NCBI RefSeq assembly: GCF_900683735.1
Contig: NZ_LR215979.1
Coordinates: 434,001 to 498,000, forward strand
DNA length: 64,000 nucleotides
Source of the DNA: Fusobacterium ulcerans ATCC 49185
GTDB taxonomy: Bacteria > Fusobacteriota > Fusobacteriia > Fusobacteriales > Fusobacteriaceae
Direction: 5' to 3'
Shown here: piece after piece, positions 1 through 64,000 of the stretch
How positions within the stretch are numbered: the first letter of the stretch is position 1
Layout of the letters: every line of letters begins with the position of its first letter
Translations under genes and position numbers: made by a program
The notes under the pieces: generated by a model
The model's input: the letters and a program-made list of their open reading frames with translations, nothing else
What the model was told of the DNA's origin: nothing
Database searches by the model: none

Positions 1-1046
1 CTTTTAAAGATATATACAGTACATATATCGGCTATCTTATACCAATGATATATGCGGTATTTATTTCCATATTTTTGGAACCTTTAGTGAGTAAAATAGA
101 AGAGAGATTTAAACTTAAAAGATGGATAGCTGTATCAATAGTCATTGTACTTGTAGTAATAGGAGTTGCAGGATTTGTAGGGTTGATACTTCCACAGCTT
201 GGAAAAAGTTTTAAGGAACTATACAATAAACTTCCTCATATGCAGGAACAGCTTGGAAATCTAATAAAAAGGGTTTTGGATTTTCTTAAAGAAAAGGAAC
301 TTCTTGTAATTGGAGAGAAGCAGATAGAAGATAATATAATTAGCTTATTAAAAAGAAATATAGGAAATTTACAGGAATTTGGAATATCAGTTCTTTTAAA
401 TATTGTATGGTGGACTGTTGCATTGAGTAAATTTTTTATAGGATTTTTTCTTGCTGTATTTATTTTATTGGATAAAGAGTATTTTATTAGATTTATAAAA
501 AATATACTTACAATAGTTTTTGGAAAGGAAAAAGGGTTATATCTGAGTGATTTTCTTAATCAGTCAAGAAATGTCCTTTTAAATTATGTATGGGGAAGGA
601 TAATAGCTTCAGCTTTTGTGGGAGTAGTAACTTTTATAGTACTTTTTTTCACAGGAGTTCCTTATGCATTATTAAGTTCTTTGATGATAGGAATGGGAAA
701 TATGATACCATATGTAGGCTCAATTGTAGCAGGAGCTATAGCAATATTTTTAGTAATTTTAGCAGAGCCTTCAAAAATAATATATCTGCTTATTGCAATG
801 ATGGTAGGTCAGACAGTGGATGGGTGGATAGTAGGACCTAAAATTGTAAGTGAAACAGTAGGAATGAGTACATTCTGGGTAATAGTAGCAGTACTTATTG
901 GTGGAAGCCTTATGGGGCCAGTAGGAATGTTCTTTGGAGTACCAGCTTTTGGTATAATAAAACTTATCTATGAAACACAATTAAAAAAAACTGAGAACAG
1001 CAGTACAAATAATAAAAATAAAAAGGAGAAAAAATGGAAAAAATAA
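1..1046 (+). CDS. AI-2E family transporter (PF01594), 5' end cut by window
   Basis: This is a polytopic inner-membrane protein of the AI-2E/PerM family, which includes putative exporters and Na+/H+ antiporter-like proteins; the substrate cannot be told from sequence. The frame is open from base 3, so the first in-frame ATG (45) is probably internal and the true start lies before the window. Hydrophobic segments alternate with a charged central stretch, as in PF01594. The conserved C-terminal part with GNMIPYVGS and a VGP motif is present. The tail is very Lys/Asn-rich. Its last 13 bases overlap the next gene, suggesting translational coupling. Family assignment is confident; function is not. 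Confidence 0.85.
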   Translation, partial: FKDIYSTYIGYLIPMIYAVFISIFLEPLVSKIEERFKLKRWIAVSIVIVLVVIGVAGFVGLILPQLGKSFKELYNKLPHMQEQLGNLIKRVLDFLKEKELLVIGEKQIEDNIISLLKRNIGNLQEFGISVLLNIVWWTVALSKFFIGFFLAVFILLDKEYFIRFIKNILTIVFGKEKGLYLSDFLNQSRNVLLNYVWGRIIASAFVGVVTFIVLFFTGVPYALLSSLMIGMGNMIPYVGSIVAGAIAIFLVILAEPSKIIYLLIAMMVGQTVDGWIVGPKIVSETVGMSTFWVIVAVLIGGSLMGPVGMFFGVPAFGIIKLIYETQLKKTENSSTNNKNKKEKKWKK

Positions 1047-2188
1047 CTTTGATAGCTTCGAGTACAATGGGGCTTGAAAGTGTTGTAAAAGATGAATGTG
1101 TAGAACTTGGATTTGAAAATGTGAGGGCATTCAATGGAAGAGTAGAATTTGAAGGAACTGTAAAAGATATAGTTAAAGCAAATATACATTTAAGATGTGC
1201 AGATAGAGTATTTATAAAAATGGGAGAATTTAAAGCTGTTACATTTGAGGATCTTTTTAGAAATATGAAAAGGATAGAATGGGCTGATTTTATTCCAGAA
1301 AATGGAGAATTTCCTATAAGCTGGGTAAGCTCTGTAAAATCTAAACTTTTTTCAAAATCTGATATACAGAAAATAGCTAAAAAAGCTATGGTTGAGAAAA
1401 TGAAAGAAACTTATAAAAAAGATTATTTTTATGAAGATGGAGCTTTATATGCAATAAAAATTCAGGCACATAATGATATCTTTGTAGTTATGATGGATAC
1501 AAGTGGAGAAGGACTTCATAAAAGAGGATATAGAGCAATAAAAAATGAAGCTCCTATAAAAGAAACTATGGCAGCAGCTCTTGTAAGACTTTCAAGATGG
1601 AAGGGAGGGGAAAGACCTCTATTAGATCCTATGTGTGGAACAGGAACTATTCTTATAGAAGCAGCTATGATAGCAAGAAATATAGCTCCAGGAGCAAATA
1701 GAAACTTTGCATCTGAAGGGTGGAAAATAATTCCAGAAAATGAATGGATAGAAGCAAGGGATGAAGCTTTCTCAAATGAAGATTATGAAAAAGAAGTTAA
1801 GATTTATGGTTCAGATATAGACCCTGAAACTATAGAGATAGCTAAAGAAAATATAAAGAAGGCTGGAGTGGAAGATGATATAACTCTTGAATGTAAAAAT
1901 TTCCTAGATATAGAAATGGAATCAAGACAAGGGTGTCTAATAACAAATCCTCCATATGGAGATAGACTTCTTGATGAAAAGGCAGTAGAAAGGCTTTATG
2001 GACTTCTTGGAGATGTATGCAGAATGAGAATACCTAAATGGTCTTACTATATAATTACTTCATATGAAGAGTTTGAAAAATGCTTTGGAGGAAAAGCTAC
2101 TAAGAATAGAAAACTATATAATGGTGGAATAAAATGCTATTATTATCAATATTATGGAGAAAGTAATGGAAAAAATGGTAAAAAATAA
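1034..2188 (+). CDS. THUMP domain class I SAM-dependent RNA methyltransferase (RlmL N-terminal/YpsC type)
   Basis: Predicted to methylate a guanine N2 in 23S rRNA. It has 384 residues, the usual length for stand-alone RlmL-N/YpsC proteins. The N-terminal ferredoxin-like plus THUMP region spans about residues 1-165. The methyltransferase fold follows, with SAM-binding motif I DPMCGTGT (198-205), an acidic SAM-contact segment YGSDIDPETIE (about 258-268) and catalytic motif IV NPPYGDRL (305-312). The RBS AAAGGAG sits 5 bases before the ATG inside the preceding gene. It belongs to the overlapping run with the AI-2E transporter and the coiled-coil gene. The exact rRNA position is inferred from family only. 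Confidence 0.9.
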   Translation: MEKITLIASSTMGLESVVKDECVELGFENVRAFNGRVEFEGTVKDIVKANIHLRCADRVFIKMGEFKAVTFEDLFRNMKRIEWADFIPENGEFPISWVSSVKSKLFSKSDIQKIAKKAMVEKMKETYKKDYFYEDGALYAIKIQAHNDIFVVMMDTSGEGLHKRGYRAIKNEAPIKETMAAALVRLSRWKGGERPLLDPMCGTGTILIEAAMIARNIAPGANRNFASEGWKIIPENEWIEARDEAFSNEDYEKEVKIYGSDIDPETIEIAKENIKKAGVEDDITLECKNFLDIEMESRQGCLITNPPYGDRLLDEKAVERLYGLLGDVCRMRIPKWSYYIITSYEEFEKCFGGKATKNRKLYNGGIKCYYYQYYGESNGKNGKK

Positions 2189-2825
2189 TGAAATCTTAAA
2201 ATTTTCTATAGAAGTAATTTTACAGGTTTTTAAATCTATAAATAAAAAAATAGATGAAATGAAAGAGATAGGGGATATTTCAGGAATAGAAATACTGGAA
2301 AAAGATGTTATACCAAAATATGAAAAACTTTATGGTGGTTTGACAGGAGAAGCTGTTGAAAAGTTTGATGAAGAACAGCTTTCTGTTATTAAAAAATATA
2401 TTGAAGATATAATGAAAGAAAATAAGTTCAGTAAGGAATACATAAAAAATCAGATAGAATTAAGAGAAAAATTAAAGGGAGATTCTGGAGCCGAAGTAGT
2501 AAAAAGATTTTTTCAATATGAAAAGAAAGAACTTGAAAAAATTAAATATGAACTTCTGGATAGAGCTGATAAAGTATTGGAAGAGGAAGAAAAACTCTCT
2601 ATGAAAATGAAAAATGCAGTACAGGAAGAGGAGCAGATTGAATATATTTATAAACTTCAACCTGTAAGAGCTGAATTCAGAAAAATAGAAGAAAAAATAA
2701 TAAAAGTTCAAGAAAAACTTGATGTATTGAATAAAAGATTAGAGTCAGAGTGGCCATATGAAATATATGGAACTATATCAAAAGAAGAAATGTTGGAAAC
2801 TTATAATAAAATTATGAAAAAATAA
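2166..2825 (+). CDS. hypothetical coiled-coil cytoplasmic protein
   Basis: Not recognised. The product is about 219 residues, strongly charged (Lys/Glu), without signal peptide or membrane segment. Heptad-like Leu/Ile spacing over the C-terminal two thirds suggests a long coiled coil. The start is ambiguous: ATG codons at 2154, 2166 and 2178 are all in frame. I favour 2166 because GGAG (2156-2159) lies 6 bases before it. The gene overlaps the 3' end of the methyltransferase gene, so the two are almost certainly co-transcribed and coupled. No function is proposed. Confidence 0.7.
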   Translation: MEKMVKNNEILKFSIEVILQVFKSINKKIDEMKEIGDISGIEILEKDVIPKYEKLYGGLTGEAVEKFDEEQLSVIKKYIEDIMKENKFSKEYIKNQIELREKLKGDSGAEVVKRFFQYEKKELEKIKYELLDRADKVLEEEEKLSMKMKNAVQEEEQIEYIYKLQPVRAEFRKIEEKIIKVQEKLDVLNKRLESEWPYEIYGTISKEEMLETYNKIMKK

Positions 2826-2867
2826 TTATGATTTCTAGAAAAGTATGATAGAATTATGGAGGAGAAA

Positions 2868-3509
2868 ATGAAAATGGTAAAAATAGTAATATTGCTATTA
2901 ATAATCGCAGGAGGTTTTTTCTATCATTCAAGAAAAAGTCGTTCAGCTGATTTAAAAATTAAGGAGGGAACAAAGGTGGAAAATATAGTATTAAATGCTA
3001 AAATAAAAACTTCAAAAGGGGATATAAATTTAAAATTATTCCCAGCAGCAGCACCAATGACAGTAACAAACTTTGCATATTTAGCAAAAAGAGGATATTA
3101 TGATGGATTAATATTCCATAGAGTAATAGCAGACTTTATGATTCAAGGAGGAGACCCAACAGGAACAGGAGCAGGTGGACCTGGATATCAATTTGGAGAT
3201 GAATTTGTTGAAGAGCTTACATTTAATGCACCAGGGAAATTAGCTATGGCTAATGCAGGACCAGGAACAAATGGATCTCAATTCTTTATAACTCATGTAC
3301 CAACTGAATGGCTTAACTACAAACATACTATTTTTGGAGAAGTAGTTTCTGATGCTGACCAAGCTGTAGTTAATAAAGTAGCACAAGGAGATACTATTGA
3401 AACAATAGAAATCACTGGAGATATAGATAAATTCTTAGAGGCTAATAAAGAAATGAAAGAAAAAATGGATGAGATATTAGCTCAAACAATGCCTAATTTA
3501 AAAAAATAA
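2868..3509 (+). CDS. cyclophilin-type peptidyl-prolyl cis-trans isomerase, membrane-anchored
   Basis: Catalyses cis-trans isomerisation of Xaa-Pro bonds. The cyclophilin core is clear: the [15 protein letters not shown] segment with the catalytic Arg, then NGSQFFIT and the [13 protein letters not shown] segment. The N-terminus is one hydrophobic helix with no obvious cleavage site, so the domain is probably anchored and faces the periplasm. ATG 2868 is chosen over 2856 because GGAGG (2858-2862) lies 5 bases before it. A second strong Shine-Dalgarno, AAGGAGGG (2961-2968), precedes an in-frame GTG at 2976, which would give a short form lacking the anchor. A terminator follows. Confidence 0.9.
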
Positions 3510-3522
3510 TAGAAATAAAAAT

Positions 3523-3575
3523 AAAAGTCAACTACCAGCTGCGTTATCTAAACCAGTGGTTGGTTGACTTTTTTT
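3523..3575 (+). terminator. Rho-independent terminator after cyclophilin gene
   Basis: The arm AAAAGTCAAC (3523-3532) pairs with GTTGACTTTT (3563-3572), followed by a T run. A smaller internal CCAG/CTGG-type pairing is possible. It closes the transcript that starts upstream of the AI-2E gene. Confidence 0.8.
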
Positions 3576-3620
3576 AAATTTAAAGGTAATATAAAATTAA
3601 AAATTTATTGGGGGGATGTG

Positions 3621-4361
3621 ATGAAAAAAGCTTTTAAATTTAAAGATGAAAAATCAGATAAGTTTTGGTGGATAAATTATAGTGGAAAAGATTTTGCTGT
3701 AAATTATGGAAAGAATGGAACTGTAGGAAAATATGAAGTAAAAGAATTTGAAACTGTAGAAGAATGTGAAAAACAGGCTCTTAAACTTATAGCTCAGAAA
3801 ATAAAAAAAGGATATATAGAAGATGAAAAATTTGACTTTAATAATCATCTTTATTTTGATTCAGAAGAAATAGGTTTACATCCAAAAACTTCACATCCTT
3901 TATTTGATAAATATTTTAATAGAGAAAATTATTATGATTGTGGAGAGGAAGAATCTCCCTTTGGAAATGATAATGGATCAGATACTTTATCTTATCTTTA
4001 CGAACATATAAGAAAGAATGGAGATAAGGATATAAAAAATTTTCCTAAAAAGGTAATTGAAAAAAATTGGGAAATGATATATTGTCCTCCAGAAAATTTA
4101 CTTAAAGAGGATTTGAAAAATTTTATTTCTGGGAAGAAAGTCAGTGGTATAGAAAATTCACATCTTCTTATAATAAATGATCAAGTGATTATAGCAACAG
4201 CTTTTGGTCAAATAAAAATAATGGGAAAAATTGATGAAGAATTGAAAAAAATGGCTTTAATGTCATTAAGGAGATGGAATATGGTAATGGAGATGGATGG
4301 ATATGGTCATTCAAATATAATAGATGAGATGGAAAATGATATGGCAAAATTTGGAAATTAA
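3621..4361 (+). CDS. WGR domain protein (YfeS-like)
   Basis: 246 residues, cytoplasmic. The N-terminal 70 residues look like a WGR domain (WWINYSGKDFAVNYGKNGTVGKYEVKEF region), a fold found in PARPs, MolR-type proteins and E. coli YfeS. The rest contains a HPLFDKYF and SPFGNDNGSDTL region reminiscent of YfeS; that match is from memory and moderate. ATG 3621 is preceded by the G-rich RBS GGGGGG and is preferred to the ORF start at 3564, which lies in the terminator arm. It is followed after 10 bases by a DUF1963 gene, so the two form an operon. The molecular role is unknown. Confidence 0.7.
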   Translation: MKKAFKFKDEKSDKFWWINYSGKDFAVNYGKNGTVGKYEVKEFETVEECEKQALKLIAQKIKKGYIEDEKFDFNNHLYFDSEEIGLHPKTSHPLFDKYFNRENYYDCGEEESPFGNDNGSDTLSYLYEHIRKNGDKDIKNFPKKVIEKNWEMIYCPPENLLKEDLKNFISGKKVSGIENSHLLIINDQVIIATAFGQIKIMGKIDEELKKMALMSLRRWNMVMEMDGYGHSNIIDEMENDMAKFGN

Positions 4362-4371
4362 GGAGGAAAAT

Positions 4372-5235
4372 ATGGAATTAGAAAAATTATTTAAAGAAAT
4401 GGAAAAAAATACAATTCTTGTAAATTTCGAAAAGAAAATAGAAAGTGAGCTTCCAATAGGTGTTTCAAAATTTGGAGGAAGACCAGATTTACCAGAAGAT
4501 TTTGAATGGTATTACTATGAAGGTAAAGGATACAAAGGAAAAGTAGAAAATAGGCCATTAAGTTTTTTAGTTCAGATTAATTGTAAAGAGATAAAAGAAT
4601 ATGATAAGGAAAATCTGCTTCCTGAAAGTGGAATACTGTACTTTTTTTATGAAATGGAAACTATGACTTGGGGATTTTCTCCAGAAGATAGAGGAAGTGC
4701 AAAAGTATTTTATTATAATGGAGATATTTCTAAATTAAAAAGAAGAGAATTTCCAAAAGAATTAGATGAAGATTATAAAATGCCAGAAAAAAGAATAGTT
4801 TTTAGTAATAGAAGGGATGTTCCATCTTATGAAGAGTTTGATGAAATATTAAATGATATGGGATATGAAGATATTAATGATGAGTTTTATGATGAGTATG
4901 AAGAAAAACTTGTGAAATATATTGAAAATGACAGCAATACTATAAGCAAATTTTTAGGGTATGCAGATGTAATACAGGGTGATATGAAATTAGAATGTGA
5001 AGAGGTCACAAATGGAATTTTATGTGGAAAACCTCATGAATTAGAAAAGCCTATGAAAGAAAAAATGAATAAAGGAAGTAAGGAATGGCAGCTTTTATTC
5101 CAGTTGGATACTGTAGAAGATGATGAATTTGAACTTATGTTTGGAGATTGTGGAAGAATATATTACTTTATAAAAAAAGATGAGCTAAAAAAGAAAAACT
5201 TTGATAGTTCTTGGCTCATCTTACAATGTTATTAA
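4372..5235 (+). CDS. DUF1963 (YwqG-type) protein
   Basis: 287 residues, cytoplasmic, acidic. It shows the DUF1963 pattern: a proline-containing SKFGGRPDLPEDFEW block near residues 30-45, a PLSFLVQINCKEI strand, a SGILYFFYE block, and a C-terminal LLFQLDT...FGDCGRIYYFI segment. The family's biochemical role is not established, although members often sit beside toxin-immunity genes. The RBS AAGGAGG lies 5 bases before ATG 4372. The gene is separated from the preceding WGR gene by 10 bases and ends 1 base before the convergent DUF1211 gene. Confidence 0.8.
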   Translation: MELEKLFKEMEKNTILVNFEKKIESELPIGVSKFGGRPDLPEDFEWYYYEGKGYKGKVENRPLSFLVQINCKEIKEYDKENLLPESGILYFFYEMETMTWGFSPEDRGSAKVFYYNGDISKLKRREFPKELDEDYKMPEKRIVFSNRRDVPSYEEFDEILNDMGYEDINDEFYDEYEEKLVKYIENDSNTISKFLGYADVIQGDMKLECEEVTNGILCGKPHELEKPMKEKMNKGSKEWQLLFQLDTVEDDEFELMFGDCGRIYYFIKKDELKKKNFDSSWLILQCY

Positions 5236-5236
5236 T

Positions 5237-5824
5237 TTATTTTTCTTCTTCCAGATGCATTTTTTCTATACGGTTGTCAGGAATTATCCAGAGAACAGCA
5301 GTGAGAGCATAGAAAAACAGGGAAATAACAGGAAGGAAAAATGCTGAAATTATTCCTGTAAGATATAAAATAGGAGAAATTTTCCCTTTTATATCATTTC
5401 CAATAGCTTTTTTTAATTTTGAATTTTTGCCCTGTGACTTTATAAGAAGATGAATTAAAATATAGTATGCTATGGAACAGGCTAAAAGAACTCCTCCATA
5501 CATCATAGTAGAAATTTCAGAGAAGTTTGTTTCACCCATCCAGCTTGTTGTAAATGGTATGAGGGAAAGCCAGAATAGCAGGTGTGTATTTGCCCAGAGT
5601 ATTTTTCCATTTATCTTATTGACAACAGAGAAAGTGTGGTGATGATTATTCCAGTATATTCCTACATAGAGAAAACTTAAAATATAGCTGAAAAATTTTG
5701 GAAATAAACTGGAAAGCTCAGAAATATCTGCCCTGTGGGGAGCTTTTAATTCCAATACCATTATTGTTATAATGATGGCTATTACTCCATCACTAAATGC
5801 TTCTATTCTATTTTTTTCAAACAT
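5237..5824 (-). CDS. DUF1211/TMEM175-type potassium channel-like membrane protein
   Basis: 195 residues with about six hydrophobic segments. The N-terminus carries the family signature RIEAFSDGV in the first helix. Characterised bacterial TMEM175 proteins are K+-leak channels; transfer of that function here is family-level inference. An HHHTF motif follows helix 2 or 3. RBS AAGGAG precedes the ATG. It ends 1 base from the convergent DUF1963 gene with no separate terminator visible between them. Confidence 0.8.
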   Translation of the reverse strand: MFEKNRIEAFSDGVIAIIITIMVLELKAPHRADISELSSLFPKFFSYILSFLYVGIYWNNHHHTFSVVNKINGKILWANTHLLFWLSLIPFTTSWMGETNFSEISTMMYGGVLLACSIAYYILIHLLIKSQGKNSKLKKAIGNDIKGKISPILYLTGIISAFFLPVISLFFYALTAVLWIIPDNRIEKMHLEEEK

Positions 5825-5863
5825 AATATTATCTCCTTTTTAAATATCTTTTAATCATTATAT

Positions 5864-5903
5864 GAAAAAAAAGAGGCAATTCCTTTTTTAAGGGATTCCT
5901 CTT
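5864..5903 (-). terminator. Rho-independent terminator of the MTA/SAH nucleosidase gene
   Basis: On the minus strand, AAGAGGAATCC pairs with GGAATTGCCTCTT and is followed by eight T. It lies directly after the stop codon at 5913 and before the DUF1211 gene. Confidence 0.8.
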
Positions 5904-5912
5904 CTTTAGATA

Positions 5913-6614
5913 TTAGGAGTTATTTTTTAGTTCTTTTAAAAATGCCAAGACAATATCTTTAGATATTACAGAAGCTTTGCTACAGTTTTGTTCAAAATTT
6001 TCTACTCCAGAGTGAGAAGCTGTATCTGTAATAGTTCGTATTGAAATAAATGGGATATTATTTACATAGCATACATGAGCGATACTTGCACTTTCCATAT
6101 CAACAGAGAGAGGAGCATATTTTTTGTTTATTATTTCCCGCATATTCTTATCAATAAAACTTTCTCCAGTTACCATTTTACCAAAAATAACAGGATGATT
6201 AACAGCTTGATTCTGTACCATTTTTTTTGCAGCAGCTAATAATTTTTCATCAGCATTAAAATAGATAGAAGGGAGCCAAGGATGAAACTCTACAAGTATA
6301 TCATCAGCTACATCATGATAAGCAAGTTGTGTTGATATAATTGTATCAAAAACTTTTACTGTTTTTTCAATTCCACCTGCTGTACCAGCACTGATAATTG
6401 TATTTACAGAAAAAGAATCAATTAAAATCTGAGCAGCAACAGCAGCATTTACCTTACAAACACCACTATATAAAGCAACAACAGAAATATTATTTATTTT
6501 TCCTTCATAAAATTTCAGCATTGCCTTTTTTGTAGCAGTGCAATTTTGAATGTGATTTAGGAAGGGTTCTAACTCAGAATCTCCAGCACAGATTATTCCA
6601 ACTTTTAAAGCCAT
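5913..6614 (-). CDS. mtnN: 5'-methylthioadenosine/S-adenosylhomocysteine nucleosidase
   Basis: Hydrolyses MTA and SAH to adenine plus the thioribose or ribosyl-homocysteine, feeding methionine salvage and, where LuxS is present, AI-2 synthesis. 233 residues, the family length. Visible landmarks are the N-terminal strand with an acidic residue (GDSELEP), AGTAGGIE, MVTGESFID, the substrate-binding SVDMESASIAH and the catalytic aspartate segment IRTITDTAS near residue 195. RBS AGGAGG precedes the ATG. A terminator follows directly, so it is probably monocistronic. Confidence 0.9.
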   Translation of the reverse strand: MALKVGIICAGDSELEPFLNHIQNCTATKKAMLKFYEGKINNISVVALYSGVCKVNAAVAAQILIDSFSVNTIISAGTAGGIEKTVKVFDTIISTQLAYHDVADDILVEFHPWLPSIYFNADEKLLAAAKKMVQNQAVNHPVIFGKMVTGESFIDKNMREIINKKYAPLSVDMESASIAHVCYVNNIPFISIRTITDTASHSGVENFEQNCSKASVISKDIVLAFLKELKNNS

Positions 6615-6662
6615 TTAATTCCTCCTGACTTATAGATTAATTTACTCATATCTTATCACAAA

Positions 6663-6727
6663 TAATAAAAAATGTGGATGATTCATAAGCAGAAATTTTA
6701 ATCCAGCTTTTTGATCATCCACACTTT
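6663..6727 (-). terminator. Rho-independent terminator after the solute-binding protein gene
   Basis: On the minus strand, AAGTGTGGATGATC pairs with GATTCATCCACATT (imperfectly) around a 30-base loop region, and is followed by a T-rich run. It closes the transcript of the gene ending at 6759. Confidence 0.7.
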
Positions 6728-6758
6728 ATTATTATATTTTTCGAGAGGGAAAGTTTTG

Positions 6759-8297
6759 CTATTCAGTTACATAGACATTTGTAAGATCTAAATAACCATT
6801 ATTTTTCATAATAAGATTATGAATATTTTTTCTCATCCCAAGATTTAGTTTTGGATAAAGAATAGTGTAGTGAGGAAGCTCTTCCTGTAATATCTCCTGA
6901 GCCTTTCCATAAAGTTCTTTTCTAACTTTAGGATCCATTGTTATTCTTGCCTTATCAAGAGTATCATCTAAGTCCTTATTTACAAAAGCAGTTACATTCA
7001 TAGAACCTTTTATTTGAGATGAATGGAAAAGAGGATACATAGTTTTATCACAATCTCCATTAGCTGTGTTCCATGACATATAGAAAATAGGTTTTACTTC
7101 ATTCTCATTTTCAATCATTTTAATATAAGTAGCCCATTGGAAAACTTTAATTTCAGTATTAATTCCTATTCCTCTTAACTGCTCCTGAATAATAACACAA
7201 GCATCAATTCTTGCAGAATCATCACTTACCCATAAATCAATATTGAAACCATTAGGGTATCCAGCTTCAGCTAAAAGTTCTTTTGCTTTAGCAGTATTCA
7301 AATCATACTTTTTAGCATCAGGATTGAAATCTGTCATAGCAGGAGGAACTACAGAAGTTCCAGGTGTTGCAGAATCTCCATATATAGCTTGGGTAATAGC
7401 ACTATTATCTACAGCATAAGCTATTGCTTGTCTTACTCTCTTATCTTTCAACAACTCATTTTTAGTATCAAATCCAATAAACTGGCTAGTAGGAGCTTCA
7501 ACTTCAATATAATCTAAAGAGTTGTTGTTTTTGATAGATTTCAAATCCATAACACCCATGTCTAAAGAGATATCAGCTTCACCAGTTTCCAACATAATCA
7601 TTCTGCTGTTATTTTCAGTTATGAATTTAATAACTACTTCTTTAAGTTTTGAAATAGTTCCATAGTAATCATCAAATCTCTCCATAGTAAGTCTATTCCC
7701 TATATCCCATGACTTAAATTTAAATTGCCCAGTTCCTACAGGATTAGTAAGAAATACATCTTCTGAAGATTCAACTAACTTTTTATTAATTATTGAAGAA
7801 TTTGTAATGCTAAGTTGATTCAAAAGGCTTCCAAAAGGAGTATCTGTAGTTATTTTGATAGTATTTTCATCAATTACAGTTACTTCTTTTATAGGAGTGA
7901 AATTATATGCACATTGAGGAAGGCTTCTTGCTCTATCCAAAGAAAACTTTACATCTTCAGCGGTCATAATATCTCCATTGTGGAATTTAACATTTTTCTT
8001 TAAATGGAATATTGTATTTAAGGGATCAACAGATTCCCAGCTTTCAGCTAATCCTGGAAGCAGATTAAGATCTTTATCCATAGTTATCAAAGTATCAAAC
8101 ATAAGCTGAATTATTTTGTTAGACACTGAATCAGTACTTTTTTGTGGATCAAGAGTTTTGATTTCAGCTTTTTGAGCGATAACTAAAGTATCTTTTAGTT
8201 TAACATCTTCTGAAGTTTCAGATTTTATAGCTTTTGTTCCTCCTAATAATAAAGCAAAAGTAAGTAAAAAAATTACAGCCAATAGTTTCTTTTTCAT
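6759..8297 (-). CDS. ABC transporter substrate-binding protein, family 5 (peptide type)
   Basis: 512 residues, the length of DppA/OppA-type periplasmic binding proteins. The signal peptide (residues 1 to about 23) ends in TKA with no lipobox cysteine, so the product is probably free in the periplasm. Family landmarks: KTLDPQKSTD, ESWESVDPLNTIFHLKKNVKFHNGD, a TAEDVKFSLDRA block, and DKRVRQAIAYAVD near residue 285. No permease or ATPase gene is adjacent, so it must serve a transporter encoded elsewhere. Its upstream region holds a promoter, a Trp-rich leader peptide and a terminator (8343-8661), which suggests amino-acid-responsive control. The ligand is unknown. Confidence 0.9.
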   Translation of the reverse strand: MKKKLLAVIFLLTFALLLGGTKAIKSETSEDVKLKDTLVIAQKAEIKTLDPQKSTDSVSNKIIQLMFDTLITMDKDLNLLPGLAESWESVDPLNTIFHLKKNVKFHNGDIMTAEDVKFSLDRARSLPQCAYNFTPIKEVTVIDENTIKITTDTPFGSLLNQLSITNSSIINKKLVESSEDVFLTNPVGTGQFKFKSWDIGNRLTMERFDDYYGTISKLKEVVIKFITENNSRMIMLETGEADISLDMGVMDLKSIKNNNSLDYIEVEAPTSQFIGFDTKNELLKDKRVRQAIAYAVDNSAITQAIYGDSATPGTSVVPPAMTDFNPDAKKYDLNTAKAKELLAEAGYPNGFNIDLWVSDDSARIDACVIIQEQLRGIGINTEIKVFQWATYIKMIENENEVKPIFYMSWNTANGDCDKTMYPLFHSSQIKGSMNVTAFVNKDLDDTLDKARITMDPKVRKELYGKAQEILQEELPHYTILYPKLNLGMRKNIHNLIMKNNGYLDLTNVYVTE

Positions 8298-8340
8298 TTT
8301 GTTTCCCCCTCGGTATCATTTAAAAGTTCTTTAAGAATAA

Positions 8341-8370
8341 AAAAAAGCAATCTGGTTAGATTGCTTTAAA
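8341..8370 (-). terminator. leader terminator/attenuator before the solute-binding protein gene
   Basis: On the minus strand, AAAGCAATCT and AGATTGCTTT form a 10-bp stem with a 4-base loop (AACC), followed by eight T. It lies 44 bases upstream of the ATG at 8297 and after the leader peptide, so it could act as an attenuator or simply end pdxST transcripts. ATCTAAC in its left arm and loop is complementary to GTTAGAT inside the leader ORF (7 bp), a possible antiterminator. Confidence 0.8.
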
Positions 8371-8463
8371 AAACAAGTGATATTTCTCATATATATCATG
8401 CGTGCTCCTAAAAACATGACATATATAAATTTAGATTTATATATTCAAATATTTTAAAGGAGT

Positions 8464-8592
8464 TTACACAGAAGTATAAAAGTTATCAAAAGACGTAAGC
8501 TTATATCTAACATTAAAAATTTCTGTATACAGTTTTTCTGTGCAGCTCCACCACCAATATTGGAATACAGTGTTTAAGTTAGATAATATCAT
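8464..8592 (-). CDS. putative leader peptide with three consecutive Trp codons
   Basis: A 42-residue ORF starting MILSNLNTVFQYWWWSC, with an excellent RBS AAGGAGG 7 bases before the ATG at 8592. It does not resemble a known structural protein. Three tandem TGG codons (residues 13-15) in a short ORF between a promoter and an intrinsic terminator is the layout of a Trp-sensing transcription attenuator. The longer in-frame ORF to 8661 would start before the mapped promoter and is unlikely. Translation and regulatory role are inference. It is longer than the textbook E. coli TrpL. Confidence 0.6.
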   Translation of the reverse strand: MILSNLNTVFQYWWWSCTEKLYTEIFNVRYKLTSFDNFYTSV

Positions 8593-8632
8593 ATTGATAA
8601 CCTCCTTTTTCATAGTTTTATTTCTTGTAAAG

Positions 8633-8661
8633 AGTATATGATAAATCTTTTTAAAAGTCAA
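8633..8661 (-). promoter_or_regulatory. sigma70-type promoter for the Trp leader
   Basis: On the minus strand, TTGACT (8661-8656), a 17-base spacer and TATACT (8638-8633). The -35 overlaps the pdxT stop codon. Transcription would begin near 8626, about 34 bases before the leader ATG. Confidence 0.75.
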
Positions 8662-9236
8662 CTACTTTTTATTTTTTTTATGATATCTAAAAAATATTCA
8701 TGAACAGAAGTATCATTAGTAAGCTCTGGATGAAAAGATACAGCTAACATATTCTTTTCTCTAACGGCAACTATATTTCCATTTACAGTTGCCAATATTT
8801 TAACTCCTTCTTTTGTATTTTCTACATAAGGAGCTCTGATAAATACCATTTTCACTTTTTTATCTATTCCTTTAAAATCTGCTTCTGTTTCAAAACTTCC
8901 AAGCTGTCTTCCATAAGCATTTCTTTTAACTTCTATTCCCATAACTCCTAAATGCACAACTTCACTGTTTGAAAGTTTTTCAGCAAGAAGTATCATCCCA
9001 GAACAAGTACCAAATACAGGAAGGCCATTTTTTATTTTTTCTCTGAGAAGTTTGAGAATATCAAAATCTCTTAAAAGTTTCCCCATAGCAGTACTTTCTC
9101 CACCAGGAAGAATTATACCATCTATATCTTCCAGCTGCTCTTTAGTTTTTAGCAGACAGTTATCTACATTTAGAGAGTCAAGGATGTTTTTATGCTCTTG
9201 GAAAGCTCCTTGGAGAGCTAAAATTCCTATTTTCAT
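8658..9236 (-). CDS. pdxT: pyridoxal 5'-phosphate synthase glutaminase subunit PdxT
   Basis: Releases ammonia from glutamine and channels it to PdxS in the deoxyxylulose-independent PLP pathway. 192 residues from ATG 9236. A TTG at 9245 is also in frame, but it lies inside the pdxS stop region and GAGG suits the ATG. Class I amidotransferase features: GGESTAMGKL near residue 45, nucleophile Cys in FGTCSGM near 78, and the His/Glu pair in SFHPEL near 170. The start is 2 bases after the pdxS stop, so the two form a tight operon. Confidence 0.95.
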   Translation of the reverse strand: MKIGILALQGAFQEHKNILDSLNVDNCLLKTKEQLEDIDGIILPGGESTAMGKLLRDFDILKLLREKIKNGLPVFGTCSGMILLAEKLSNSEVVHLGVMGIEVKRNAYGRQLGSFETEADFKGIDKKVKMVFIRAPYVENTKEGVKILATVNGNIVAVREKNMLAVSFHPELTNDTSVHEYFLDIIKKIKSS

Positions 9237-9238
9237 AA

Positions 9239-10114
9239 TTACCAACCTCTTTTAGCCATTTTCTCATCTTCAGCAAGGGAATAAACATTGATACCTACCA
9301 TTGCTTCTCCTAGATCTTCTGATATTTCAGCAAGAATTTTTGGGTCATTGTAATTTGTTACAGCTTTCACAATAGCAGCAGCTCTCTTTGCTGGGTCACC
9401 AGATTTGAATATTCCAGAACCAACAAAGACACCATCACATCCAAGCTGCATCATAAGAGCGGCATCAGCAGGAGTAGCTACACCACCAGCAGCAAAATTT
9501 ACAACAGGTAGTTTTCCATTATCATGTACATATTTTACTAAATCATATGGAGCTCCTAATTCCTTTGCAATATGATAAAGTTCAGATTCAGGAGAAGAAA
9601 CTACTTTTCTGATATCTTCATTTAGTGTTCTCATGTGTTTTACAGCTTCTATAACATCCCCAGTTCCAGGTTCTCCCTTAGTTCTTATCATACTTGCTCC
9701 TTCAGATATTCTTCTTAGAGCTTCTCCTAGATTTCTTGAACCACATACAAAAGGAACTTTGAACAATGTTTTGTCCACATGGAATCTATCATCAGCAGGA
9801 GTAAGAACCTCACTTTCATCAATATAATCTATTTCAAGAGCTTCAAGTATTTGAGCTTCTACAAAATGTCCTATTCTCACTTTAGCCATTACAGGAATAG
9901 AAACAGCAGCCTGTATCTCTTTTATCATTTTAGGATCAGACATTCTTGCTACTCCACCATTTTTTCTTATATCAGCAGGAACTCTTTCCAATGCCATAAC
10001 AGCACAAGCACCAGCTTCTTCTGCTATTTTAGCTTCAGCAGCTGTAGTTACATCCATTATTACTCCACCTTTTAACATTTGAGCTAAGTTTTTGTTTAAA
10101 TCATATCTTGACAT
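9239..10114 (-). CDS. pdxS: pyridoxal 5'-phosphate synthase subunit PdxS
   Basis: Lyase subunit that makes PLP from ribose 5-phosphate, glyceraldehyde 3-phosphate and PdxT-derived ammonia. 291 residues, an intact (beta/alpha)8 barrel. Seen: [20 protein letters not shown], catalytic Lys78 in [22 protein letters not shown], and the phosphate-binding [14 protein letters not shown] and [12 protein letters not shown] segments. RBS GGAGGG precedes the ATG. It is divergent from a MocR/PdxR-type regulator gene. Confidence 0.97.
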
Positions 10115-10283
10115 ATTCTTCCCTCCATATATTCATTGATTATTTTTTTGATTAATATTATAATAAGAGTATCGATACAATTTATTAAAAAATTAATTTT
10201 CTAATGATAGTATCACATAAAATATAAAATTATTCAATTCTAAAAATCACTAATTGTACCGTAACACTTTTATTGGAGGGGTA
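10115..10283. promoter_or_regulatory. pdxS / MocR divergent control region
   Basis: 169 bases between the two starts. It contains CGATACAATT at 10173-10182 and its near-copy in reverse orientation, CGGTACAATT (10261-10252). A weaker relative lies at 10206-10216 (minus strand GTGATACTATC). A TATAAT (minus strand, about 10157-10165) suits a pdxS -10, with no good -35 at the right distance, as expected for an activator-dependent promoter. Assignment to the neighbouring regulator is inference. Confidence 0.5.
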
Positions 10284-11672
10284 ATGAAAATAGAGTTATC
10301 TACAGAGAATGGAGAAAAAATATATCTTCAGCTTTATTACAAATTAAAGGAATTAATAGAAAATGGAGAGATAAAAGGGAAAATATTCTCTATAAGGGAG
10401 CTTGCTAAGAATTTAGGAGTGAGTATTTCAACAGTAGTAAAAGCATATGAACAGCTGGAAAAAAATGGATATATATACCTTCGTGGAGGAAGCGGAGCTT
10501 ATGTAAAATACAACAGAGAAAAAAAATTTTATCTGGAAGACCATATGGAAAATGAAATATTTAAATATGGTTACTTTAATTCTGAATACAGGATAGATTT
10601 TTCTACTGCATCACCAAATGCTGATTTTTTTCCTATTGAAGAATTAAAAAAAGCAATTAACTACGTTTTAGACAGAGATGGTGGAAAAGCTCTTCTTTAT
10701 GAAAATCCGCAAGGTTATCTTGAACTTCGTAAAACTATAAAAAGAGAATTGAAACATGAAGGCATAGATATAGAAACAAAAGATATTCAAATAATGTCAG
10801 GAGCTCAACAAGGGATAGATATATTGAGTAAATCATTAATATATCCAGGAGATATTGTAGTGACAGAAGATCCAGCATATAAAGGTGCTATTGTAAGTTT
10901 TAGAAATAATGGAGCAAAAGTAGAAAGAATACCTATGAAAAAAGATGGACTTGATATAAAAGAATTGGAAAAGATTCTGAAAAGAGATAAAATAAAATTT
11001 ATATATACAGCAGCTACTTTTCATAATCCAACTGGAATATCGATATCAGAAAAAAAGAGAATTGAACTTTTGAAATTAGCTGAAAAGTATGATTTTTATA
11101 TTATAGAAGATGACTGCAGTTCAGATATATATTTCGATAATAAAAAAATAAAAAGTATAAAAAGTTATGATAAAAATAAGAAAGTGATATATATAAAAAG
11201 TTATTCTAAAGTTTTTATGCCTGGTTTCAGGCTTGGATTTATGATAGCTCCAGAAAAAATAGCAAATTCTGTATTAGCAGGAAAATATTCCAGTGATATA
11301 TCTAACTCAGGACTGAATCAAAGAGTTTTTCAATATTTTCTAGAAAATGGTATTTGGAATAAACATATAGAAAAATCTAGAAAAGAATTTCATAAAAAGC
11401 AAAAATATATGTATAGTAGACTAAAGAAAATAGAAAATATAAAAATCAACAAACCAAAGGGTGGAATGTGTTTCTGGATAGAGCTTCCAAAGGAAATAAC
11501 AGGTGAAGCTGTATATATGAAACTGGCTAAAAGAGGAGTAGGAATACTTCCAGGAGTGGTTTTTTCTGAAAAATCATATAACTATATAAGATTGAGTTTT
11601 GCTCAGTGTAATGAAAAAGAGATAGATGAGGGAATAGAAATATTGGAAAAAGTAATTGATGAATTGAGATGA
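10284..11672 (+). CDS. pdxR: MocR/GntR-family aminotransferase-like regulator, probable PdxR
   Basis: 462 residues. An N-terminal GntR winged helix (about 1-75; IRELAKNLGVSISTVVKAYEQLEKNGYI) is fused to a fold-type I aminotransferase domain that binds PLP as effector. The PLP-lysine lies in YIKSYSKVFMPGFRLGF near residue 310, and TFHNPTGISI is the usual Asn/Pro block. ATG 10284 has RBS GGAGGGG; the ORF start at 10254 has none. Divergent placement next to pdxST is the classical PdxR arrangement, where the protein activates pdxST when PLP is low. Function by context and family; not shown directly. Confidence 0.85.
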   Translation: MKIELSTENGEKIYLQLYYKLKELIENGEIKGKIFSIRELAKNLGVSISTVVKAYEQLEKNGYIYLRGGSGAYVKYNREKKFYLEDHMENEIFKYGYFNSEYRIDFSTASPNADFFPIEELKKAINYVLDRDGGKALLYENPQGYLELRKTIKRELKHEGIDIETKDIQIMSGAQQGIDILSKSLIYPGDIVVTEDPAYKGAIVSFRNNGAKVERIPMKKDGLDIKELEKILKRDKIKFIYTAATFHNPTGISISEKKRIELLKLAEKYDFYIIEDDCSSDIYFDNKKIKSIKSYDKNKKVIYIKSYSKVFMPGFRLGFMIAPEKIANSVLAGKYSSDISNSGLNQRVFQYFLENGIWNKHIEKSRKEFHKKQKYMYSRLKKIENIKINKPKGGMCFWIELPKEITGEAVYMKLAKRGVGILPGVVFSEKSYNYIRLSFAQCNEKEIDEGIEILEKVIDELR

Positions 11673-11685
11673 GGAGAAGAGAATT

Positions 11686-11787
11686 ATGTTTAACAGAAAA
11701 GATGGAAATGTAAAAAGAATAAAGATAAAACTGGTGATATTAGCTGTTTTGGTGGTAATAGCTTTTGGAATGAAATATTTTAGATAA
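11686..11787 (+). CDS. small 33-residue single-pass membrane protein
   Basis: A short ORF, basic N-terminus (MFNRKDGNVKRIKIK) followed by one hydrophobic helix (LVILAVLVVIAFGM) and a basic end. RBS GAGGAG lies 9 bases before the ATG, and it starts 13 bases after the regulator's stop, so it is co-transcribed. A terminator follows at once. No family recognised. Confidence 0.55.
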   Translation: MFNRKDGNVKRIKIKLVILAVLVVIAFGMKYFR

Positions 11788-11791
11788 AATA

Positions 11792-11848
11792 AAAAGAGAG
11801 ATACCTCTAAAATTATATTTCTATTAATAAGGTAATCTCTCTTTATTT
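11792..11848. terminator. bidirectional terminator
   Basis: AAAGAGAGATACCT pairs with AGGTAATCTCTCTTT, with T-rich sequence on both outer sides. It separates the PdxR-type operon from the convergent EI24-type gene. Confidence 0.8.
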
Positions 11849-11851
11849 TTA

Positions 11852-12607
11852 TTAATCTATTACTTCTGGAAATTTATCTCTTTCTATCAGTTCCAGAGTT
11901 ACTTTAGTAGTAGCTACGCAAGTAATAAGGGGAGCTAGAAATATCCCAATGAAGGGGATGAAAAATAGAAGAGTAAATATACTTCCACATAGAAGAGAGT
12001 AAAATCTCTTCTTTTTTAAAAATTCAAGACTTTCTTTAGGAGAAAATTCATATCTTTCTAAAGTATAGTCCATAAATGAAAATCCTGTAAAATATCCCTG
12101 AAGCAAAAATATAAGTAGAGGAATAGATAAATTTATAGGAAAAACAAAGCTCAACAGCATGATAATACATGTTCCAACAAGCTGTTTAATAAAGCTTCTA
12201 AACCCTACTTCAGCCCCTCTCATTAAAAATCTCATATTATCTTTAATTGTAAAATCATATTTTTTTCCTGTAAGGTGACTGTCTACTCTTTCAGAAACAT
12301 ATCCAAGTATTGGAGATAAGAGCAGTAACAGTAATGATTTATATACAAGATAGTAGAGAAAAACTGCTACTACCCATATTAGTATTCTGATAAGAATAGA
12401 TACTAAAGCATGATATTTTTCTAATTCGAATATTGATTCTAAAGAACTCATTATTCCAAATGAAAGTAAATTTGCTAAGAATATCAAGACTACAAATAAG
12501 AAAATACCAATGATTCCTGGCAGAAAATAATATTTTTTTAATTTAGCTTCATTAATGATTCTAAAAGAATCTGAAAAAGAAGCCAGTACAAGTTTTATAC
12601 TTTTCAT
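11852..12607 (-). CDS. EI24/CysZ-type multi-pass membrane protein
   Basis: 251 residues with about five hydrophobic segments. The N-terminal SFSDSFRIINEAKLKKYYFLPG and the C-terminal ...FIPFIGIFLAPLITCVATTKV pattern, ending in a short soluble tail, match the EI24 domain (PF07264), which includes the sulfate permease CysZ. No sulfate-assimilation gene is adjacent, so the transport substrate is not assigned. RBS AGGAGA precedes the ATG. It lies 16 bases after the histidine phosphatase gene and is likely co-transcribed with it. Confidence 0.7.
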   Translation of the reverse strand: MKSIKLVLASFSDSFRIINEAKLKKYYFLPGIIGIFLFVVLIFLANLLSFGIMSSLESIFELEKYHALVSILIRILIWVVAVFLYYLVYKSLLLLLLSPILGYVSERVDSHLTGKKYDFTIKDNMRFLMRGAEVGFRSFIKQLVGTCIIMLLSFVFPINLSIPLLIFLLQGYFTGFSFMDYTLERYEFSPKESLEFLKKKRFYSLLCGSIFTLLFFIPFIGIFLAPLITCVATTKVTLELIERDKFPEVID

Positions 12608-12623
12608 AATTTAATCTCCTGTG

Positions 12624-13238
12624 TTAGTCCAAATGTGATGTATCAGAAAAAACTTCTATATTAAATTTTCCATCTTTATATTTTACAATTGAAACACTTG
12701 TATTTTGTGGAACTTTAGCAGCTCCTAATTCATCCATTCTTTCTTTTGCTATGATATGAAATAAGGCTTTTAGAGTTACTCCATGAGTAACAACAACAAC
12801 CCTATCATTGTCATTAAGATACGATAAAAGTTTATCTAATCCTTTTTTTACTCTTTCTATTACTTCATAATAGTTTTCTCCATGATAAACTTTTGGATCG
12901 TAATCTACAGGATTATTAAAAAAGTCATAAAATTCTTTTGGATATTTTTCTTCAAATTCTGAACGAGGTACACCCTCAATATCTCCCATAGAGATTTCTT
13001 TGAATTCATCTATAAATTTTATTTTCTGTTTTCTATCTCCCATAATTATTTTTGTTGTTTGGATAGTTCTCCCCATAGGAGATGAATAAAAATCTGTAAA
13101 CTTAACATCTTTAAGTTTTGCTGAAAGTTTTTCTGCCTGAGATATCCCTAGTTCTGTAAGTGGAGAATCAGAACTTCCCTGAAATATTTTCAAAGTATTC
13201 CATAGTGTTTCTCCATGTCTGATAAAATAAATTTCCAT
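12624..13238 (-). CDS. histidine phosphatase family protein (phosphoglycerate mutase superfamily)
   Basis: 204 residues. The catalytic RHGET motif is at residues 7-11 (phospho-accepting His8), YSSPMGRTIQT carries the second Arg, EISMGDIEG holds the acid, and VTHGVTLKAL near 150 gives the second His. These are cofactor-independent-type phosphatases such as CobC/GpmB relatives; the substrate cannot be told. It lies between the M48 lipoprotein and the EI24 gene, all minus strand. Confidence 0.85.
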   Translation of the reverse strand: MEIYFIRHGETLWNTLKIFQGSSDSPLTELGISQAEKLSAKLKDVKFTDFYSSPMGRTIQTTKIIMGDRKQKIKFIDEFKEISMGDIEGVPRSEFEEKYPKEFYDFFNNPVDYDPKVYHGENYYEVIERVKKGLDKLLSYLNDNDRVVVVTHGVTLKALFHIIAKERMDELGAAKVPQNTSVSIVKYKDGKFNIEVFSDTSHLD

Positions 13239-13267
13239 TTGTTTATATTTCCCTTCTTAAAATTTTT

Positions 13268-14044
13268 TTATTTTTTTACATTTAAAAATGTAGGACTTTT
13301 CAAGAACTTTTTGATATTTTCTATTCTAGTTTTGTCATTAGGGTGAGTACTTAAAAATTCAGGTGATTGTTTTCCACCACTTGCAGCTGACATTCTTTCC
13401 CAGAAAGTAAGCGCATAACTAGGATTATATCCAGCAAGCTTCATAAAGATAAGTCCAAGCTCATCAGCTTCAGTTTCCTGTTTTCTACTGTATCCAAGCA
13501 TAACTAGATTAGAGGCACTTCCATAAAGTTCCTGTGGAACTCCAAATGCAACTTGGAGAACTGCTCCTACTCCACCTTGTACCATACTTTGACTTTGTTG
13601 TTCTCTGCTATGTTCTGCTATTGCATGGGCAATTTCATGTGACATAACTACTGCAATTCCCTGTTCACCTTTTGTATAAGGAAGAATACCAGTATAGAAA
13701 GCAACTTTACCACCAGGCATACACCAAGCATTAGGAGTATCATCTTTTATAAGATTAAATTCCCATTGGTATTTAACTTTAGATGTTCTTTGTTCAGGAT
13801 GTAGTTCAAAATATTTCTCTACAGCTTTGGCAATATTGTTTCCAACTTTTTTTACAAGCTTAGCATCATTATTATTCAATACAGTACTTTGTTTCATGAC
13901 TTGAGCATATTGAGTATAACTGTTTTGGATAGTTTCTTCTTCATTTACTAAAAGAAGCTGTTTTCTTCCAGTAATAGGAGTACTAGAACACGAGATAAGG
14001 AAAAGAGCCAAAAATACCACTGATAAAACCTTTTTCATTTTCAT
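13268..14044 (-). CDS. M48 family metalloprotease, lipoprotein
   Basis: Zinc metalloprotease of the Loi/YcaL type acting in the periplasm, probably in outer-membrane protein quality control. 258 residues. Signal peptide with lipobox LISC (Cys at residue 19), then the GRKQLLLV block common to these proteins. The zinc site HEIAH is near residue 137, with the third ligand in ETEADELGL near 190. No transmembrane domain other than the signal. RBS GGAGGG precedes the ATG; an alternative ATG two codons in is possible. Confidence 0.9.
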   Translation of the reverse strand: MKMKKVLSVVFLALFLISCSSTPITGRKQLLLVNEEETIQNSYTQYAQVMKQSTVLNNNDAKLVKKVGNNIAKAVEKYFELHPEQRTSKVKYQWEFNLIKDDTPNAWCMPGGKVAFYTGILPYTKGEQGIAVVMSHEIAHAIAEHSREQQSQSMVQGGVGAVLQVAFGVPQELYGSASNLVMLGYSRKQETEADELGLIFMKLAGYNPSYALTFWERMSAASGGKQSPEFLSTHPNDKTRIENIKKFLKSPTFLNVKK

Positions 14045-14078
14045 AAAATCCCTCCGATGTAAATATGATATTTTTTCT

Positions 14079-14107
14079 TTGAATATTCTTTTATTTTTAG
14101 GTATAAT
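14079..14107 (+). promoter_or_regulatory. sigma70-type promoter for kdsB
   Basis: TTGAAT (14079-14084), 17-base spacer, TATAAT (14102-14107). It is correctly placed for the kdsB start at 14155. Confidence 0.75.
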
Positions 14108-14154
14108 AAGAATATTGATACTTTTATTTTACACAATTTGAAGGAGGATGTAAA

Positions 14155-14895
14155 TTGAAATTTTTAGGAGTTATACCATCGAGATATGCCTCAACAAGAT
14201 TAGAGGGAAAACCATTGAAGGATATATGTGGACATACAATGGTAGAATGGGTATATAGAAGAGCTCTTTTATCAAAACTAGATAATGTGGTAATTGCAAC
14301 AGATGATGAAAAAATAATAAAAGAAGTAAAATCTTTTGGTGGAAATGTTATTATGACAAGAAAAGATCATATCAATGGAACAAGCAGAATAGCAGAAGTT
14401 TGTAAAACATATTCTGACTATGATGTTATTGTAAATATTCAAGGTGATGAGCCTTTAATAGAACCTGAGATGATAAATTCCATAATTGATTCATTTTTAA
14501 AAGATAAATCTATTGTTATGAGTACACTAAAACATAAATTAAATACTATGGAAGAAATAGAAAATCCAAATTTTGTAAAAGTAGTTACTGATAAAAATGA
14601 TTTTGCAATATATTTTTCGAGAAGTGTGGTTCCTTATCCAAGAAATCTGGATTTAAAAAATTATTATAAGCATATAGGAATATATGGATATAAAAGAGAT
14701 TTTGTAATGGAATATTCGAAAATGGAATCTACTCCTTTAGAACTTTCAGAATCTTTGGAACAGCTTAGAGTATTAGAAAATGGATATAAAATAAAAGTTA
14801 TAGAAACTCCATATAAAATAATAGGTGTAGATACTCAAGAAGAACTGGATAAAGTTAGAAAGTACATCACAGAACATAATATAAAAATAAAATAA
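14155..14895 (+). CDS. kdsB: 3-deoxy-manno-octulosonate cytidylyltransferase
   Basis: Activates Kdo with CTP to form CMP-Kdo for lipopolysaccharide inner core, which supports a Gram-negative envelope. 246 residues. Seen: the N-terminal nucleotide-binding VIPSRYASTRLEGKPL, TRKDHINGTSRIAEV, NIQGDEPLIEPE and the C-terminal HIGIYGYKRDF and ESLEQLRVLENGYKI blocks. The start codon is TTG: AAGGAGG (14141-14147) lies 7 bases before it, and the nearby ATG at 14148 is out of frame. Confidence 0.95.
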   Translation: MKFLGVIPSRYASTRLEGKPLKDICGHTMVEWVYRRALLSKLDNVVIATDDEKIIKEVKSFGGNVIMTRKDHINGTSRIAEVCKTYSDYDVIVNIQGDEPLIEPEMINSIIDSFLKDKSIVMSTLKHKLNTMEEIENPNFVKVVTDKNDFAIYFSRSVVPYPRNLDLKNYYKHIGIYGYKRDFVMEYSKMESTPLELSESLEQLRVLENGYKIKVIETPYKIIGVDTQEELDKVRKYITEHNIKIK

Positions 14896-14919
14896 CATCA
14901 TTCAGGGGGAACAAAATTT

Positions 14920-16527
14920 ATGAAAAAAAATTTAAGTAAAATATTTCTTGTAGTACTAATGGCTGTCTATATAGCTGGGTGTAGTTCTACACCTACTAAG
15001 AAACCTTCTTCTAGAGGAGGTTTTGGTGGTATATTTACAAGCTCAAAACCGCAAAAGGCACAGCATACAGATGCTGACTATGAGTTAGACTATAGTTTCT
15101 TTAAAGAAAAAGGACTTCCAATTCCTGATAATTTTAAAGGAAAATCTGTTGAATATCTAGTACCAGGAAATGATGTATTAAAAGAACATGGATACAGTTT
15201 CTTTAAAAAATATAATGAAAAAGAGATGCTTAAGTTTTTTAAAGATACAACTATAACAGGATATGGTTCAAATTCTAATTATTGGAGATGGAAGATAACA
15301 TTTACTGAAAAGGAGTTAATGAATTCAGCAGCTCGTAATTTACCTATGGTATATAAAGTAAGACCAAGGGATGTGATGACATTAAGCAATGGAGAATGGA
15401 AATCCCTCCCTATAACTGCAGCAACAGTTGGAGAAGTAAAAAATGTAGAAGTAGCTGCAAGAGGAAGATCAGGAGTAATAACTTATCTGTTGGTAACTAC
15501 TAATAAAAATAAATTTCTAGTATCTAAAGAATTAAATGTAAGAAAGCTTCTTACTGCAGATAAAAATAGTACCAAAACTAATAGAACTATTCCTCTTTAT
15601 GGAACAAAAGGTGGAACTGAAAGTTATAACTTAAAAGCTTTAAGAAATAATATAACTCTTTTACCATCAGCTTATTTTGCTATAGAAAAAAGTTCTGGAA
15701 ATATAACTTTATATGGTGGAGGAAATGGTCATGGAGTAGGTATGCCCCAATGGACAGCATATGATTTAACTAAAAATTATAATTATTCATATAAAGATGT
15801 ATTAAAAAGATATTATCCTAATACTGATATAAAAAATATGTATAGCATGAAGGGTGTGGATAAAAATATCAGAGTTGGAATAAGCAACAGTAATGGTGGA
15901 TTAGATCATACAAGAGTTGCTCTTCATAGTGGAGGAAAATTAAAAATAATAGGGTCAGGATTTAAAATAGATGTACCTGTAAGACAAAAAATAGAGGTTA
16001 TAAATGAAGGGAAAAAACTTTCTATAAAAGTAAATGGAAAACAAAGAGTAAAAACTGTTAATCCAGTAGTAGTTGAAGGGACTGGATATTATATCACTCT
16101 AGAAGGAATAAAAAAGGTACATACAACAAATCCTAACTATCGTGGAACTATAGAATTAAAACCTTCAAGAACTGCCAGCAGAGGTATCAGAATAATAAAT
16201 GAAATCTATATGGAAGATTATCTAAAACAGGTAGTTCCTAGTGAAATGCCACAAAGTTTTGGAGTAGAAGCTCTTAAAGCTCAAGCAGTTGCAGCTAGAA
16301 CTTATGCATTAAGTGATTATTTGAAATTTAGATATAAAAATGAAGGATTTCATGTAAAAGATACTACTGAAAGTCAGGTGTATAATAATCAGGTTGAAAA
16401 CGATGATGCAAAAGAAGCTATTGAGAGTACAAAAGGAAAAGTTTTAATGCATGGAGATAATCCAGTAGATGCAAAGTATTTTTCTACATCAGGAGGATTT
16501 ACTGAAGCAGCAAATTATGTATGGTAA
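14920..16527 (+). CDS. SpoIID/LytB-domain lipoprotein with halves in reversed order
   Basis: 535 residues, lipobox VYIAGC (Cys21), so anchored in the outer or inner membrane. SpoIID-type proteins are lytic transglycosylases acting on denuded glycan. The canonical C-terminal block GHGVGMPQW (270-278) followed by YKDVLKRYYPNTDI comes first. The canonical N-terminal half follows: IRVGIS (317-322), YRG (407-409), PSEMPQSF (440-447) with the catalytic Glu, LKAQAVAARTYAL, and FSTSGGFTEAANYVW at the extreme C-terminus (521-535). In B. subtilis SpoIID the order is the opposite. The protein stops exactly where the canonical first half ends. A terminator follows. Confidence 0.8.
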   Translation: MKKNLSKIFLVVLMAVYIAGCSSTPTKKPSSRGGFGGIFTSSKPQKAQHTDADYELDYSFFKEKGLPIPDNFKGKSVEYLVPGNDVLKEHGYSFFKKYNEKEMLKFFKDTTITGYGSNSNYWRWKITFTEKELMNSAARNLPMVYKVRPRDVMTLSNGEWKSLPITAATVGEVKNVEVAARGRSGVITYLLVTTNKNKFLVSKELNVRKLLTADKNSTKTNRTIPLYGTKGGTESYNLKALRNNITLLPSAYFAIEKSSGNITLYGGGNGHGVGMPQWTAYDLTKNYNYSYKDVLKRYYPNTDIKNMYSMKGVDKNIRVGISNSNGGLDHTRVALHSGGKLKIIGSGFKIDVPVRQKIEVINEGKKLSIKVNGKQRVKTVNPVVVEGTGYYITLEGIKKVHTTNPNYRGTIELKPSRTASRGIRIINEIYMEDYLKQVVPSEMPQSFGVEALKAQAVAARTYALSDYLKFRYKNEGFHVKDTTESQVYNNQVENDDAKEAIESTKGKVLMHGDNPVDAKYFSTSGGFTEAANYVW

Positions 16528-16595
16528 TCTTTCTGAGAGTACCACCATAAAGAAATAAGAATAAAGCAACTAGCAAAGAAAATATGACAATAAAA

Positions 16596-16630
16596 ATAGG
16601 CTATCCTTACTAAAGATAGCCCATTTTTAT
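16596..16630. terminator. bidirectional terminator
   Basis: GGCTATC (16599-16605) pairs with GATAGCC (16615-16621), extended by A-rich and T-rich flanks. It could end both the SpoIID-type transcript and the convergent gene ending at 16777. The rest of the 249-base gap (16528-16776) shows no gene or recognisable site. Confidence 0.7.
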
Positions 16631-16776
16631 TTAAAGAAATAAAGCAAAGCCACATTTTTGCTTATTTTTAGAATTTTAAGAAAATATTTAGAATTTATGA
16701 ACAACTTCTAGGAATGGATAAATGAATGCTGCTAGTCATATACTTGGCCTGTCAGTGGATATACCAAAAGTATTAC

Positions 16777-17484
16777 TCATTTAGAATAAAATTTTAATGG
16801 TATTTCATTTAATATTGTTATTCCAAAAGCTGTATTTTCTAGGTTGAAATATACAGAAATTGATCTGTTGTAATTATTTAAATGCTGTGTAATATAGTAA
16901 TCAGTTGATACTCCAAACTCTGGATGATTTCTATAATTTGTTGGAGCATGTGTCCATCCATCACTTCTAGGATAAGATACAAGCAAAGATTCTTGAGACA
17001 ATCTATTTAATTCCATATCATTAAGCTTAATACTTGTTTGTGAACTGTCATAAAAAATTGTGATGGAAGTAATAGTTCCATCTGTAATTTCTTGGAAGTT
17101 TTTATCTTTTTCTGAATCTACTTGGTTTGCTATTGTTACTTCTAGAAGAGTTTCATTTTTTTCTAATAACCTAATAATAGAACCACCTGGATAAATTCCT
17201 TTACTATCTTTAGATAGTGAAAAATTAGAGCGTACTTCATAATAATCTTCACTAACCAAAGGCAAGAGATGAGGTGTTTGTGTACTAATAATCCACCCCT
17301 TATCAAGAAATTGTTTTAAAGTACTTGGGATAGGATAATATATATTATTAATTGTGAGTCCAAATTCAGTTATATTCTCCATCCTTTTATGTTCATCCCC
17401 CTTTTTTTCTATGTCACTTGCCTTTGATGCAATAATTGATAAGAAGAAGCAAAAGTATAGAGTAAATATCAGCATTTTTTTCAT
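16777..17484 (-). CDS. hypothetical secreted protein
   Basis: Not recognised. 235 residues with a signal peptide (KKMLIFTLYFCFFLSIIASKASD; probable cleavage after residues 20-22) and no lipobox. The mature part is mixed polar/aromatic with many short beta-like stretches and no repeats. A promoter-like pair (17525-17554) precedes it. It is isolated between two terminator/promoter regions, so likely monocistronic. No function is proposed. Confidence 0.65.
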   Translation of the reverse strand: MKKMLIFTLYFCFFLSIIASKASDIEKKGDEHKRMENITEFGLTINNIYYPIPSTLKQFLDKGWIISTQTPHLLPLVSEDYYEVRSNFSLSKDSKGIYPGGSIIRLLEKNETLLEVTIANQVDSEKDKNFQEITDGTITSITIFYDSSQTSIKLNDMELNRLSQESLLVSYPRSDGWTHAPTNYRNHPEFGVSTDYYITQHLNNYNRSISVYFNLENTAFGITILNEIPLKFYSK

Positions 17485-17524
17485 ATTTTTCTAATCCTTT
17501 CTGCAAAAAGTCTGAAACTCTATA

Positions 17525-17554
17525 TAGATATAAGTTTAATCAATAGCCAGTCAA
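17525..17554 (-). promoter_or_regulatory. probable promoter for the secreted-protein gene
   Basis: On the minus strand, TTGACT (17554-17549), 18-base spacer, TATCTA (17530-17525). Confidence 0.45.
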
Positions 17555-17575
17555 TAATAATAGTTTAATTTAAAC

Positions 17576-18115
17576 TTAATCTTCTTTTAAAATAAGTTCT
17601 TCCTTAAAAAGTCCCATTTCAATTATGTCATGATATTTTCCAAATCTGAAAAGTTCTTTTCTTCTTACTCCTTCTTGTTTGAAACCAACTTTCTCATAAC
17701 ATTTTTTTCCTTTTTCATTGAAGCTGAAATAATCAAGGTCAATTTTATGAATATTCATTTCATCAAAAATAAAGCTGCAAAGAGTCCGAAGAGTATCACT
17801 TCCATAACCTTTTCCTTGATATTCTTCTCCAAGCCATAGTCCAATAACCACTTTCCTATTTTTAGAATCATAGGAATTTATTCCACATCCACCAATATAT
17901 TTGCCACTTTCTTTTTCTTCAATAGCAAAATTAAAAGCAGGACCACTGTTACTCATAGCTTTTTCTACAAATTCTCTTTGAGCAGCCATAGAGAAAGGAA
18001 AGACATCAACTCTTCCAAGCATTGTTCTTATATTTAGAGTATTTATAAGCTTAAAAGAAATTTCAATATCACTTTCTTTATAAGCACGCAGAATTATTTT
18101 CTTTCCTTCTATCAT
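17576..18115 (-). CDS. GNAT family N-acetyltransferase (RimJ/RimL type)
   Basis: 179 residues. Typical RimL-like layout: ILRAYKESDIEISFKLIN at the start, GGCGINSYDSKNRKVVIGLWLGEEYQGKGYGSDTLRTL with the acetyl-CoA pyrophosphate loop Q/G-x-G-K/Y-G near 100, and the C-terminal FNEKGKKCYEKVGFKQEG block. The acceptor is unknown; family members acetylate ribosomal protein N-termini, amines or antibiotics. RBS AGGAGG precedes the ATG, and it lies 9 bases after pepD, so the two are probably co-transcribed. Confidence 0.85.
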   Translation of the reverse strand: MIEGKKIILRAYKESDIEISFKLINTLNIRTMLGRVDVFPFSMAAQREFVEKAMSNSGPAFNFAIEEKESGKYIGGCGINSYDSKNRKVVIGLWLGEEYQGKGYGSDTLRTLCSFIFDEMNIHKIDLDYFSFNEKGKKCYEKVGFKQEGVRRKELFRFGKYHDIIEMGLFKEELILKED

Positions 18116-18124
18116 AACAACCTC

Positions 18125-19558
18125 CTAAAGATTTTCTAAATATTGTACAAGAAGCTTATATGTATTGTCAAATGATTCCAAGTTTAAACGCTCATTAGGA
18201 GTGTGAACATCATAAGATTCAGCTCCCAATGTAACTATATCAATATCAGGAATAATTTTTTTGAATACTCCACATTCAAGACCACCATGAGTAGCTTTTA
18301 TCTGAATATCTTTATCATAAAAATCTTTATATACAGTTTTTAAGATTTCTCTCATAACAGAATCTTCACTATATTCCCATGCTGGATAACGTGAACCACT
18401 TTCCCATTCAAAACCAAATATATTACAGAAATTAACTAATATTTCCATACCTTCATCATTATATGATTCTATTGCTCCACGAAGAGAGTATGTACAGATA
18501 ACTTCATTATCTATAGTTTTAATTACACCCATATTTTGAGAAGCGACTGTAAGTCCATCAATTACCATACTTCTATGTTTAAATCCATTAGGAAGCATAT
18601 AGAACATAGTAATTATAGAATCACTTATATCTTTTGAGCACATTTTTTCTGTTTTATCTTCATAAACTTCTATAGTAAGGCCAGCGTCACTGTACATAAG
18701 TTCTTTTTTAATTTTTTTTCTTTGTTCGGTAACAATATTTTTGATTTTTTCAAAATCAGCTGCACTGGCAAAAATAGCAGTAGCTTCTCTAGGAATAGCA
18801 TTTTCCTTAGAACCTCCATCTATATTTACAAGGTTGATTCCAGCTTCTTTGTTTAAATGATAAAGAACTCTGCTGCATATTTTATTTGAGTTTCCTCTTT
18901 CAAGATGAATGTTTCCTCCTGAATGTCCTCCATAGAGTCCTCTTACTTCCAATCTGTAAGCAGAAGAGCTGCATTTAACCATTTCTAATTTCTTTTTCAG
19001 TCTAAATCTCAGACCTCCAGAGCAAGAAACATAAGTACTTAATGAACTGCTGTTATCTAAGTTAATAAGTCTTTTTGAAGTAAAATCATTTTTATCAAGA
19101 GCTTGAGCACCTATAAGACCAACTTCTTCACACACTGTAAAAACACATTCAAGAGCAGGATGTTTTAAAGTTTTATCAGCAAGAACAGCCATTGTCAAAG
19201 CAGCTCCGACCCCATCATCAGCTCCTAGAGTAGTTCCTTTTGCTCTTACAAAGCCATCTTCTATGTATAATTTTAAAGAATCTTTTTCAAAATCAAAATC
19301 ACAGTCTCCATTTTTTTCACAAACCATGTCTATATGAGATTGAAGAATAATTGCAGGATGATTCTCATAACCTTCACTTGCAGGTTTGTAAATTATGACA
19401 TTGTATAATTTGTCTTGTTTTACTTTTAGTCCTAAGTCCTCAGCAAATTTTACAAGATAGTCACTTAATTCTTTTTCATTGTGTGAGCCATGAGGAATTC
19501 TAGAAATATCCTCAAAATATTTTTGGTGTGGCAGATATTCATTTAAAACATAATTCAT
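18125..19558 (-). CDS. pepD: aminoacyl-histidine dipeptidase (beta-Ala-His dipeptidase)
   Basis: M20 family di-zinc dipeptidase that cleaves Xaa-His dipeptides in the cytoplasm. 477 residues, the PepD length. Metal-site landmarks: LQSHIDMVCEK near residue 78, GTTLGADDGVGAA near 117, the catalytic CEEVGLIGAQ near 145, and C-terminal THGGLECG near 440. The long insertion domain and the IPHGSHNEKELSDYL start are typical. Histidine released here could feed the histidine decarboxylase at 29.5 kb, but that link is only inferred. Confidence 0.92.
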   Translation of the reverse strand: MNYVLNEYLPHQKYFEDISRIPHGSHNEKELSDYLVKFAEDLGLKVKQDKLYNVIIYKPASEGYENHPAIILQSHIDMVCEKNGDCDFDFEKDSLKLYIEDGFVRAKGTTLGADDGVGAALTMAVLADKTLKHPALECVFTVCEEVGLIGAQALDKNDFTSKRLINLDNSSSLSTYVSCSGGLRFRLKKKLEMVKCSSSAYRLEVRGLYGGHSGGNIHLERGNSNKICSRVLYHLNKEAGINLVNIDGGSKENAIPREATAIFASAADFEKIKNIVTEQRKKIKKELMYSDAGLTIEVYEDKTEKMCSKDISDSIITMFYMLPNGFKHRSMVIDGLTVASQNMGVIKTIDNEVICTYSLRGAIESYNDEGMEILVNFCNIFGFEWESGSRYPAWEYSEDSVMREILKTVYKDFYDKDIQIKATHGGLECGVFKKIIPDIDIVTLGAESYDVHTPNERLNLESFDNTYKLLVQYLENL

Positions 19559-19630
19559 TTTTACTCCTCCCGTATTTTCAAAGTCTTATGTAATTATTAC
19601 CCCAAAATATCATTTTTAGCAAGAGATATT

Positions 19631-19659
19631 TTGATTTTTTTTAAATATTAAGGTATATA
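19631..19659 (+). promoter_or_regulatory. probable promoter for the DNA alkylation repair gene
   Basis: TTGATT (19631-19636), 17-base spacer, TATATA (19654-19659). Confidence 0.45.
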
Positions 19660-19697
19660 TATAAGTGAGAACATAAAATATGAGCCGGGAGGATAAA

Positions 19698-20411
19698 ATG
19701 GATTATACATTAATAAAGTGGAATAAAGAAAATTATAAAGAGTTTATTAGCGAATTAAAGGGAATGCAGGACAAACAATACAGAGAATTTCATAATAAAA
19801 TAATTGGAGCAGAGGTTGAAGTTATTGGTTTAAGAAGTCCAGTGGTGAAAGATATAGCTAAGAAAATAGCCAAAGGAGATTGGAAAGGGTTCCTTGCTCA
19901 AAAGAAAGGAAAATATTATGAAGAAACTACTTTAAGAGGACAAGTCATAGGTTTTGCTAAAGCAGATAAAGAGATAATAAAAGAGTATATAGAAAAATAT
20001 ACTGATGAAATAGATAATTGGGGAGTATGTGACAGTTTTATTGGTAATCTGAAAATAATAAAAAAAGAGAAAGAATATTTTTATCCAATGGTTAAAAAAA
20101 TGGCAGAATCTAAAGATCAATGGAAGATAAGATTTGGGCTTATAACCCTTATGTCTTATTATATAGAAAAAGAGTATATAGATGAAATATTTGAAATATG
20201 TTCAAGAGTAGAAAATAAAGAATATTATGTACAAATGGGGCAGGCATGGCTTATTTCAACATTGTTTATAAAATTCAGAGATGAAACTTTAGAATACTTG
20301 AAAGATAATTCTTTGGATAAATGGACGCAGAATAAAGCTATCCAAAAAATAAGAGAATCATTCAGAGTAAGTGAAGAAGATAAAGAATTGGTAAAGGGTC
20401 TAAAGAAGTAG
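19698..20411 (+). CDS. DNA alkylation repair protein (AlkD-like HEAT repeat fold)
   Basis: 237 residues, all-helical by composition, matching the AlkC/AlkD-type family (PF08713). The family removes alkylated bases such as 3-methyl and 7-methyl purines. Seen: GLRSPVVKDIAKKIAK near residue 40, the IDNWGVCDSF segment with the conserved Trp/Asp, and WKIRFGLITLMSYYI. ATG 19698 is preferred because GGGAGG lies 5 bases before it. It is followed after 17 bases by the CAT-like gene. Confidence 0.85.
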   Translation: MDYTLIKWNKENYKEFISELKGMQDKQYREFHNKIIGAEVEVIGLRSPVVKDIAKKIAKGDWKGFLAQKKGKYYEETTLRGQVIGFAKADKEIIKEYIEKYTDEIDNWGVCDSFIGNLKIIKKEKEYFYPMVKKMAESKDQWKIRFGLITLMSYYIEKEYIDEIFEICSRVENKEYYVQMGQAWLISTLFIKFRDETLEYLKDNSLDKWTQNKAIQKIRESFRVSEEDKELVKGLKK

Positions 20412-20428
20412 ATTTAGGAGGCAGCAGT

Positions 20429-21082
20429 ATGTTTCACAAGATAGATATGGAAACTTGGGAAAGAAAAGAATATTACCATTATTACATAAATTTTATAAAG
20501 TCTAAATATAATCTTAATGTTGATATAGATATAACAAAACTTTTAAAATTAGTGAAAGAAAAGAAATTAAAATTTTATCCTACAATTATTTATGCAGTTA
20601 TGAGAGGAATAAATAAAAACAGAGAATTTAGAATGAGCTATGATAAAGAGGGCAATTTAGGTTATTGGGATTATTGTAATCCCTCTTATACCATTTTTCA
20701 TGAAGACGACAAGACTTTTTCAGATATATGGAGTGAATATTCAGAAGATTTTTCGGTTTTTTATTCCAATGTAGTAAATGATATGGAGAAATATAAAGAT
20801 GTAAAGGGAATAAAAAGCAAGCCTGGACGAGGGGACAATTTTTCTCCAGTATCTTCTATCCCATGGCTGAGCTTTACAGGTTATAGCAATGATACTTACA
20901 GTGAGTCAAATATGCTTTTTCCTGTAACAGTATTTGGAAAATATTATGAAAAAGAAGGGAAAATATTGCTTCCATTTTCTGTTTTTGCTGTTCATGCAGT
21001 AGCTGATGGATATCATACCTGCAAACTAATAAATGATATTCAAGAAATAATTTTAGATGTAGAAATATGGATGAATATATAA
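20429..21082 (+). CDS. chloramphenicol acetyltransferase family protein
   Basis: 217 residues, the length of type A CATs. The active-site region reads FAVHAVADGYHTCKL near residue 195, keeping the catalytic His and the DG-x-H motif, although the usual HH pair is VH here. PWLSFTGYSND and the trimer-interface FPVTVFGKYY block also match. Known enzymes O-acetylate chloramphenicol with acetyl-CoA, but distant members may act on other substrates, so resistance is not claimed. RBS AGGAGG precedes the ATG. A bidirectional terminator follows. Confidence 0.8.
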   Translation: MFHKIDMETWERKEYYHYYINFIKSKYNLNVDIDITKLLKLVKEKKLKFYPTIIYAVMRGINKNREFRMSYDKEGNLGYWDYCNPSYTIFHEDDKTFSDIWSEYSEDFSVFYSNVVNDMEKYKDVKGIKSKPGRGDNFSPVSSIPWLSFTGYSNDTYSESNMLFPVTVFGKYYEKEGKILLPFSVFAVHAVADGYHTCKLINDIQEIILDVEIWMNI

Positions 21083-21115
21083 AAGAGGTCGATTAATTTC
21101 GACCTCTTTGTTTTT
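21081..21115. terminator. bidirectional terminator
   Basis: AAAGAGGTCGA pairs with TTCGACCTCTTT around a short loop, with T runs on both outer strands. It lies between the convergent CAT-like and MarR genes. Confidence 0.85.
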
Positions 21116-21124
21116 AAAAAATAA

Positions 21125-21625
21125 TTATTTACCTTGAGTTTGATTATTGCTCAATATTTTAATATAGCAATCAATAACTTTATGAAAAGCATATATTTCT
21201 TCTTCAGTACAATGTTCAAGAAGATATTCAATAGTATGATTTAAATTTTTTAAATCATACATTTTGTGAGCAAGACTTAATTCTGCACCTTTTGGAGTTG
21301 GATATAAATGAAAGATTTTTTTATTAGTTTCACCTTTCTCTTTAAAAATATATCCATTTTCCTCAAGCATTTTAATAATTTGAGAAATTCCTCCTTTAGT
21401 CCTGTACCATTTAGAAGCTAATTCTGTAACAGTAATTTTAGGATTTTCTTCAATATCAGTTAAAATATGTATTCCCAACATATTTATCTTATCCTCAGTT
21501 CCATAAGTATGAGGAGTATTGGTATAATCATTGTATAATTTTACAAAGTTATAAATATGATTAATTCTTTCTTTCATCATATGAAAAAGTTCAGCACTTG
21601 GTTCTTTTTTCTTCTTCAAGTTCAT
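21125..21625 (-). CDS. MarR family transcriptional regulator
   Basis: 166 residues. The winged-helix core is about residues 55-120: PKITVTELASKWYRTKGGISQIIKMLEENGYIFKEKGETNKKIFHLYPTPKG. It is divergent from the C-S lyase/permease/exporter set at 21.9-25.4 kb. Two 15-bp GTTTAA...TTAAAC-type inverted repeats lie in the shared intergenic region, one in front of each gene. The simplest reading is a repressor of both; the ligand is unknown. Confidence 0.85.
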   Translation of the reverse strand: MNLKKKKEPSAELFHMMKERINHIYNFVKLYNDYTNTPHTYGTEDKINMLGIHILTDIEENPKITVTELASKWYRTKGGISQIIKMLEENGYIFKEKGETNKKIFHLYPTPKGAELSLAHKMYDLKNLNHTIEYLLEHCTEEEIYAFHKVIDCYIKILSNNQTQGK

Positions 21626-21651
21626 CTATCCTTTCCTTAAAATATCGAATC

Positions 21652-21666
21652 TTTTAATAATTAAAC
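21652..21666. promoter_or_regulatory. putative MarR operator, proximal to the marR gene
   Basis: TTTTAATAATTAAAC, an imperfect inverted repeat 26 bases upstream of the regulator's ATG. It resembles the site at 21855-21869. Confidence 0.4.
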
Positions 21667-21812
21667 TATTTATTTGAAATAAAGATTGTTACACCTTAGT
21701 ATATAATAAAAAAAAATGTTTGTCTATTATTTAAAACAATAAAAATAATTTAATCATTAAATAATTATAAGATTGATATTTAAAATAAATATTTATAAAG
21801 TAAAGAAAATAT

Positions 21813-21841
21813 TTGATTTTTATAAAATAGTATACTATAAT
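21813..21841 (+). promoter_or_regulatory. sigma70-type promoter for the C-S lyase operon
   Basis: TTGATT (21813-21818), 17-base spacer, TATAAT (21836-21841). Predicted start is near 21848. Confidence 0.65.
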
Positions 21842-21854
21842 CAAATTATAAATA

Positions 21855-21869
21855 GTTTAATACTTAAAC
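21855..21869. promoter_or_regulatory. putative MarR operator at the C-S lyase promoter
   Basis: GTTTAATACTTAAAC is a perfect 6+3+6 inverted repeat just downstream of the predicted transcription start, a repressing position. Confidence 0.5.
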
Positions 21870-21893
21870 CATATTTTATAAAGGAGGATATAT

Positions 21894-23084
21894 ATGAACA
21901 AAGAAAAATTTTTAAAGGAGAATTGCCCAGATCGTCATAATACCAACTGTTCAAAATGGGATATTTTAGAGAAGAAATATGGAGATTCAGAACTAATATC
22001 AATGTGGGTTGCAGATATGGATTTCAAAGCTCCAAAAGAAGTAATAGAAACACTTCGTAAAAAAATTGATTTTGGAATATTTGGATATTCACTTACAAAA
22101 GATGAATATTATGAATCTTTTATTCGATGGGAAAAGAAATATCATAACTGGGAAGTTAAAAAAGATTGGATTCGTTTTACTCCTGGAGTTGTAACTGGTA
22201 TTTTCTGGTGTGTTAATATGCTTACACAAAAAGATGATGCTATTATTATAAATATGCCAGTGTATTATCCGTTCCATCATGCAATAGAAGATGTTGGAAG
22301 AAAACTGGTATACAGTGAATTGATAAATACAAATGGAGTTTATACAGTAGATTTTGATGATTTTGAAAGAAAAGTAGTTGAGAATAATGTTAAATTATAT
22401 ATTTTATGCAGTCCTCATAATCCAGTTGGACGTGTTTGGAAGGAAGAAGAATTAGATAAACTTTTTGCTATTTGTAAAAAACATAATGTTAAAGTTATAA
22501 GTGATGAAATACATCATGATCTAATTATAGGTGACCATCCTCATATACCTTCTGCAATAGTATCAAAAGGAAAATATGCTGATATTATGATTGTTTTAAC
22601 AGCCGCTTCAAAAACATTTAATTTAGCTGGAATGAAAAATTCTTTTGTTATTATTCCAGGAGAGGAACTTCGTAAAAAATTTGATGATTTGATAGTTACT
22701 CTTCATGAAGATACAGGAAATATGCTGGGATATTATGCTGTAGAAGCTGCATATACACATGGAAGAGAATGGCTTGATACAGTTATAGAGATTATTAGAG
22801 ATAATTATAATTATATAAAGGTTCGTTTAGCAAAAGAATTACCAGAAGCTAAATTGAGTCCATTAGAAGGTACTTATCTTGCATGGCTGGATTTAAGTGC
22901 TTATACAGGAAAAGCTGGTGAAGATGGAATGAAAGATTTTGTTCAAAATAAAGCTCGTTTAGCTGTCGATTATGGTGATTGGTTTGGAATAGGGGGAAAA
23001 GGATTTATCAGATTAAATTTGGCAACAACTCCAGAATGGGTAGAAAAAGCAGTTGATGGGTTAGTTTCTGCTATAGCTAAATAA
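21894..23084 (+). CDS. MalY/PatB family PLP-dependent C-S lyase (cystathionine beta-lyase type)
   Basis: 396 residues, fold-type I aminotransferase family. Members cleave cystathionine, cysteine or other cysteine conjugates to pyruvate, ammonia and a thiol. The start DRHNTNCSKWD, the WVADMDF motif, SPHNPVGRVW, DEIHHDL and the PLP-lysine in LTAASKTFNLAGMKNS (about residue 240) are all family hallmarks. RBS AAGGAGG. First gene of a likely operon with an APC permease and an EamA transporter. In fusobacteria such an enzyme could produce H2S from cysteine; that is inference. Confidence 0.9.
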   Translation: MNKEKFLKENCPDRHNTNCSKWDILEKKYGDSELISMWVADMDFKAPKEVIETLRKKIDFGIFGYSLTKDEYYESFIRWEKKYHNWEVKKDWIRFTPGVVTGIFWCVNMLTQKDDAIIINMPVYYPFHHAIEDVGRKLVYSELINTNGVYTVDFDDFERKVVENNVKLYILCSPHNPVGRVWKEEELDKLFAICKKHNVKVISDEIHHDLIIGDHPHIPSAIVSKGKYADIMIVLTAASKTFNLAGMKNSFVIIPGEELRKKFDDLIVTLHEDTGNMLGYYAVEAAYTHGREWLDTVIEIIRDNYNYIKVRLAKELPEAKLSPLEGTYLAWLDLSAYTGKAGEDGMKDFVQNKARLAVDYGDWFGIGGKGFIRLNLATTPEWVEKAVDGLVSAIAK

Positions 23085-23109
23085 CTAAGATTTGAAAGAG
23101 GGGATTAAG

Positions 23110-24462
23110 ATGAGTAATTCAAATACTATTAGCAGCACAAAAGATTTAGATAGAGTTTTGGGGAAAAAAGATTTCTTTGCTATTGCTGTGGGGCAGATTA
23201 TAGGGGCTGGAATTTTTTCACTTTTACCACAAGCTATAGGATTGACTGGTCGTTCTGCAAGTTTTGCATTTGCTATAGCAGCTGTTCTTACATTACTGAA
23301 ATTAGCTCCAAGACTTTTTGTATTAGGTTCTGTACGTATGCGTGGAGGTAGTTATACATATATCGCTTTGCTATCTACTAATGTATTGGCTGGGGCTTAT
23401 TTAATTATTCATGTATTAAGCAATATTTCACTATCCATGTATGCCTTGTCAATTGGGCAGTATTTCGGACAAGCAGTCCATGGAATAAATGTTCAAATTG
23501 TAGCAATAGTAGTTTTGACAATAGTAACATTGGTTAATCTTGTTGGAGTTAAAAATGCAGCAAGAGTACAGCAGCTGTTGGTTGTATGTTTAATGGCAGC
23601 ATTAGCTATTTTTACTGCATTTGGAATATTTAAAGTTGATTATGTAGAATATATGAAACCAGAAGGAATGTTTACAGATGGACCATTGGGATTTTGCAGT
23701 GCAGCAGCTATACTGACATTTGCTTGTGGAGGAGCTCAAAATATTATTAATTTCTCTGCTGAAGCAAAAGATCCAACTAAAGATATGCCATTTGTTATAA
23801 TTGTTTCTACAGCAGTTGTAGCTATATTCTATGCATTTATGGCAATAGTTGCAACTGGAATACTTCCTATAGGAGATGTTATGGGGCAGCCATTATCTCT
23901 GGTGGCTTCTAAAATTTTACCAGGACCACTATATGTATTTTTCTTAATTGGAGGAGCAATGTTTGCACTTTTAACTACTTTGAATGCTCAAATGGGTTGG
24001 TGTACAAAACCATTGCTTCAAGGTTGTATAGATGGATGGCTTCCTAAAAAATTAGGAGCTATAAACTCTAAATATAAAACTCCTCATAATTTAATACTAT
24101 TCTTTTATTTAGTTGGATTACTCCCATTAATATTTAATTTTAATATGAACACTATTTCAGGAACAGCGGTGTTTGCATCTAATGTAATGGATGTACTCCT
24201 TGCAGTATTTGTATTTCGTCTGCCACAAGTTATTCCCAATGAATGGAATAAATCACGTTGGCATACAACTACAGGGGTATTATGGTTCTGGACAATACTT
24301 GGAACTTTGGCAAGTATATTTGGAGCATATATGAGTCTTCGTACTATGACATGGTCAAAAATGGGAGTTAATTTATTAGTGTGCATAATTGCTCTGTTGT
24401 TTGGATACTTCCGTGAAAAAAGTGGAAAAGTAGAAATGGAAATCAGTTATGAAGAACAATAA
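23110..24462 (+). CDS. APC superfamily amino acid permease
   Basis: 450 residues, about 12 hydrophobic segments. The first helix has the APC signature FAIAVGQIIGAGIFSLLPQAIG; a substrate-site FACGGAQNIINFSAEAKDP segment lies near residue 200. Start ATG 23110 with an AGAGGGG RBS; the in-frame TTG at 23092 lacks one. Lies 25 bases after the C-S lyase gene, so the substrate is plausibly a sulfur-containing amino acid, which is context only. Confidence 0.85.
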   Translation: MSNSNTISSTKDLDRVLGKKDFFAIAVGQIIGAGIFSLLPQAIGLTGRSASFAFAIAAVLTLLKLAPRLFVLGSVRMRGGSYTYIALLSTNVLAGAYLIIHVLSNISLSMYALSIGQYFGQAVHGINVQIVAIVVLTIVTLVNLVGVKNAARVQQLLVVCLMAALAIFTAFGIFKVDYVEYMKPEGMFTDGPLGFCSAAAILTFACGGAQNIINFSAEAKDPTKDMPFVIIVSTAVVAIFYAFMAIVATGILPIGDVMGQPLSLVASKILPGPLYVFFLIGGAMFALLTTLNAQMGWCTKPLLQGCIDGWLPKKLGAINSKYKTPHNLILFFYLVGLLPLIFNFNMNTISGTAVFASNVMDVLLAVFVFRLPQVIPNEWNKSRWHTTTGVLWFWTILGTLASIFGAYMSLRTMTWSKMGVNLLVCIIALLFGYFREKSGKVEMEISYEEQ

Positions 24463-24515
24463 AATAAGATTTAAAGTTTTCAAAATTATTTTAAAAAATA
24501 ATTAAAGAGGTAAAA

Positions 24516-25397
24516 ATGATAGAGAAAGAAAATTTTTATCTGCTTGCAGCAACATTTTTCTGGGCTTTGGGATTGATAGTAGGTAAATTTTGTTCAGCAG
24601 AAATGCCTCCAATGACATTGACTTTAATTAGATATTTGTTGGCAGGTATTGGAATGGGAATAATACATTATATTAAAGAGAAAGAATTTCATATTGCCAG
24701 TGAGGATATATTATATATCCTGATGCTGTCATTTGTAGGAATAGTTTTGAATGGTGTATTATTTTTCAAAGGAATAGGAATGACATCTTCTGTCAATACT
24801 GCAATAATATCCAGTACAACTCCTGTAATAGTATATATAATAAGCATACTGTTTTTTAAAGAGAAAATAAATATAAAAAATATTTTATCGATGATACTTT
24901 CTATAAGCGGAATATTACTTTTACTAACTAATGGAAAAATTTCTTTATTATTATCAATTAAATTAAATCTGGGAGACTTAATAATATTAGGTGCAGTAGT
25001 ATCAAATAGTATATATATAATAGGTTCAAAAAAAGTTTTGAAGAAATATTCTCCCAGCAAAATATTAACTTTTTTATTTATTTTTACAGCTTTGATTTTG
25101 TCCCCAGCACTATATATGGAAAGAAATATGTACAAAATAAATGAGGTGTCTTTGAAAGCGATAATCTCATTATTATATATGGGAGTATTTTCATCATTGC
25201 TGGCTTTTATACTACAACAGAAAGGGATAAAAAAGATAGGAGCAGTAAAAGCAGCTATGTATACTAACTTAATTCCAATATATTCCATAGGATTAGCGTT
25301 TTTAATATTGGGAGAAAAGGTTACAATGATTCAAATATCTGCAATGTTTCTTGTAGTATTTTCTCTTGTGATTAATTATAAAAAAGATAAAAATTAA
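24516..25397 (+). CDS. EamA/DMT family transporter
   Basis: 293 residues, ten hydrophobic segments in two EamA repeats of about 140 residues each (AATFFWALGLIVGKF at the start of repeat 1; NLGDLIILGAVVSNSIYIIGSKK at the start of repeat 2). These are drug/metabolite exporters, some of amino acids such as cysteine. RBS AAGAGG 6 bases before the ATG, and it follows the permease by 53 bases. Probably the third gene of the MarR-linked operon. Confidence 0.85.
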   Translation: MIEKENFYLLAATFFWALGLIVGKFCSAEMPPMTLTLIRYLLAGIGMGIIHYIKEKEFHIASEDILYILMLSFVGIVLNGVLFFKGIGMTSSVNTAIISSTTPVIVYIISILFFKEKINIKNILSMILSISGILLLLTNGKISLLLSIKLNLGDLIILGAVVSNSIYIIGSKKVLKKYSPSKILTFLFIFTALILSPALYMERNMYKINEVSLKAIISLLYMGVFSSLLAFILQQKGIKKIGAVKAAMYTNLIPIYSIGLAFLILGEKVTMIQISAMFLVVFSLVINYKKDKN

Positions 25398-25410
25398 TAG
25401 AATTTAAATA

Positions 25411-25467
25411 AAAAAGTACATCTGAAATATTACTAATATAATATTTTTAGATGTACTTTAATTTTTT
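25411..25467. terminator. bidirectional terminator
   Basis: AAAGTACATCT pairs with AGATGTACTTT, with A-rich and T-rich flanks. It separates the convergent EamA and arginine decarboxylase genes. Confidence 0.8.
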
Positions 25468-25503
25468 GCTTATTTTATTTTAAAAGTGGGAATTCAAATT
25501 TTA

Positions 25504-27762
25504 TTATTTTTCTTTTACACAAAGAACATGATAAACTCCATCAATTACATGAGTACCTTCAGTTTCATGTTCAAATCCTGGAAATGCTTTATCCCATAGA
25601 GATAATGCTTTTAGATATTTAATTTGAGGACTGTTTTCATCTCCAAAATTTTCTCCTGACATAAGCATTGGGATACCAGGTGGATAAGGGATAACAGAGT
25701 TAGCTGTTACTCTTCCTACTAATTTATCAGCTGGGACTAATTCAACTTCCTTACTTACAATTTTATTGTAAGCTTCTCTTGGCAACATTTCAGATTTAGG
25801 AAGAGTCGAATATGCTTCATTTAGAACTTTTCCTGGGTTATTAGCTTTTAGATAAGCAAACATTTCATCTCCTAAATCATGGAATCCCATTTCTCCATAA
25901 TGTTCAGGATGAGCAGCAACTAGTTCAGGAAGTACATCTTTTAATAAAGTGTTATTGTCATAATGTTTTTTGAATGAAAGAAGTACATTTACAAGTGTGC
26001 TCCATTTTCCTTCTGTGATACCCATTGAGAATAGAAACATAACTTGGAAATCTGTTGTTCTTGTAGGAACGATTCCATATTTTGCTAAATAAGCAGAAAC
26101 TAAAGCAGCAGGCACACCTTTTTCAAGAAGTTCTCCATCATCACCCATTCCTGGAGCAAGGATACTAACTTTGATAGGGTCTAACATTGCCCAATTTTCT
26201 GGAAGATTAGCGAATCCGTGCCATTTATCTTCTGGATGCATTATCCAACAGTCTTGTTCTGTAGTAAGAAGTTCAATAGGTGCTTCTTCAAAGTTATATT
26301 CTTTTTTAGTTTTAGGATCAGTTACTTTTTCAGCATTCCAAGGTTTGAAGAACCAGTCATTTTTAGCAGTGAATTCTTTATATAATCTTCCAATTTCTTG
26401 ACGGAATTCAACAGCTTCTTTAACTACTTCTTTTATTAATGATTTACCAGAATTTCCATCCATCATTGCAGCACCAATATCATTTGATACAGCTATTGCA
26501 TATAGTGGAGAAGTTGTGGCATGCATCATATATGATTGATTGAATCTGTCTTCATCAATAGGATTATTACCATTTCTTACATGAATAAATGAAGCTTGTG
26601 ATAAAGCATTTAATAATTTATGAGTTGAATGAGTTGCAAAAACTGTAGATTTATTCTTGTAATCTTTTGGATTTCCTCTCATAGCAAAGTGATCTTTATA
26701 TACTTCATTGAATCTTGCATATCCATACCAAGCTTCATCAAAGTGGATATAATCTGCATTACCTTGGAATATATCTTCAGCTTTTGCAGCATTGTAACAA
26801 ACACCATCATAAGTACAGTTAGTAACTACAACATATTTAGGTGTTACTTCAGTTACTTTTTTCATTTGATCTGGAAGAATAGGTCCGATTATTCCATATC
26901 TATTTCTTGTAGGAGTCATATATACTGGTTTTGCTCCTGTAAGGATAAGTCCTTGTTCAATAGATTTGTGACAGTTTCTGTCAATAAGAGCAGTATCTTC
27001 ATCAGTAAGACATGCTTGGAAAACAGTTCTGTTAGAACCTGATGTACCAACTAATACACTGTAACTTCTATCTGATCCGAATATTCTTGCTATATTTTTT
27101 TCTGATTCTAAGAAAGCACCAGTATGGTCAAGTAGAGAACCTAGACTTGTTCTTTCAATTCCTGTATCTGTTCTAAAAAGATTTTCTCCATAATAGTCAA
27201 AGAATTTTTTACCAATGGCAGTTTTTAAAAATCCAACTCCACCTTGATGTCCTGGAGCTGCCCAAGAGTATTCAGCAACTTTGTTGTAATTGAATACAGC
27301 TTTAGCTAGTGGTGGTAAAAGTGCATCTCTATATTGTTTAATCTCTTCTGAAATACGTTCTCCAATGAAATCAATATCATTTTCCAATATCCATATATAT
27401 TCATCAATAGAGTTTAATGTACATTCATCAAGAGATGATGTAGTATCAGCTTTTTCAGCTAATAAAAATACTGGAACTCCTTCTTGTCTTTCATGCAATA
27501 CAGTAATTAAATTAACAAATTCTTTTTCTTTTTCAATAGATTTTTTATTGATATCCCAATCTACAAGCAAACAGTCTATTGATTTATTAATAGCTGCCTC
27601 TTCAGCTGCTTCTTTGAAGTTTTTCACTTCTATTACTTCAATTCCTCTTTCTCTTAAATCATTTTTTAAAAGAGCAATTCTTTTAGTTACAGGTGAATCT
27701 TCGTTTAAAAAGCTGTTTTGAATAACAACAGTAGTATATTTTTGACCTTCTAAACTTTTCAT
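25504..27762 (-). CDS. adiA: biodegradative arginine decarboxylase, AdiA type
   Basis: Converts arginine plus a proton to agmatine and CO2 in the cytoplasm, a classical acid-resistance reaction. 752 residues, close to the AdiA length. It has an N-terminal receiver-like wing domain (1 to about 130), then the PLP core with SWAAPGHQGGVGF, HFDEAWYGYARF and the PLP-lysine in THSTHKLLNALSQASFIHV. This last block matches AdiA rather than the lysine (CadA) or ornithine (SpeC) versions as I recall them. The C-terminal SVIPYPPGIPMLMSGE is also typical. Strong RBS AGGAGG. Divergent from the antiporter/histidine decarboxylase pair. Confidence 0.88.
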   Translation of the reverse strand: MKSLEGQKYTTVVIQNSFLNEDSPVTKRIALLKNDLRERGIEVIEVKNFKEAAEEAAINKSIDCLLVDWDINKKSIEKEKEFVNLITVLHERQEGVPVFLLAEKADTTSSLDECTLNSIDEYIWILENDIDFIGERISEEIKQYRDALLPPLAKAVFNYNKVAEYSWAAPGHQGGVGFLKTAIGKKFFDYYGENLFRTDTGIERTSLGSLLDHTGAFLESEKNIARIFGSDRSYSVLVGTSGSNRTVFQACLTDEDTALIDRNCHKSIEQGLILTGAKPVYMTPTRNRYGIIGPILPDQMKKVTEVTPKYVVVTNCTYDGVCYNAAKAEDIFQGNADYIHFDEAWYGYARFNEVYKDHFAMRGNPKDYKNKSTVFATHSTHKLLNALSQASFIHVRNGNNPIDEDRFNQSYMMHATTSPLYAIAVSNDIGAAMMDGNSGKSLIKEVVKEAVEFRQEIGRLYKEFTAKNDWFFKPWNAEKVTDPKTKKEYNFEEAPIELLTTEQDCWIMHPEDKWHGFANLPENWAMLDPIKVSILAPGMGDDGELLEKGVPAALVSAYLAKYGIVPTRTTDFQVMFLFSMGITEGKWSTLVNVLLSFKKHYDNNTLLKDVLPELVAAHPEHYGEMGFHDLGDEMFAYLKANNPGKVLNEAYSTLPKSEMLPREAYNKIVSKEVELVPADKLVGRVTANSVIPYPPGIPMLMSGENFGDENSPQIKYLKALSLWDKAFPGFEHETEGTHVIDGVYHVLCVKEK

Positions 27763-27982
27763 TTTAATCCTCCTTATATATTTTCAAAATCAAGTTCATG
27801 TGATATTTTAAATTTTTTCTCATAAACTTCTCATGTCATAGTCATACAGATAAAAAAAAGATTTCCTTTTAAAAAAAATAAAAAAATTTAAAAAAGGAAA
27901 AAATAAATTTTTTAGAATACCCATTTTAGAAACAATTGGAAACAATAAAAGTTTTAAAAAGAAAATTTAAAGGAGGAGTTAT
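27763..27982. other. divergent adiA / antiporter intergenic region
   Basis: 220 very A+T-rich bases. An imperfect TTTCCTTTT/AAAAAGGAAA hairpin lies near 27870-27904. No promoter with good -35 and -10 boxes and no operator could be named with confidence. Confidence 0.4.
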
Positions 27983-29467
27983 ATGAGTACTGAAAATAGT
28001 AGTACATCAAATACTACTAATACTAAAAAACTAGGTGTTATTGCACTTGCAGGTCTTGTTATTAGTGCTATGATTGGAGGAGGTGTTTATAATCTTCCAC
28101 AAAATATGGCACAATCAGCATCAGCAGGGGCTGTTGGGGTTGCTTGGATAATAACAGGTATAGGAATGTATTTTTTAACTAATACTTTTAGAGTACTATC
28201 AACAGTTGTTCCTGATGCTAAGTCTGGGATATATAGTTATGCAAGATTAGGATTTGGTAAATTTGTAGGATTTTTGATGGCATGGGGATATTGGCTTTCA
28301 GCTATATTTGCCAATGTAGGTTATGCAATTTTACTTATGGATTCTTTAAATTATTTCTTTCCACCACATTTTAAAGGAGGAAATAATCTTCCATCAGTAA
28401 TTGGAGGTTCTATTTTAATATGGTTAATGTATTTTATGATAATGGCTGGTGTTCGTCAAGCAACTAGTATTAATACTATAGGAACAATAGCAAAATTAGT
28501 TCCAATTGCTGTATTTATTCTAGTATGTTTATTTGTATTTAAAATTTCTATGTTCCATACAAATTTTTGGGGAGATGAAACAATAAAATCTCTTCATGAT
28601 GTAGATTTAGGAAATTTAGGAGGACAAATAAAAAGTACAATGCTTGTAACATTATGGTCTTTTATTGGGATAGAAGGAGCAGTTGTTATTTCAGATAGAG
28701 CTGAAAGTCAAGCAGCAGTAAGTAAAGCTACATTAATAGGATTTTTATTATGTTGGTTATCATATGTAGCTATTTCAATGCTTCCATTTGGAACTTTATC
28801 TCAAGGTGAATTATCAGTATTGGCACCACCATCTTCTGCCTCTATACTTGCAGATATAGTTGGAAAATGGGGTAGCTGGTTTATGAATGCAGGAGTAATA
28901 ATTGCACTATTAAGTTCATGGCTTGTTTGGACAATGCTTTTAGCTGAACTTCCATATGCTTGTGCTAAAGACGGAACTTTTCCTAAAATTTTTGCCAAAG
29001 TAAATAAAAATGGAACTCCATCTTTCTCACTTTTAGTATCAAGTATAGGTATGCAAATAACTATGATATTTGTATATTTTGCTAGTAATGCATGGAATGT
29101 AATGTTAAGTATTACAGGAGTTATGATACTTCCTGCCTATATAGCTTCAACTCTTTATTTATGGAAAATGTGTGCAAAAGGGCAATTTCCTAAAGGGACT
29201 AATATAAAAGAAAAAACTGCACTTATTACAGGAGTTTTGGGAAGTATTTATGGAGCATGGCTTATTTATGCTGCTGGATTAAAATATTTAGTAATGGCTA
29301 GTATTCTATTTGCCATTGGAATATTAGTTTTTGATAAAGCTCGTAAAGAAAATAAAGCACCAAATGAAAGTAGTTTTACTAATGTAGAAAAAATATTGGC
29401 AATAGGGTTGACAATAATAGCAATAATAGCTTTATTCCTATTAATTACTAAAAGAGTCAGTCTTTAG
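27983..29467 (+). CDS. basic amino acid/amine antiporter (APC family), probable histidine/histamine exchanger
   Basis: 494 residues, about 12 hydrophobic segments. The first helix carries LAGLVISAMIGGGVYNLPQNMA, typical of the ArcD/HdcP/YdgI antiporter branch. It lies 34 bases upstream of the pyruvoyl histidine decarboxylase gene, so exchange of histidine for histamine is the best guess. Arginine/agmatine exchange for the divergent AdiA is the alternative. RBS AAAGGAGGAG. The product makes the decarboxylation electrogenic and removes the amine. Confidence 0.8.
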   Translation: MSTENSSTSNTTNTKKLGVIALAGLVISAMIGGGVYNLPQNMAQSASAGAVGVAWIITGIGMYFLTNTFRVLSTVVPDAKSGIYSYARLGFGKFVGFLMAWGYWLSAIFANVGYAILLMDSLNYFFPPHFKGGNNLPSVIGGSILIWLMYFMIMAGVRQATSINTIGTIAKLVPIAVFILVCLFVFKISMFHTNFWGDETIKSLHDVDLGNLGGQIKSTMLVTLWSFIGIEGAVVISDRAESQAAVSKATLIGFLLCWLSYVAISMLPFGTLSQGELSVLAPPSSASILADIVGKWGSWFMNAGVIIALLSSWLVWTMLLAELPYACAKDGTFPKIFAKVNKNGTPSFSLLVSSIGMQITMIFVYFASNAWNVMLSITGVMILPAYIASTLYLWKMCAKGQFPKGTNIKEKTALITGVLGSIYGAWLIYAAGLKYLVMASILFAIGILVFDKARKENKAPNESSFTNVEKILAIGLTIIAIIALFLLITKRVSL

Positions 29468-29501
29468 AGCATAGATTAAATTAAAATTCGGAGGTTTTAC
29501 A

Positions 29502-30431
29502 ATGGAAAAAGAAACTAAAGTACGTGCACCAAGAATTGATAAGACTGCAATAAGTCCTTATGAAAATTATTGTGATGGATATGGAGCTCCAGGAGCTCAA
29601 GGAAATGGATATATTTCTGTATTAAAAGTATCTGTAGGAACTGTAGAAAAGACTGATGACTTTTTATTAGATGGTATAGTATCTTATGACAGAGCTGAAA
29701 TAAATGATGCCTATGTAGGACAAATAAATATGCTTACTGCCTCATCTTTCTGTGGAATAGCAGGACAAGTATGGGGGCATGATTTAGCAGCTCATGATGA
29801 TGTTGCAGCTAAAAAAATTCAACCAGTTTTAGAAGCTATACAATTTGATGGCTCTAAATTGCCTGTATATGATGCAAAACCATTATTAGAAGCAGGAATG
29901 GAACTTTTTGGTGTTGAAAAAGAAAGAAGATTTACACTTGTTCCAGGGGCACATACTATTTGTGCAAATAAAGGAGTTACTGCATACAGACCTAAAGAAG
30001 ACAGACCATTAAAAGAAGGAGAAGCTTATGGAGTATGGTGTTTCATAGCTTTATCACTTTCTGCAGACAGAGATAACTGTGCAGATTTATTTATAGAAGA
30101 TGCTGGATTATGGACTAAAAATGATAATGCAGAAGAATTAAAAGAATTTTTGGAAGAACACAGAAAATCAGTTGCCTGGTCAGTAGTAAGCTGTGGACAA
30201 GATTCAGATGTATTATTTGAAAGAACTTATGTAGGATTTGCTTATACTATAATGAAACCAGGAGAAATTGGAACATCTTTAACATGTGCTCCATATGTAA
30301 GCCTTGCAAGAAATGCTGTACCAACAAATGGATTTAATTCTTTGAATGAAATGACATTGACAGAATGGCTAAAAGATATGAAATTTGATTCACTTGCAGA
30401 AAAAAGAAAAAACTCTTGCTGCAGCAAATAA
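29502..30431 (+). CDS. hdcA: histidine decarboxylase, pyruvoyl-dependent proenzyme
   Basis: Converts histidine to histamine plus CO2. 309 residues, like the Lactobacillus 30a enzyme. The proenzyme self-cleaves between two serines to create the pyruvoyl cofactor: TASSF places them at Ser81-Ser82 here. Surrounding landmarks match: DKTAISPYENY near 13, IGNGY-like QGNGY (33-37), DGIVSYDRAE (57-66), YGVWCFIALS, and a GFAYTIMKPGEIG segment. The C-terminus ends in the unusual CCSK. No hdcB-like maturation gene is adjacent. A terminator follows. Confidence 0.93.
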   Translation: MEKETKVRAPRIDKTAISPYENYCDGYGAPGAQGNGYISVLKVSVGTVEKTDDFLLDGIVSYDRAEINDAYVGQINMLTASSFCGIAGQVWGHDLAAHDDVAAKKIQPVLEAIQFDGSKLPVYDAKPLLEAGMELFGVEKERRFTLVPGAHTICANKGVTAYRPKEDRPLKEGEAYGVWCFIALSLSADRDNCADLFIEDAGLWTKNDNAEELKEFLEEHRKSVAWSVVSCGQDSDVLFERTYVGFAYTIMKPGEIGTSLTCAPYVSLARNAVPTNGFNSLNEMTLTEWLKDMKFDSLAEKRKNSCCSK

Positions 30432-30468
30432 TCAAAAAATAATATAAAATTGAAAATATAATTATATT

Positions 30469-30494
30469 GAGGAGGCTTGTCCTCCTCTTTTTGT
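30469..30494 (+). terminator. Rho-independent terminator after hdcA
   Basis: GAGGAGG (30469-30475) pairs with CCTCCTC (30481-30487), followed by a T run. Confidence 0.8.
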
Positions 30495-30554
30495 TGTAAA
30501 TTAAAAAAATAAATTATATAATAAGAAAATTAATATTTTTCTAGGGGTGAAAAA

Positions 30555-31076
30555 ATGAAAAAGAAAATTATTGAAACTGACAGATTATTTTTTAGTACAT
30601 GGGAAGAAAATGATTTGAAATATGCATATGAACTTTGGGGAGATTCAGAAGTAACTAAATTAATAACTGCTTCTGGAAAAATGAATGAAGAAGAGATAAA
30701 AAATAGGCTGAAAAAAGAAATAGAAAATTATGAAAAATATGGAATACAATATTTTCCGTTATATTTAAAAGAAAATGAAGTATTTGTAGGATGTTGTGGA
30801 TTAAGACCATATAATATTGAAAAAAATATACTGGAAATGGGAATACATATAAAAAAAGAATATTGGGGAAAAGGAATAGCTTTAGAGGCATGTGAAAAAA
30901 TAATAAAATATGCCTTTGAAACTTTCAAGGTTTCATCTCTTTTTGCAGGGCATAACCCTAAAAACTTTGGGTCAGCCCATTTGATAAAGAAGCTGGGGTT
31001 CATTTACTTGAGAGATGAATACTATCTACCAACAGGTTTGTATCATCCATCATATATTTATGAGAAAAAAATGTAA
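30555..31076 (+). CDS. GNAT family N-acetyltransferase (RimJ/RimL type)
   Basis: 173 residues. Opens with IIETDRLFFSTWEENDLKYAYELW, has GCCGLRPY strand, the acetyl-CoA loop YWGKGIALEACEKI near residue 110 and the HNPKNFGSAHLIKKLGF block typical of the family. Substrate unknown. RBS AGGGG 7 bases before the ATG. It sits alone between a terminator and the M20 gene 76 bases on. Confidence 0.85.
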   Translation: MKKKIIETDRLFFSTWEENDLKYAYELWGDSEVTKLITASGKMNEEEIKNRLKKEIENYEKYGIQYFPLYLKENEVFVGCCGLRPYNIEKNILEMGIHIKKEYWGKGIALEACEKIIKYAFETFKVSSLFAGHNPKNFGSAHLIKKLGFIYLRDEYYLPTGLYHPSYIYEKKM

Positions 31077-31152
31077 AAAAATCTTTACATATCAAAAAAA
31101 TGGAGTATTATATTAAATAATTATTATTTAAAACAGATTAGGGGGAATGAGG

Positions 31153-32328
31153 ATGGAAAATAAATTAAAAAATGCTTTTGAATTTATTGAAAAAGAAGAA
31201 AAAGTAATGAAAAAATTATGGTTTGATTTATGTAGAATAGAAAGTCAATCTTCTGATAGAGAAGGAATAAATGAAGCTGTCGAATTTTTAGAAAAAAATC
31301 TTAAAGATTTTGGAATGAAAACGCAGGTATTTGATTATGGCAGTGGAGGAAATAGTATAACTGCATACTTTGATAATGGAAGTAAAGAACTTGAAACAAT
31401 TATAATAGGACATTTAGATACTGTTCACAAAAAAGGAAGCTTTGGAGAAGAAGTAATAAAAGTAGATGAGGAGAATGATATGGTTTATGGACCTGGAGTT
31501 CTTGATTGTAAAGGTGGAGTTGTAATAGGTGCTTTTGTTGCAAGAGTTTTAAATCATATTGGACATGATAAATTGATAAAACTTGCGTATTCAGGAGATG
31601 AGGAAGTAGGACATCAACCTACTAATGGAAAAGGAAAAGAATTCTTCTTGGAAGAAGCAAAAGGATTCAAAACAGCTATAGATTGTGAAACAGGTTTTAC
31701 AGATGGAAGAATAGTAGTAGGGAGAAAAGGAGCAGCAAGATTTCAAATTATAATTCAAGGAAAGGGAGCTCATGCAGGAAATGAACCTGAAAATGGTATA
31801 AGTGCAATCAAAGAAGCTGCCTATAAAATCCTTAGAATAGAAGAAGAAAATGACTATAATAATACTCATTATAATGTAGGAATAATCAATGGAGGAACTA
31901 ATGTAGGAAGTATTCCTGAAAATTGCACATTAACTATTGATGTAAGATATAGAAAAGCTGCTGATATAAAGGAAATAAGAGAATTTTTAAATAGAATAAC
32001 AGAAAAATCATATGTAAAGGGAACAAAGTCAGAATTAAAAGAGATACTTATTTTCGATTCTATGGATGAAACAGAAGAAAATAAAAGATTATTTGAAATA
32101 GTAAAAGATACCTCTGAAAAATTAGATTTAGGAATACCTTATCCTTGCTTTCTTGGTGGAGGATCAGATGCAGCATATACAGTAGCTTTAGGAATTCCTA
32201 CTATTTGTGCAATGGGAGTACAAGGATATGAAAATCATACAATAAGAGAAAGAGCTGTGATAAGTTCTTTTGTTGAAAGAACAAAACTTATTGTAGCTTC
32301 TATATTGTCACTACCAGAAACAATTTAA
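31153..32328 (+). CDS. M20 family metallo-hydrolase (ArgE/DapE/CPG2 type)
   Basis: 391 residues, cytoplasmic di-zinc amidohydrolase or peptidase. Metal-site motifs: GHLDTVH near residue 84, GPGVLDCKGG near 115, the catalytic SGDEEVGH near 150, and GGGSDAAY near 340. A dimerisation insert runs from about 185 to 295. The substrate cannot be distinguished among carboxypeptidase, deacetylase and desuccinylase choices. Start ATG 31153 is preferred, 7 bases after the G-rich RBS AGGGGG; ATG 31147 is too close to it. Confidence 0.85.
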   Translation: MENKLKNAFEFIEKEEKVMKKLWFDLCRIESQSSDREGINEAVEFLEKNLKDFGMKTQVFDYGSGGNSITAYFDNGSKELETIIIGHLDTVHKKGSFGEEVIKVDEENDMVYGPGVLDCKGGVVIGAFVARVLNHIGHDKLIKLAYSGDEEVGHQPTNGKGKEFFLEEAKGFKTAIDCETGFTDGRIVVGRKGAARFQIIIQGKGAHAGNEPENGISAIKEAAYKILRIEEENDYNNTHYNVGIINGGTNVGSIPENCTLTIDVRYRKAADIKEIREFLNRITEKSYVKGTKSELKEILIFDSMDETEENKRLFEIVKDTSEKLDLGIPYPCFLGGGSDAAYTVALGIPTICAMGVQGYENHTIRERAVISSFVERTKLIVASILSLPETI

Positions 32329-32418
32329 TAAATAAAAAAGAGCTGATTAACAGCTATTGATAAAACATAATTAACTAATAAATTGAATTAGAGCATTTGC
32401 TATACAGAGTACAAAGTA

Positions 32419-32458
32419 AATGGGTATATTGTCTAGGGGGCGATATACCCATTTTATT
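32419..32458 (+). terminator. probable terminator
   Basis: AATGGGTATAT (32419-32429) pairs perfectly with ATATACCCATT (32443-32453), followed by a T-rich stretch. It lies about 90 bases after the M20 gene. Confidence 0.65.
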
Positions 32459-32459
32459 A

Positions 32460-32675
32460 TGCAACAGAATATTTATTCATTGAATTTCCATAATATAAAT
32501 TTCATTATTTGTAATAAATGAAAAGCCACAGGACAGCATGAAGCTTTATTTTCCTCTTCTCAAACTTTAAAATGAATATTATTTCATATTTTATTATAGC
32601 GACTGCAGCTTTTTCTATCGATGTGAATAATACTTTTAAAAATATTGCAGATATAAATTCTGCAATATTTTTTAT
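32460..32675 (+). ncRNA. candidate small transcript ending in a perfect intrinsic terminator
   Basis: AAATATTGCAGA (32640-32651) and TCTGCAATATTT (32659-32670) form a perfect 12-bp stem with a 7-base loop and a T run. No supported gene precedes it inside this gap, so something short is probably transcribed. A 77-residue ORF (32572-32805) runs straight through the hairpin and is not accepted as a gene, although its first 18 codons vaguely resemble an MntP-like first helix. A weak TTGAAT...CATTAT pair lies upstream. Confidence 0.3.
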
Positions 32676-33190
32676 AAAAATTTTACTTTTTATTTGGCAT
32701 TTTAAGATTTTTATATGGTATATACACTATTTTTCAAAAACAGATATTATAATAATTTATGAAATTCATACTTTAGGTAAGTTTTTTTATACTTTTTTTA
32801 ATTAAAAATTAAAATATAAAATTCTAAAATGTAACTTATTGTTTGAGTTATTAATCAATATTTTATGAACTTAATATAGATAAAATGTATTTTTTTTTTA
32901 AAAGTTTAGTAATAAGATAACAATAAAAATATTTTATATTGATTTTTAGTGAGTTTATTTTACGGTTGTTATGTAAAAATGTGACAAATTTGTGTCAGAT
33001 ATACAAAAAAAAATATACATAAAAATATTGAAATAAAAAAAATTCTATCTTATATTAAATGTAGTGCTTGTCTATATACGTAAATAATAGCTTATAAATT
33101 AATGAAATTAAGATATAAAAGAGGAATATATATATTTCTTGCCTTTTTCACATAGATTTCATCAGAATTTATTATATTAATAGTGTAGAA
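32676..33190. other. A+T-rich intergenic stretch upstream of the first porin
   Basis: About 500 bases without a supported ORF. Frequent stops in all frames and long A/T runs. Promoters for the porin should lie near its end but none is clear enough to call. Confidence 0.5.
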
Positions 33191-33197
33191 AACAAAA

Positions 33198-33290
33198 AAT
33201 TATGAGAGTTGCTAATTATCTCATAATTATTTTTCTCTTAATTTAAAGTTATAAGAATGTGACAATTTCCCAGGTTGCCATATTCTTATA
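33198..33290 (+). promoter_or_regulatory. two-hairpin 5' leader of porin 1
   Basis: Hairpin 1: AATTATGAGA/TCTCATAATT, 10 bp, loop GTTGCTAATTA. Hairpin 2: TATAAGAATGTGACAA/TTGCCATATTCTTATA, 16 positions with one mismatch and one G-U, loop TTTCCCAGG. The start codon lies 31 bases after hairpin 2. The second porin gene has the same architecture with different stems but the same loop sequences. Confidence 0.6.
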
Positions 33291-33321
33291 CTTTATATAA
33301 CAAATACTAGGGGGTATTTTT

Positions 33322-34431
33322 ATGAAAAAATCTTTATTATTAGTTGGTGCATTTTTAACAGTTGCAGCAATGGCACAGGCAAAAGAAATAGTTCCTGCTC
33401 CAGTTGTTGTAGAAGAAGCACCAGTACAAGTTGTAGAAAAAGAAGTTATTGTTTACAGAGACAGAGAACCACAAGGATTCAGACCAAATGGATATGTTGA
33501 TTTACAATATAGATATTATGGAGAAGCTGAAGAACTTAACTACAAAAATGATGGTGTAAATAATAACTATGGAAGAACACAGTTAATGGGAAGAATTAAT
33601 ATGACAGAGAAACAATCTTTGGAATATAGAATCAGAACATATAACGACTGGAATTCTTCATCTAATGAAAAGCAAAGAGGAAAAGATGGTACTCAAACAA
33701 GATTGAGATACTTCTATGATCATGGAAATTTAGGAGATTCTAATGTAGATTTAACATCTAGAATAGAATACAGAAAAGAGGCAGACAATGATGCACAATC
33801 ATTAGAATATCAAGCAAGATTTAATTTTGCAGATTATTTATTTAATAATGATTTTGTAAAAACTACTGACTTTACAATTGCTCCTAAATATAAATATTAT
33901 TGGGCATCTAACAGTGATGATTATCAAAATAGACTAGGAATAGACTTATTCACAATGCATCAATTCCCATTAGGATTCTCATTTGAATTTAACTTATATG
34001 GAGATCAATATTTTTATGGACAACGTCAATATACTAGCAGCCATAGTACAGTTAAAGACAACACAGGATTAACAATGGAAGCTTACTTATACAATACAAC
34101 TAACTTATATACAAATGATAAAGTAGATGTAGATTTCTATTTTGAAGGTGGATATGATCCATACAACTGGAATTCAGAAAAAGTGTTAAGAACAGCTATA
34201 TCTAAAGATGATAAGTTAAAAAATGATCCTACAAATTATACTTACAATGATAATACTTATGAATTATATGCTTATCCACAAATTATAACAACTTATAAAG
34301 TTAGCCCTAACTTTAATGTATATGCCTCACTAGGAGCAGAATATAGAAACTGGGCAAATATAAATCAAAAAAGTGCTAAAGACTGGAGATGGCAACCAAC
34401 AGCTGTTGTAGGATTTAAGACAACTTTTTAA
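33322..34431 (+). CDS. FomA-like outer-membrane porin 1
   Basis: 369 residues. Signal peptide (MKKSLLLVGAFLTVAAMAQA, cleavage after AQA at residue 20), then a Pro/Val/Glu-rich linker ending in VEKEVIVYRDR that precedes a FRPNGYVDLQYRYYGE first strand. The rest alternates aromatic and polar residues as in beta-barrels, and it ends in Phe (VVGFKTTF), the outer-membrane insertion signal. A major diffusion porin is the likely role. RBS AGGGGGT. Next to a paralogue (34720-35814) sharing the whole N-terminal region; a terminator separates them. Confidence 0.85.
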   Translation: MKKSLLLVGAFLTVAAMAQAKEIVPAPVVVEEAPVQVVEKEVIVYRDREPQGFRPNGYVDLQYRYYGEAEELNYKNDGVNNNYGRTQLMGRINMTEKQSLEYRIRTYNDWNSSSNEKQRGKDGTQTRLRYFYDHGNLGDSNVDLTSRIEYRKEADNDAQSLEYQARFNFADYLFNNDFVKTTDFTIAPKYKYYWASNSDDYQNRLGIDLFTMHQFPLGFSFEFNLYGDQYFYGQRQYTSSHSTVKDNTGLTMEAYLYNTTNLYTNDKVDVDFYFEGGYDPYNWNSEKVLRTAISKDDKLKNDPTNYTYNDNTYELYAYPQIITTYKVSPNFNVYASLGAEYRNWANINQKSAKDWRWQPTAVVGFKTTF

Positions 34432-34465
34432 ACTTTAAAAGTCTAGAATTTTATATAAAAGGAAG

Positions 34466-34492
34466 AACTCTTTTATTAAAAAGAGTTTTTTC
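34466..34492 (+). terminator. Rho-independent terminator after porin 1
   Basis: AACTCTTTT (34466-34474) pairs with AAAAGAGTT (34479-34487), followed by a T run. Confidence 0.8.
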
Positions 34493-34562
34493 TGTTGATA
34501 AACACTAATAAAACATATTCTCTTCACTTTTCTATATTATATTCTTTGTATAAGAGAAATAT

Positions 34563-34652
34563 TATAAAAGTTGCTAATCTTTTATATATTATTGCTCTTC
34601 CCAAGAATGAGATGATGATTTACCAGTTTCCCAGATTAGGTAAATTGTCATC
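34563..34652 (+). promoter_or_regulatory. two-hairpin 5' leader of porin 2
   Basis: Hairpin 1: TATAAAAG/CTTTTATA with loop TTGCTAAT. Hairpin 2: GATGATGATTTACC/GGTAAATTGTCATC, 14 pairs counting two G-U, with loop AGTTTCCCAGATTA. The loop cores TTGCTAAT and TTTCCCAG are identical to those upstream of porin 1, while the stems differ. Confidence 0.6.
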
Positions 34653-34719
34653 TTTAATGTGAATTATTATATATTTCGATATATATAATTTAAAATATAG
34701 AAAATAGGGGGTATTTTTT

Positions 34720-35814
34720 ATGAAAAAATCTTTATTGTTAGTTGGTGCATTCTTAACAGTTGCAGCAATGGCACAAGCTAAAGAAGTTGTACCTGCTCCA
34801 GTTGTAGTAACAGAAGCACCAGTACAAATCGTTGAAAAAGAAGTTATTGTCTACAGAGACAGAGCACCAGTAGGATTCAGACCAAATGGATATGTAGATT
34901 TACAATACAGATGGTATGGAGAAGTTGAAAACAAAGAAAACGGTGAAGATCGTTGGGCAGGAAAAACTAACTATTCAAGAACTCAGTTAATGGGAAAAAT
35001 CAACATGACTGAAAATCAAGCTTTTGAATACAGAATCAGAAACTATAACAGTGTTTCAGAAAAAGAAGGAACTGGAAAAAATGGTACTGATACAAGATTA
35101 AGATATTTCTATAATCATGGAAATGTAGGAGATTCTAATGTAAACTTTACATCAAGACTTCACTACAGAGACAGAGATGATACTAATGGTCATCAAGAAT
35201 TAGAATATCAAGCAAGATTTAACTTTGCTGAGTACATGTTCAATGGCGATTTTGTAAAAACTACTAATTTCGTAGTTGCTCCAAAATATCGTTATGAATG
35301 GGGATCAGGAAATGATAACAAATATGATAATCAACTTGGTGTAGATTTATACACAATGCATGAATTACCATGGGGATTCTCATTTGAGTTCAACTTATAT
35401 GCAACTCAACATTTCTATGGAGATGATCAAGGATTTGACAATGGTAGAGATATGGAAGACAAAAACTTTACACTAGATATGGAAGCATACATCTACAATA
35501 CAACTAACCTATATACTAATGGGGATGTTACTATTGACTTCAACTTTGAAGGAGGATATGATCCATACACTTGGTCTAAAGAAAAAATGTTTAACAAATC
35601 TGGTGGATATTTAGGAAACTATGGAGATGACAATGCTAGCTATTCACTTTATGCATTACCAACAGTTCAAGTTAATTACCAAGTTACTCCTAGCTTAAAA
35701 GTTTATGCAGCAGCTGGAGCAGAGTATAGAAACTGGGGAATTGACAATGAAAATTCAGCAAGAGACTGGAGATGGCAGCCAACTGTATTCGCAGGATTCA
35801 GATCAACATTCTAG
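34720..35814 (+). CDS. FomA-like outer-membrane porin 2
   Basis: 364 residues, paralogue of the preceding gene. The signal peptide is identical in residues 1-20, and the linker and first strand (GFRPNGYVDLQYRWYGE) are nearly so; the strands and loops diverge in the middle and reconverge at FEGGYDPY and at AGAEYRNWG. Ends in Phe (FAGFRSTF). Same G-rich RBS AGGGGGT. Independent leader and terminator suggest the two porins are transcribed separately and could be expressed under different conditions. Confidence 0.85.
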   Translation: MKKSLLLVGAFLTVAAMAQAKEVVPAPVVVTEAPVQIVEKEVIVYRDRAPVGFRPNGYVDLQYRWYGEVENKENGEDRWAGKTNYSRTQLMGKINMTENQAFEYRIRNYNSVSEKEGTGKNGTDTRLRYFYNHGNVGDSNVNFTSRLHYRDRDDTNGHQELEYQARFNFAEYMFNGDFVKTTNFVVAPKYRYEWGSGNDNKYDNQLGVDLYTMHELPWGFSFEFNLYATQHFYGDDQGFDNGRDMEDKNFTLDMEAYIYNTTNLYTNGDVTIDFNFEGGYDPYTWSKEKMFNKSGGYLGNYGDDNASYSLYALPTVQVNYQVTPSLKVYAAAGAEYRNWGIDNENSARDWRWQPTVFAGFRSTF

Positions 35815-35882
35815 TGAATACAATATGTTAGGTTACTACATTACAACTTAGGACATTCTTAACTAACCAACATTATAAAGGG

Positions 35883-35922
35883 GAGTTAGCCAAAGCTTTT
35901 ATTTTGGTTAACTCTTTTTTTC
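35883..35922 (+). terminator. Rho-independent terminator after porin 2
   Basis: GAGTTAGCCAAA (35883-35894) pairs with TTTTGGTTAACTC (35902-35914), followed by seven or more T. A further weak hairpin lies between the stop codon and this stem. Confidence 0.85.
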
Positions 35923-35989
35923 TTATATATTTGAAAAAAATAAAATAGAGATGTAAAATAAGATATAAAAATGGGAGGACAATAAATAT

Positions 35990-36652
35990 ATGAAAAAAAT
36001 TTTAATAGTAGAAGATGAAATGGAGATAAGAAATATTCTGAAGTTGTATCTTCTAAAGGAAGGTTATGATGTGACGGAAGCAGAAGATGGAGAGGTGGCA
36101 ATAAAACTTTTTTATGAAAAACCTTTTGATTTGGTGATACTTGATATAATGCTTCCTAAAAAAGATGGATGGAGTGTTTTAAGAGAAATAAAAAAATATA
36201 GCTCAGTTCCTGTTATGATATTATCTGCAAGAGATGATGATGAAGATGAATTGTTTGGTTTTGAAATAGGAACAGATGAATATATCACTAAACCTTTTAA
36301 TAATAAAATACTTTTAGCAAGAATAAAAGCTCTTATAAAAAATACAAGTAATAATACAGATCACATTATCGAGTTAGGAAAAATAATTATTAATGATACA
36401 TCTCATACAGTGACAGTAGATGGAGAAGAAGTTATTTTAGCACCTAAAGAATATGAGCTTCTAATATACCTTATAAAGAATCATAAAATTGCTTTGAGCA
36501 GAGATAAAATGCTCACTGAGGTATGGGGATATGATTTTCCTGGAAGTGATAGAACAATAGATACGCACATAAAAAACTTAAGAAAAAAACTGGGAGAAGA
36601 ATGTATAAAAACTGTTAGAGGAATAGGTTATAAATTTGAAATAAAGAATTAG
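35990..36652 (+). CDS. OmpR/PhoB family response regulator
   Basis: 220 residues. Receiver domain 1 to about 118 with acidic pocket EDE (8-10), phospho-acceptor Asp52 in LVILDIMLPK, and Lys in the YITKPF block near 102. The OmpR-type winged helix follows (about 128-218) with ILAPKEYELLIYLIKN and GSDRTIDTHIKNLRKKLG. RBS GGGAGG. It pairs with the histidine kinase 16 bases downstream. Location beside the porins is suggestive of envelope control but proves nothing. Confidence 0.92.
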   Translation: MKKILIVEDEMEIRNILKLYLLKEGYDVTEAEDGEVAIKLFYEKPFDLVILDIMLPKKDGWSVLREIKKYSSVPVMILSARDDDEDELFGFEIGTDEYITKPFNNKILLARIKALIKNTSNNTDHIIELGKIIINDTSHTVTVDGEEVILAPKEYELLIYLIKNHKIALSRDKMLTEVWGYDFPGSDRTIDTHIKNLRKKLGEECIKTVRGIGYKFEIKN

Positions 36653-36668
36653 GAGGAACAGTTATTTA

Positions 36669-38057
36669 ATGAAAAAAATTTTTTATAAAATATTCTTTGC
36701 GTTTATTGTAATCTCTTATCTTCCGTTGATAGTGATATATTATTTTAACTTTTTGTATATGGATAAATACATTGTTCAAAATACAAAAGAACAGCTTATA
36801 AAAGTATCCGAAGAAATTTCTATTAAAGATATTCCTCTGGATAGAATAATAGAGAGTAAAGAGAATAAGGACATAAAAGTTGCATATATAAATTTTTCAC
36901 ATTCTAAAAAAGAAAGTGAACTTTTTAATTATTTTAATAAAACTGAAATAAAAGCGAATTTAGAGAAACTCCATACTGGAGATTATACAATAAGACTGAC
37001 AAGTATGACAGACTTTCTTAATTATTTTCTACTTATAAAGAAAATTTCGGACACAGAATTTTTGGTAATTATATCTCCAACCATAGTTCCAAATGTAGTC
37101 ACAAAAATGATGTCATCTTTTTATTTGGATTTATCAGCCTTTATAGTACCAATACTCTTTGTTTTAGCATATATTTTCTCAAAATATTTTTCTGATCCTA
37201 TTGTGACTTTAGAAAAAATATCATCTAAAATATCAAAATTGGATTTTTCATCAAATATAGATTTTAAATATAATAATGAATTGGAAACTCTAGGAAATAA
37301 TTTAAAGAGAATGTCTGAAAAATTAAAAAATAATATAGATGAATTAAATGATTTAAATTCACAAATGAAAATAGAATTGAAAGAAAAAGAGAAATTAATA
37401 AACTTTGAAAAAGATTTTATGCGTTCAATAGGACATGAATTGAAAACACCTATTGCCATAATTAATGGATATATAGAAGCTCTCCAAGATGATATAATAT
37501 CAGATGAAGAAAAAGGAAATGTGTATTCGATCATATATAATGAAGGGATATTTCTTGATAAACTTATAAAGAACTTAAATACATATTTAAAATATGAATT
37601 TAGTTTTTCAGATGAAAGTTATGAAGAATTTCATTTAAAAGACATTTTAGAAGAAAAATTGAATAAATATAATCTTGATTTTATTAAAAAGGATATTGAA
37701 TTAATAACTGATATAGATGAAGATACAATTTTTATTGATAAATATCGCATATCAATTATTTTAAATAATCTTTTTACTAATGCAATTACCTATGTAGATG
37801 ATAGAAAAGTGATAGAAATAGAATTTAAAAATAAAATTTTGAAAATATCAAATAGTTCTGAATTTATACCAGAAGAAAAATTTAAAAATATTTTCAGACC
37901 GTTTTATAAACTTGATTCTTCCAGAAACAGAAAATATGGTGGAGCAGGGTTAGGACTTTCTATAGTAAAAAATATATTAACAAGTTTAAATCTAGAACAT
38001 AGCCTTGTTTTTAATAGCGAAAAAAATTATGTTATATTTACAATTAAATTTAATTAA
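36669..38057 (+). CDS. sensor histidine kinase
   Basis: 462 residues. Two membrane helices (about 8-30 and 152-172) bracket a short periplasmic sensor of about 120 residues. A HAMP-like linker (173-225), a coiled coil, then the H box with His256 in FMRSIGHELKTP, N box LNNLFTNAITYV and G box YGGAGLGLSIVKNI near 430. Partner of the preceding response regulator. Followed by a long hairpin terminator region. Confidence 0.92.
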   Translation: MKKIFYKIFFAFIVISYLPLIVIYYFNFLYMDKYIVQNTKEQLIKVSEEISIKDIPLDRIIESKENKDIKVAYINFSHSKKESELFNYFNKTEIKANLEKLHTGDYTIRLTSMTDFLNYFLLIKKISDTEFLVIISPTIVPNVVTKMMSSFYLDLSAFIVPILFVLAYIFSKYFSDPIVTLEKISSKISKLDFSSNIDFKYNNELETLGNNLKRMSEKLKNNIDELNDLNSQMKIELKEKEKLINFEKDFMRSIGHELKTPIAIINGYIEALQDDIISDEEKGNVYSIIYNEGIFLDKLIKNLNTYLKYEFSFSDESYEEFHLKDILEEKLNKYNLDFIKKDIELITDIDEDTIFIDKYRISIILNNLFTNAITYVDDRKVIEIEFKNKILKISNSSEFIPEEKFKNIFRPFYKLDSSRNRKYGGAGLGLSIVKNILTSLNLEHSLVFNSEKNYVIFTIKFN

Positions 38058-38066
38058 AAAAAGTTC

Positions 38067-38097
38067 TTGACCCTCAAGTAGCTTTATAGTTTAAAAT
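38067..38097 (+). promoter_or_regulatory. MerR-type promoter element with 19-bp spacer
   Basis: TTGACC (38067-38072), exactly 19 bases, TAAAAT (38092-38097). The spacer holds CTCAAGTAGCTTTATAG, a degenerate dyad. A 23-base stretch here matches the one upstream of the second efflux operon (45103-45125) at all but one position. Over-long spacers with a dyad are the hallmark of MerR-activated promoters. Confidence 0.6.
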
Positions 38098-38176
38098 TAA
38101 TGTTGTTTTAGAAAACAATTTTCTCTACTTAGCTGAAATTCTTAGTTTTCTAAATTTTACAACATTAATTTTTTTT
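38095..38176 (+). terminator. long-stem terminator of the two-component operon
   Basis: Outer stem AATTAATGTTG (38095-38105) with CAACATTAATT (38160-38170), inner stem TTTAGAAAAC (38107-38116) with GTTTTCTAAA (38145-38154), then a run of T. The left outer arm overlaps the -10 and the predicted start site of the MerR-type promoter. Confidence 0.7.
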
Positions 38177-38200
38177 ATTTTTTGAAATGATAAAAAAAGA

Positions 38201-38250
38201 TTGACTTATTAGTCAATAAGGTGTAGAATTTAGCATGACTTGTTGGTCAA
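38201..38250 (+). promoter_or_regulatory. TetR-family operators and promoter of the efflux operon
   Basis: TTGACT (38201-38206), 17 bases, TAGAAT (38224-38229). Two inverted repeats with the same half sites: TTGACTTATTAGTCAA (38201-38216) covering the -35, and ATGACTTGTTGGTCAA (38235-38250) downstream of the -10. Centres are 34 bases apart. They lie just before the TetR gene, so autorepression is likely. Confidence 0.7.
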
Positions 38251-38271
38251 AAAAATTATAAGGAGCAGGGT

Positions 38272-38910
38272 ATGCCAGTCATGGGAAAAAGGGAGCAGTT
38301 ATTGGAGGCTGCAACAAAACTTATACTAAAAAAAGGTTACTCTCATACTTCAGTAGAAGATATAACTAATGAGATGGGAATAGCTAAGGGGAGTTTTTAT
38401 ACTTATTTTAAATCTAAAAACTTATTATTACAGACTATTGCAGAGAAAAAAATAGAAGAAATGGTGGAAAAACAGGATGGTATTCTTGAGAATAGTCTTT
38501 CCTTTGAAGAAACTTTAAAGAATATTATTCTGGTAAGACTTAAGTTTTCTCATGAAAGCATGAAAAGAGAACTTGTACTGATAAGTCTAATAAAAAATAT
38601 AGAAGCTTTAAGTCCTGAAAATAGGGAAATATTAAAAAAAATAGAGCAGATAAATATTGATTTTATAAAAAAAATGCTTATAAAATTTAAAAAAGAATTA
38701 ACTGCTGAAGAAAAAGATTTTCAAAAATATTCAGAACTTATAAGTGCAATAATAAGAGAATTTAAAGTAGTAAGTTTTTTTCTAGACAGAGGGAATAATG
38801 AAAATATTTTTATTCAAGATTTTGATGTAGTAATAGAAAAAATGAATAATGAAAAACTTAATGAAGGAATAGATTTTATTTACACATGTATTTTAAAAAT
38901 ATTAAAATAG
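38272..38910 (+). CDS. TetR/AcrR family transcriptional regulator
   Basis: 212 residues. N-terminal helix-turn-helix: REQLLEAATKLILKKGYSHTSVEDITNEMGIAKGSFYTYFKSKNLLLQTI (about residues 5-55). The C-terminal ligand domain is helical and unassigned. RBS AAGGAG 6 bases before the ATG; ATG 38281 is an alternative. First gene of the TolC-MFP-RND operon and preceded by two matching palindromes, so it most likely represses the pump operon until an inducer binds. Confidence 0.9.
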   Translation: MPVMGKREQLLEAATKLILKKGYSHTSVEDITNEMGIAKGSFYTYFKSKNLLLQTIAEKKIEEMVEKQDGILENSLSFEETLKNIILVRLKFSHESMKRELVLISLIKNIEALSPENREILKKIEQINIDFIKKMLIKFKKELTAEEKDFQKYSELISAIIREFKVVSFFLDRGNNENIFIQDFDVVIEKMNNEKLNEGIDFIYTCILKILK

Positions 38911-38947
38911 TTTTAAAGATTATTTATATATATTCAGGAGGTTAGTA

Positions 38948-40219
38948 ATGAAAAAAATATTGGGATTACTTTTAATATTAAGTAGTTCTGTGTTCGCTAG
39001 AGAGATCACTCTAGACCAGGCTATACAAATGTCATTGGAGAATAGTAAAGAGATTAAAATTTCAGAGAAAGATGTTGAAGTATCAAAATTAAAAGTAGGA
39101 ATGGCATTCAAAGATGCATTGCCAAGTGTTGTATATAGTGGAACATATACTAGAGGTGAATCTGACCGCAAGATGTATAGACATGGATGGGAAGATCAGG
39201 TAGAAAGAAAGGGTGGATACACTCAGACTATATCTATATCACAGCCATTATTTCAAGGTGGAGCTGTTATTGGAGGAATAAAAGGAGCTAAAGCTTATAA
39301 AACAATAGCTAATCTTTTATATTTAGGAGAAAGAAGAGATACAAGACTTAGAACTATTCAAAATTATTCTAATATTGTTAAATACCAAAAGGATTTAGAG
39401 GCATTAGAAGCTTCAAAAAAAGAATTGCAGGCAAGATATGACAAACAAAAGGCACAATTGGATTTAAGACTTATTACAAAAACAGATTTATTAAAAACTG
39501 AATATTCACTTTTAGAAGTTGAATCACAAATTATTGGAACAAAAAATGGAATAACTATTGAAAAAGAAAATCTTAAGATAAAAACAGGAATTCCAAAACA
39601 TGAAGATGTATCAGTAGTAGACTTTGATGTTCCTATGTATCTAAGCAGAAATATAAACTTCAAAGCAGACTTGGATCAGGCTATGAATGAGAGTATAAAT
39701 GCTTTGGTGGCTAAGAACTATGTAGAAGCAGCAGATGCTTCAAAAATGGTGTCAAGGGCAGATATGCTTCCTAAAGTAAATGCTTTCGCAAGTTATGGGA
39801 CATCAGAAAGAACAAAATACAATCCAACAATAGATGAAGCTGAATGGAGAGGCGGAGTACAGGTAACATGGAATGTATTTGAGTTTGGAAAGAACTATGA
39901 TAGCTATAAAGTCGCAGCAATAGGAAAAGAACAGGAAATGTTGAGAGAAAAAGTTTCAAAGGATAGTATTGATATAAATGTAACTGATGCCTATTTAGAG
40001 TTAATCAGAATGGAAAAGGAAAGAGATTCTAAAGAAAGAGCAATGGAAGCAGCAATAGAGAACTTCAGAATGGATCAGGAAAGATATGATGCAGGATTGA
40101 TTTCAACAGTAGATTATTTATTATCTGAGTCACAAGTAAGAGAAGCAAAAGTATCATATAATCAGGTAGTAATAGATTATTTGTATGCATTTGAAAAATA
40201 TAGATCATTACTTATTTAA
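38948..40219 (+). CDS. TolC family outer-membrane efflux protein
   Basis: 423 residues. Signal peptide ending in VFA-RE (about residue 17), then the OEP pattern of two repeats: ITLDQAIQMSLENSKEIKISEKDVEVSKLKVGMAFKDALPSV and, in the second, ...MNESINALVAKNYVEAADASKMVSRADMLPKVNAFASYG. It also has the SQPLFQGG and VTWNVFEFG blocks. It forms the trimeric exit duct for RND pumps. RBS AGGAGG. It is the only TolC gene in the window and may serve both RND systems. Confidence 0.92.
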   Translation: MKKILGLLLILSSSVFAREITLDQAIQMSLENSKEIKISEKDVEVSKLKVGMAFKDALPSVVYSGTYTRGESDRKMYRHGWEDQVERKGGYTQTISISQPLFQGGAVIGGIKGAKAYKTIANLLYLGERRDTRLRTIQNYSNIVKYQKDLEALEASKKELQARYDKQKAQLDLRLITKTDLLKTEYSLLEVESQIIGTKNGITIEKENLKIKTGIPKHEDVSVVDFDVPMYLSRNINFKADLDQAMNESINALVAKNYVEAADASKMVSRADMLPKVNAFASYGTSERTKYNPTIDEAEWRGGVQVTWNVFEFGKNYDSYKVAAIGKEQEMLREKVSKDSIDINVTDAYLELIRMEKERDSKERAMEAAIENFRMDQERYDAGLISTVDYLLSESQVREAKVSYNQVVIDYLYAFEKYRSLLI

Positions 40220-40265
40220 TAAAAATACATATAAAATTTCTACGTGAACAATTGCTTATACTTTT

Positions 40266-40314
40266 AAAAAAGTTTTATAAGGTAATTCCGTATCTTTTAA
40301 AACTTTTTTAAATT
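40266..40314 (+). terminator. intra-operon hairpin between tolC-type and MFP genes
   Basis: Nineteen-position stem: AAAAAAGTTTTATAAGGTA pairs with TATCTTTTAAAACTTTTTT at 17 perfect positions plus one G-U, followed by A/T. It may be a partial terminator or an RNA processing/stability element that lowers pump expression relative to TolC. Confidence 0.55.
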
Positions 40315-40386
40315 TGCTCATATAGATAATTTGGAATTAAAGATTAAATTTGGAATTAATTATTAGGAATTTTAGGAGGAGCAAGA

Positions 40387-41457
40387 ATGAAAAAAACAGG
40401 TTATTTAATATTACTTCTAATATTAGTTATGACAGGTTGTGGGAAAAAACAAGAAGAAGTGATAGAGAAAAAAGTTAAATATGTTATCACAGAACCTGCA
40501 ACAATGAGAAAAATGAATCAGGTATTTAAATCAGATGCTGTATTGGAACCTAAAAATAAAGTTGATCACAAAACTGAAAAAGGTGGAACGATAGAGAAGA
40601 TTCTAAAAAGAAATGGAGACGCAGTAAAAAAAGGTGAGCTTGTAATGGAACTTTCAGATGCTGCTACAGAATCAAGTTATTTTACAGCAAAAGCTAACTA
40701 TACATCAGCATTGTCTTCACTTAATATTGCAAAGAATAACTATCAAAAATTTAAGAATCTTTATGAAAAAGAGTTAGTATCTTATCTTGAATATGTAGGT
40801 TATGAAAATACTTATGTAAGTGCAAAAGGAAACTATGAAGCAGCTAAAGCTTCTTATGAAAATGCAAAAAGCGACTATGATAAATTATTCAGAAAAGCAG
40901 AAATAGATGGAATTGTAGGAAACCTTTTTGGAAAAGAAGGAAATGAAATATCATCAAGTGAAATTATATTCACAGTGGTAAATGATAAATCTATGGAAAC
41001 TTATGTGGGATTCCCAGCAGAGTGGCTTACTCAAATAAAAGTAGGACAGGATTTGGAAGTTGAAGTAGGAGCATTGGGTAAGAAATTTGTTGGAAAAATT
41101 TTAGAGATAAACCCAATTGCAGATTCAACAACTAAAAAATATATGATAAAAATAGCGGTTGATAATCCTGATAGAGTTATAAAAGATGGAATGTATTCAT
41201 ATGTAACTATTCCAGTAGGAGAAATCAATGTATTGTCAGTTTCAGATGAAGCAATATTTGTAAGAAACTTGCTAAGCTATGTATTTAAAGTAGAAGATGG
41301 AGTGGCAAAAAGAGTAGAGGTAAAAACAGGAGCTACAAATCTTCCATATACTGAAATTTCTTCAGATAATGTAAAAGAAGGAGATAGAATAGTAGTTAAA
41401 GGTATCTTCGGATTAGAAGAAGGAAATGAAGTAGAGGAAAATACAGAAGCAAAATAA
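40387..41457 (+). CDS. RND efflux periplasmic adaptor (MFP), lipoprotein
   Basis: 356 residues. Lipobox VMTGC (Cys18). Membrane fusion protein layout: lipoyl-like half-motif GGTIEKILKRNGDAVKKGELVMEL near residue 60-80, an alpha hairpin (about 95-160), second lipoyl half KAEIDGIVGN, and a beta-barrel domain with the P-x-A-D-S-x-T-K-K-Y pattern (PIADSTTKKYMIKI). Bridges the inner-membrane RND pump to TolC. RBS AGGAGG. Confidence 0.92.
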   Translation: MKKTGYLILLLILVMTGCGKKQEEVIEKKVKYVITEPATMRKMNQVFKSDAVLEPKNKVDHKTEKGGTIEKILKRNGDAVKKGELVMELSDAATESSYFTAKANYTSALSSLNIAKNNYQKFKNLYEKELVSYLEYVGYENTYVSAKGNYEAAKASYENAKSDYDKLFRKAEIDGIVGNLFGKEGNEISSSEIIFTVVNDKSMETYVGFPAEWLTQIKVGQDLEVEVGALGKKFVGKILEINPIADSTTKKYMIKIAVDNPDRVIKDGMYSYVTIPVGEINVLSVSDEAIFVRNLLSYVFKVEDGVAKRVEVKTGATNLPYTEISSDNVKEGDRIVVKGIFGLEEGNEVEENTEAK

Positions 41458-41492
41458 TATTTTAAATCAAAATTAATGAGGTGAATAAATAA

Positions 41493-44400
41493 ATGACTTT
41501 AGCAGGTTTATCAATACGTAGACCAGTTGCTACAACAATGATTATGATATCCGTTATGTTCATTGGATTAATGGCAATGTTTTCTATGAAATCAGAGCTT
41601 TTACCAAATATGAATATTCCAGTTGTTACAGTAAAAACAACATGGCAGGGAGCAGTAGCAGAAGATGTAGAAACACAGGTTACTAAAAAAATAGAAGAGA
41701 TACTTCCTAATGTTGAGGGGATAGATAAAATAGAATCAACATCAACTTATGGTGTATCAACTATAGTTGTAAAATTTGATTATGGAATTAATGCAGATGA
41801 AAAAGTAACAGAGATACAAAGGGAATTATCAAAGATAGAAAATGATCTTCCTAGTTCTGCTGATACACCAATTGCTAAAAAAGTAGAGGCAGGAACAGGA
41901 AATTTAACATTGGTAATAATGATGAGTGCTCCTAATAAAACAGAGCTAAGTAGTTTTGTTGAGGAATATTTGAAACCTAAATTTGAAAGTCTGCCTGGTA
42001 TAGGGCAAGTAAATGTATTTGGTAATCCAGATAAACAATTGCAAATTCAGATAGACAGTGACAAACTTGCAGCTTATGACCTTTCTCCAATGGAACTTTA
42101 TGATATGATAAGAGTATCAAGTTTAAATGTACCTTTAGGAACAATAAGTACAGGGTCTAAAGATGTAATTGTTAGATTTATGGGAGAATTAAACTATATA
42201 GATACTTTTAAAGATATGATTTTAAATAGCAATGGAAACACTTTAAGACTTAAAGATGTAGCTAATGTTGTACTGACTACAGAAGATCCAGATGATATTT
42301 CATATCTATCAGGAAAAGAATCAATAGCAGTAATCGTAGAAAAATCATCAGATGGAAGTACAATAGATTTGAATAAAAAAGCACTTGAAGCACTTGAAAG
42401 TCTGGAATCTATAATGCCTCCAGAAACTGTATATAATGTATTGCTTGATACATCTATAGACATTAACCAATCAATATCAAACGTTAGTGGAACAGCAGTA
42501 CAAGGACTTATTCTTGCAACAATAGTATTGTATTTGTTCTTGAAAAATATGAGAGCAACACTATTGGTATCAGCAGCTCTTCCAGTAGCAGTTATATTTA
42601 CATTTGCATTCCTTGCATTAAATGGAACATCTTTGAACTTAATATCTCTAATGGGATTATCAATAGGGGTAGGAATGCTGACAGATAACTCCGTTGTTGT
42701 TGTGGATAATATATATCGGCACATGACGGAATTGAAATCACCAGTAATGGAAGCATCAGATAATGCAACAACAGAAGTTGCTATGTCAGTTATAGCATCA
42801 GCTCTTACAACAATGGTTGTATTTATTCCTATATTGTTTATTCCAGGGATAGCAAGAGAGATATTTAGAGACCTGGCATATTCAATAATATTTTCAAACC
42901 TTGCAGCCATAATAGTTTCACTTACATTGATACCAATGCTTGCAAGCAGATTCCTTACAAATAAGGCAGATATTACAAAAGAAGGAAAAATATTTGGAAC
43001 AGTAAAAAGCAACTATTTAAAACTGATAAACTGGGCAGTAGACCATAGAGGAAAAACAGTTGGAATAACAGTACTTGTCTTTGTAATTTCAATGGTGACT
43101 GTACCAAGATTCTTGAAGATGGAATTTATGCCTAAACAAGACCAAGGTAGATATTCAATAGTTGCTGAGTTAGGAAAAGGACTTGATTTGGAAAAATCAA
43201 AAGCAATAGCTAAACAGATAGAAGATATAGTTATAAACGAACCTAATACTCAAAGTTACTTTACTATTGTTCAAAAGGACAGTTTTTCCATTAACGTTGA
43301 TATAGGAAAGAAAGATACAAGAAAAACTTCTGTATTTGATATAATTACTAAATTAAGACCAATTGTTGAAAAAATCCCTGATACAAGAACAAACTTGTCT
43401 GAAGATTTTGCAATGGGATCACAGCAGAGAGATGTACAGTTTGATATAGTTGGTTCTAATCTTAATGAAATAAAAGAGGTTGGAGCAAAGGTACTTACAG
43501 AAATAAAAAATTATCCAGGAGCAGTTGACGTAAAATCAACATTGGATCCAGGAAATATAGAAGCAAGGGTAGTACTTGACAGAGATAAAATCAAAAGTTA
43601 TGGAATCAATCCATCTGTAATTGCTCAGACATTGAGTTACTCAGTATTGGGAGGAGACAGAGGAGATACAGTAACTGTTAAGACTGGAGTAGAAGAAATA
43701 GATGTTATGGTAAGATTACCTAAAGAAAAAAGAAATGACATCAATGCTTTAAAAAATCTTAACATAAAAATAGATAGTGGAAAATTTATAAAACTATCTG
43801 ACGTTGCAGAAATAGTAATGGCAGAAGGATCATCAGAGATAAATAAAACAGATAGAATATATAGTGTAACAGTTTCTGCAAATGATGGCGGAGTGGGAAT
43901 GAAAGCTATTCAAGATAAACTTGTAGAAGCATATGAGAATGCTAATCCACCAAAATCAGTTGATTACAGATGGGGAGGAAACTCAGAAAACCTTAGTGAT
44001 GCAACAAGTCAGCTGGGATTTGCATTGGGAATTTCAATATTCTTGATATATGCATTACTAGCAGCACAGTTTGAGAACTTTGTACTTCCAGTAATAATCA
44101 TAGGTTCAATACCACTTGCACTGGTAGGTATAGTATGGGGGCTTTTATTAACTGGACAGCCTGTAGATATCATGGTTATGATAGGAGTTATACTTCTGGC
44201 AGGAGTGGTTGTAAACAATGCCATCGTACTGATTGACTTTATCAAGATGACCAGAGAAAGAGGAAGTGAGAGGCAGGAAGCAGTAATAGAATCTTGTAGA
44301 ACAAGACTTAGACCAATCCTTATGACAACTATGACAACAGTACTTGGAATGCTGCCATTATCATTAGGATTGGGAGAAGGTTCGGAAATATATAGAGGAA

Positions 44401-44573
44401 TGGCTATTACAGTTATGTTTGGACTTACATTCTCAACACTTCTGACATTGGTTGTAATCCCAATTCTATATACATTGATTGAGGATATGAATAATGCTAT
44501 TTTAAAATTCCTCAAAAAAGTGTATAATAAAATTATGGATCTTTTACCTAAAAAATTAAGTGGAAGAGACTAA
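41493..44573 (+). CDS. RND family multidrug efflux pump 1 (HAE1 type)
   Basis: 1026 residues, twelve predicted membrane helices with two large periplasmic loops. Starts LSIRRPVATTMIMIS, a standard AcrB-like helix 1. Helix 4 reads GMLTDNSVVVVDNIYRHM near residue 400: the proton-relay Asp is present but the second Asp of AcrB is Asn, as in other DN-type members. The matching helix 10-11 block GVVVNNAIVLIDFI and the R-P-I-L-M-T-T motif are intact. RBS GAGGTG. Follows the adaptor by 35 bases. Substrates unknown. Confidence 0.93.
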   Translation: MTLAGLSIRRPVATTMIMISVMFIGLMAMFSMKSELLPNMNIPVVTVKTTWQGAVAEDVETQVTKKIEEILPNVEGIDKIESTSTYGVSTIVVKFDYGINADEKVTEIQRELSKIENDLPSSADTPIAKKVEAGTGNLTLVIMMSAPNKTELSSFVEEYLKPKFESLPGIGQVNVFGNPDKQLQIQIDSDKLAAYDLSPMELYDMIRVSSLNVPLGTISTGSKDVIVRFMGELNYIDTFKDMILNSNGNTLRLKDVANVVLTTEDPDDISYLSGKESIAVIVEKSSDGSTIDLNKKALEALESLESIMPPETVYNVLLDTSIDINQSISNVSGTAVQGLILATIVLYLFLKNMRATLLVSAALPVAVIFTFAFLALNGTSLNLISLMGLSIGVGMLTDNSVVVVDNIYRHMTELKSPVMEASDNATTEVAMSVIASALTTMVVFIPILFIPGIAREIFRDLAYSIIFSNLAAIIVSLTLIPMLASRFLTNKADITKEGKIFGTVKSNYLKLINWAVDHRGKTVGITVLVFVISMVTVPRFLKMEFMPKQDQGRYSIVAELGKGLDLEKSKAIAKQIEDIVINEPNTQSYFTIVQKDSFSINVDIGKKDTRKTSVFDIITKLRPIVEKIPDTRTNLSEDFAMGSQQRDVQFDIVGSNLNEIKEVGAKVLTEIKNYPGAVDVKSTLDPGNIEARVVLDRDKIKSYGINPSVIAQTLSYSVLGGDRGDTVTVKTGVEEIDVMVRLPKEKRNDINALKNLNIKIDSGKFIKLSDVAEIVMAEGSSEINKTDRIYSVTVSANDGGVGMKAIQDKLVEAYENANPPKSVDYRWGGNSENLSDATSQLGFALGISIFLIYALLAAQFENFVLPVIIIGSIPLALVGIVWGLLLTGQPVDIMVMIGVILLAGVVVNNAIVLIDFIKMTRERGSERQEAVIESCRTRLRPILMTTMTTVLGMLPLSLGLGEGSEIYRGMAITVMFGLTFSTLLTLVVIPILYTLIEDMNNAILKFLKKVYNKIMDLLPKKLSGRD

Positions 44574-44590
44574 GAGGAGGGGGATTTATA

Positions 44591-44980
44591 ATGACAGATG
44601 GACATTACAATTACAAAATGATATTCGTAAATATAAACGAATCTCAGAAAGCTAGACTTGAGGATTTTTTTGACGAAATAAAATTTTATTATTATACAGT
44701 ACAGAAAAAGGTAGAAAGTGTATGGGATGCTAAAGTAAAACATAAGAATACTCTTATTTGGCCAGGAACAGATTGTACTTTTATCCTTACTGTACCAGAA
44801 AGAAATCTAGATAAAATGCTGAAGAACTTAAAGACTTTCAGAATGTCACTACCACATGGAATAGTTATGACAGCAGGAGTAATTCCTGTAGACAGAATAA
44901 TTATAGACTTTCTTAATGAGGACATAGTGCCAGATGAAGAACTTTTAGCAAAATTAAAAGAAAAACATAAAGTAAAGTAA
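44591..44980 (+). CDS. PG0541-like RND-transporter-associated small protein
   Basis: 129 residues, soluble. Contains the pattern KHKNTLIWPGTDCTFILTVPE followed by a helix and an RMSLPHGIVMTAGVIPVDRIIID strand. It fits the small PII-like proteins (PG0541 family) that accompany RND pumps in Bacteroidota and relatives. The assignment is from motif memory and is moderate. RBS GAGGAGGGGG. It is the last gene of the first pump operon, 17 bases after the RND gene. A sensing or assembly role is speculation. Confidence 0.6.
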   Translation: MTDGHYNYKMIFVNINESQKARLEDFFDEIKFYYYTVQKKVESVWDAKVKHKNTLIWPGTDCTFILTVPERNLDKMLKNLKTFRMSLPHGIVMTAGVIPVDRIIIDFLNEDIVPDEELLAKLKEKHKVK

Positions 44981-44993
44981 CAAAATAGATAAC

Positions 44994-45046
44994 ATAGGGA
45001 TAACTTAAATGTCAGAAAAGGCAGAGAAGTTGTCCCTATTTTTATT
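44994..45046 (+). terminator. Rho-independent terminator of the first pump operon
   Basis: ATAGGGATAACTT (44994-45006) pairs with AAGTTGTCCCTAT (45027-45039) with one G-U, followed by T-rich sequence. Confidence 0.8.
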
Positions 45047-45099
45047 TACTAATAAATTGCATTTTTTTCTTTTTTAGTGTATATTTATATGTAAAAGCT

Positions 45100-45130
45100 A
45101 TTACCCTAAAGTAGCTTTATAGTTTGAAAA
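45100..45130 (+). promoter_or_regulatory. MerR-type promoter element of the second pump operon
   Basis: ACCCTAAAGTAGCTTTATAG (45103-45122) contains the perfect inverted repeat TAAAG-tag-CTTTA. With ATTACC as a weak -35 and TGAAAA as a weak -10 the spacer is again 19 bases. The predicted start near 45137 leaves a 46-base leader to the MFP2 gene. The weak boxes fit an activator-dependent promoter. Confidence 0.6.
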
Positions 45131-45182
45131 ATTAAATTTTGATTTGAAGATAGTGAATTCTAGATAGAAAACAGGGGGAATT

Positions 45183-46238
45183 ATGAAAAAATTATTATTG
45201 ATTATTTATCTTTTAGCTTTTGCTGCATGTGGAGATAAAACAGCACAGCCAGAAAAGAAAGAAGTAGCAAAATTAGCAAAAACCATAGAACTAAATGAAA
45301 AAAATCTTGAATATATAAAAGATTATAATGGGGAATTAAAACCTGTTAATGAAGTGACAATTATCACTCCTACAGGTGGGGATGTAAAAAAGATAAATTT
45401 TAAAAATGGGGATAAAGTAAAAAAAGGAGATCTAATACTTGAGCTTACAGATGCTTCAACTGAAGCGAGCTATTATGAGGCAGAGGGAAATCTCTTAAAA
45501 GCAAAGTCAAGTTATTCAACGGATAAAATATCTTATGAAAAATATAAAAAACTTTTTGCTAAAGAACTTGTATCTGAAGATGAATATTTAAATTCTAAAA
45601 ATAAATATGAAACAAGTTTAGGAGGATTAAAAATAGCTGAAGCTAATTTTATAAGAGCAAAAGATAATTTTTCAAGATTGAAGGTTACAGCTAAAATAGA
45701 TGGAACTATTACAGATTTAGATCTTAAAGAATTTGAAAAAGTTCCTGCTTCTCAAAAAATATTAACAATAGTTGATAATAGCAGTATGGAATTAGTAATA
45801 GCAGTTTCAGGTAAAGATACAGAGTTTACTGAAGTTGGAGGAAAAGCAGAAGTTCTGGTAGAAGAATTAGGGGAAAAACTAGAAGGAACTATAACAGAAA
45901 TAAATCTGAGTTCAGACAGCAATACAAAAAAATATTCTGTGAAACTTAGTGTGAAAAATGAAAACCAAAGACTTTTAAAAGGTTTATATGCAAAAGTAAA
46001 ATTACAACAGGGATATATAAAAGGTTTATTCGTTCCTAAACAGGCAATAATGATAAAAGATCTTTATTCATATATAGTTATTTCTAGAAATAATACTGCT
46101 GTTATTTATAAGGTTACTCCAGATATTACAATAGGAAATGAACAGATGATTGAATTTCCTGATTATCAAGCAGGGGATAAAGTAGTGGTAGAGGGACAGT
46201 ATCTTCTTAATAATAATGATAAAATAAAGGAGAACTAG
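45183..46238 (+). CDS. RND efflux periplasmic adaptor 2 (MFP), lipoprotein
   Basis: 351 residues. Lipobox AFAAC (Cys16). Same domain order as the first adaptor: lipoyl half GGDVKKINFKNGDKVKKGDLILEL, helical hairpin with the shared FAKELVSEDEYLNSKNKYE segment, second lipoyl half KIDGTITDLDL, barrel SSDSNTKKYSVKL. The G-rich RBS AGGGGG. Starts the second pump operon, which has no TolC gene of its own. Confidence 0.92.
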   Translation: MKKLLLIIYLLAFAACGDKTAQPEKKEVAKLAKTIELNEKNLEYIKDYNGELKPVNEVTIITPTGGDVKKINFKNGDKVKKGDLILELTDASTEASYYEAEGNLLKAKSSYSTDKISYEKYKKLFAKELVSEDEYLNSKNKYETSLGGLKIAEANFIRAKDNFSRLKVTAKIDGTITDLDLKEFEKVPASQKILTIVDNSSMELVIAVSGKDTEFTEVGGKAEVLVEELGEKLEGTITEINLSSDSNTKKYSVKLSVKNENQRLLKGLYAKVKLQQGYIKGLFVPKQAIMIKDLYSYIVISRNNTAVIYKVTPDITIGNEQMIEFPDYQAGDKVVVEGQYLLNNNDKIKEN

Positions 46239-46241
46239 GTT

Positions 46242-49200
46242 ATGAAATCAATTTCAGAATTTTCAATAAGAAAACCAGCTACAGCTACAATGTTTATAAT
46301 ATCAATGATTTTCTTTGGTATACTAGGTCTTAAAAAAATGCCAATAGAAATGCTTCCTAATATAAATAAACCTACTGTAAGAATAAGAATAAAATGGGAT
46401 GGAGCAACTCCATCTGATGTAGATAAAATGATTACAAGAAAGATAGAAGATGTTCTTCCAAATGTAGAGGGAATAGTGGAATATACATCAGAATCTTCTG
46501 CTGAACAGTCTCTCATATTTGTAAAATTTAAATATGGGACTGAAGTTGAAACTAAAATAACTCTTATACAAAATGAGATAAATCAGATAAGAAATAAATT
46601 TCCAGATGACATGAAGGAACCTTCTATAAGAAAGAGTTCTATGTCAGATGTGCCAGCTATTACATTTTCTATGGCTGGTGGAGATAAAATGGAAATGAGG
46701 AGTTATGCTGAAAATAACTTAAAACCTATGCTTGAAAGAATTTCAGGAGTTGCTCAGATACAAGTTTTTGGAGGACAAGAACAGGAAGTATCAGTAGAAG
46801 TAGACCCAAATAAGCTGGAAAACTATAATCTTGGAATAATGGATGTATATAATAAAATGAATAAGGCAAGTGTTAATCTTCCAGGAGGAATTTTAAGAGA
46901 GGGAGAAAAAGAATACCTTATTAAAATAGAGGCAGAGATAGAAACTGCTGATGAAATAAAAGAAATAGTTCTAAGCAATAAAAATGGACATCTTTTAAAA
47001 TTAAAAGATATAGCAAAAATACAGGTTGCTCCAAAAGACAGAACATCAATATATAGAAAAAATGGAAAGGACAGTATTGTAGTTATTGTTTCAAAAACAG
47101 ATGATGGAAACTCTGTTGCAATTGTTAATGAAACTAAAAGGGTTATAGAGAAAAACAGAGGATCTTTGCCTATTAATACTGTACTAAATTATGAATTTGA
47201 TTCTTCTGTCACAATACTGAATTCAATATCTAATGTTAAATCAAGTGGGATGCAGGGATTAATTTTGGCATCTGTTATACTTTTTGTTTTCTTAAAAAGT
47301 ATTTCAGCTACATTAATAATAGCTGTGGCTATTCCTATATCTATAATTTTTACTTTCTTCTTGTTGAATATTCAGGGAATAAGTATCAATCTGATATCTC
47401 TTATGGGATTATCTCTGGGAATAGGTATGTTGGTAGATAACTCAGTAGTAGTTGTGGATAATATATTCAGACATATGACTGAACTTGGGAAAACGAAATT
47501 GCAGGCAGCAAAAGATGGAGCAGAGGAAATGGCACTTCCTGTATTGGCTTCAACCATGACAACTGTTGCTGCATTTTTACCTTTGGTTTTTCAGGAGGGG
47601 TTGGCAAAAGAACAATTTAATAACTTATGTTATGCAATATCATATTCATTGCTGGCTTCATTAGTAATATCGCTTACATTTGTTCCAATGATAGCAAGTA
47701 AGGTAATGGATAGTAAAAAAGATCTGAATGCTGAAGGAAAAATAATGATAGGCTTTAGAAAAATGTATGTGGCAACATTAAAATGGGCTATAAGACATAG
47801 AGGAGCAGTATTAGGGATATTAGCAGTTTTGTTTATAGGATCAATGTTTGCTGCATCAAAAATAGGGGGTAGATATATTCCAACTGTTGATGAGGGAAGA
47901 TATGCTGTAGTTGCAAAGCTTCCATCAGGAGCAGATGTAAATAAAGCTGATAGAATAGGAAAAGTTCTTGAAGATAAAGCAGCAACACTTTCATTTGTGA
48001 GAGATTATACAGTTTCAGGAAACAGTTCAAATGCTATTCTTAATATAAATGCAGGGTTGAAAACTTCAAGAGATGAATCTCTGCAAGAAATAATAAGAGA
48101 ACTAAGAAAAACTTTTGTGGAATTCCCAGATGTAGAATTGACAATAACTCCAGGATATAAATTTGGAACAAGAGGAATATATGATTTAGAGTTTGAACTT
48201 TATTCAGATAATGAATCACAGCTTCAAATAATTTCCCAGGAACTTAAAGAAAAAATAAAAGATATTGATGGTATCTATGATGTAACTTCATCATTTGAAG
48301 GTGGAAAACCAGAAGGAAAATTCTATATAGATAGAGAAAAAGCTGAATATTATGGATTAGATGTAAAAAACATAGCAACAATGATACAAACACAGATATT
48401 AGGTGGAACTCCTATTAAAATCAACAGTGATAATAGTGAAATAGATGTTACACTTCAATTACAGAAAAAATATAGAGAATCTACAGGTTTGATATTAGAT
48501 TCAAGAATAACCCTTCCAAATGGTGGGAATATCAGAATATCTGATGTTGCTGAATTTAGAGCTGAAGAGGGACCTTCAAAAATAGAAAAAAAAGATAAAA
48601 AAAAGAAAATAGTTATATATGCCAACTTAAAAGATGAACTAGATTTGGAAACTGCCCAAAAGCTTGTTACTGCAACTTTGGAAGATATGGGATATCCAGA
48701 TGGATTGACTTATGGAACTGGAGGAAAAAGTGCAGATATGGCTGAAATGGGAGCTCAATTGAAATCAACATTTGCCATTGCAGTATTTCTTATTTACTTT
48801 ATTCTTGTATGGCAGTTTGAGTCATTTATAATGCCTTTTGTAATTATATTATCTATACCACTGTCAACTACAGGAGCATTTTATGCTCTCTATGCAGCAG
48901 GACTTAGTATAGATGCCATGGTATCTGTAGGATTTGTAATGTTGGCAGGAATAGTTGTAAATAATGCTATTGTATTAATAGATTTCATTAATATTAGGAG
49001 AGCTGCTGGTGATAATATGAATAAAGCTCTTATTACAGCAGGAAAGACAAGACTTAGACCAATTATGATGACTACGCTAACTACTGTACTTGGAATGGTT
49101 CCATTGATGTTCAGTAATGGTGAGGGATCAGAAATATATAAAGGAATGTCTTTTGTTGTAGTCTTTGGACTTTCTACAGCTACTCTTTTGACTCTGGTAG

Positions 49201-49283
49201 TAATACCTGTATTCTATTATCTGATAGATGACTTTATAATTTTAATGAGAAAATTTAGAAAAAAATTATCAAAAAAATTGTAA
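46242..49283 (+). CDS. RND family efflux pump 2 (HAE1 type)
   Basis: 1013 residues with the same topology as pump 1. Helix 1 FSIRKPATATMFIISM, helix 4 GMLVDNSVVVVDNIFRHM, and GIVVNNAIVLIDFI in the second half; again the DN rather than DD pair. It begins 3 bases after the adaptor stop and is followed after 15 bases by a MerR gene, so the three genes form one operon. Substrates are unknown. Confidence 0.93.
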   Translation: MKSISEFSIRKPATATMFIISMIFFGILGLKKMPIEMLPNINKPTVRIRIKWDGATPSDVDKMITRKIEDVLPNVEGIVEYTSESSAEQSLIFVKFKYGTEVETKITLIQNEINQIRNKFPDDMKEPSIRKSSMSDVPAITFSMAGGDKMEMRSYAENNLKPMLERISGVAQIQVFGGQEQEVSVEVDPNKLENYNLGIMDVYNKMNKASVNLPGGILREGEKEYLIKIEAEIETADEIKEIVLSNKNGHLLKLKDIAKIQVAPKDRTSIYRKNGKDSIVVIVSKTDDGNSVAIVNETKRVIEKNRGSLPINTVLNYEFDSSVTILNSISNVKSSGMQGLILASVILFVFLKSISATLIIAVAIPISIIFTFFLLNIQGISINLISLMGLSLGIGMLVDNSVVVVDNIFRHMTELGKTKLQAAKDGAEEMALPVLASTMTTVAAFLPLVFQEGLAKEQFNNLCYAISYSLLASLVISLTFVPMIASKVMDSKKDLNAEGKIMIGFRKMYVATLKWAIRHRGAVLGILAVLFIGSMFAASKIGGRYIPTVDEGRYAVVAKLPSGADVNKADRIGKVLEDKAATLSFVRDYTVSGNSSNAILNINAGLKTSRDESLQEIIRELRKTFVEFPDVELTITPGYKFGTRGIYDLEFELYSDNESQLQIISQELKEKIKDIDGIYDVTSSFEGGKPEGKFYIDREKAEYYGLDVKNIATMIQTQILGGTPIKINSDNSEIDVTLQLQKKYRESTGLILDSRITLPNGGNIRISDVAEFRAEEGPSKIEKKDKKKKIVIYANLKDELDLETAQKLVTATLEDMGYPDGLTYGTGGKSADMAEMGAQLKSTFAIAVFLIYFILVWQFESFIMPFVIILSIPLSTTGAFYALYAAGLSIDAMVSVGFVMLAGIVVNNAIVLIDFINIRRAAGDNMNKALITAGKTRLRPIMMTTLTTVLGMVPLMFSNGEGSEIYKGMSFVVVFGLSTATLLTLVVIPVFYYLIDDFIILMRKFRKKLSKKL

Positions 49284-49298
49284 AAAAGAGGAGAGGAC

Positions 49299-50159
49299 AT
49301 GGAAGATTACTTAACAATTGGGGAAATATCGAAACTTACAGCAGTTTCTATCTCTACATTACGTTATTATGATAGTGAAGGGATATTTTCTCCTGCTTTA
49401 AAAGATGAAAAAAACAACTATAGATACTATACAGGATTCCAAATCCCAGTATTGAAGATAATAGTACATTTGAAAAAATTAGGATTTACAAATGATTCTA
49501 TAAAAAGCCATCTAAATAATCTTAATTATTCTCACACTTTGGAATTAATAACAAAGATAATAGAAGAAACAAAGGTAGAAATAAAAAGACTTCAAAGAAT
49601 AGAAAAAGAGTTAGTACAAAATTCTGGACAGATAAAACAGCTGATTGAAATAGAGAAAAAAATAGATACTTTTTTTATAGAAGAGATAGATGAAATAAAA
49701 GCTGTATATGCAGAAATTTCTTTAGATATTGATTCTAAGAAAATAATTCAAGCAGCATTTAAAAAATTGGACAGCAGTTTGAATTCTAGTAATTCTTCTG
49801 AAGTGACTAAAAAAATAGATGCTCCTTTAAATAATACTGTTTTGCCAATAGGAATATATGCTTTGATAATTCCTAAGGAAAATATTGACAATGGAAGCTT
49901 TAAAGAAGAGAAAATTATTTTTATGCAGGATGTAAAAAATATTGAAAAAAGAATGACAATACCTAAAAATAGGTATGCATGTCTTTATTGTAAAAATAAA
50001 TTTAAAAACAGAAGAGAATATATTGATAAACTTTTAGAATGGATAAAAGAGAACAACTTTGAAATTATAGGAGATGCTATTATACATTTTCTAGCAGGGC
50101 CTGGTTTTGTAAAGGATCCTAAAGAATTACTCTATGCAGTAAAAGTACCAATAAAATAA
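49299..50159 (+). CDS. MerR family regulator with BmrR/GyrI-like effector domain
   Basis: 286 residues. N-terminal MerR winged helix (about 1-70): LTIGEISKLTAVSISTLRYYDSEGIFSPALKDEKNNYRYY. A long dimerisation coil (about 75-135) follows, then a GyrI-like multidrug-binding domain (about 150-285). This architecture is that of BmrR, which binds drugs and untwists 19-bp-spacer promoters. It lies at the end of the second pump operon. The two near-identical 19-bp-spacer elements (38067-38097 and 45100-45130) are its most likely targets. Confidence 0.9.
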   Translation: MEDYLTIGEISKLTAVSISTLRYYDSEGIFSPALKDEKNNYRYYTGFQIPVLKIIVHLKKLGFTNDSIKSHLNNLNYSHTLELITKIIEETKVEIKRLQRIEKELVQNSGQIKQLIEIEKKIDTFFIEEIDEIKAVYAEISLDIDSKKIIQAAFKKLDSSLNSSNSSEVTKKIDAPLNNTVLPIGIYALIIPKENIDNGSFKEEKIIFMQDVKNIEKRMTIPKNRYACLYCKNKFKNRREYIDKLLEWIKENNFEIIGDAIIHFLAGPGFVKDPKELLYAVKVPIK

Positions 50160-50163
50160 AATG

Positions 50164-50189
50164 GACAGGGAATTATCTCTGTCTTTTTT
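50164..50189 (+). terminator. Rho-independent terminator after merR
   Basis: GACAGGGA (50164-50171), loop ATTA, TCTCTGTC (50176-50183), then six T. One G-U pair. Confidence 0.8.
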
Positions 50190-50255
50190 GATATAAGAAA
50201 TAAAATATGATAAAATAAAATTAATATAAAAATCTCTTAATAGAAAGGATAGATT

Positions 50256-51506
50256 ATGGCTGAATTTAATGAATTGATAAAGAAATTTGATAAAATAAGA
50301 GATTATATGAGGGAATTTTATATTTATGGATTTAAAAGCAGAGAAGAATTAGCTCTAAAAAGCCTTAGAAGTTATGATGATGATAAAAGACGTATAGAAA
50401 GCTATCTAACAGGGTATATGTCATTTAATCAAAGAGAAAATGGAAAAAATATATTTCTTTCAGTAGACAGCAGAAAAATAACTGAAAATCCATTGTATAA
50501 AGTATTTAAAACAAAATCTTTTACTAAAAATGATATAACATTACATTTTATAATTTTGGATATTTTATCAAGAAATAAAAAATTTACTTTAAGAGAGATA
50601 ACAGATAAAATAAATAATGATTATTTTTCAAAATTTAGAGAAAGTAATATTTTAGATACAGCAACCATAAGACTTAAACTTTCAGAATATGTAAAAGAGG
50701 GAATATTAAAAAGTGAAAAAAATGGTAAGGAAGTATATTATAATTTTTTTTGTGTAGATATAGATATTTTAAATTATAAAGATACAATATCTTTTTTTAG
50801 TGTAGTATCTCCTATTGGAGTTATAGGAAGTTTTATAATGGATAGATTTGAAATCAGAAATATGAAATTTTCTTTTAAACATAACTATATACTTTATGCT
50901 ATGGAAAGTGAAATATTGTATAAAATATTAGAAGGATTGAATAAAAAATCAAAAATAGAATTAAAATATTTTATGAAAAAAGATAAAAAATATATTATTA
51001 AAAAGATAACTCCATTAAAGGTATTTGTAAGTGTACAAACAGGAAGAAGATATATTGTTGGATGTTTAGAATCTGGTTCTGTATTTACATATAGACTTGA
51101 TAAAATAAAAGATGTAAAAGTTTTAGAAAAAGATGAAAATTTCATTAAATTACAAAATGAAATAGAAAATAAATTACAATATTTATGGGGGGTCTCTTTT
51201 AAGAAAAACGAATTAGAAACATTGAAAATGGTGCTATACATTGGAAAGAAAGAAGAATACATAGTAGATAGACTTAGAAATGAAGGAAGACATGGAATAA
51301 TTAAACAATTAAGTAATGATAAATGGGAGTATAAAATAGAAGTATACGATGCTTTAGAGATGCTCCCATGGATAAGAACTTTTACTGGGAGGATAATTTC
51401 TTTAGAGTCAACTAATGAAGATGTATGCAGAAAATTTTATAGGGATTTTGAATCTGTGTATAGATTTTATGATGGAGGAAAAAATGATATTCAACGAAAT
51501 AAATAA
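50256..51506 (+). CDS. WYL domain transcriptional regulator 1
   Basis: 416 residues, cytoplasmic and basic. A helical/winged-helix N-terminal part (LREITDKINNDYF...TATIRLKLSEYVKEGIL, about residues 110-150) precedes a WYL domain (about 225-300; IELKYFMKKDKKYIIKKITPLKVFVSVQTGRRYIVGCL). The canonical W-Y-L core reads RYIVG here. A C-terminal extension ends ...LPWIRTFTGRIISLES, as in PafC-type proteins. RBS AAAGGA. It overlaps the next WYL gene by 23 bases. Ligand unknown. Confidence 0.75.
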   Translation: MAEFNELIKKFDKIRDYMREFYIYGFKSREELALKSLRSYDDDKRRIESYLTGYMSFNQRENGKNIFLSVDSRKITENPLYKVFKTKSFTKNDITLHFIILDILSRNKKFTLREITDKINNDYFSKFRESNILDTATIRLKLSEYVKEGILKSEKNGKEVYYNFFCVDIDILNYKDTISFFSVVSPIGVIGSFIMDRFEIRNMKFSFKHNYILYAMESEILYKILEGLNKKSKIELKYFMKKDKKYIIKKITPLKVFVSVQTGRRYIVGCLESGSVFTYRLDKIKDVKVLEKDENFIKLQNEIENKLQYLWGVSFKKNELETLKMVLYIGKKEEYIVDRLRNEGRHGIIKQLSNDKWEYKIEVYDALEMLPWIRTFTGRIISLESTNEDVCRKFYRDFESVYRFYDGGKNDIQRNK

Positions 51507-52395
51507 TGTATATTATCTAACTGTATCCAGAATCATAAATGAATTATTAAAAAGACCATTAACAGATAGAGAAATGATAAAGATAATTAAAGAAACAGCT
51601 TTTTTAGAGAGCTTTATACAAATATATCAATCTATAAAAGAGGAGAGATGGCAGCTCATAACAAAAGATATGGAAACTGTAATAAATAACCCTATAAAAC
51701 CATACCTTACAGAGCTGGAAAAAAGATGGCTGAAATCTGTTTTTATGGATAGAAAGATTAAACTTTTTTGTGATGAAATTCCAGAATTAGCTGAAATAAA
51801 ACCTCTTTATCAAGAGAAAGATTTTTATTATTTTGATAGAAAGAAAAATGGAGATAACTATGATGATGAAAAGTATGTAAAAAATTTCAGAAGAATCTTA
51901 AAGGGAATAAATGAAAGAAGAAAATTGATAGTAAAATCTTTGAATAGAGGAAAAAGAATAACAGAGATAGAAGTAATTCCAGATAGAATAGAGTATTCAT
52001 ATAAAGATGATAAATTTCGTTTTTTAGGAATAAAAGGTGGAAAAGAAAAAATATTTAACATGTCAAATATATTAGAATGTGAATTAACAGAGGTATATGA
52101 AGAAATTGAAAAAGAAATAACACCTATGGAGCAGAGAAAAATAACAGTTGATTTGGTAGATTCCAGAGATGCTTTAGAAAGAGCTATGCTGCATTTTTCA
52201 GATTTTAAAAAGATAACGGAAAAAATTGAGGAAAGAAAATATAAGATGGAAATATATTATGAAGCAATTGATGAAACAGAAGTCCTTATAAGAGTACTAT
52301 CCTTTGGTCCAATGCTGAGAGTTATCTATCCCAAAAGATTTGTTTCACTGATAAAAGAAAGATTGAAAAAACAGAAAAAACTGTGGACTTTTTAG
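51484..52395 (+). CDS. WYL domain-like regulator 2
   Basis: 303 residues. ATG 51484 is chosen because GGAGG lies 6 bases upstream; the longer ORF from 51415 has no RBS. The N-terminal half is helical and its TVSRIINELLKRPLTDREM segment may form a helix-turn-helix; the WYL-like region (about 145-205) is divergent, and the C-terminus LRVLSFGPMLRVIYPKRFVSLIKERL is typical of WYL regulators. Paired and overlapping with the preceding gene, so the two may work as a heteromeric PafBC-like pair. A terminator overlaps its stop codon. Confidence 0.7.
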   Translation: MIFNEINNVYYLTVSRIINELLKRPLTDREMIKIIKETAFLESFIQIYQSIKEERWQLITKDMETVINNPIKPYLTELEKRWLKSVFMDRKIKLFCDEIPELAEIKPLYQEKDFYYFDRKKNGDNYDDEKYVKNFRRILKGINERRKLIVKSLNRGKRITEIEVIPDRIEYSYKDDKFRFLGIKGGKEKIFNMSNILECELTEVYEEIEKEITPMEQRKITVDLVDSRDALERAMLHFSDFKKITEKIEERKYKMEIYYEAIDETEVLIRVLSFGPMLRVIYPKRFVSLIKERLKKQKKLWTF

Positions 52396-52411
52396 TTCGC
52401 AGATTTTTTTT
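52381..52411 (+). terminator. terminator overlapping the stop of WYL regulator 2
   Basis: CTGTGGAC (52381-52388) pairs with GTTCGCAG (52395-52402) using two G-U pairs, followed by eight T. It separates the regulators from rtcB. Confidence 0.65.
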
Positions 52412-52479
52412 AATGATAATAGAAAAAATATCATGTATGATTAAAGTATGAAATTGCTTGCAAGCTAAAAGGAGAAAAT

Positions 52480-53694
52480 ATGAGAACTAAATTTTATGAG
52501 ATAACTGGAAAATATAATACAGCTAAAGTTTTTACAAATGTGATAGAAAATGAAGCTGTAGAACAGATAAAAATATTATGTAATCAGGAATTTATAACTG
52601 GAAGTAAAATACGTATTATGCCTGATGTACATTCTGGAGCAGGATGTACTATTGGAACTACAATGACTATAACTGATAAAGTAATACCTAATTTAGTAGG
52701 AGTAGATATAGGCTGTGGAATGGAAACAGTCATGATAGCAGATAAAGAAATTGATTTAGAAAAATTAGATAAACTTATCTATGAAAAAATACCATCAGGT
52801 CATAATATAAGAAAGACTCCTCATGAATTAATAAATGAAATTGATTTGAATCAATTGAGATGTACAGGACATGTAAAAATGGATAGAGCTATAAGAAGTA
52901 TAGGAACTTTAGGTGGTGGAAATCATTTTATTGAAGCTGGAAAAGATGAAGTGGGAAATATCTATATAACTGTTCATTCTGGGAGCAGACATTTAGGGTT
53001 GGAAGTTGCTAATTATTATCAAAAGATGGGATATAAAGCTCTTAATAAAGTAAGTGATATAGATATTGATAAAACTATAGAACAATTAAAATGTGAAGGA
53101 AGAGAAAAAGAAATAAATAAAATAATCAAAGAAATTAAAAAACAGATAATAACAGATATTCCACCAGCTTTGGCATATGTATCAGAAGAGCTTTTTGATG
53201 ACTATATATATGATATGAAGCTGATACAAAGATTTGCTGTATTAAATAGAAAAGCCATGATGGATGAAATAATAAAAGGATTGGGAACAGAAGTAATTGA
53301 AGAATTTACTACAATTCATAACTATATTGATACTGATATGATGATATTGAGAAAAGGAGCAGTATCAGCTAAGAAAGGAGAAAAGCTTTTAATACCAATA
53401 AATATGAGAGATGGCAGCCTTATCTGTATAGGAAAAGGAAATGAAGATTGGAACTATTCAGCTCCACATGGTGCAGGAAGATTGATGAGTCGTACAAAAG
53501 CAAAGAAAACTTTTGAATTGAAGAATTTTAAAAAAGAAATGGAAGGAATATATACTACCTCTGTAAATAAAGACACTTTGGATGAATGTCCTATGGCATA
53601 TAAAGCTATGGAAGATATCATAAAAAATATAGATGATACTGTAGATATTGTAAAAAGAATTATACCAATATATAATTTTAAAGCTGGAGAATAA
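52480..53694 (+). CDS. rtcB: RNA-splicing ligase RtcB
   Basis: GTP- and Mn-dependent ligase that joins RNA 3'-phosphate or 2',3'-cyclic phosphate ends to 5'-OH. 404 residues, the short bacterial form. Metal and guanylylation residues are visible: PDVHSGAGCTIGTT near residue 48, GVDIGCGME near 75, GTLGGGNHFIE near 145, HSGSRHLG near 170, and the C-terminal nucleotide-acceptor His in SAPHGAGRLMSR near 330. RBS AAGGAG. A perfect 10-bp palindrome GCTTGCAAGC (52456-52465) lies just before it. The RNA substrate is unknown. Confidence 0.93.
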   Translation: MRTKFYEITGKYNTAKVFTNVIENEAVEQIKILCNQEFITGSKIRIMPDVHSGAGCTIGTTMTITDKVIPNLVGVDIGCGMETVMIADKEIDLEKLDKLIYEKIPSGHNIRKTPHELINEIDLNQLRCTGHVKMDRAIRSIGTLGGGNHFIEAGKDEVGNIYITVHSGSRHLGLEVANYYQKMGYKALNKVSDIDIDKTIEQLKCEGREKEINKIIKEIKKQIITDIPPALAYVSEELFDDYIYDMKLIQRFAVLNRKAMMDEIIKGLGTEVIEEFTTIHNYIDTDMMILRKGAVSAKKGEKLLIPINMRDGSLICIGKGNEDWNYSAPHGAGRLMSRTKAKKTFELKNFKKEMEGIYTTSVNKDTLDECPMAYKAMEDIIKNIDDTVDIVKRIIPIYNFKAGE

Positions 53695-53752
53695 AAGAGA
53701 GAGTACCTGAGGAAGATTATGAATCTTGCTTATAGGCTACTCTCTTTTTTTT
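53694..53752 (+). terminator. Rho-independent terminator after rtcB
   Basis: AAAGAGAGAGTA (53694-53705) pairs with TACTCTCTTT (53738-53747), with an inner AAGATT/AATCTT stem, then a long T run. Confidence 0.85.
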
Positions 53753-54170
53753 GTACCTGAAAATAAATTTAAATTGTATATAAAAAATAAGAAATAATAT
53801 ATTTTTAGAAAAATAAAAGAATTTTAAGATATAAAATATAAAATATACCATACTTTTTTAATAAGAGATAAATATAGTATAAATACAGGACTTTTAACTG
53901 ATATATTAAAAAATAAAAAACAACAGAAGAGAAGAAAATATATAAAAAAATAGTAGGAACAATTAAAAATTAATCTACAAGGAAAAAATAAAAATATGAA
54001 GAGAAAAAGAAAAATAGAGGAATATAAAAAACAAATAAAGTATGATGAAATATGTAAAAAATTGATAATTGAAATATAAAAAAAGAAAAAAATTATACAA
54101 GAGGAGAAAAATAAAAAAGTTCTAAAATAGAGAGGTAAAAAATGATCTCTTAAAAAATAAGGGTTCAAGT
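53753..54170. other. A-rich intergenic stretch
   Basis: About 420 bases with strong A-over-T bias on the plus strand and almost no C. Hydrophobic minus-strand ORFs here are the mirror of poly-purine DNA. A 27-codon Lys-rich plus ORF (53998-54081) has only a weak RBS and is not called. Confidence 0.6.
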
Positions 54171-54176
54171 GGTGTG

Positions 54177-54403
54177 AAAGTTCGCCTTATTACAATAAAG
54201 CGCCCTGTAGAAATCTCTTCAAGAAAATTTTTTTTGAAACTTTTTAGAATTATAGAACTATATAGGAAAATAATACTACTAAAACAGAATATTGTCAATA
54301 CCAAAAAAAGTCATAAGTTGATATTTTTAAGAAATGTTAAAACGACTTTGCTGAGTTTTGAATGCATAAAAGTTCTCATTATTGTAATAATGCGAACTTT
54401 TTT
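54177..54403. repeat. inverted repeat pair, MITE-like or structured RNA
   Basis: AAAGTTCGCCTTATTACAAT (54177-54196) recurs in reverse orientation at the right end as AAAGTTCGCATTATTACAAT. The match is 24 of 29 bases when extended. The right copy is itself a long hairpin (54367-54403) followed by T and would act as a terminator. About 160 bases of non-coding sequence lie between. No transposase and no clear target-site duplication. Confidence 0.5.
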
Positions 54404-54491
54404 CAATTTTATAAAAGTAGTAATTTTTACAAAATTTTAAAATTGATAAAAAATATCTTATTTTAACAAATGCTAAAAGAAAGGAATAAAA

Positions 54492-54803
54492 ATGACAGAA
54501 AAAGAGTTTTTAACCTTATACAAGGAAAGAAGGAATCTAAAAAGCATAAGAGAAGCAAAAGAAAGATTAGATTCTTTCTGGAAAGCTCTTTTTGATGTTT
54601 TAGATGTAGAAGACAAAGTAATAATAAAAGACTGGGGAATATTTGAGAAAAGGAGAGTAAAACCTAGAAAAATATTAAACTTAGCCACTAGAGAAATGAT
54701 GATGACAGAAGAAAAGAAAGTTATTAAATTTAGACCCAGAATGAAAATGATAGATAAAGTAAATGAGCTTAATACTCTCATAGAGGAGGAATATGAACAC
54801 TAG
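54492..54803 (+). CDS. HU/IHF family DNA-binding protein 1, divergent
   Basis: 103 residues. MTEKEFLTLYKERRN...AKERLDSFWKALFDVL is the helical dimer core, IIKDWGIFEKRRVKPRKILNLATREMM corresponds to the beta saddle and arm (usual G-x-F-x-x-R-x-x-x-x-R), and VIKFRPRMKMIDKVN the C-terminal helix. The arm has ATREMM where HU has the Asn-Pro-x-T-G-E tip, so the DNA-intercalating proline is missing. RBS AAAGGA. Overlaps the next HU-like gene by 11 bases. Confidence 0.75.
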   Translation: MTEKEFLTLYKERRNLKSIREAKERLDSFWKALFDVLDVEDKVIIKDWGIFEKRRVKPRKILNLATREMMMTEEKKVIKFRPRMKMIDKVNELNTLIEEEYEH

Positions 54804-55074
54804 AGAATTTGTATCATATTACAAGAAATTGAGAAAAGAAAAAGACAAAATAATAGAATATGAAGAAGCAAGAGAGGAGATAGAAGAGATATTTAACCTT
54901 ATAGCAGAAGTAATAGCTATGGATGAAGAGGTAAAGTTTAAAAATAAGGGAACATTTTCACTTTTAAAAAGAAAAAAGAGAAGAATAGGAAGTCCAACAT
55001 CAAATGAAATAAGAGAAATAATTCCTAAAAAGACAATAAAATTTGTACAATCAAAAATATTAGAAATAAATTGA
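54793..55074 (+). CDS. HU/IHF family DNA-binding protein 2, divergent
   Basis: 93 residues, same fold pattern as its upstream neighbour: a helical start (MNTREFVSYYKKLRKEKDKIIEYEEAREEIEEIFNLIAEVI), the KFKNKGTFSLLKRKKRR saddle, a PTSNEIREIIPKKTIKFVQS arm/tail. The gene overlaps the previous stop and has the RBS GAGGAGG, so the two are translated together and could form a heterodimer like IHF. Targets unknown. Confidence 0.7.
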   Translation: MNTREFVSYYKKLRKEKDKIIEYEEAREEIEEIFNLIAEVIAMDEEVKFKNKGTFSLLKRKKRRIGSPTSNEIREIIPKKTIKFVQSKILEIN

Positions 55075-55114
55075 GGAAAAAATACTATAAATTTAAAATA
55101 GTTCAATTATTAAA

Positions 55115-55153
55115 GAAGCTGACAAGAAGGAAAACTTCAAATCAGCTTTTTGA
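55115..55153. terminator. probable bidirectional terminator
   Basis: AAGCTGA (55116-55122) pairs with TCAGCTT (55142-55148), with T-rich downstream sequence. It lies between the HU-like genes and the convergent minus-strand cluster. Confidence 0.5.
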
Positions 55154-55188
55154 TTGTATAGTTTAAAAGCATGGAAAATTTTTAAATT

Positions 55189-56052
55189 TTATCCAGCCAA
55201 GCTTTGATTTGTGATATTCCCTTCTTTATCTATTTCCACTATTATACAGTGTCCTGCAAAGTAATCTGGACAGCAGCAGAAAAATATTTCTAAAGAGATT
55301 TCATTGTCTTCAATATTCATAGTAATACTTTCAACATATAAACTGTCAGTAAAATCTTTTTCAGAGATTGGAAAAAATACTTTTTCTCCATCTTCCATTA
55401 TATAGCATTCCTGCTCTTCATCCTCTGCTTCTTCAGCACTGGAAGCCCATTCTTCAGCTAATTCAAGTATTCCATCATCTATAAGCACTTTTTCTATTAT
55501 TTGTGAATTATCTTCAATCCATTTTAATTTGTTCTTTATCTGTGGAAGAAAAGAATCGATTTTAAAATCATCTTCAGTGTCAATGTATAGATCAGCAAGG
55601 TCATTTTTCCAGATGCTGAATAAAGTTTCAGCAGTAAATACATCTGATTTTTTAAAATCTATAGCTTTAAGATCATTCTCGGTTTTTTTACCTTCATATA
55701 TATTTAATTTTTTATTTAATACTCTTAAAAGCATTATTGTCCATCTGTCATTAGGATCTAATTCCAAAGATTGTTTTGTATATTTTTGAGCTTTTTCAAA
55801 TTCTTCAAGAGAATAATAAGCAAATCCTATTCTGTAATGCCATAGAGGGTCAGTTATTCCATCTTTTTCAATAGAGAACAATACTTTCAATGCACTATCA
55901 AATTTTCCTTCTCCACTGAAGGCTCTAGCCATATAACTATTAATTTCATAATCTCTATCTTCAGGTGGGATAGATTTAATTTTTTTTATTATTTTACTAT
56001 ATTCAGCTTTTTCTAATAGATTTTCAAATTCATCTTTCAATCTTTTTTCCAT
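55189..56052 (-). CDS. TPR protein with C-terminal DUF2262-like region
   Basis: 287 residues, acidic, cytoplasmic. TPR-like helices in the first 120 residues (DPLWHYRIGFAYYSLEEFEKAQKYTKQSLELDPND is a complete repeat). The C-terminal 100 residues, including SLYVESITMNIEDNEISLEIFFCCCPDYFAGHCIIVEI, look like the DUF2262 domain; that is a moderate match. Three consecutive cysteines in this region are notable. Last gene of the minus-strand cluster, 6 bases after the preceding stop. The RBS is weak, suggesting translational coupling. Confidence 0.65.
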   Translation of the reverse strand: MEKRLKDEFENLLEKAEYSKIIKKIKSIPPEDRDYEINSYMARAFSGEGKFDSALKVLFSIEKDGITDPLWHYRIGFAYYSLEEFEKAQKYTKQSLELDPNDRWTIMLLRVLNKKLNIYEGKKTENDLKAIDFKKSDVFTAETLFSIWKNDLADLYIDTEDDFKIDSFLPQIKNKLKWIEDNSQIIEKVLIDDGILELAEEWASSAEEAEDEEQECYIMEDGEKVFFPISEKDFTDSLYVESITMNIEDNEISLEIFFCCCPDYFAGHCIIVEIDKEGNITNQSLAG

Positions 56053-56058
56053 TGTTTA

Positions 56059-56850
56059 TTACCATTCCCTTTCTCCTATAGCTTCCTCTACATCTATAGC
56101 TATTCCAAACCATTCAAGAATATAGTCAACAGCAGCTCCTATACTTTCTCTTGCTACAGTTTCTATTTCACTTTCATTATCTTCAAATTCTTCTTCTAAA
56201 TCATTGATAGCAATGGTCATAATATCAAACTTTTCTTGTATCTCTTCATAAGTATGAGTTCCATTTTCTAAGAAAGCTATAACTTTTTTAATTTCATCTG
56301 CTATTTTATCTACCAAAAAATCTGGATAATAATCATCCCTATACATATCATCTAATAATTTGAAATTACTGTCAAATTTTTTAACAGCAAAATAGACAGT
56401 AGCTCCATCATAGCTGTATTCATATTCTTCTTCTAATAGCTCCTCTTCATCATGAGAAAAGATAGTTCCATCAGGATAAAAAATATCTCCATTGCCACTG
56501 ACATCAAAAAAACCAACTTTATACTTTTCTGAAAGTTCTCTTACTAAATCGTAAGCTTCATCTGCTAAAGACCAAGCAAAACCTGCATAGATAACATCCT
56601 TTCCAATACTGTAATCAGTAAGATATGAGTCATCTTCAATTTCATCATCTTCAAGAGCAAAAGGTCCATTCATTTGAGGGAAAGTTTTTATCATTTCCAT
56701 AAACCATGCTCTAAGAGCTGGAGAAGTTACTTCTGGATTTTCATAATCATGATCCTCTTCCCATTCAGTTTGCATTTCATACCATTGTAAAAATTCAGCT
56801 TGTGTTTTAGGAGCTTTAGAAAATTCAAATACCATTAAATCATAACTCAT
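56059..56850 (-). CDS. two-domain protein with C-terminal DUF5713-like region
   Basis: 263 residues, very acidic. N-terminal part SYDLMVFEFSKAPKTQAEFLQWYEMQTEW...SPALRAWFMEM resembles a widespread uncharacterised domain. The C-terminal 95 residues (DDYYPDFLVDKIADEIKKVIAFLEN...EEFEDNESEIETVARESIG...AIGEREW) resemble DUF5713. ATG 56850 is chosen for its AAGGAGG RBS; the longer ORF to 56886 overlaps the upstream gene. The function of both parts is unknown. Such small acidic proteins are common among immunity proteins. Confidence 0.65.
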   Translation of the reverse strand: MSYDLMVFEFSKAPKTQAEFLQWYEMQTEWEEDHDYENPEVTSPALRAWFMEMIKTFPQMNGPFALEDDEIEDDSYLTDYSIGKDVIYAGFAWSLADEAYDLVRELSEKYKVGFFDVSGNGDIFYPDGTIFSHDEEELLEEEYEYSYDGATVYFAVKKFDSNFKLLDDMYRDDYYPDFLVDKIADEIKKVIAFLENGTHTYEEIQEKFDIMTIAINDLEEEFEDNESEIETVARESIGAAVDYILEWFGIAIDVEEAIGEREW

Positions 56851-56869
56851 AATTTCCTCCTTAAAATTT

Positions 56870-57346
56870 TTAACTTTCCCAAGCAATATTTAATATATTG
56901 CCATTAATATCAGTTTGCAGGGTAAGTATTTCATCACTTACCTCATCATCTAGTACAAAATCCCATATAGCATATCCTTCATATTCTGGATAAAGTCCAA
57001 TTCTCCTAAGCCTTAATAGAGATAGTGCCTGTTCTTCTTTATTTAAAAATTGTTCTGCATTTTTTAAGAGAGCATCAATATATTCCTCATCTATTTCTTC
57101 TAAATGAAAAGTTATCCATTCCTTTGTTAATCCCTCTTCAATAAAATCGTTGTTTATATATTGTAAAATATCTTTTTTTATTCTCTCTAATTGAACTACA
57201 TACTTTTCATATTCAGGAATCCAATCTGTAGAACCAATAACCTCTTCACAATTTAAATCCAATTCTACTTCTTTGCCATCTAAAATGATAGTAGTTTCTG
57301 CATAATCATTTTGAGGATCAAATTCATTAAAATATGTTATTTTCAT
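56870..57346 (-). CDS. DUF2004-like protein
   Basis: 158 residues, acidic, cytoplasmic. Starts MKITYFNEFDP and has the YEGYAIWDFVLDDEVSDEILTLQTDINGNI ending typical of DUF2004 proteins, in which a strand-rich C-terminus follows a helical middle. RBS GGAGG. Nineteen bases upstream of the next gene in the minus-strand cluster. No biochemical function is known for the family. Confidence 0.65.
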   Translation of the reverse strand: MKITYFNEFDPQNDYAETTIILDGKEVELDLNCEEVIGSTDWIPEYEKYVVQLERIKKDILQYINNDFIEEGLTKEWITFHLEEIDEEYIDALLKNAEQFLNKEEQALSLLRLRRIGLYPEYEGYAIWDFVLDDEVSDEILTLQTDINGNILNIAWES

Positions 57347-57364
57347 TTATACCTCCAGTTATTC

Positions 57365-58447
57365 TTAATTATCGTATTCTCCATCTATTATATCAATTAT
57401 ATATTTTTCAGTATTGCTGATAAATTCCTTCCATGTGCATACTTTTGCAAATATTTCATGTTCAGAATCTATATAGCAGATGGCTTTTTCTGATGGAGAC
57501 CAAACTATAAATATCTCATAATTTTCTACTTCTTCTACCAAAGAAAGAAGTTTTTTTCTTTTCCACTTCATCTCTTGTAAGTCCATAAATTTATAGAAAC
57601 GTATATATTTTGGATAGTATTCTTTTTCAGAAAAATTAATTTTTTCAGGTTCCTTTTTTAGATATTCCAGCATATCAGCAGGAAGTTTATAATCTTTAAG
57701 CATTCTTAATTTTTCCTGTTCATTATGCCATTCAGCAGGCTCCAGAGATTTTAAATATTCCATTAATTTAAGATTTTTATTTTTAGATGCAAGAGAATAT
57801 GGACGGTCGCCATATTTATCAGTAATAGTGATATCACTTCCTTGCTTTATCAGATATTCAGCAATTTCTGTGTGGTCGCTTCTGACAGCTTCAATAATAG
57901 GAGTAGAAGCATATGGAAATACCATATCAGGCTCATGATAATTTAAATCAGCTCCCATTTCTGCCCACATCTTTGTCTCTTTCATATTGCCATCAGAAGC
58001 TGCTGATCTTAAAGCACGACCACCATATTTTTTTACAGTTATTCCATATTTTTCAAATATTGATATATTTTCAAATTTTTTTCCATAAGATATTCTAATA
58101 AAGATATCAGGATATTTTTTTTCTGGCAGGAAGTCAAGAGCATCATGATTCAACAAAAGTGATACAATCTTATCATTACAATGCTGAGCAGCCTGTTCTA
58201 TGATGGTAAAGTTCCCTACATCTAGAGAAGCACCATTTTCCAACAGCCATCTTAAAGGAGCAGAATTATTTGTAATTACAGCTATTTCTAAAGGAGTAAC
58301 ATTAGAATATTTTCCTAGACTTATTTTTTCATTTATGTTCCAGCCTCTTTCATACAATTCCTGCATTTTTTTTAGATTCTTGTCATATATGGCAGCAGCA
58401 GGCTCTGGAATAGTTTCAAAGTTTCCAATATTTCCTATACTATACAT
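57365..58447 (-). CDS. ankyrin repeat protein
   Basis: 360 residues. Ankyrin-type helices appear at about 45-75 (VTPLEIAVITNNSAPLRWLLENGASLD), 80-110, and 145-225 (SDGNMKETKMWAEMGADLNYHEP; TPIIEAVRSDHTEIAEYLIKQGSDITITDKYGDRPYSLASKNKNLKLMEYLKSL). The C-terminal 130 residues hold no recognised domain. Cytoplasmic. G-rich RBS GGGGGG. Ankyrin proteins occur as immunity proteins in polymorphic toxin loci, but the fold is general. Confidence 0.8.
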   Translation of the reverse strand: MYSIGNIGNFETIPEPAAAIYDKNLKKMQELYERGWNINEKISLGKYSNVTPLEIAVITNNSAPLRWLLENGASLDVGNFTIIEQAAQHCNDKIVSLLLNHDALDFLPEKKYPDIFIRISYGKKFENISIFEKYGITVKKYGGRALRSAASDGNMKETKMWAEMGADLNYHEPDMVFPYASTPIIEAVRSDHTEIAEYLIKQGSDITITDKYGDRPYSLASKNKNLKLMEYLKSLEPAEWHNEQEKLRMLKDYKLPADMLEYLKKEPEKINFSEKEYYPKYIRFYKFMDLQEMKWKRKKLLSLVEEVENYEIFIVWSPSEKAICYIDSEHEIFAKVCTWKEFISNTEKYIIDIIDGEYDN

Positions 58448-58463
58448 TTTTCCCCCCTACTTA

Positions 58464-58967
58464 TTAATAGATACTTACTATAATATTCATATTTTTCTTA
58501 TTGCATTTTTTATAGAAATCCAGCATACTTTCAAAGCAAAAGATAAGTTCATCATGAATATCATTTTCATCTTCTTTTTCCCAAATATTAGGATATATTT
58601 TAGCATTTTTGAAGTCATCCATATTATATTTGTCTAATAACTCATTAATAGCAATATTTTCCATTGCACCTATTATAACTGCCAATTCTTCAGATTTGAT
58701 ATAAGCTAGAAAATCATCCCCATTTTCATCAAATATGCCTGTTCCTACAACTGCCTCACTTAATTTATTACTTTCTATTGGTTCAGAAGCTGATCTTCCA
58801 GTTAAAAGGAAATGAAGACCATCCCACATTTTATCAATATCACAGATATCACACTGTTCATTTTCAGATAATTCTTCTATTTTATCAATTATCTCTTCAT
58901 TATTCATTTTTAACATACCATTGAATATTTTATTATCAACAGCCATATATTGTGCAAGCATTCCCAT
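58464..58967 (-). CDS. DUF1877 (YfbM-like) protein
   Basis: 167 residues. MGMLAQYMAV at the start, DIDKMWDGLHFLLTG near residue 43 with the conserved Trp, and the C-terminal SMLDFYKKCNKKNMNIIVSIY tail match DUF1877. Cytoplasmic, acidic. RBS AGGAGG. Sixteen bases before the ankyrin gene and co-directional. Confidence 0.8.
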   Translation of the reverse strand: MGMLAQYMAVDNKIFNGMLKMNNEEIIDKIEELSENEQCDICDIDKMWDGLHFLLTGRSASEPIESNKLSEAVVGTGIFDENGDDFLAYIKSEELAVIIGAMENIAINELLDKYNMDDFKNAKIYPNIWEKEDENDIHDELIFCFESMLDFYKKCNKKNMNIIVSIY

Positions 58968-59024
58968 TTTATTCCTCCTGTTTTATATTAAATAATTTGT
59001 TTGTTGTGATTTTTTATTTATATT

Positions 59025-59276
59025 TTAAAAACCTCTTTTATCCATCATTATAAGAAAGGTACTGCAAATGATAATAATAACTCCAGATATTCCAATAGTT
59101 ATTCTGTAGCCTTTTTCTCCAAATGTTCTATAGATAAACCTCATAAATAATTTAGCGCCAGCAGGATCAGTTATCCATTTCCAATTAAAGATTGCTCCAA
59201 ATAGGAATATAAATCTAGCTAAGGGAATAAGATAAACACCATATAGTTTCATAAAATTTTTTCCAGCTTCTTCCAT
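59025..59276 (-). CDS. Imm17-like small membrane protein
   Basis: 83 residues with two hydrophobic helices (about 13-32 and 56-75). The segment between, FNWKWITDPAGAKLFMRFIYRTFGEKGYRITIGISG, resembles Imm17 family immunity proteins. ATG 59276 has GGAGG upstream; the TTG at 59288 does not. Most upstream gene of the minus-strand cluster, which would make it the promoter-proximal one. Assignment by motif memory. Confidence 0.6.
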   Translation of the reverse strand: MEEAGKNFMKLYGVYLIPLARFIFLFGAIFNWKWITDPAGAKLFMRFIYRTFGEKGYRITIGISGVIIIICSTFLIMMDKRGF

Positions 59277-59507
59277 ATTTTCCTCCAAGATAAGTTTTTC
59301 TTATAGTATAATTTTACCATATTGATAAATATTTAGCTATTACTCTGTGGTAGAATTAATGGAAATATTTGATTACAGAATGTCAAAGAAAGGTTGCAAA
59401 TGGAAAAATATAAAAGTTCTTTTTCATATTTTTATTATATTTTTTCTGCTTTTATGTTAATATGTATTCAGATACTTAAAAACTGTATAACTAAAGGGGG
59501 ATATATA

Positions 59508-60653
59508 ATGGAACTTAATTTAGATTTTTTATTAGAAGATATTGTAAAGAATAGAAGAGCATTACACCAGATGCCAGAAACAGCTTTAGAAGAGTTTAAG
59601 ACAAAAGAGTATCTAAAGAATTATTTGATCTCTATAGGACTTGAGCCAAAAGATATAGTAGAAACAGGACTATATGTGTATATTGAAGGAAAGGATAAAG
59701 ATAATTGTATAGCTTTCCGTAGTGATATAGATGCTTTAAATATTGAAGAAGAAACAGGAATAGACTTTGTATCTAAAAATAGTGGAAAAATGCATGCTTG
59801 TGGACATGATGGACATATGTCTACTCTTTTAGCTTTTGCAAAATATTTAACAACTATACAGCCACTTGAAAAAAGTGTATTATTGATATTTCAGCCTGCT
59901 GAAGAAGCACCTGGAAGAGCCAAAGATATAGTAGAAACAGGAATTTTCAAAAAATACAATGTAAAAGCTATCTATGGAATGCACCTGTTCCCAGAGCTTC
60001 CAGAAGGAGTAGTTGCTTGTAAAGAGGGACCATTCTTTGCACAGGCTACTGTAATCAGTGTAGGAATAACAGGAAAAAGCGGACATGGAGCTATGCCTCA
60101 TAAGGCTGTAGATCCCCTTATTGCTTTTACTAAAGTAATAGATGCTTATCAGACAATAATTTCAAGAAACTTTTCTCCATTTGATCCAGGAGTTATTACA
60201 ATAGGTAAATTCTCTGGAGGAAGTGCTCAGAATATAATTCCTGAAAAAGTTGAGTTCTGGGGAACAGCAAGAACATTTGCACAGTCTGATTCTGAATTTA
60301 TAATCAAGAGGATGAAAGAGATACATAGAGGAATAGAGCTTACTTACAATGTAAAAATAGATGAAGATCTTGTGATTCTTTATCCACCAGTAATAAATGA
60401 CAAAGAACTTTATAAAAAATTTACAGAAACTATGAAGGATATGAATTATAGAGAGCAGGATGCTTTGACAATATCAGAGGATTTTGCTTACTATCAGCAG
60501 GAAGTACCAGGAATATTTTTCCTATTGGGAACTAGAAATGAGGAGAAAGGATACATTCATCCACTTCACAACTGTCATTTCAATTTTGATGAAAAAGTAT
60601 TATTAAAAGGTGTAGAGGCTTTTGCTAAAATATTAGAAAGTCATAATAAATAA
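59508..60653 (+). CDS. M20D family amidohydrolase/peptidase
   Basis: 381 residues. M20D family (hippurate hydrolase, IAA-amino acid hydrolase and N-acetyl-diaminopimelate deacetylase types). Metal-binding cysteine and histidines in KMHACGHDGH near residue 95, FQPAEEAPG near 130, MHLFPELPEG near 155, SGHGAMPHKAVDP near 190 and the C-terminal ISEDFAYYQQEVPG and HPLHNCHF. ATG 59508 with the G-rich RBS AAAGGGGG is preferred to 59394. The substrate is not determined. Terminator follows. Confidence 0.88.
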   Translation: MELNLDFLLEDIVKNRRALHQMPETALEEFKTKEYLKNYLISIGLEPKDIVETGLYVYIEGKDKDNCIAFRSDIDALNIEEETGIDFVSKNSGKMHACGHDGHMSTLLAFAKYLTTIQPLEKSVLLIFQPAEEAPGRAKDIVETGIFKKYNVKAIYGMHLFPELPEGVVACKEGPFFAQATVISVGITGKSGHGAMPHKAVDPLIAFTKVIDAYQTIISRNFSPFDPGVITIGKFSGGSAQNIIPEKVEFWGTARTFAQSDSEFIIKRMKEIHRGIELTYNVKIDEDLVILYPPVINDKELYKKFTETMKDMNYREQDALTISEDFAYYQQEVPGIFFLLGTRNEEKGYIHPLHNCHFNFDEKVLLKGVEAFAKILESHNK

Positions 60654-60669
60654 TAAAAAATGATATTGT

Positions 60670-60710
60670 AAAAAGAACCTAAATTATATTCTGTAATTTA
60701 GGTTCTTTTT
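60670..60710. terminator. bidirectional terminator
   Basis: AAAAAGAACCTAAATTA (60670-60686) pairs perfectly with TAATTTAGGTTCTTTTT (60694-60710). It lies between convergent genes. Confidence 0.9.
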
Positions 60711-60748
60711 GATATTTAAATATTTAGTATAATGAAAATACTTTAAAA

Positions 60749-61684
60749 TTATTTTATAGGAAGAGATGGCTGAATAAATTCTCTGTATTTATTTAGACGT
60801 TCTCTATATGCTTCTGTTTTTTTAGTTTCTATCAATGCCTCTTCATTATTTTTAATATCATTCATATGAATAAATTTACCAGGCATAGTATTATGTGCAT
60901 GCTCTAATTGTTCATGAGGAAATTCAAATTTTACTTTCCCATCTTTTGTTTTTATTTCCCCAACTATTCCACATAGGCAGCATATAGCTTTAGTAGAATC
61001 ATCATTTAGATAGAAGTTTCTGCTGTGACAGTGAGGACATATTCCTTTATCTCCCAGGTATTGAGCATTTTCCATATCAACAGCAGCTTTAGCTAAATTA
61101 ATTCCTATTTGATGTATTTTAGCTACTTTTTCATCTTCCATGATTACATTTTTTGACCATGAAAAAACTTCATTATTTATAGTTTTCCACATAGGAGTTA
61201 AAGAAAGCATTTCAAAATCACACTGTATTCTTGTAGTCCAGTCAGATCCTCCAAGACCTATATATGAAATAACTTTTTCTTTAAAAACTCTTTGATCAGG
61301 AACTTTTCCATTAGTTTGCTTTGCTATCTCAGTAGCAGCCAGATTATTTCCTCTATCCATTCTAGGTCCAAAACGATCTGTCAGTGAACGGAAAATTGCA
61401 GCAGCTCCTTTTTCGAAAATAGGGACAGAAAAGATAATTCCATCTGCATCCATCATTTTATCCCTCAGCCATTCAAAATCATCTTTTAATATACATTGAC
61501 CGCCTTTACCACTCATTAGACTTTTGACACAAGCTATACATCCAGTACAATATTTTATATCAAGATCAAGAAGTCTGATAAATTCAATTTCAGCTCCCAT
61601 TTCTTTAGCACCCATTAAAGCTTCCTTACACATAGAGTCATTATTTCCATTTCTAGTTCCTGCTGATATTCCTAATATTTTCAT
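60749..61684 (-). CDS. flavodoxin-family NAD(P)H/FMN oxidoreductase with zinc-ribbon-like insert
   Basis: 311 residues. FMN reductase fold: ILGISAGTRNGNNDSMCKEAL at the N-terminus binds the FMN phosphate, and IIFSVPIFEKGAAAIFRSLTDR is the second flavin loop. A cysteine cluster CTGCIACVKSLMSGKGGQC (46-64) resembles iron-sulfur flavoproteins, with a longer final gap. A CPHCH...CCLCG four-cysteine motif near residues 218-240 looks like a zinc ribbon. The reaction is unknown. RBS AGGAGG. Confidence 0.8.
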   Translation of the reverse strand: MKILGISAGTRNGNNDSMCKEALMGAKEMGAEIEFIRLLDLDIKYCTGCIACVKSLMSGKGGQCILKDDFEWLRDKMMDADGIIFSVPIFEKGAAAIFRSLTDRFGPRMDRGNNLAATEIAKQTNGKVPDQRVFKEKVISYIGLGGSDWTTRIQCDFEMLSLTPMWKTINNEVFSWSKNVIMEDEKVAKIHQIGINLAKAAVDMENAQYLGDKGICPHCHSRNFYLNDDSTKAICCLCGIVGEIKTKDGKVKFEFPHEQLEHAHNTMPGKFIHMNDIKNNEEALIETKKTEAYRERLNKYREFIQPSLPIK

Positions 61685-61723
61685 TTGTTCCTCCTTAAAT
61701 TACTATTATTTCTACTTTTTTAA

Positions 61724-62626
61724 TTAATTTGTAAAATGATACTCAGTTCCATCTCTCAAAAAATCTCTTTCTGCATGCTCTTCTAAAAATATACTTACAA
61801 TATCTTTATATGGTTTTAGATAAGGAAATTGTTGATTTTTTTCAGCCCATTTTGGCTTTTCAGTATCTGGCATATTATCTACCCAGTTTTTCTTCCAAGT
61901 ATTTGAATCTCTATACCAGAATTCTACTACTCTTATAAAAGGGGAAGTTTTAGGGGAAATAGCCTTATATGAAAAGCATCTCAGAAGATCATCCTGTTTG
62001 ATTATAGAAGGGATAAAAGAATTAATAAACCATTCTTCTCCATCTTTTTCTGAAACATTGTCAGGATATTTGATAGCTGCTACAAATCTAAAAAATGGTC
62101 CATCAGCACTTGTGAGCCCATATCCTTTGAAGTCGTTGTCTATTCTTCTGTTTACAAAAATAAAGGCAGCAGGGTGAGCATTTTTATTTTCCTGTTCTTC
62201 CCAGTCAGCTCTCTTTTCAGAATTTACAGGGTTTCCTATCATTTCATTGTATCCCTCTACCCATACTTCACTCATAGCTGTTCCTTGATTTAATTCATCT
62301 TCCATAGAAAAAGGATCTTCTCTCCAATAGTGTTCAGTCATTCTCCAATTATATGCACCATAAAGATCAGCTCCTTCAGGCAAAGGAAGAGCTCTATAGG
62401 TAGAATACCCAGCCAAGATAGGTCCATTGATATTTACTGTGTCAGAGGCATGATCTTTAAACAGCCATCTGTTAGCCTTAGGCAGATCATTGAGGTCAGT
62501 TAGATTGAGAATAAGATAGCTTCTTTTTAATTGCTGTTCACCTGCTGGAGTTTTTCCCATAGCTGAAATTGTAAAAATAAACAGAAATATCAGAAGTATA
62601 AATTTTAAAGATTTGATTTGTTTCAT
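61724..62626 (-). CDS. hypothetical secreted protein under apparent MarR control
   Basis: Not recognised. 300 residues with a signal peptide (KQIKSLKFILLIFLFIFTISAMG), no lipobox. The mature part is rich in Trp and Asn/Asp and has alternating strand-like stretches (RSYLILNLTDLNDLPKANRWLF; PFFRFVAAIKYPDN). ATG 62626 has RBS GGGAGG; the longer ORF to 62674 lies across the operator. An 18-bp palindrome identical to the one before the MarR gene sits just upstream (62648-62665). Function unknown. Confidence 0.65.
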   Translation of the reverse strand: MKQIKSLKFILLIFLFIFTISAMGKTPAGEQQLKRSYLILNLTDLNDLPKANRWLFKDHASDTVNINGPILAGYSTYRALPLPEGADLYGAYNWRMTEHYWREDPFSMEDELNQGTAMSEVWVEGYNEMIGNPVNSEKRADWEEQENKNAHPAAFIFVNRRIDNDFKGYGLTSADGPFFRFVAAIKYPDNVSEKDGEEWFINSFIPSIIKQDDLLRCFSYKAISPKTSPFIRVVEFWYRDSNTWKKNWVDNMPDTEKPKWAEKNQQFPYLKPYKDIVSIFLEEHAERDFLRDGTEYHFTN

Positions 62627-62647
62627 TATAAATCCTCCCATTAATTT

Positions 62648-62665
62648 TATGTGTTTAACCACATA
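62648..62665. promoter_or_regulatory. MarR operator copy 2
   Basis: TATGTGTTTAACCACATA, an inverted repeat of TATGTGgTTAA type, located between the MarR stop and the secreted-protein start. All 18 bases are identical to the copy at 63145-63162. Confidence 0.65.
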
Positions 62666-62690
62666 TTTGAACAAAAAATTTAGAATATCT

Positions 62691-63125
62691 CTACTCCAAA
62701 TTTTTTATTATTTTATCTAATACTTTTGAAAATATAATTTTCTCCTCATCTGTAACATTAGCAAAAACTTTATACAGATTTTCTTTTACAGTGAGAACAA
62801 CATTGTTCTGTATTTTTTTCCCTTCTTCAGTTAGATATATGAGATTGATTCTTTTATCATCTGTATCAGGTATTTTTTTTACAATATTTTTCTTAATAAG
62901 ATTTTCTATAAGTCTTGATACACAAGTATGATCTTTTCCAACTAGTTTTGATATTTGACTTTGAGTAAGTCCATCTTCATGGAGAAGAAAATTGATAACT
63001 CCCCACTGTTCAGGAGTAATAGGGAACTTATCTTCTTTTAATTTTTTACTGAAATTTCCAGTTGTAAGACGAGAGGCAAGTTCCAGCTTAAATCCCAATG
63101 ATTTTTGTAAATTATAGTCTTCCAT
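62691..63125 (-). CDS. MarR family transcriptional regulator
   Basis: 144 residues from ATG 63125, which has an AAAGGAGG RBS; the ORF start at 63161 lies inside the operator. Winged-helix region: ITPEQWGVINFLLHEDGLTQSQISKLVGKDHTCVSRLIENLIKKNIVKKIPDTDDKRINLIYLTEEG (about 35-105). Upstream of the secreted-protein gene, same strand. The identical palindromes before both genes point to autoregulation plus control of the downstream gene. Confidence 0.88.
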   Translation of the reverse strand: MEDYNLQKSLGFKLELASRLTTGNFSKKLKEDKFPITPEQWGVINFLLHEDGLTQSQISKLVGKDHTCVSRLIENLIKKNIVKKIPDTDDKRINLIYLTEEGKKIQNNVVLTVKENLYKVFANVTDEEKIIFSKVLDKIIKNLE

Positions 63126-63144
63126 ATATCCTCCTTTTGAAAAA

Positions 63145-63162
63145 TATGTGTTTAACCACATA
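63145..63162. promoter_or_regulatory. MarR operator copy 1
   Basis: TATGTGTTTAACCACATA, 20 bases upstream of the MarR ATG. Confidence 0.65.
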
Positions 63163-63205
63163 AAATTAATATAACATCTTTTTAAGATTTATGCAACAAG
63201 TTTTT

Positions 63206-63242
63206 TGTAAAAAAAGATGGACGAGTTTTTGTCATCCATCTT
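63206..63242 (-). terminator. Rho-independent terminator after the DUF4438 gene
   Basis: On the minus strand, AAGATGGA pairs with TCCATCTT around a 13-base loop, followed by seven T. Confidence 0.75.
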
Positions 63243-63338
63243 AAATATTTTAAATTTATTTATAACTTTTAGATATATTAAATTTAATTGTAATTTATAT
63301 ATCTCTGAATTTGTTTGTAATTTCTGGATATTTTAAAT
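63243..63338. repeat. short degenerate A+T-rich repeats
   Basis: Variants of a unit near ATATTTTAAATTTATTTTGT recur about three or four times with 25-32 base spacing, in the 3' flank of the DUF4438 gene. No function can be read from them. Confidence 0.35.
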
Positions 63339-64000
63339 TTATTTTGTAATTCCTAGGTAATATGCTATATTGGCATTTTTATCTTTTCTTCCTTTGATTT
63401 TTGAAACAGGGCAACTCATAATAGCAGTAACTCCAGGTCCGTGCCCAGCTTTTATACAGTCACTGTGAACAATTACCCCAATAGTAACTGACCCTTTTAG
63501 ATAATCTCTTCCAAAGCAGTTGTTGCAGTCTTGGAGAAGAACTATATCTCCAAATCTTAATTCATTGATACCATATTTTTCATTTGCTTCCTTATCTCCA
63601 GTCATGATATCATAATCTCCAGAAAAAGCAGTAGCACTTCCTACTCCTGACCCCATTAAGTATGGAGGAATTTCAGTAACTACAGGAACTTCCAGACATC
63701 CATCTTCTGTTATTTTTATTTCCATTTTTTCTAAAAGAGTAGGATCAATATTCATACAAACAACATCATCAAATCCCACTATTTTCAGTCCTTGTCCAAA
63801 AGCTTTTACAAGTATTTTATCATCAATATTTAATTTTTCTAAAGTTTCTTCATCAAAATATACAAGAGTATGTTCAATTCCACCATGCCCCCCAGTAACA
63901 AAACCAGTAGCTCCCTTAGCATCTCCTGACATTATTTTTGCTGTATTTCCAATACATCCAAGGACCATAAGAGCATTATTTTCATTAACATTATCATTTT
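63339..64000 (-). CDS. DUF4438 domain protein, 5' end beyond the window
   Basis: The frame is open past the ATG at 63968 to the window edge, and family members are longer (about 290 residues), so the start is missing. Conserved-looking blocks: GCIGNTAKIMSGDAKGATGFVTGGHGG, YLMGSGVGSATAFSGDYDIMTGD, LRFGDIVLLQDCNN and a C-terminal HSDCIKAGHGPGVTAIMSC. The Cys/His/Asp-rich loops suggest a metal-binding hydrolase-like site, but the family has no established activity. Seems monocistronic at its 3' end, given the terminator. Confidence 0.75.
   Translation of the reverse strand, partial: NDNVNENNALMVLGCIGNTAKIMSGDAKGATGFVTGGHGGIEHTLVYFDEETLEKLNIDDKILVKAFGQGLKIVGFDDVVCMNIDPTLLEKMEIKITEDGCLEVPVVTEIPPYLMGSGVGSATAFSGDYDIMTGDKEANEKYGINELRFGDIVLLQDCNNCFGRDYLKGSVTIGVIVHSDCIKAGHGPGVTAIMSCPVSKIKGRKDKNANIAYYLGITK

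Follow-up and report, generated by a model that had tools for sequence, protein, structure and literature searches.

The window analysed here is a stretch of 64,000 nucleotides from Fusobacterium ulcerans ATCC 49185 (contig NZ_LR215979.1, positions 434,001 to 498,000 of the forward strand). On its minus strand lies a gene coding for a family-5 extracellular solute-binding protein, with its ATG at 8297. It is flanked upstream by pdxT, which codes for an SNO amidotransferase, and downstream by an MTA/SAH nucleosidase gene. No permease gene adjoins it, and in this sense the protein is an orphan, as it was called in a first-pass annotation of this DNA. A gene for PdxR, a MocR-like B6 regulator scoring above the NCBIfam cut-off, was located at 10281-11672 of the plus strand, divergent from the pdxST-type genes. 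The features of the region upstream of the binding-protein gene are as follows.

8633..8661, minus strand: predicted sigma-70-type promoter TTGACT-17-TATACT (-35 TTGACT at 8661-8656, 17-nt spacer, -10 TATACT at 8638-8633), based on sequence match and on spacing kept in homologues
Immediately 5' of the leader ATG at 8592, minus strand: SD sequence AAGGAGG
8594..8601, minus strand: SD-proximal segment GTTATCAA, 5' arm of helix H1, which hides the leader SD; 8 of 8 pairs invariant in ten leaders
8464..8592, minus strand: leader ORF of 42 aa, MILSNLNTVFQYWWWSCTEKLYTEIFNVRYKLTSFDNFYTSV, stop codon included; homologues have the same SD
8578..8585, minus strand: TATCTAAC, which pairs with GTTAGATA at 8511-8504 in helix H2 (anti-antiterminator arm)
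8548..8556, minus strand: control codons, three adjacent Trp codons TGGTGGTGG
8537..8544, minus strand: TGCACAGA, 5' arm of helix H3, with a C-G to U-A compensatory change between two groups
8505..8511, minus strand: GTTAGAT, antiterminator 5' arm, complementary to the left arm and loop of the terminator
8497..8500, minus strand: GCTT, antiterminator extension, pairing with AAGC at 8366-8363 (39/40 cells)
8482..8489, minus strand: TTGATAAC, 3' arm of helix H1, from the alignment of ten leaders
8465..8472, minus strand: TCTGTGTA, spanning the leader stop codon, 3' arm of helix H3, from the alignment of ten leaders
8339..8367, minus strand: intrinsic terminator (stem 8367-8344, T8 at 8346-8339), with compensatory A-U/G-C changes in the stem
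8361-8355, minus strand: ATCTAAC, antiterminator 3' arm, inside the terminator
6759..8297, minus strand: regulated gene, family-5 extracellular solute-binding protein of 512 aa (PF00496, E 4.5e-89)

The promoter overlaps the stop codon of pdxT, the ORF of which ends at 8658. The first-pass annotation had named this promoter, a strong ribosome-binding site, a 42-codon ORF with a Trp triplet, a terminator with eight T and the binding-protein gene, and all of them are present on the minus strand. The two pairings it proposed were found as well: GTTAGAT (8511-8505) is complementary to ATCTAAC (8361-8355), and the CACAGAA/TTCTGTG pairing corresponds to that between TGCACAGA (8544-8537) and, where the ORF ends, TCTGTGTA (8472-8465). 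The folding of the transcript, also suggested there, gave a structure better than those of 100 out of 100 shuffled sequences. The Trp triplet TGGTGGTGG occurs once in the window (0.07 expected by chance), and a consensus promoter scan is uninformative by itself, with 22 matches versus 21.2 expected. No Rfam match was present in the window.

The 42-aa leader peptide was used to search 61 genomes of the family, and the positives share the same SD sequence. A homologous leader was found in 10 of the 61, which corresponds to 10 of the 12 genomes of the genus, in a single copy each. In four genomes (G000, G025, G026, and G027), the leader lies 5' of an orthologous binding-protein gene (96-98% identical). 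In six others (G018-G023), it precedes an unrelated gene coding for an NSS-family symporter. At least two adjacent Trp codons (2-3 TGG), the SD sequence and the terminator are kept in 10/10 leaders, and so are the -35 hexamer, the 17-nt spacing and the -10 hexamer; the length of the leader varies between 34 and 42 codons. The annotation had held that loss of the Trp codons or the terminator, where the binding-protein gene is kept, would speak against its reading; both are retained in all four genomes that keep the ortholog, and TGG runs, terminator and antiterminator are conserved throughout the alignment of ten leaders. The two genus members without the leader, G024 (71% complete) and G028, contain no NSS orthologue at 1e-60 and only binding-protein relatives with about 41% identity or less. 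This conservation is the decisive evidence that the observation is not due to chance. The ten leaders represent few independent lineages (Infernal effective number 2.2), since those within the binding-protein group of four, and likewise those within G018-G021, are near-identical.

The SD-to-start pattern, 16 bases long, has exactly one occurrence per genome in the ten leader genomes and none in the rest of the 61 family genomes; among 98 genomes of the phylum, its exact form was found in no further one. When one mismatch was allowed, the phylum search gave 15 more places, none of which is a Trp leader. The R1 model revealed no other confident place in 42 sources or in those 15 loci (best E 0.028). 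The SD pattern was matched by 108 stretches of viral contigs, and a short W-x-W ORF followed it in 0 of 80 of these; a leader with the SD pattern was not found in plasmids. Two genomes, G012 and G013, gave E values below 1e-2 in the peptide search; they lack the SD pattern, no such leader was seen in them, and they were rejected.

Selection at the RNA level was assessed in the alignment of ten leaders by counting pairing per cell, with shuffles and versions slid by 1-3 columns as controls. Together, H1, H3 and the terminator are paired in 258 of 260 cells (99.2%), compared with 31-45% for the slid versions. H1, formed by GTTATCAA and TTGATAAC, is invariant in all ten leaders. H3 joins TRCAYAGA, directly after the Trp codons, to TCTRTGTA across the stop codon. 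Compensatory changes were found in two of the three conserved helices, namely H3 and the terminator. Two-sided changes affect three pairs, a number attained in 25/500 shuffles, and ten cells, attained in 0/500; the number of further pair types (5) is not above that in shuffles (6.9). The change in H3 replaces an amino acid on each of its two sides (Thr-Ile; Val-Met), and the pair is preserved. H1 and H3 cross, and simple hairpins of the two are mutually exclusive; within the mechanism, what H3 does is the least certain point. A pairing comparable to H2 is present in G022 and G023, and four short leaders are without it. The end of the ORF (ATATCTCTAT) has a further possible partner in several NSS leaders, a segment lying between the stop codon and the terminator (L062 1600-1670, with equivalents in L061 and L063).

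The antiterminator, GTTAGA...GCTT with AAGC.TCTARC, is paired in 98 of 100 cells (11-48% in slid versions), and its core of six pairs in 59 of 60. In the ten leaders, this helix shows conserved complementarity and no two-sided covariation, which we count against the attenuator reading; the lack of two-sided change is explained by the near invariance of its 5' arm. The reading-frame phase of GTTAGA is 0 in nine leaders and 2 in G023. Since the motif is conserved out of frame in G023, it is the RNA and not the peptide that is kept there, and this comparison of sequences argues against a peptide-specific arrest.

The effect of the ribosome position was studied by folding. With the ribosome placed at chosen codons, the RNA was removed as far as 13 nt past the first base of the A-site codon, and the pairing probability of GTTAGA with TCTARC was scored before the right arm of the terminator exists. 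When the last Trp codon of the run occupied the A site, the antiterminator reached 0.80-0.99 in 10/10 leaders: 0.98-0.99 in the four binding-protein leaders, 0.98 in G018 and G023, 0.97 in G019, and 0.80 in G020, G021 and G022. With the first codon of the Trp run there instead, the value was 0.92-0.98 in seven leaders, 0.09 in G022, and 0.04 in both G020 and G021. A ribosome at the stop codon gave 0-0.12 in all ten. When no ribosome was present, the value was 0.00 in eight leaders, 0.08 in G023 and 0.51 in G019, the last of which counts against the attenuator reading. So does the effect of a ribosome at the start codon, which freed the antiterminator in the binding-protein group (0.44-0.96) and in G018 (0.44); the other NSS leaders gave 0-0.10. 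The permissive A-site stretch covers about 9-12 codons, with the Trp codons at its 5' edge. For assumed footprints of 9-17 nt, eight leaders stay above 0.74; G020 and G021 are sensitive to the footprint (0.04, 0.28, 0.80, 0.75 and 0.43 at 9, 11, 13, 15 and 17 nt, respectively).

Once the complete terminator is present, it wins at equilibrium in every ribosome state, so the switch must be kinetic. The antiterminator survives until 5-6 of the 7 bases of the terminator right (3') arm have emerged. The control experiment was performed on the E. coli trp leader with a like script and a looser score, in which the left arm of the terminator may pair with anything upstream. It gave an antiterminator probability of 0.71 in the stalled state versus 0.06, and the terminator was at 0.96-0.98 throughout. 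As the E. coli leader behaves alike, the terminator's win at equilibrium is not a mark against the switch. In a further control, the segment separating the Trp codons from the terminator was shuffled, and the looser score was applied again. The shuffles attained the real difference 0/60 times in seven leaders, 4/60 times in G018, and 1/60 times in both G021 and G019. Under this score, three leaders (G018, G019 and G023) do not have a low value in the absence of a ribosome (0.61-0.68).

The second target of the leader is an SNF/NSS-family (LeuT-fold) sodium symporter. The copy in G022 matches PF00209, and the nearest solved chains to the NSS protein include LeuT and dopamine transporters. A tyrS-like gene follows the NSS gene in four of the five leader loci read far enough (L087, L088, L089 and L091; the tyrS-like identity was tested on the L087 copy), and in L090 a gene on the opposite strand intervenes. 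No tryptophanase gene lies beside the leader-bearing NSS copies in these five loci (L087-L091). Leaderless NSS orthologues, 79-80% identical, occur in G000, G026 and G027. In G000 (L136 2646-6929), the orthologue is divergent from a tryptophanase-like lyase gene, with a PAS_6/HTH_22 regulator gene between them. This lyase passes the NCBIfam cut-off for the tryptophanase subfamily and fails the equivalog cut-offs for tnaA and tyrosine phenol-lyase; the other two high-scoring lyases of G000 are tyrosine phenol-lyases, above the cut-off. By coordinates, a similar lyase is near the NSS gene in G026, G027, G030, G033 and G034, and the G034 copy, which was typed, scores like that of G000. In the Bacillus cereus group, according to excerpts of PMC2494555 (Wels et al. 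2008), an NSS gene is preceded by a Trp T-box; TnaT, an NSS protein, is cited there as a Trp transporter. The gene company of the leader thus points to Trp, and Tyr is also possible. The importer reading is strengthened because an NSS transporter with tryptophanase-linked orthologues shares the leader.

A different conserved leader, MKKLNNNYxKN...NTFSWCWC*, with an SD sequence and a terminator, precedes an NSS paralogue in genus g5 (L122 1231-1302 in G033; L133 minus strand in G030, ATG at 1617 of the reverse complement). Genes that look cysK- and cysE-like by eye are downstream in G030, so sensing of Cys is also possible. One member that was folded gave no clear switch (0.51 with no ribosome, 0.66 stalled).

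In the genus, 12 of 12 genomes lack TrpA, with a positive control in 14 of 14; Trp synthesis is therefore unlikely there. A starvation-induced importer is the expected logic for cells without Trp synthesis. A leader of a trp operon proper was rejected, as the targets here are not Trp-synthesis genes. We also rejected a T-box riboswitch, because no covariance-model match was obtained in the window or in 11 of the 12 genus genomes (G000 and ten others). The sole T-box of the genus (L265, G024:C53:5272-5519; 125 bits) is in the 71%-complete G024, a genome without the Trp leader, and may represent contamination or a real gain.

The sequence shows the parts of the region and how they are conserved, together with compensatory changes and a predicted switch. 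By this evidence, the region is very probably a transcription attenuator of the classical ribosome-mediated type, which would respond to the level of charged tRNA-Trp and govern an importer gene. The Trp-starvation attenuator proposed by the first-pass annotation is thus supported by the same leader before NSS in six genomes, the compensatory changes, the frame-shifted conservation and the folding with its control. For events in vivo, namely the start site, stalling and read-through, we infer the following course. The polymerase would start near 8626, and a ribosome would load onto the leader. When Trp is plentiful, the ribosome would pass the WWW codons and reach the stop codon. H1 and H2, in which the leader SD and codons 3-5 pair with the late ORF, would then sequester GTTAGA; once the ribosome has come to the stop codon, this segment would be withheld by H1, joined by H2 in leaders that have the arm for it, or by H3; the terminator would form, and the polymerase would stop. 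By concealing the leader SD, H1 may also limit re-initiation. When Trp-tRNA is scarce, the ribosome would stall on WWW and mask the 5' arms, GTTAGA...GCTT could pair with the emerging left arm and loop of the terminator, and transcription would proceed into the binding-protein gene.

Other readings of the same region were weighed against this one. The terminator might merely end the pdxST transcript, with an incidental ORF and a separate promoter for the binding-protein gene. The terminator is indeed 0.3 kb past pdxT, and the scan yields promoter-like matches about as often as chance would; this explanation is nevertheless hardly credible, given that the same promoter-to-terminator unit stands away from pdxT, before another gene, in six genomes, and that the SD, codons and helices are conserved. 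A control of the TnaC type, in which the ribosome is arrested by the nascent peptide at the end of the leader ORF when free Trp is high and the gene is Trp-induced, as in operons for Trp breakdown, would fit a Trp-linked leader, the tryptophanase-like gene adjoining the NSS orthologue in some genomes, and the fairly conserved C-terminal part of the peptide (IDN...S[MV]*). We regard it as very unlikely. The conserved C-terminal codons overlap the 3' arms of H1 and H3, the common Trp run is more than 25 codons upstream of the stop, and the leader-bearing NSS copies have no adjacent tryptophanase in the five loci. A conserved arrest peptide near the stop was not found: the G023 peptide crosses GTTAGA in another frame with the RNA conserved, and the stop-codon ribosome leaves the antiterminator at 0-0.12 in all ten leaders; the candidate was rejected on these grounds.

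It is also conceivable, if improbable, that the leader is a broader sensor, in which stalling at nearby Tyr, Cys, Ser or other codons, or a general slowing of translation, also opens the switch, so that aromatic amino acids or translation stress, and not Trp alone, would be what is sensed. The permissive stretch of about 9-12 codons includes Tyr before the Trp run and Cys/Tyr after it, and the tyrS-like gene in four of five loci would suit such a role. Against this, what all ten leaders have in common is only the Trp run plus the codons paired in H3, the Tyr before the run is Cys in G022, the Tyr and Cys after it interchange, and it is the Trp run that occupies the 5' edge of the permissive stretch.

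Like E. coli trpL, the attenuator has tandem Trp codons, an antiterminator formed in silico upon ribosome stalling and an intrinsic terminator, and it responds similarly in a like folding test. A translatable leader ORF with a run of regulating codons is found in 10/10 sequences, an intrinsic terminator lies between this ORF and the first gene, and the antiterminator is predicted to form only on control-codon stalling, with the footprint sensitivity of G020/G021 and the no-ribosome value of G019 (0.51) as exceptions. It differs from trpL in its targets, which are importers (a binding protein or an NSS symporter) and not Trp-synthesis genes, in its length (34-42 codons with the Trp run in the first half, versus 14 aa with the Trp codons near the end), and in the helix that covers the leader SD; no sequence homology to trpL was shown. 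It resembles E. coli tnaC in being a Trp-linked leader ORF ahead of a Trp-related operon. Free Trp induces tnaC by way of a specific nascent peptide together with Rho; in the present leader, neither conservation at the peptide level nor stalling at the stop codon is supported. Trp T-boxes of Firmicutes, some of which precede NSS/ABC transporters in excerpts of PMC2494555, follow the same logic (scarce charged tRNA-Trp, more Trp transporter) but bind the tRNA directly; the same excerpts list no Trp T-box for the two Fusobacteria/Thermotogae genomes surveyed. The His leader peptides before hisS*/hisZ of bacilli, according to excerpts of PMC2965389 (Genome Biol. 2010), are also attenuators outside Proteobacteria with the same leader before more than one gene. 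They contain His codons and precede synthetase-family paralogues, whereas the present leader precedes two unrelated transporter families. As these excerpts already argue that attenuators hop from gene to gene and that leader peptides occur in Firmicutes, the mobility of the leader has a precedent.

The binding protein itself may capture Trp or Trp-containing peptides, and this assignment is made more weakly than that of the attenuator; the ligand is the weakest link in the overall reading. The genome contains 20 matches to PF00496. The closest paralogues in G000 are 50-54% identical, and the nearest ones are interspersed with M20 amidohydrolase/carboxypeptidase-like genes (L263 824-8341; G000:C1, about 661.8-669.3 kb), a company that hints at peptide or N-acyl amino-acid ligands. 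Among 18 related loci in genome contigs, only distant relatives of the binding protein (24-35% identity) were found.

We best read the leader as a new member of a known mechanism, notable for the phylum, for its importer targets and for its attachment to two unrelated importer genes. No described case of a leader-peptide attenuator in Fusobacteria, or before a Trp importer, was found in the open-licence PMC literature; the first-pass annotation knew of no pairing of a Trp leader with a binding protein, and our search of that literature revealed none either. Tentatively, and with slightly less than even confidence, we propose that a self-contained Trp-starvation attenuator cassette, which runs from the promoter to the terminator, has passed from one importer gene to another, unrelated one inside a single genus of the family, where it does for Trp auxotrophs the work of T-boxes in Firmicutes, and that the binding protein is a receptor for Trp or Trp peptides sharing the permease of another system.

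Trp supply is important both for indole and for the competition within gut and oral communities. If our reading is true, classical leader-peptide attenuation would operate in a phylum for which no described case was found, and it would be tied to uptake, not synthesis, in bacteria without Trp synthase. It would also provide a testable ligand for one of the twenty family-5 binding proteins of the genome, and one leader before two unrelated importer families would be a natural experiment on the movement of attenuators among genes.

What the first reader, a model, noticed from the sequence alone, without database searches (positions are those of the whole stretch)
33198..34652. Two porin genes carry covarying two-hairpin leaders with identical loops
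Seen: each porin gene is preceded by hairpin 1 with loop core TTGCTAAT and hairpin 2 with loop core TTTCCCAG. The stems differ almost completely in sequence yet stay paired (for example ATGAGA/TCTCAT against ATAAAAG/CTTTTAT). Compensatory change in stems with frozen loops is the signature of selected RNA structure. Inference: a shared cis-regulatory RNA, either an sRNA or protein target through the loops, or an mRNA stabiliser, coordinating porin synthesis. An sRNA is known to regulate FomA in F. nucleatum, but these hairpins are not known to me as its target.
Basis: partly seen in the sequence, partly recalled or inferred. Interest (0 to 1): 0.7.

Follow-up and report, generated by a model that had tools for sequence, protein, structure and literature searches.

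The report
Porin mRNA leaders antisense to porins
The start of the messenger RNA of one set of Fusobacterium outer-membrane pore genes carries two hairpins whose loops match, as antisense, the start of the messages of a second set of pore genes, so that making one pore type probably shuts off the other without a separate regulatory RNA gene.

Summary
Both FomA-type porin genes (33322-34431, 34720-35814) have a two-hairpin leader with loops GUUGCUAAU and UUUCCCAG and covarying stems. I found 18 distinct leaders of this kind; 10 of 12 species of the genus have it, and no confident copy lies elsewhere in the family. 'Signal for the porin's own mRNA' is not the best reading. Hairpin 1 plus the linker is antisense to the ribosome-binding site, start codon and codons 2-7 of the other FomA class ('MRKL' porins) of the same genome; leader 1 pairs with about 33 of 34 nt. 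The frozen loop 1 is the antisense of their Lys-Leu-Ala-Leu codons. Loop 2 is complementary to the predicted 5' end of the same mRNAs (UUUCCC/GGGAAA in one clade, CUCCC/GGGAG in the others), a match that co-varies between clades. Duplex energies (-21 to -37 kcal/mol) exceed nearly all control gene starts (mean about -15). Changes in stem 1 keep wobble pairing with the target. Best explanation: the leader works in trans, as MicF does, repressing the other porin class, with an OmpR/PhoB-type two-component system encoded just downstream. All evidence is computational; transcript ends, processing and direction of regulation are untested.

The parts
33147..33175 (+). promoter-like -35 TTCACA / -10 TATTAT of porin 1, inside 11-bp direct repeats TTTCACATAGA TTTCATCAGAA (OmpR-type site suspected)
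   Evidence: the repeat reading is by eye; consensus match only
33198..33228 (+). leader 1, hairpin 1 (AATTATGAGA-GTTGCTAAT-TA-TCTCATAATT)
33203..33237 (+). leader 1 antisense segment: pairs with about -12 to +21 of the MRKL-class FomA mRNAs
   Evidence: 20 of 21 nt antisense identity to all five genomic copies; -36 kcal/mol
33208..33216 (+). frozen loop 1 GTTGCTAAT (antisense of ATTAGCA in codons 3-6 of the target)
33250..33290 (+). leader 1, hairpin 2
33266..33273 (+). frozen loop 2 TTTCCCAG; ATTTCCCA (33265-33272) is complementary to TGGGAAAT at the predicted 5' end of the MRKL FomA mRNA
33302..33321 (+). own Shine-Dalgarno GGGGG (33310-33314) in the loop of a small A+U-rich hairpin
33322..34431 (+). 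porin 1, FomA family ('MKKS' class)
   Evidence: NF049909 (513.7 bits, cut-off 350); beta-barrel model
34560..34589 (+). leader 2, hairpin 1 (TATTATAAAA-GTTGCTAAT-C-TTTTATATAT)
34570..34578 (+). frozen loop 1 of leader 2
34610..34653 (+). leader 2, hairpin 2
34627..34634 (+). frozen loop 2 of leader 2, TTTCCCAG; 7 perfect pairs with the target 5' end
34664..34693 (+). leader 2, extra hairpin 3, present in most leaders, absent from the leader 1 type
34720..35814 (+). porin 2, FomA family ('MKKS' class)
   Evidence: NF049909 (552.9 bits)
35990..36652 (+). OmpR/PhoB-type response regulator, linked to MKKS porins in several genomes and at two loci of this genome; suspected activator
36669..38057 (+). 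partner sensor histidine kinase

Best explanation
The leader is a trans-acting antisense element built into the 5' untranslated region of one class of FomA porin mRNA ('MKKS' class). When this porin is transcribed, probably under the OmpR/PhoB-type two-component system encoded next to it, loop 1 (GUUGCUAAU or AGUGCUAAU) nucleates pairing with codons 3-6 of the mRNAs of the other FomA class ('MRKL' class). Hairpin 1 then opens and its arms and the linker pair through the start codon into the Shine-Dalgarno sequence. Loop 2 (UUUCCC or CUCCC) makes a second contact at the GGGA 5' end of the target. The roughly 33-bp duplex should block translation and invite RNase III, so one porin type excludes the other, as OmpR-MicF does for OmpF. 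Shown by sequence: the structure, its conservation, the complementarity, its specificity and the co-variation of loop 2 with the target 5' end. Inferred: transcription through the leader, seeding by the loops, repression as the outcome, and whether the full mRNA or a processed leader fragment acts.
For: Targets carry GGGGAGATAATTATGAGAAAATTAGCACTT; the leaders carry its antisense, e.g. GTTGCTAATTATCTCATAATTATTTTTCTC in the window and AAAAGTGCTAATCTTTGTAATTATCTC in G005. Leader core against the native target: -21 to -37 kcal/mol; for 14 of 18 leaders none of 144 control gene starts is as good, and for the other 4 one to three are. In a 10% sample of this genome (376 starts) the five MRKL genes rank first for leader 1, third for leader 2 and second for the third leader. 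BLAST of leader 1 in its own genome gives 20 of 21 identity to the antisense of all five MRKL starts, and the reverse search gives the leader back. The covariance model also hits the minus strand of MRKL starts. Loop 2 against the target 5' end: 6-11 perfect pairs; the run is longest with the native clade for 17 of 18 leaders, e.g. G003 AGATTTCCCA/TGGGAAATCT. Stem 1 changes are A-U to G-C or G-U (purine stays purine) at the well-aligned pairs, which keeps wobble with the target; stem 2 flips freely. The two contacts run in antiparallel order. All genomes with the leader also have the target; the two genus members without the leader lack this porin class. An OmpR/PhoB-type regulator and kinase follow these porins at both loci here and a regulator follows them in G001-G003, G005 and G009-G011.
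Against: No RNA data: transcription start, processing and effect are unmeasured. No intrinsic terminator in the leader, so a separate small RNA is not predicted. The start-region match does not prefer the native clade in every case (G005 and G010 leaders pair slightly better with other clades' starts), partly because that region hardly varies. The third-locus leader of G001 is weak (-21.1; 3 of 144 controls as good). The a- and b-type loops need a one-base bulge. For leader 2 and the third leader of G000 a few unrelated starts score as well. Energies ignore the cost of opening the hairpins.
Confidence: 0.76

Rival explanations
1. Cis-acting switch: loop 2 (YUCCC) pairs with the porin's own Shine-Dalgarno GGGGG, which sits in the loop of a small hairpin just before the start codon, and a signal acting on hairpin 1 controls this loop-loop contact.
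For: RNAalifold on 18 leaders finds exactly this pairing, YUCCC with GGGGG, in nearly all; in G004 and G007 a-type leaders loop 2 pairs with its own SD at least as well as with the target 5' end (-13.4 and -10.8 against -10.5). It can coexist with the trans reading.
Against: Loop 2 is never the perfect complement CCCCC, and it changes U to C together with the partner mRNA's 5' end, while the own SD stays GGGGG. It does not explain loop 1 or the antisense linker.
Confidence: 0.25
2. The leader is the target of an sRNA or protein that reads the frozen loops and so coordinates the porins in cis.
For: Frozen loops on covarying stems; sRNAs FoxI and FoxJ control fomA in F. nucleatum (PMC11005410).
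Against: The loops have a good complement already, the sister porin mRNA; the C-rich loop 2 has the polarity of a FoxI/FoxJ-type seed, not of its G-rich target; no Rfam family matches the window; no further confident copies outside porin leaders.
Confidence: 0.12
3. The direction is the reverse: MRKL-fomA mRNA binds the leader to control the MKKS porins.
For: Pairing is symmetric; binding could free or cleave the leader.
Against: The duplex covers the MRKL start site completely but lies tens of nucleotides upstream of the MKKS start site.
Confidence: 0.12
4. The complementarity is a relic of an inverted duplication between porin genes, kept by chance, and the hairpins only stabilise the 5' end.
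For: Both genes are FomA paralogues; 5' hairpins can protect mRNAs (general knowledge).
Against: Leaders of different types share little apart from loops and target-complementary sites; substitutions keep wobble with the target and loop 2 co-varies with the target 5' end.
Confidence: 0.07

Closest known systems
MicF (E. coli antisense RNA on ompF)
   Same: Pairs with the start region of a major porin mRNA, encoded beside another porin, logic linked to an OmpR-type regulator.
   Different: MicF is a separate gene and transcript; here the antisense is part of the porin mRNA's own leader, at several loci. No sequence relation was tested; MicF details are from general knowledge.
FoxI and FoxJ sRNAs of Fusobacterium nucleatum
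   Same: Repress the porin FomA through a C-rich seed (PMC11005410); FoxJ holds the C stretch in a hairpin loop, as loop 2 does here.
   Different: They are sigma-E-dependent small RNAs, not porin leaders. The FoxI papers were not held, so I could not compare sequences.
IpeX (E. coli prophage porin transcript)
   Same: RNA derived from a porin transcript that lowers another porin, OmpC (PMC12197685).
   Different: A processed RNA from a prophage porin transcript whose action does not rely only on complementarity with ompC; no leader hairpin family.
hly-prsA2 mRNA-mRNA pairing in Listeria
   Same: One mRNA base-pairs in trans with another mRNA (PMC8079631).
   Different: It uses a 3' UTR on the distal 5' UTR and stabilises the target instead of covering its start site.

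Membership tests
MicF-like trans antisense regulator of a porin | extended complementarity to the SD and start codon of a porin mRNA | tested here: met
MicF-like trans antisense regulator of a porin | independent small transcript | tested here: inconclusive
   no intrinsic terminator in the leader; no transcript data available
MicF-like trans antisense regulator of a porin | transcription controlled by an OmpR-type regulator | tested here: inconclusive
   linked OmpR/PhoB-type regulator and 11-bp repeats by eye; binding not testable
MicF-like trans antisense regulator of a porin | represses the target | not testable with these tools
   needs reporter or RNA data
FoxI/FoxJ sRNAs | C-rich seed complementary to fomA mRNA | tested here: met
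   loop 2 CUCCC/UUCCC against the GGGA 5' end
FoxI/FoxJ sRNAs | sigma-E-dependent separate sRNA gene | not tested
   the element was found only in porin leaders; its promoter was not compared with a sigma-E consensus
Known Rfam RNA family | match above gathering score | tested here: not met
   0 matches in the window
Riboswitch | conserved ligand-binding core before different genes of one pathway | tested here: not met
   found only before FomA porins; the conserved residues are explained by complementarity

The most novel reading that the evidence does not exclude
A family of bacterial mRNA leaders that precede one porin and at the same time act as two-contact antisense RNAs (5' end plus start site) against the mRNAs of a rival porin class, under a two-component system encoded next door: the OmpR-MicF-OmpF logic built anew in Fusobacteria with the antisense RNA fused to the porin mRNA and no separate sRNA gene.
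Probability: 0.55. Interest if true: 0.82.

Novelty: new variant of a known kind. Interest (0 to 1): 0.72.

Why it matters
It offers a simple explanation for how a bacterium with many FomA-type porins (nine FomA-type matches in this genome) could keep one class on and another off. It points to antisense porin control in a phylum whose model species lacks Hfq and ProQ (PMC11005410). It is a clear candidate for mRNA-mRNA regulation through a 5' leader. It also shows that frozen loops on covarying stems can mean outward antisense recognition instead of a cis-element.

Tried and rejected
Rfam at gathering thresholds: nothing. Viral contigs: no porin relatives. GTDB contig scan: only 4 loci, useful for naming F. 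mortiferum as a neighbour. MAFFT and RNAalifold on all leaders did not recover stems 1 and 2 because the stems differ too much, so a hand alignment with N as padding was used. An extra target for the a/b-type loop GTTGCTAAT, with exact complement ATTAGCAAC next to a start codon: no consistent candidate in six genomes. A search for free-standing copies with a loop pattern gave mainly unrelated hits and the antisense strand of MRKL starts. Weak covariance hits in G021, G057 and G060 (E 0.01-0.08) were not pursued in depth and are probably chance. Model R1 misses the third-locus (c) and G007c leaders, so distant copies could be missed. The porin structure model is only moderate (pLDDT 68) and serves just to confirm a barrel.

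Full report
Observation. Both proteins match NCBIfam 'major outer membrane protein FomA' well above the cut-off, and a predicted structure of porin 1 is a beta-barrel, closest in the PDB to OmpG and other porins (moderate confidence). Leader 1 folds far more stably than shuffled sequence (z = -5.1), leader 2 z = -3.4. The loops GUUGCUAAU and UUUCCCAG are the same in both; the stems differ.

Related leaders. The window lies at G000:C1:434001-498000. A protein search in 41 related genomes found FomA-type porins of two main classes. One begins MKKS.LLVGAFL and has the two-hairpin leader; the other begins MRKL/MKRL.LLLGSLLVV ('MRKL' class) and has a short leader without it. I collected 18 distinct leaders of the first class from nine genomes; a tenth genome, G011, has one that scores the same as that of G010. 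The core of loop 1 is GCURAU, mostly preceded by GUU or AGU; loop 2 is always YUCCC followed by A or G. Many leaders have a third hairpin, and in all of them the Shine-Dalgarno GGGGG sits in the loop of a small A+U-rich hairpin.

Structure counts. MAFFT could not align the stems, so I aligned 13 leaders by hand. On this alignment 11 of 18 pairs change on both sides (5.6 in shuffles) and 82.7% of cells pair (72.3% in shuffles); sliding the partners lowers this to 38-60%. The alignment was made with the helices in mind and leans towards them. A covariance model from it finds confident matches in 61 genomes of the family only in front of MKKS-class porins of this genus, none in the two genus members that lack this porin class (G006, G008), and none with confidence in other genera. 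It does not recover the third-locus type, so its reach is limited.

The turn. The model also matched the minus strand of MRKL-class porin starts. Reading these starts explained why: MRKL starts contain AAUUAGCACUU or GAUUAGCACUU (Lys/Arg-Leu-Ala-Leu codons) just after the start codon, the complement of loop 1, and the hairpin's 3' arm plus the following linker is complementary to the start codon and the Shine-Dalgarno region. Leader 1 against its own genome's target pairs from about -12 to +21 with one mismatch and one bulge. In G005 there are 16 perfect consecutive pairs around loop 1.

Is it more than chance? For the leader core against the native target the duplex energy is -21 to -37 kcal/mol; 144 control starts average about -15 (sd about 4), and 14 of 18 leaders beat all of them. 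Dinucleotide shuffles of leaders or targets rarely or never reach the value. In 376 starts sampled from 10% of this genome, the five MRKL genes rank first for leader 1, third for leader 2 and second for the leader of the third MKKS porin. BLAST in the genome gives 20 of 21 antisense identity between leader 1 and all five MRKL starts, and the reverse search returns leader 1. Pairing with the porin's own start site is close to the level of controls.

Why loops are frozen and stems are not. The one variant of loop 1, GCUGAU (G002c, G007c), puts G opposite U and so keeps pairing with the target. In stem 1 the changes between leaders at the well-aligned pairs are G-C to A-U or G-U with purines on the same side: GAGAG and AAAAG both pair with CUUUU, and UCUCAU and UUUUAU both pair with AUGAGA. 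This rests on few independent changes.

Second contact. MRKL porins have GGGAAA or GGGAG a few nucleotides after a -10 box, at the predicted 5' end of the mRNA. Loop 2 is complementary to it with 6-11 perfect pairs, and the run is longest with the native clade for 17 of 18 leaders: UUUCCC with GGGAAA in the clade of this genome, CUCCC with GGGAG in the others, and AGAUUUCCCA with UGGGAAAUCU in G003 alone. The exception is G005, whose loop fits its sister clade better. With only four clades a permutation test has little power (native assignment ranks 2 of 24). The two contacts come in antiparallel order along both RNAs, as one joint complex requires.

Context. An OmpR/PhoB-type response regulator and a histidine kinase follow the window's porin pair; a related pair follows the third MKKS porin of this genome, and regulators follow MKKS porins in G001-G003, G005 and G009-G011, though not in G004. 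Upstream of leader 1 a TTCACA-17-TATTAT promoter-like site overlaps 11-bp direct repeats of the kind OmpR-type regulators use (by eye). There is no intrinsic terminator in the leader, so the active RNA is either the whole mRNA or a processed fragment.

Interpretation. The simplest account is that transcription of an MKKS porin brings an antisense RNA against MRKL porins in its own leader. Covering the Shine-Dalgarno and start codon should repress translation; a 33-bp duplex may also be cut by RNase III. In F. nucleatum, which lacks Hfq and ProQ, two sigma-E-dependent sRNAs, FoxI and FoxJ, repress fomA through C-rich seeds (PMC11005410), so fomA is already known as a target of antisense control in the phylum. 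MicF is the closest functional analogue (general knowledge); IpeX (PMC12197685) and hly-prsA2 (PMC8079631) are the closest cases of mRNA-derived regulation that I could check. I found no report of a porin 5' leader acting as antisense on another porin in the papers searched, but the library is partial.

Limits. Everything here is sequence-based. Transcription start, processing, in vivo pairing, sign and size of the effect, and the role of the two-component system are inferred. Loop 2 could also pair with the porin's own Shine-Dalgarno sequence, and both contacts may be used in turn.

Noticed in passing
L164 (G000:C1:2428001-2446000), minus strand; upstream of the genes at 2433.7-2441.9 kb: Five tandem MRKL-class fomA genes have identical start regions, but only one has a -35/-10 (TTTACA-17-TATAAC); in the other four the stretch is replaced by a C-rich tract (CCTCCCC...) after a shared AAGGGGGTATGTCTATCC block. 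It looks like one expressed gene and silent or differently promoted cassettes; relatives show similar C-rich versions.
   Followed up: partly
33147-33175 and the same place in other leaders: 11-bp direct repeats (TTTCACATAGA TTTCATCAGAA; ATTCACAATTT ATTCATAATTC at the third porin, L035) just upstream of the -10, like OmpR-type binding sites.
   Followed up: partly
35990-38057 and L145:249-2321: Two related response regulator/histidine kinase pairs in one genome, each directly downstream of MKKS porins.
   Followed up: partly
L003:2716-3371: The response regulator gene of G001 aligns in two pieces in different reading frames, so it is either frameshifted or carries a sequencing error.
   Followed up: no
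L159 (G000:C1:1500001-1520000), minus strand, position 7142: An unrelated start region (GGGGGAGGAATAATATGAG, protein MSCGCGCHDHD...) pairs with leader 1 almost as well (-34.9 kcal/mol); chance or a second target.
   Followed up: no
33302-33321, 34698-34719 and all related leaders: The porins' own Shine-Dalgarno GGGGG is always in the loop of a small A+U-rich hairpin directly before the start codon.
   Followed up: partly
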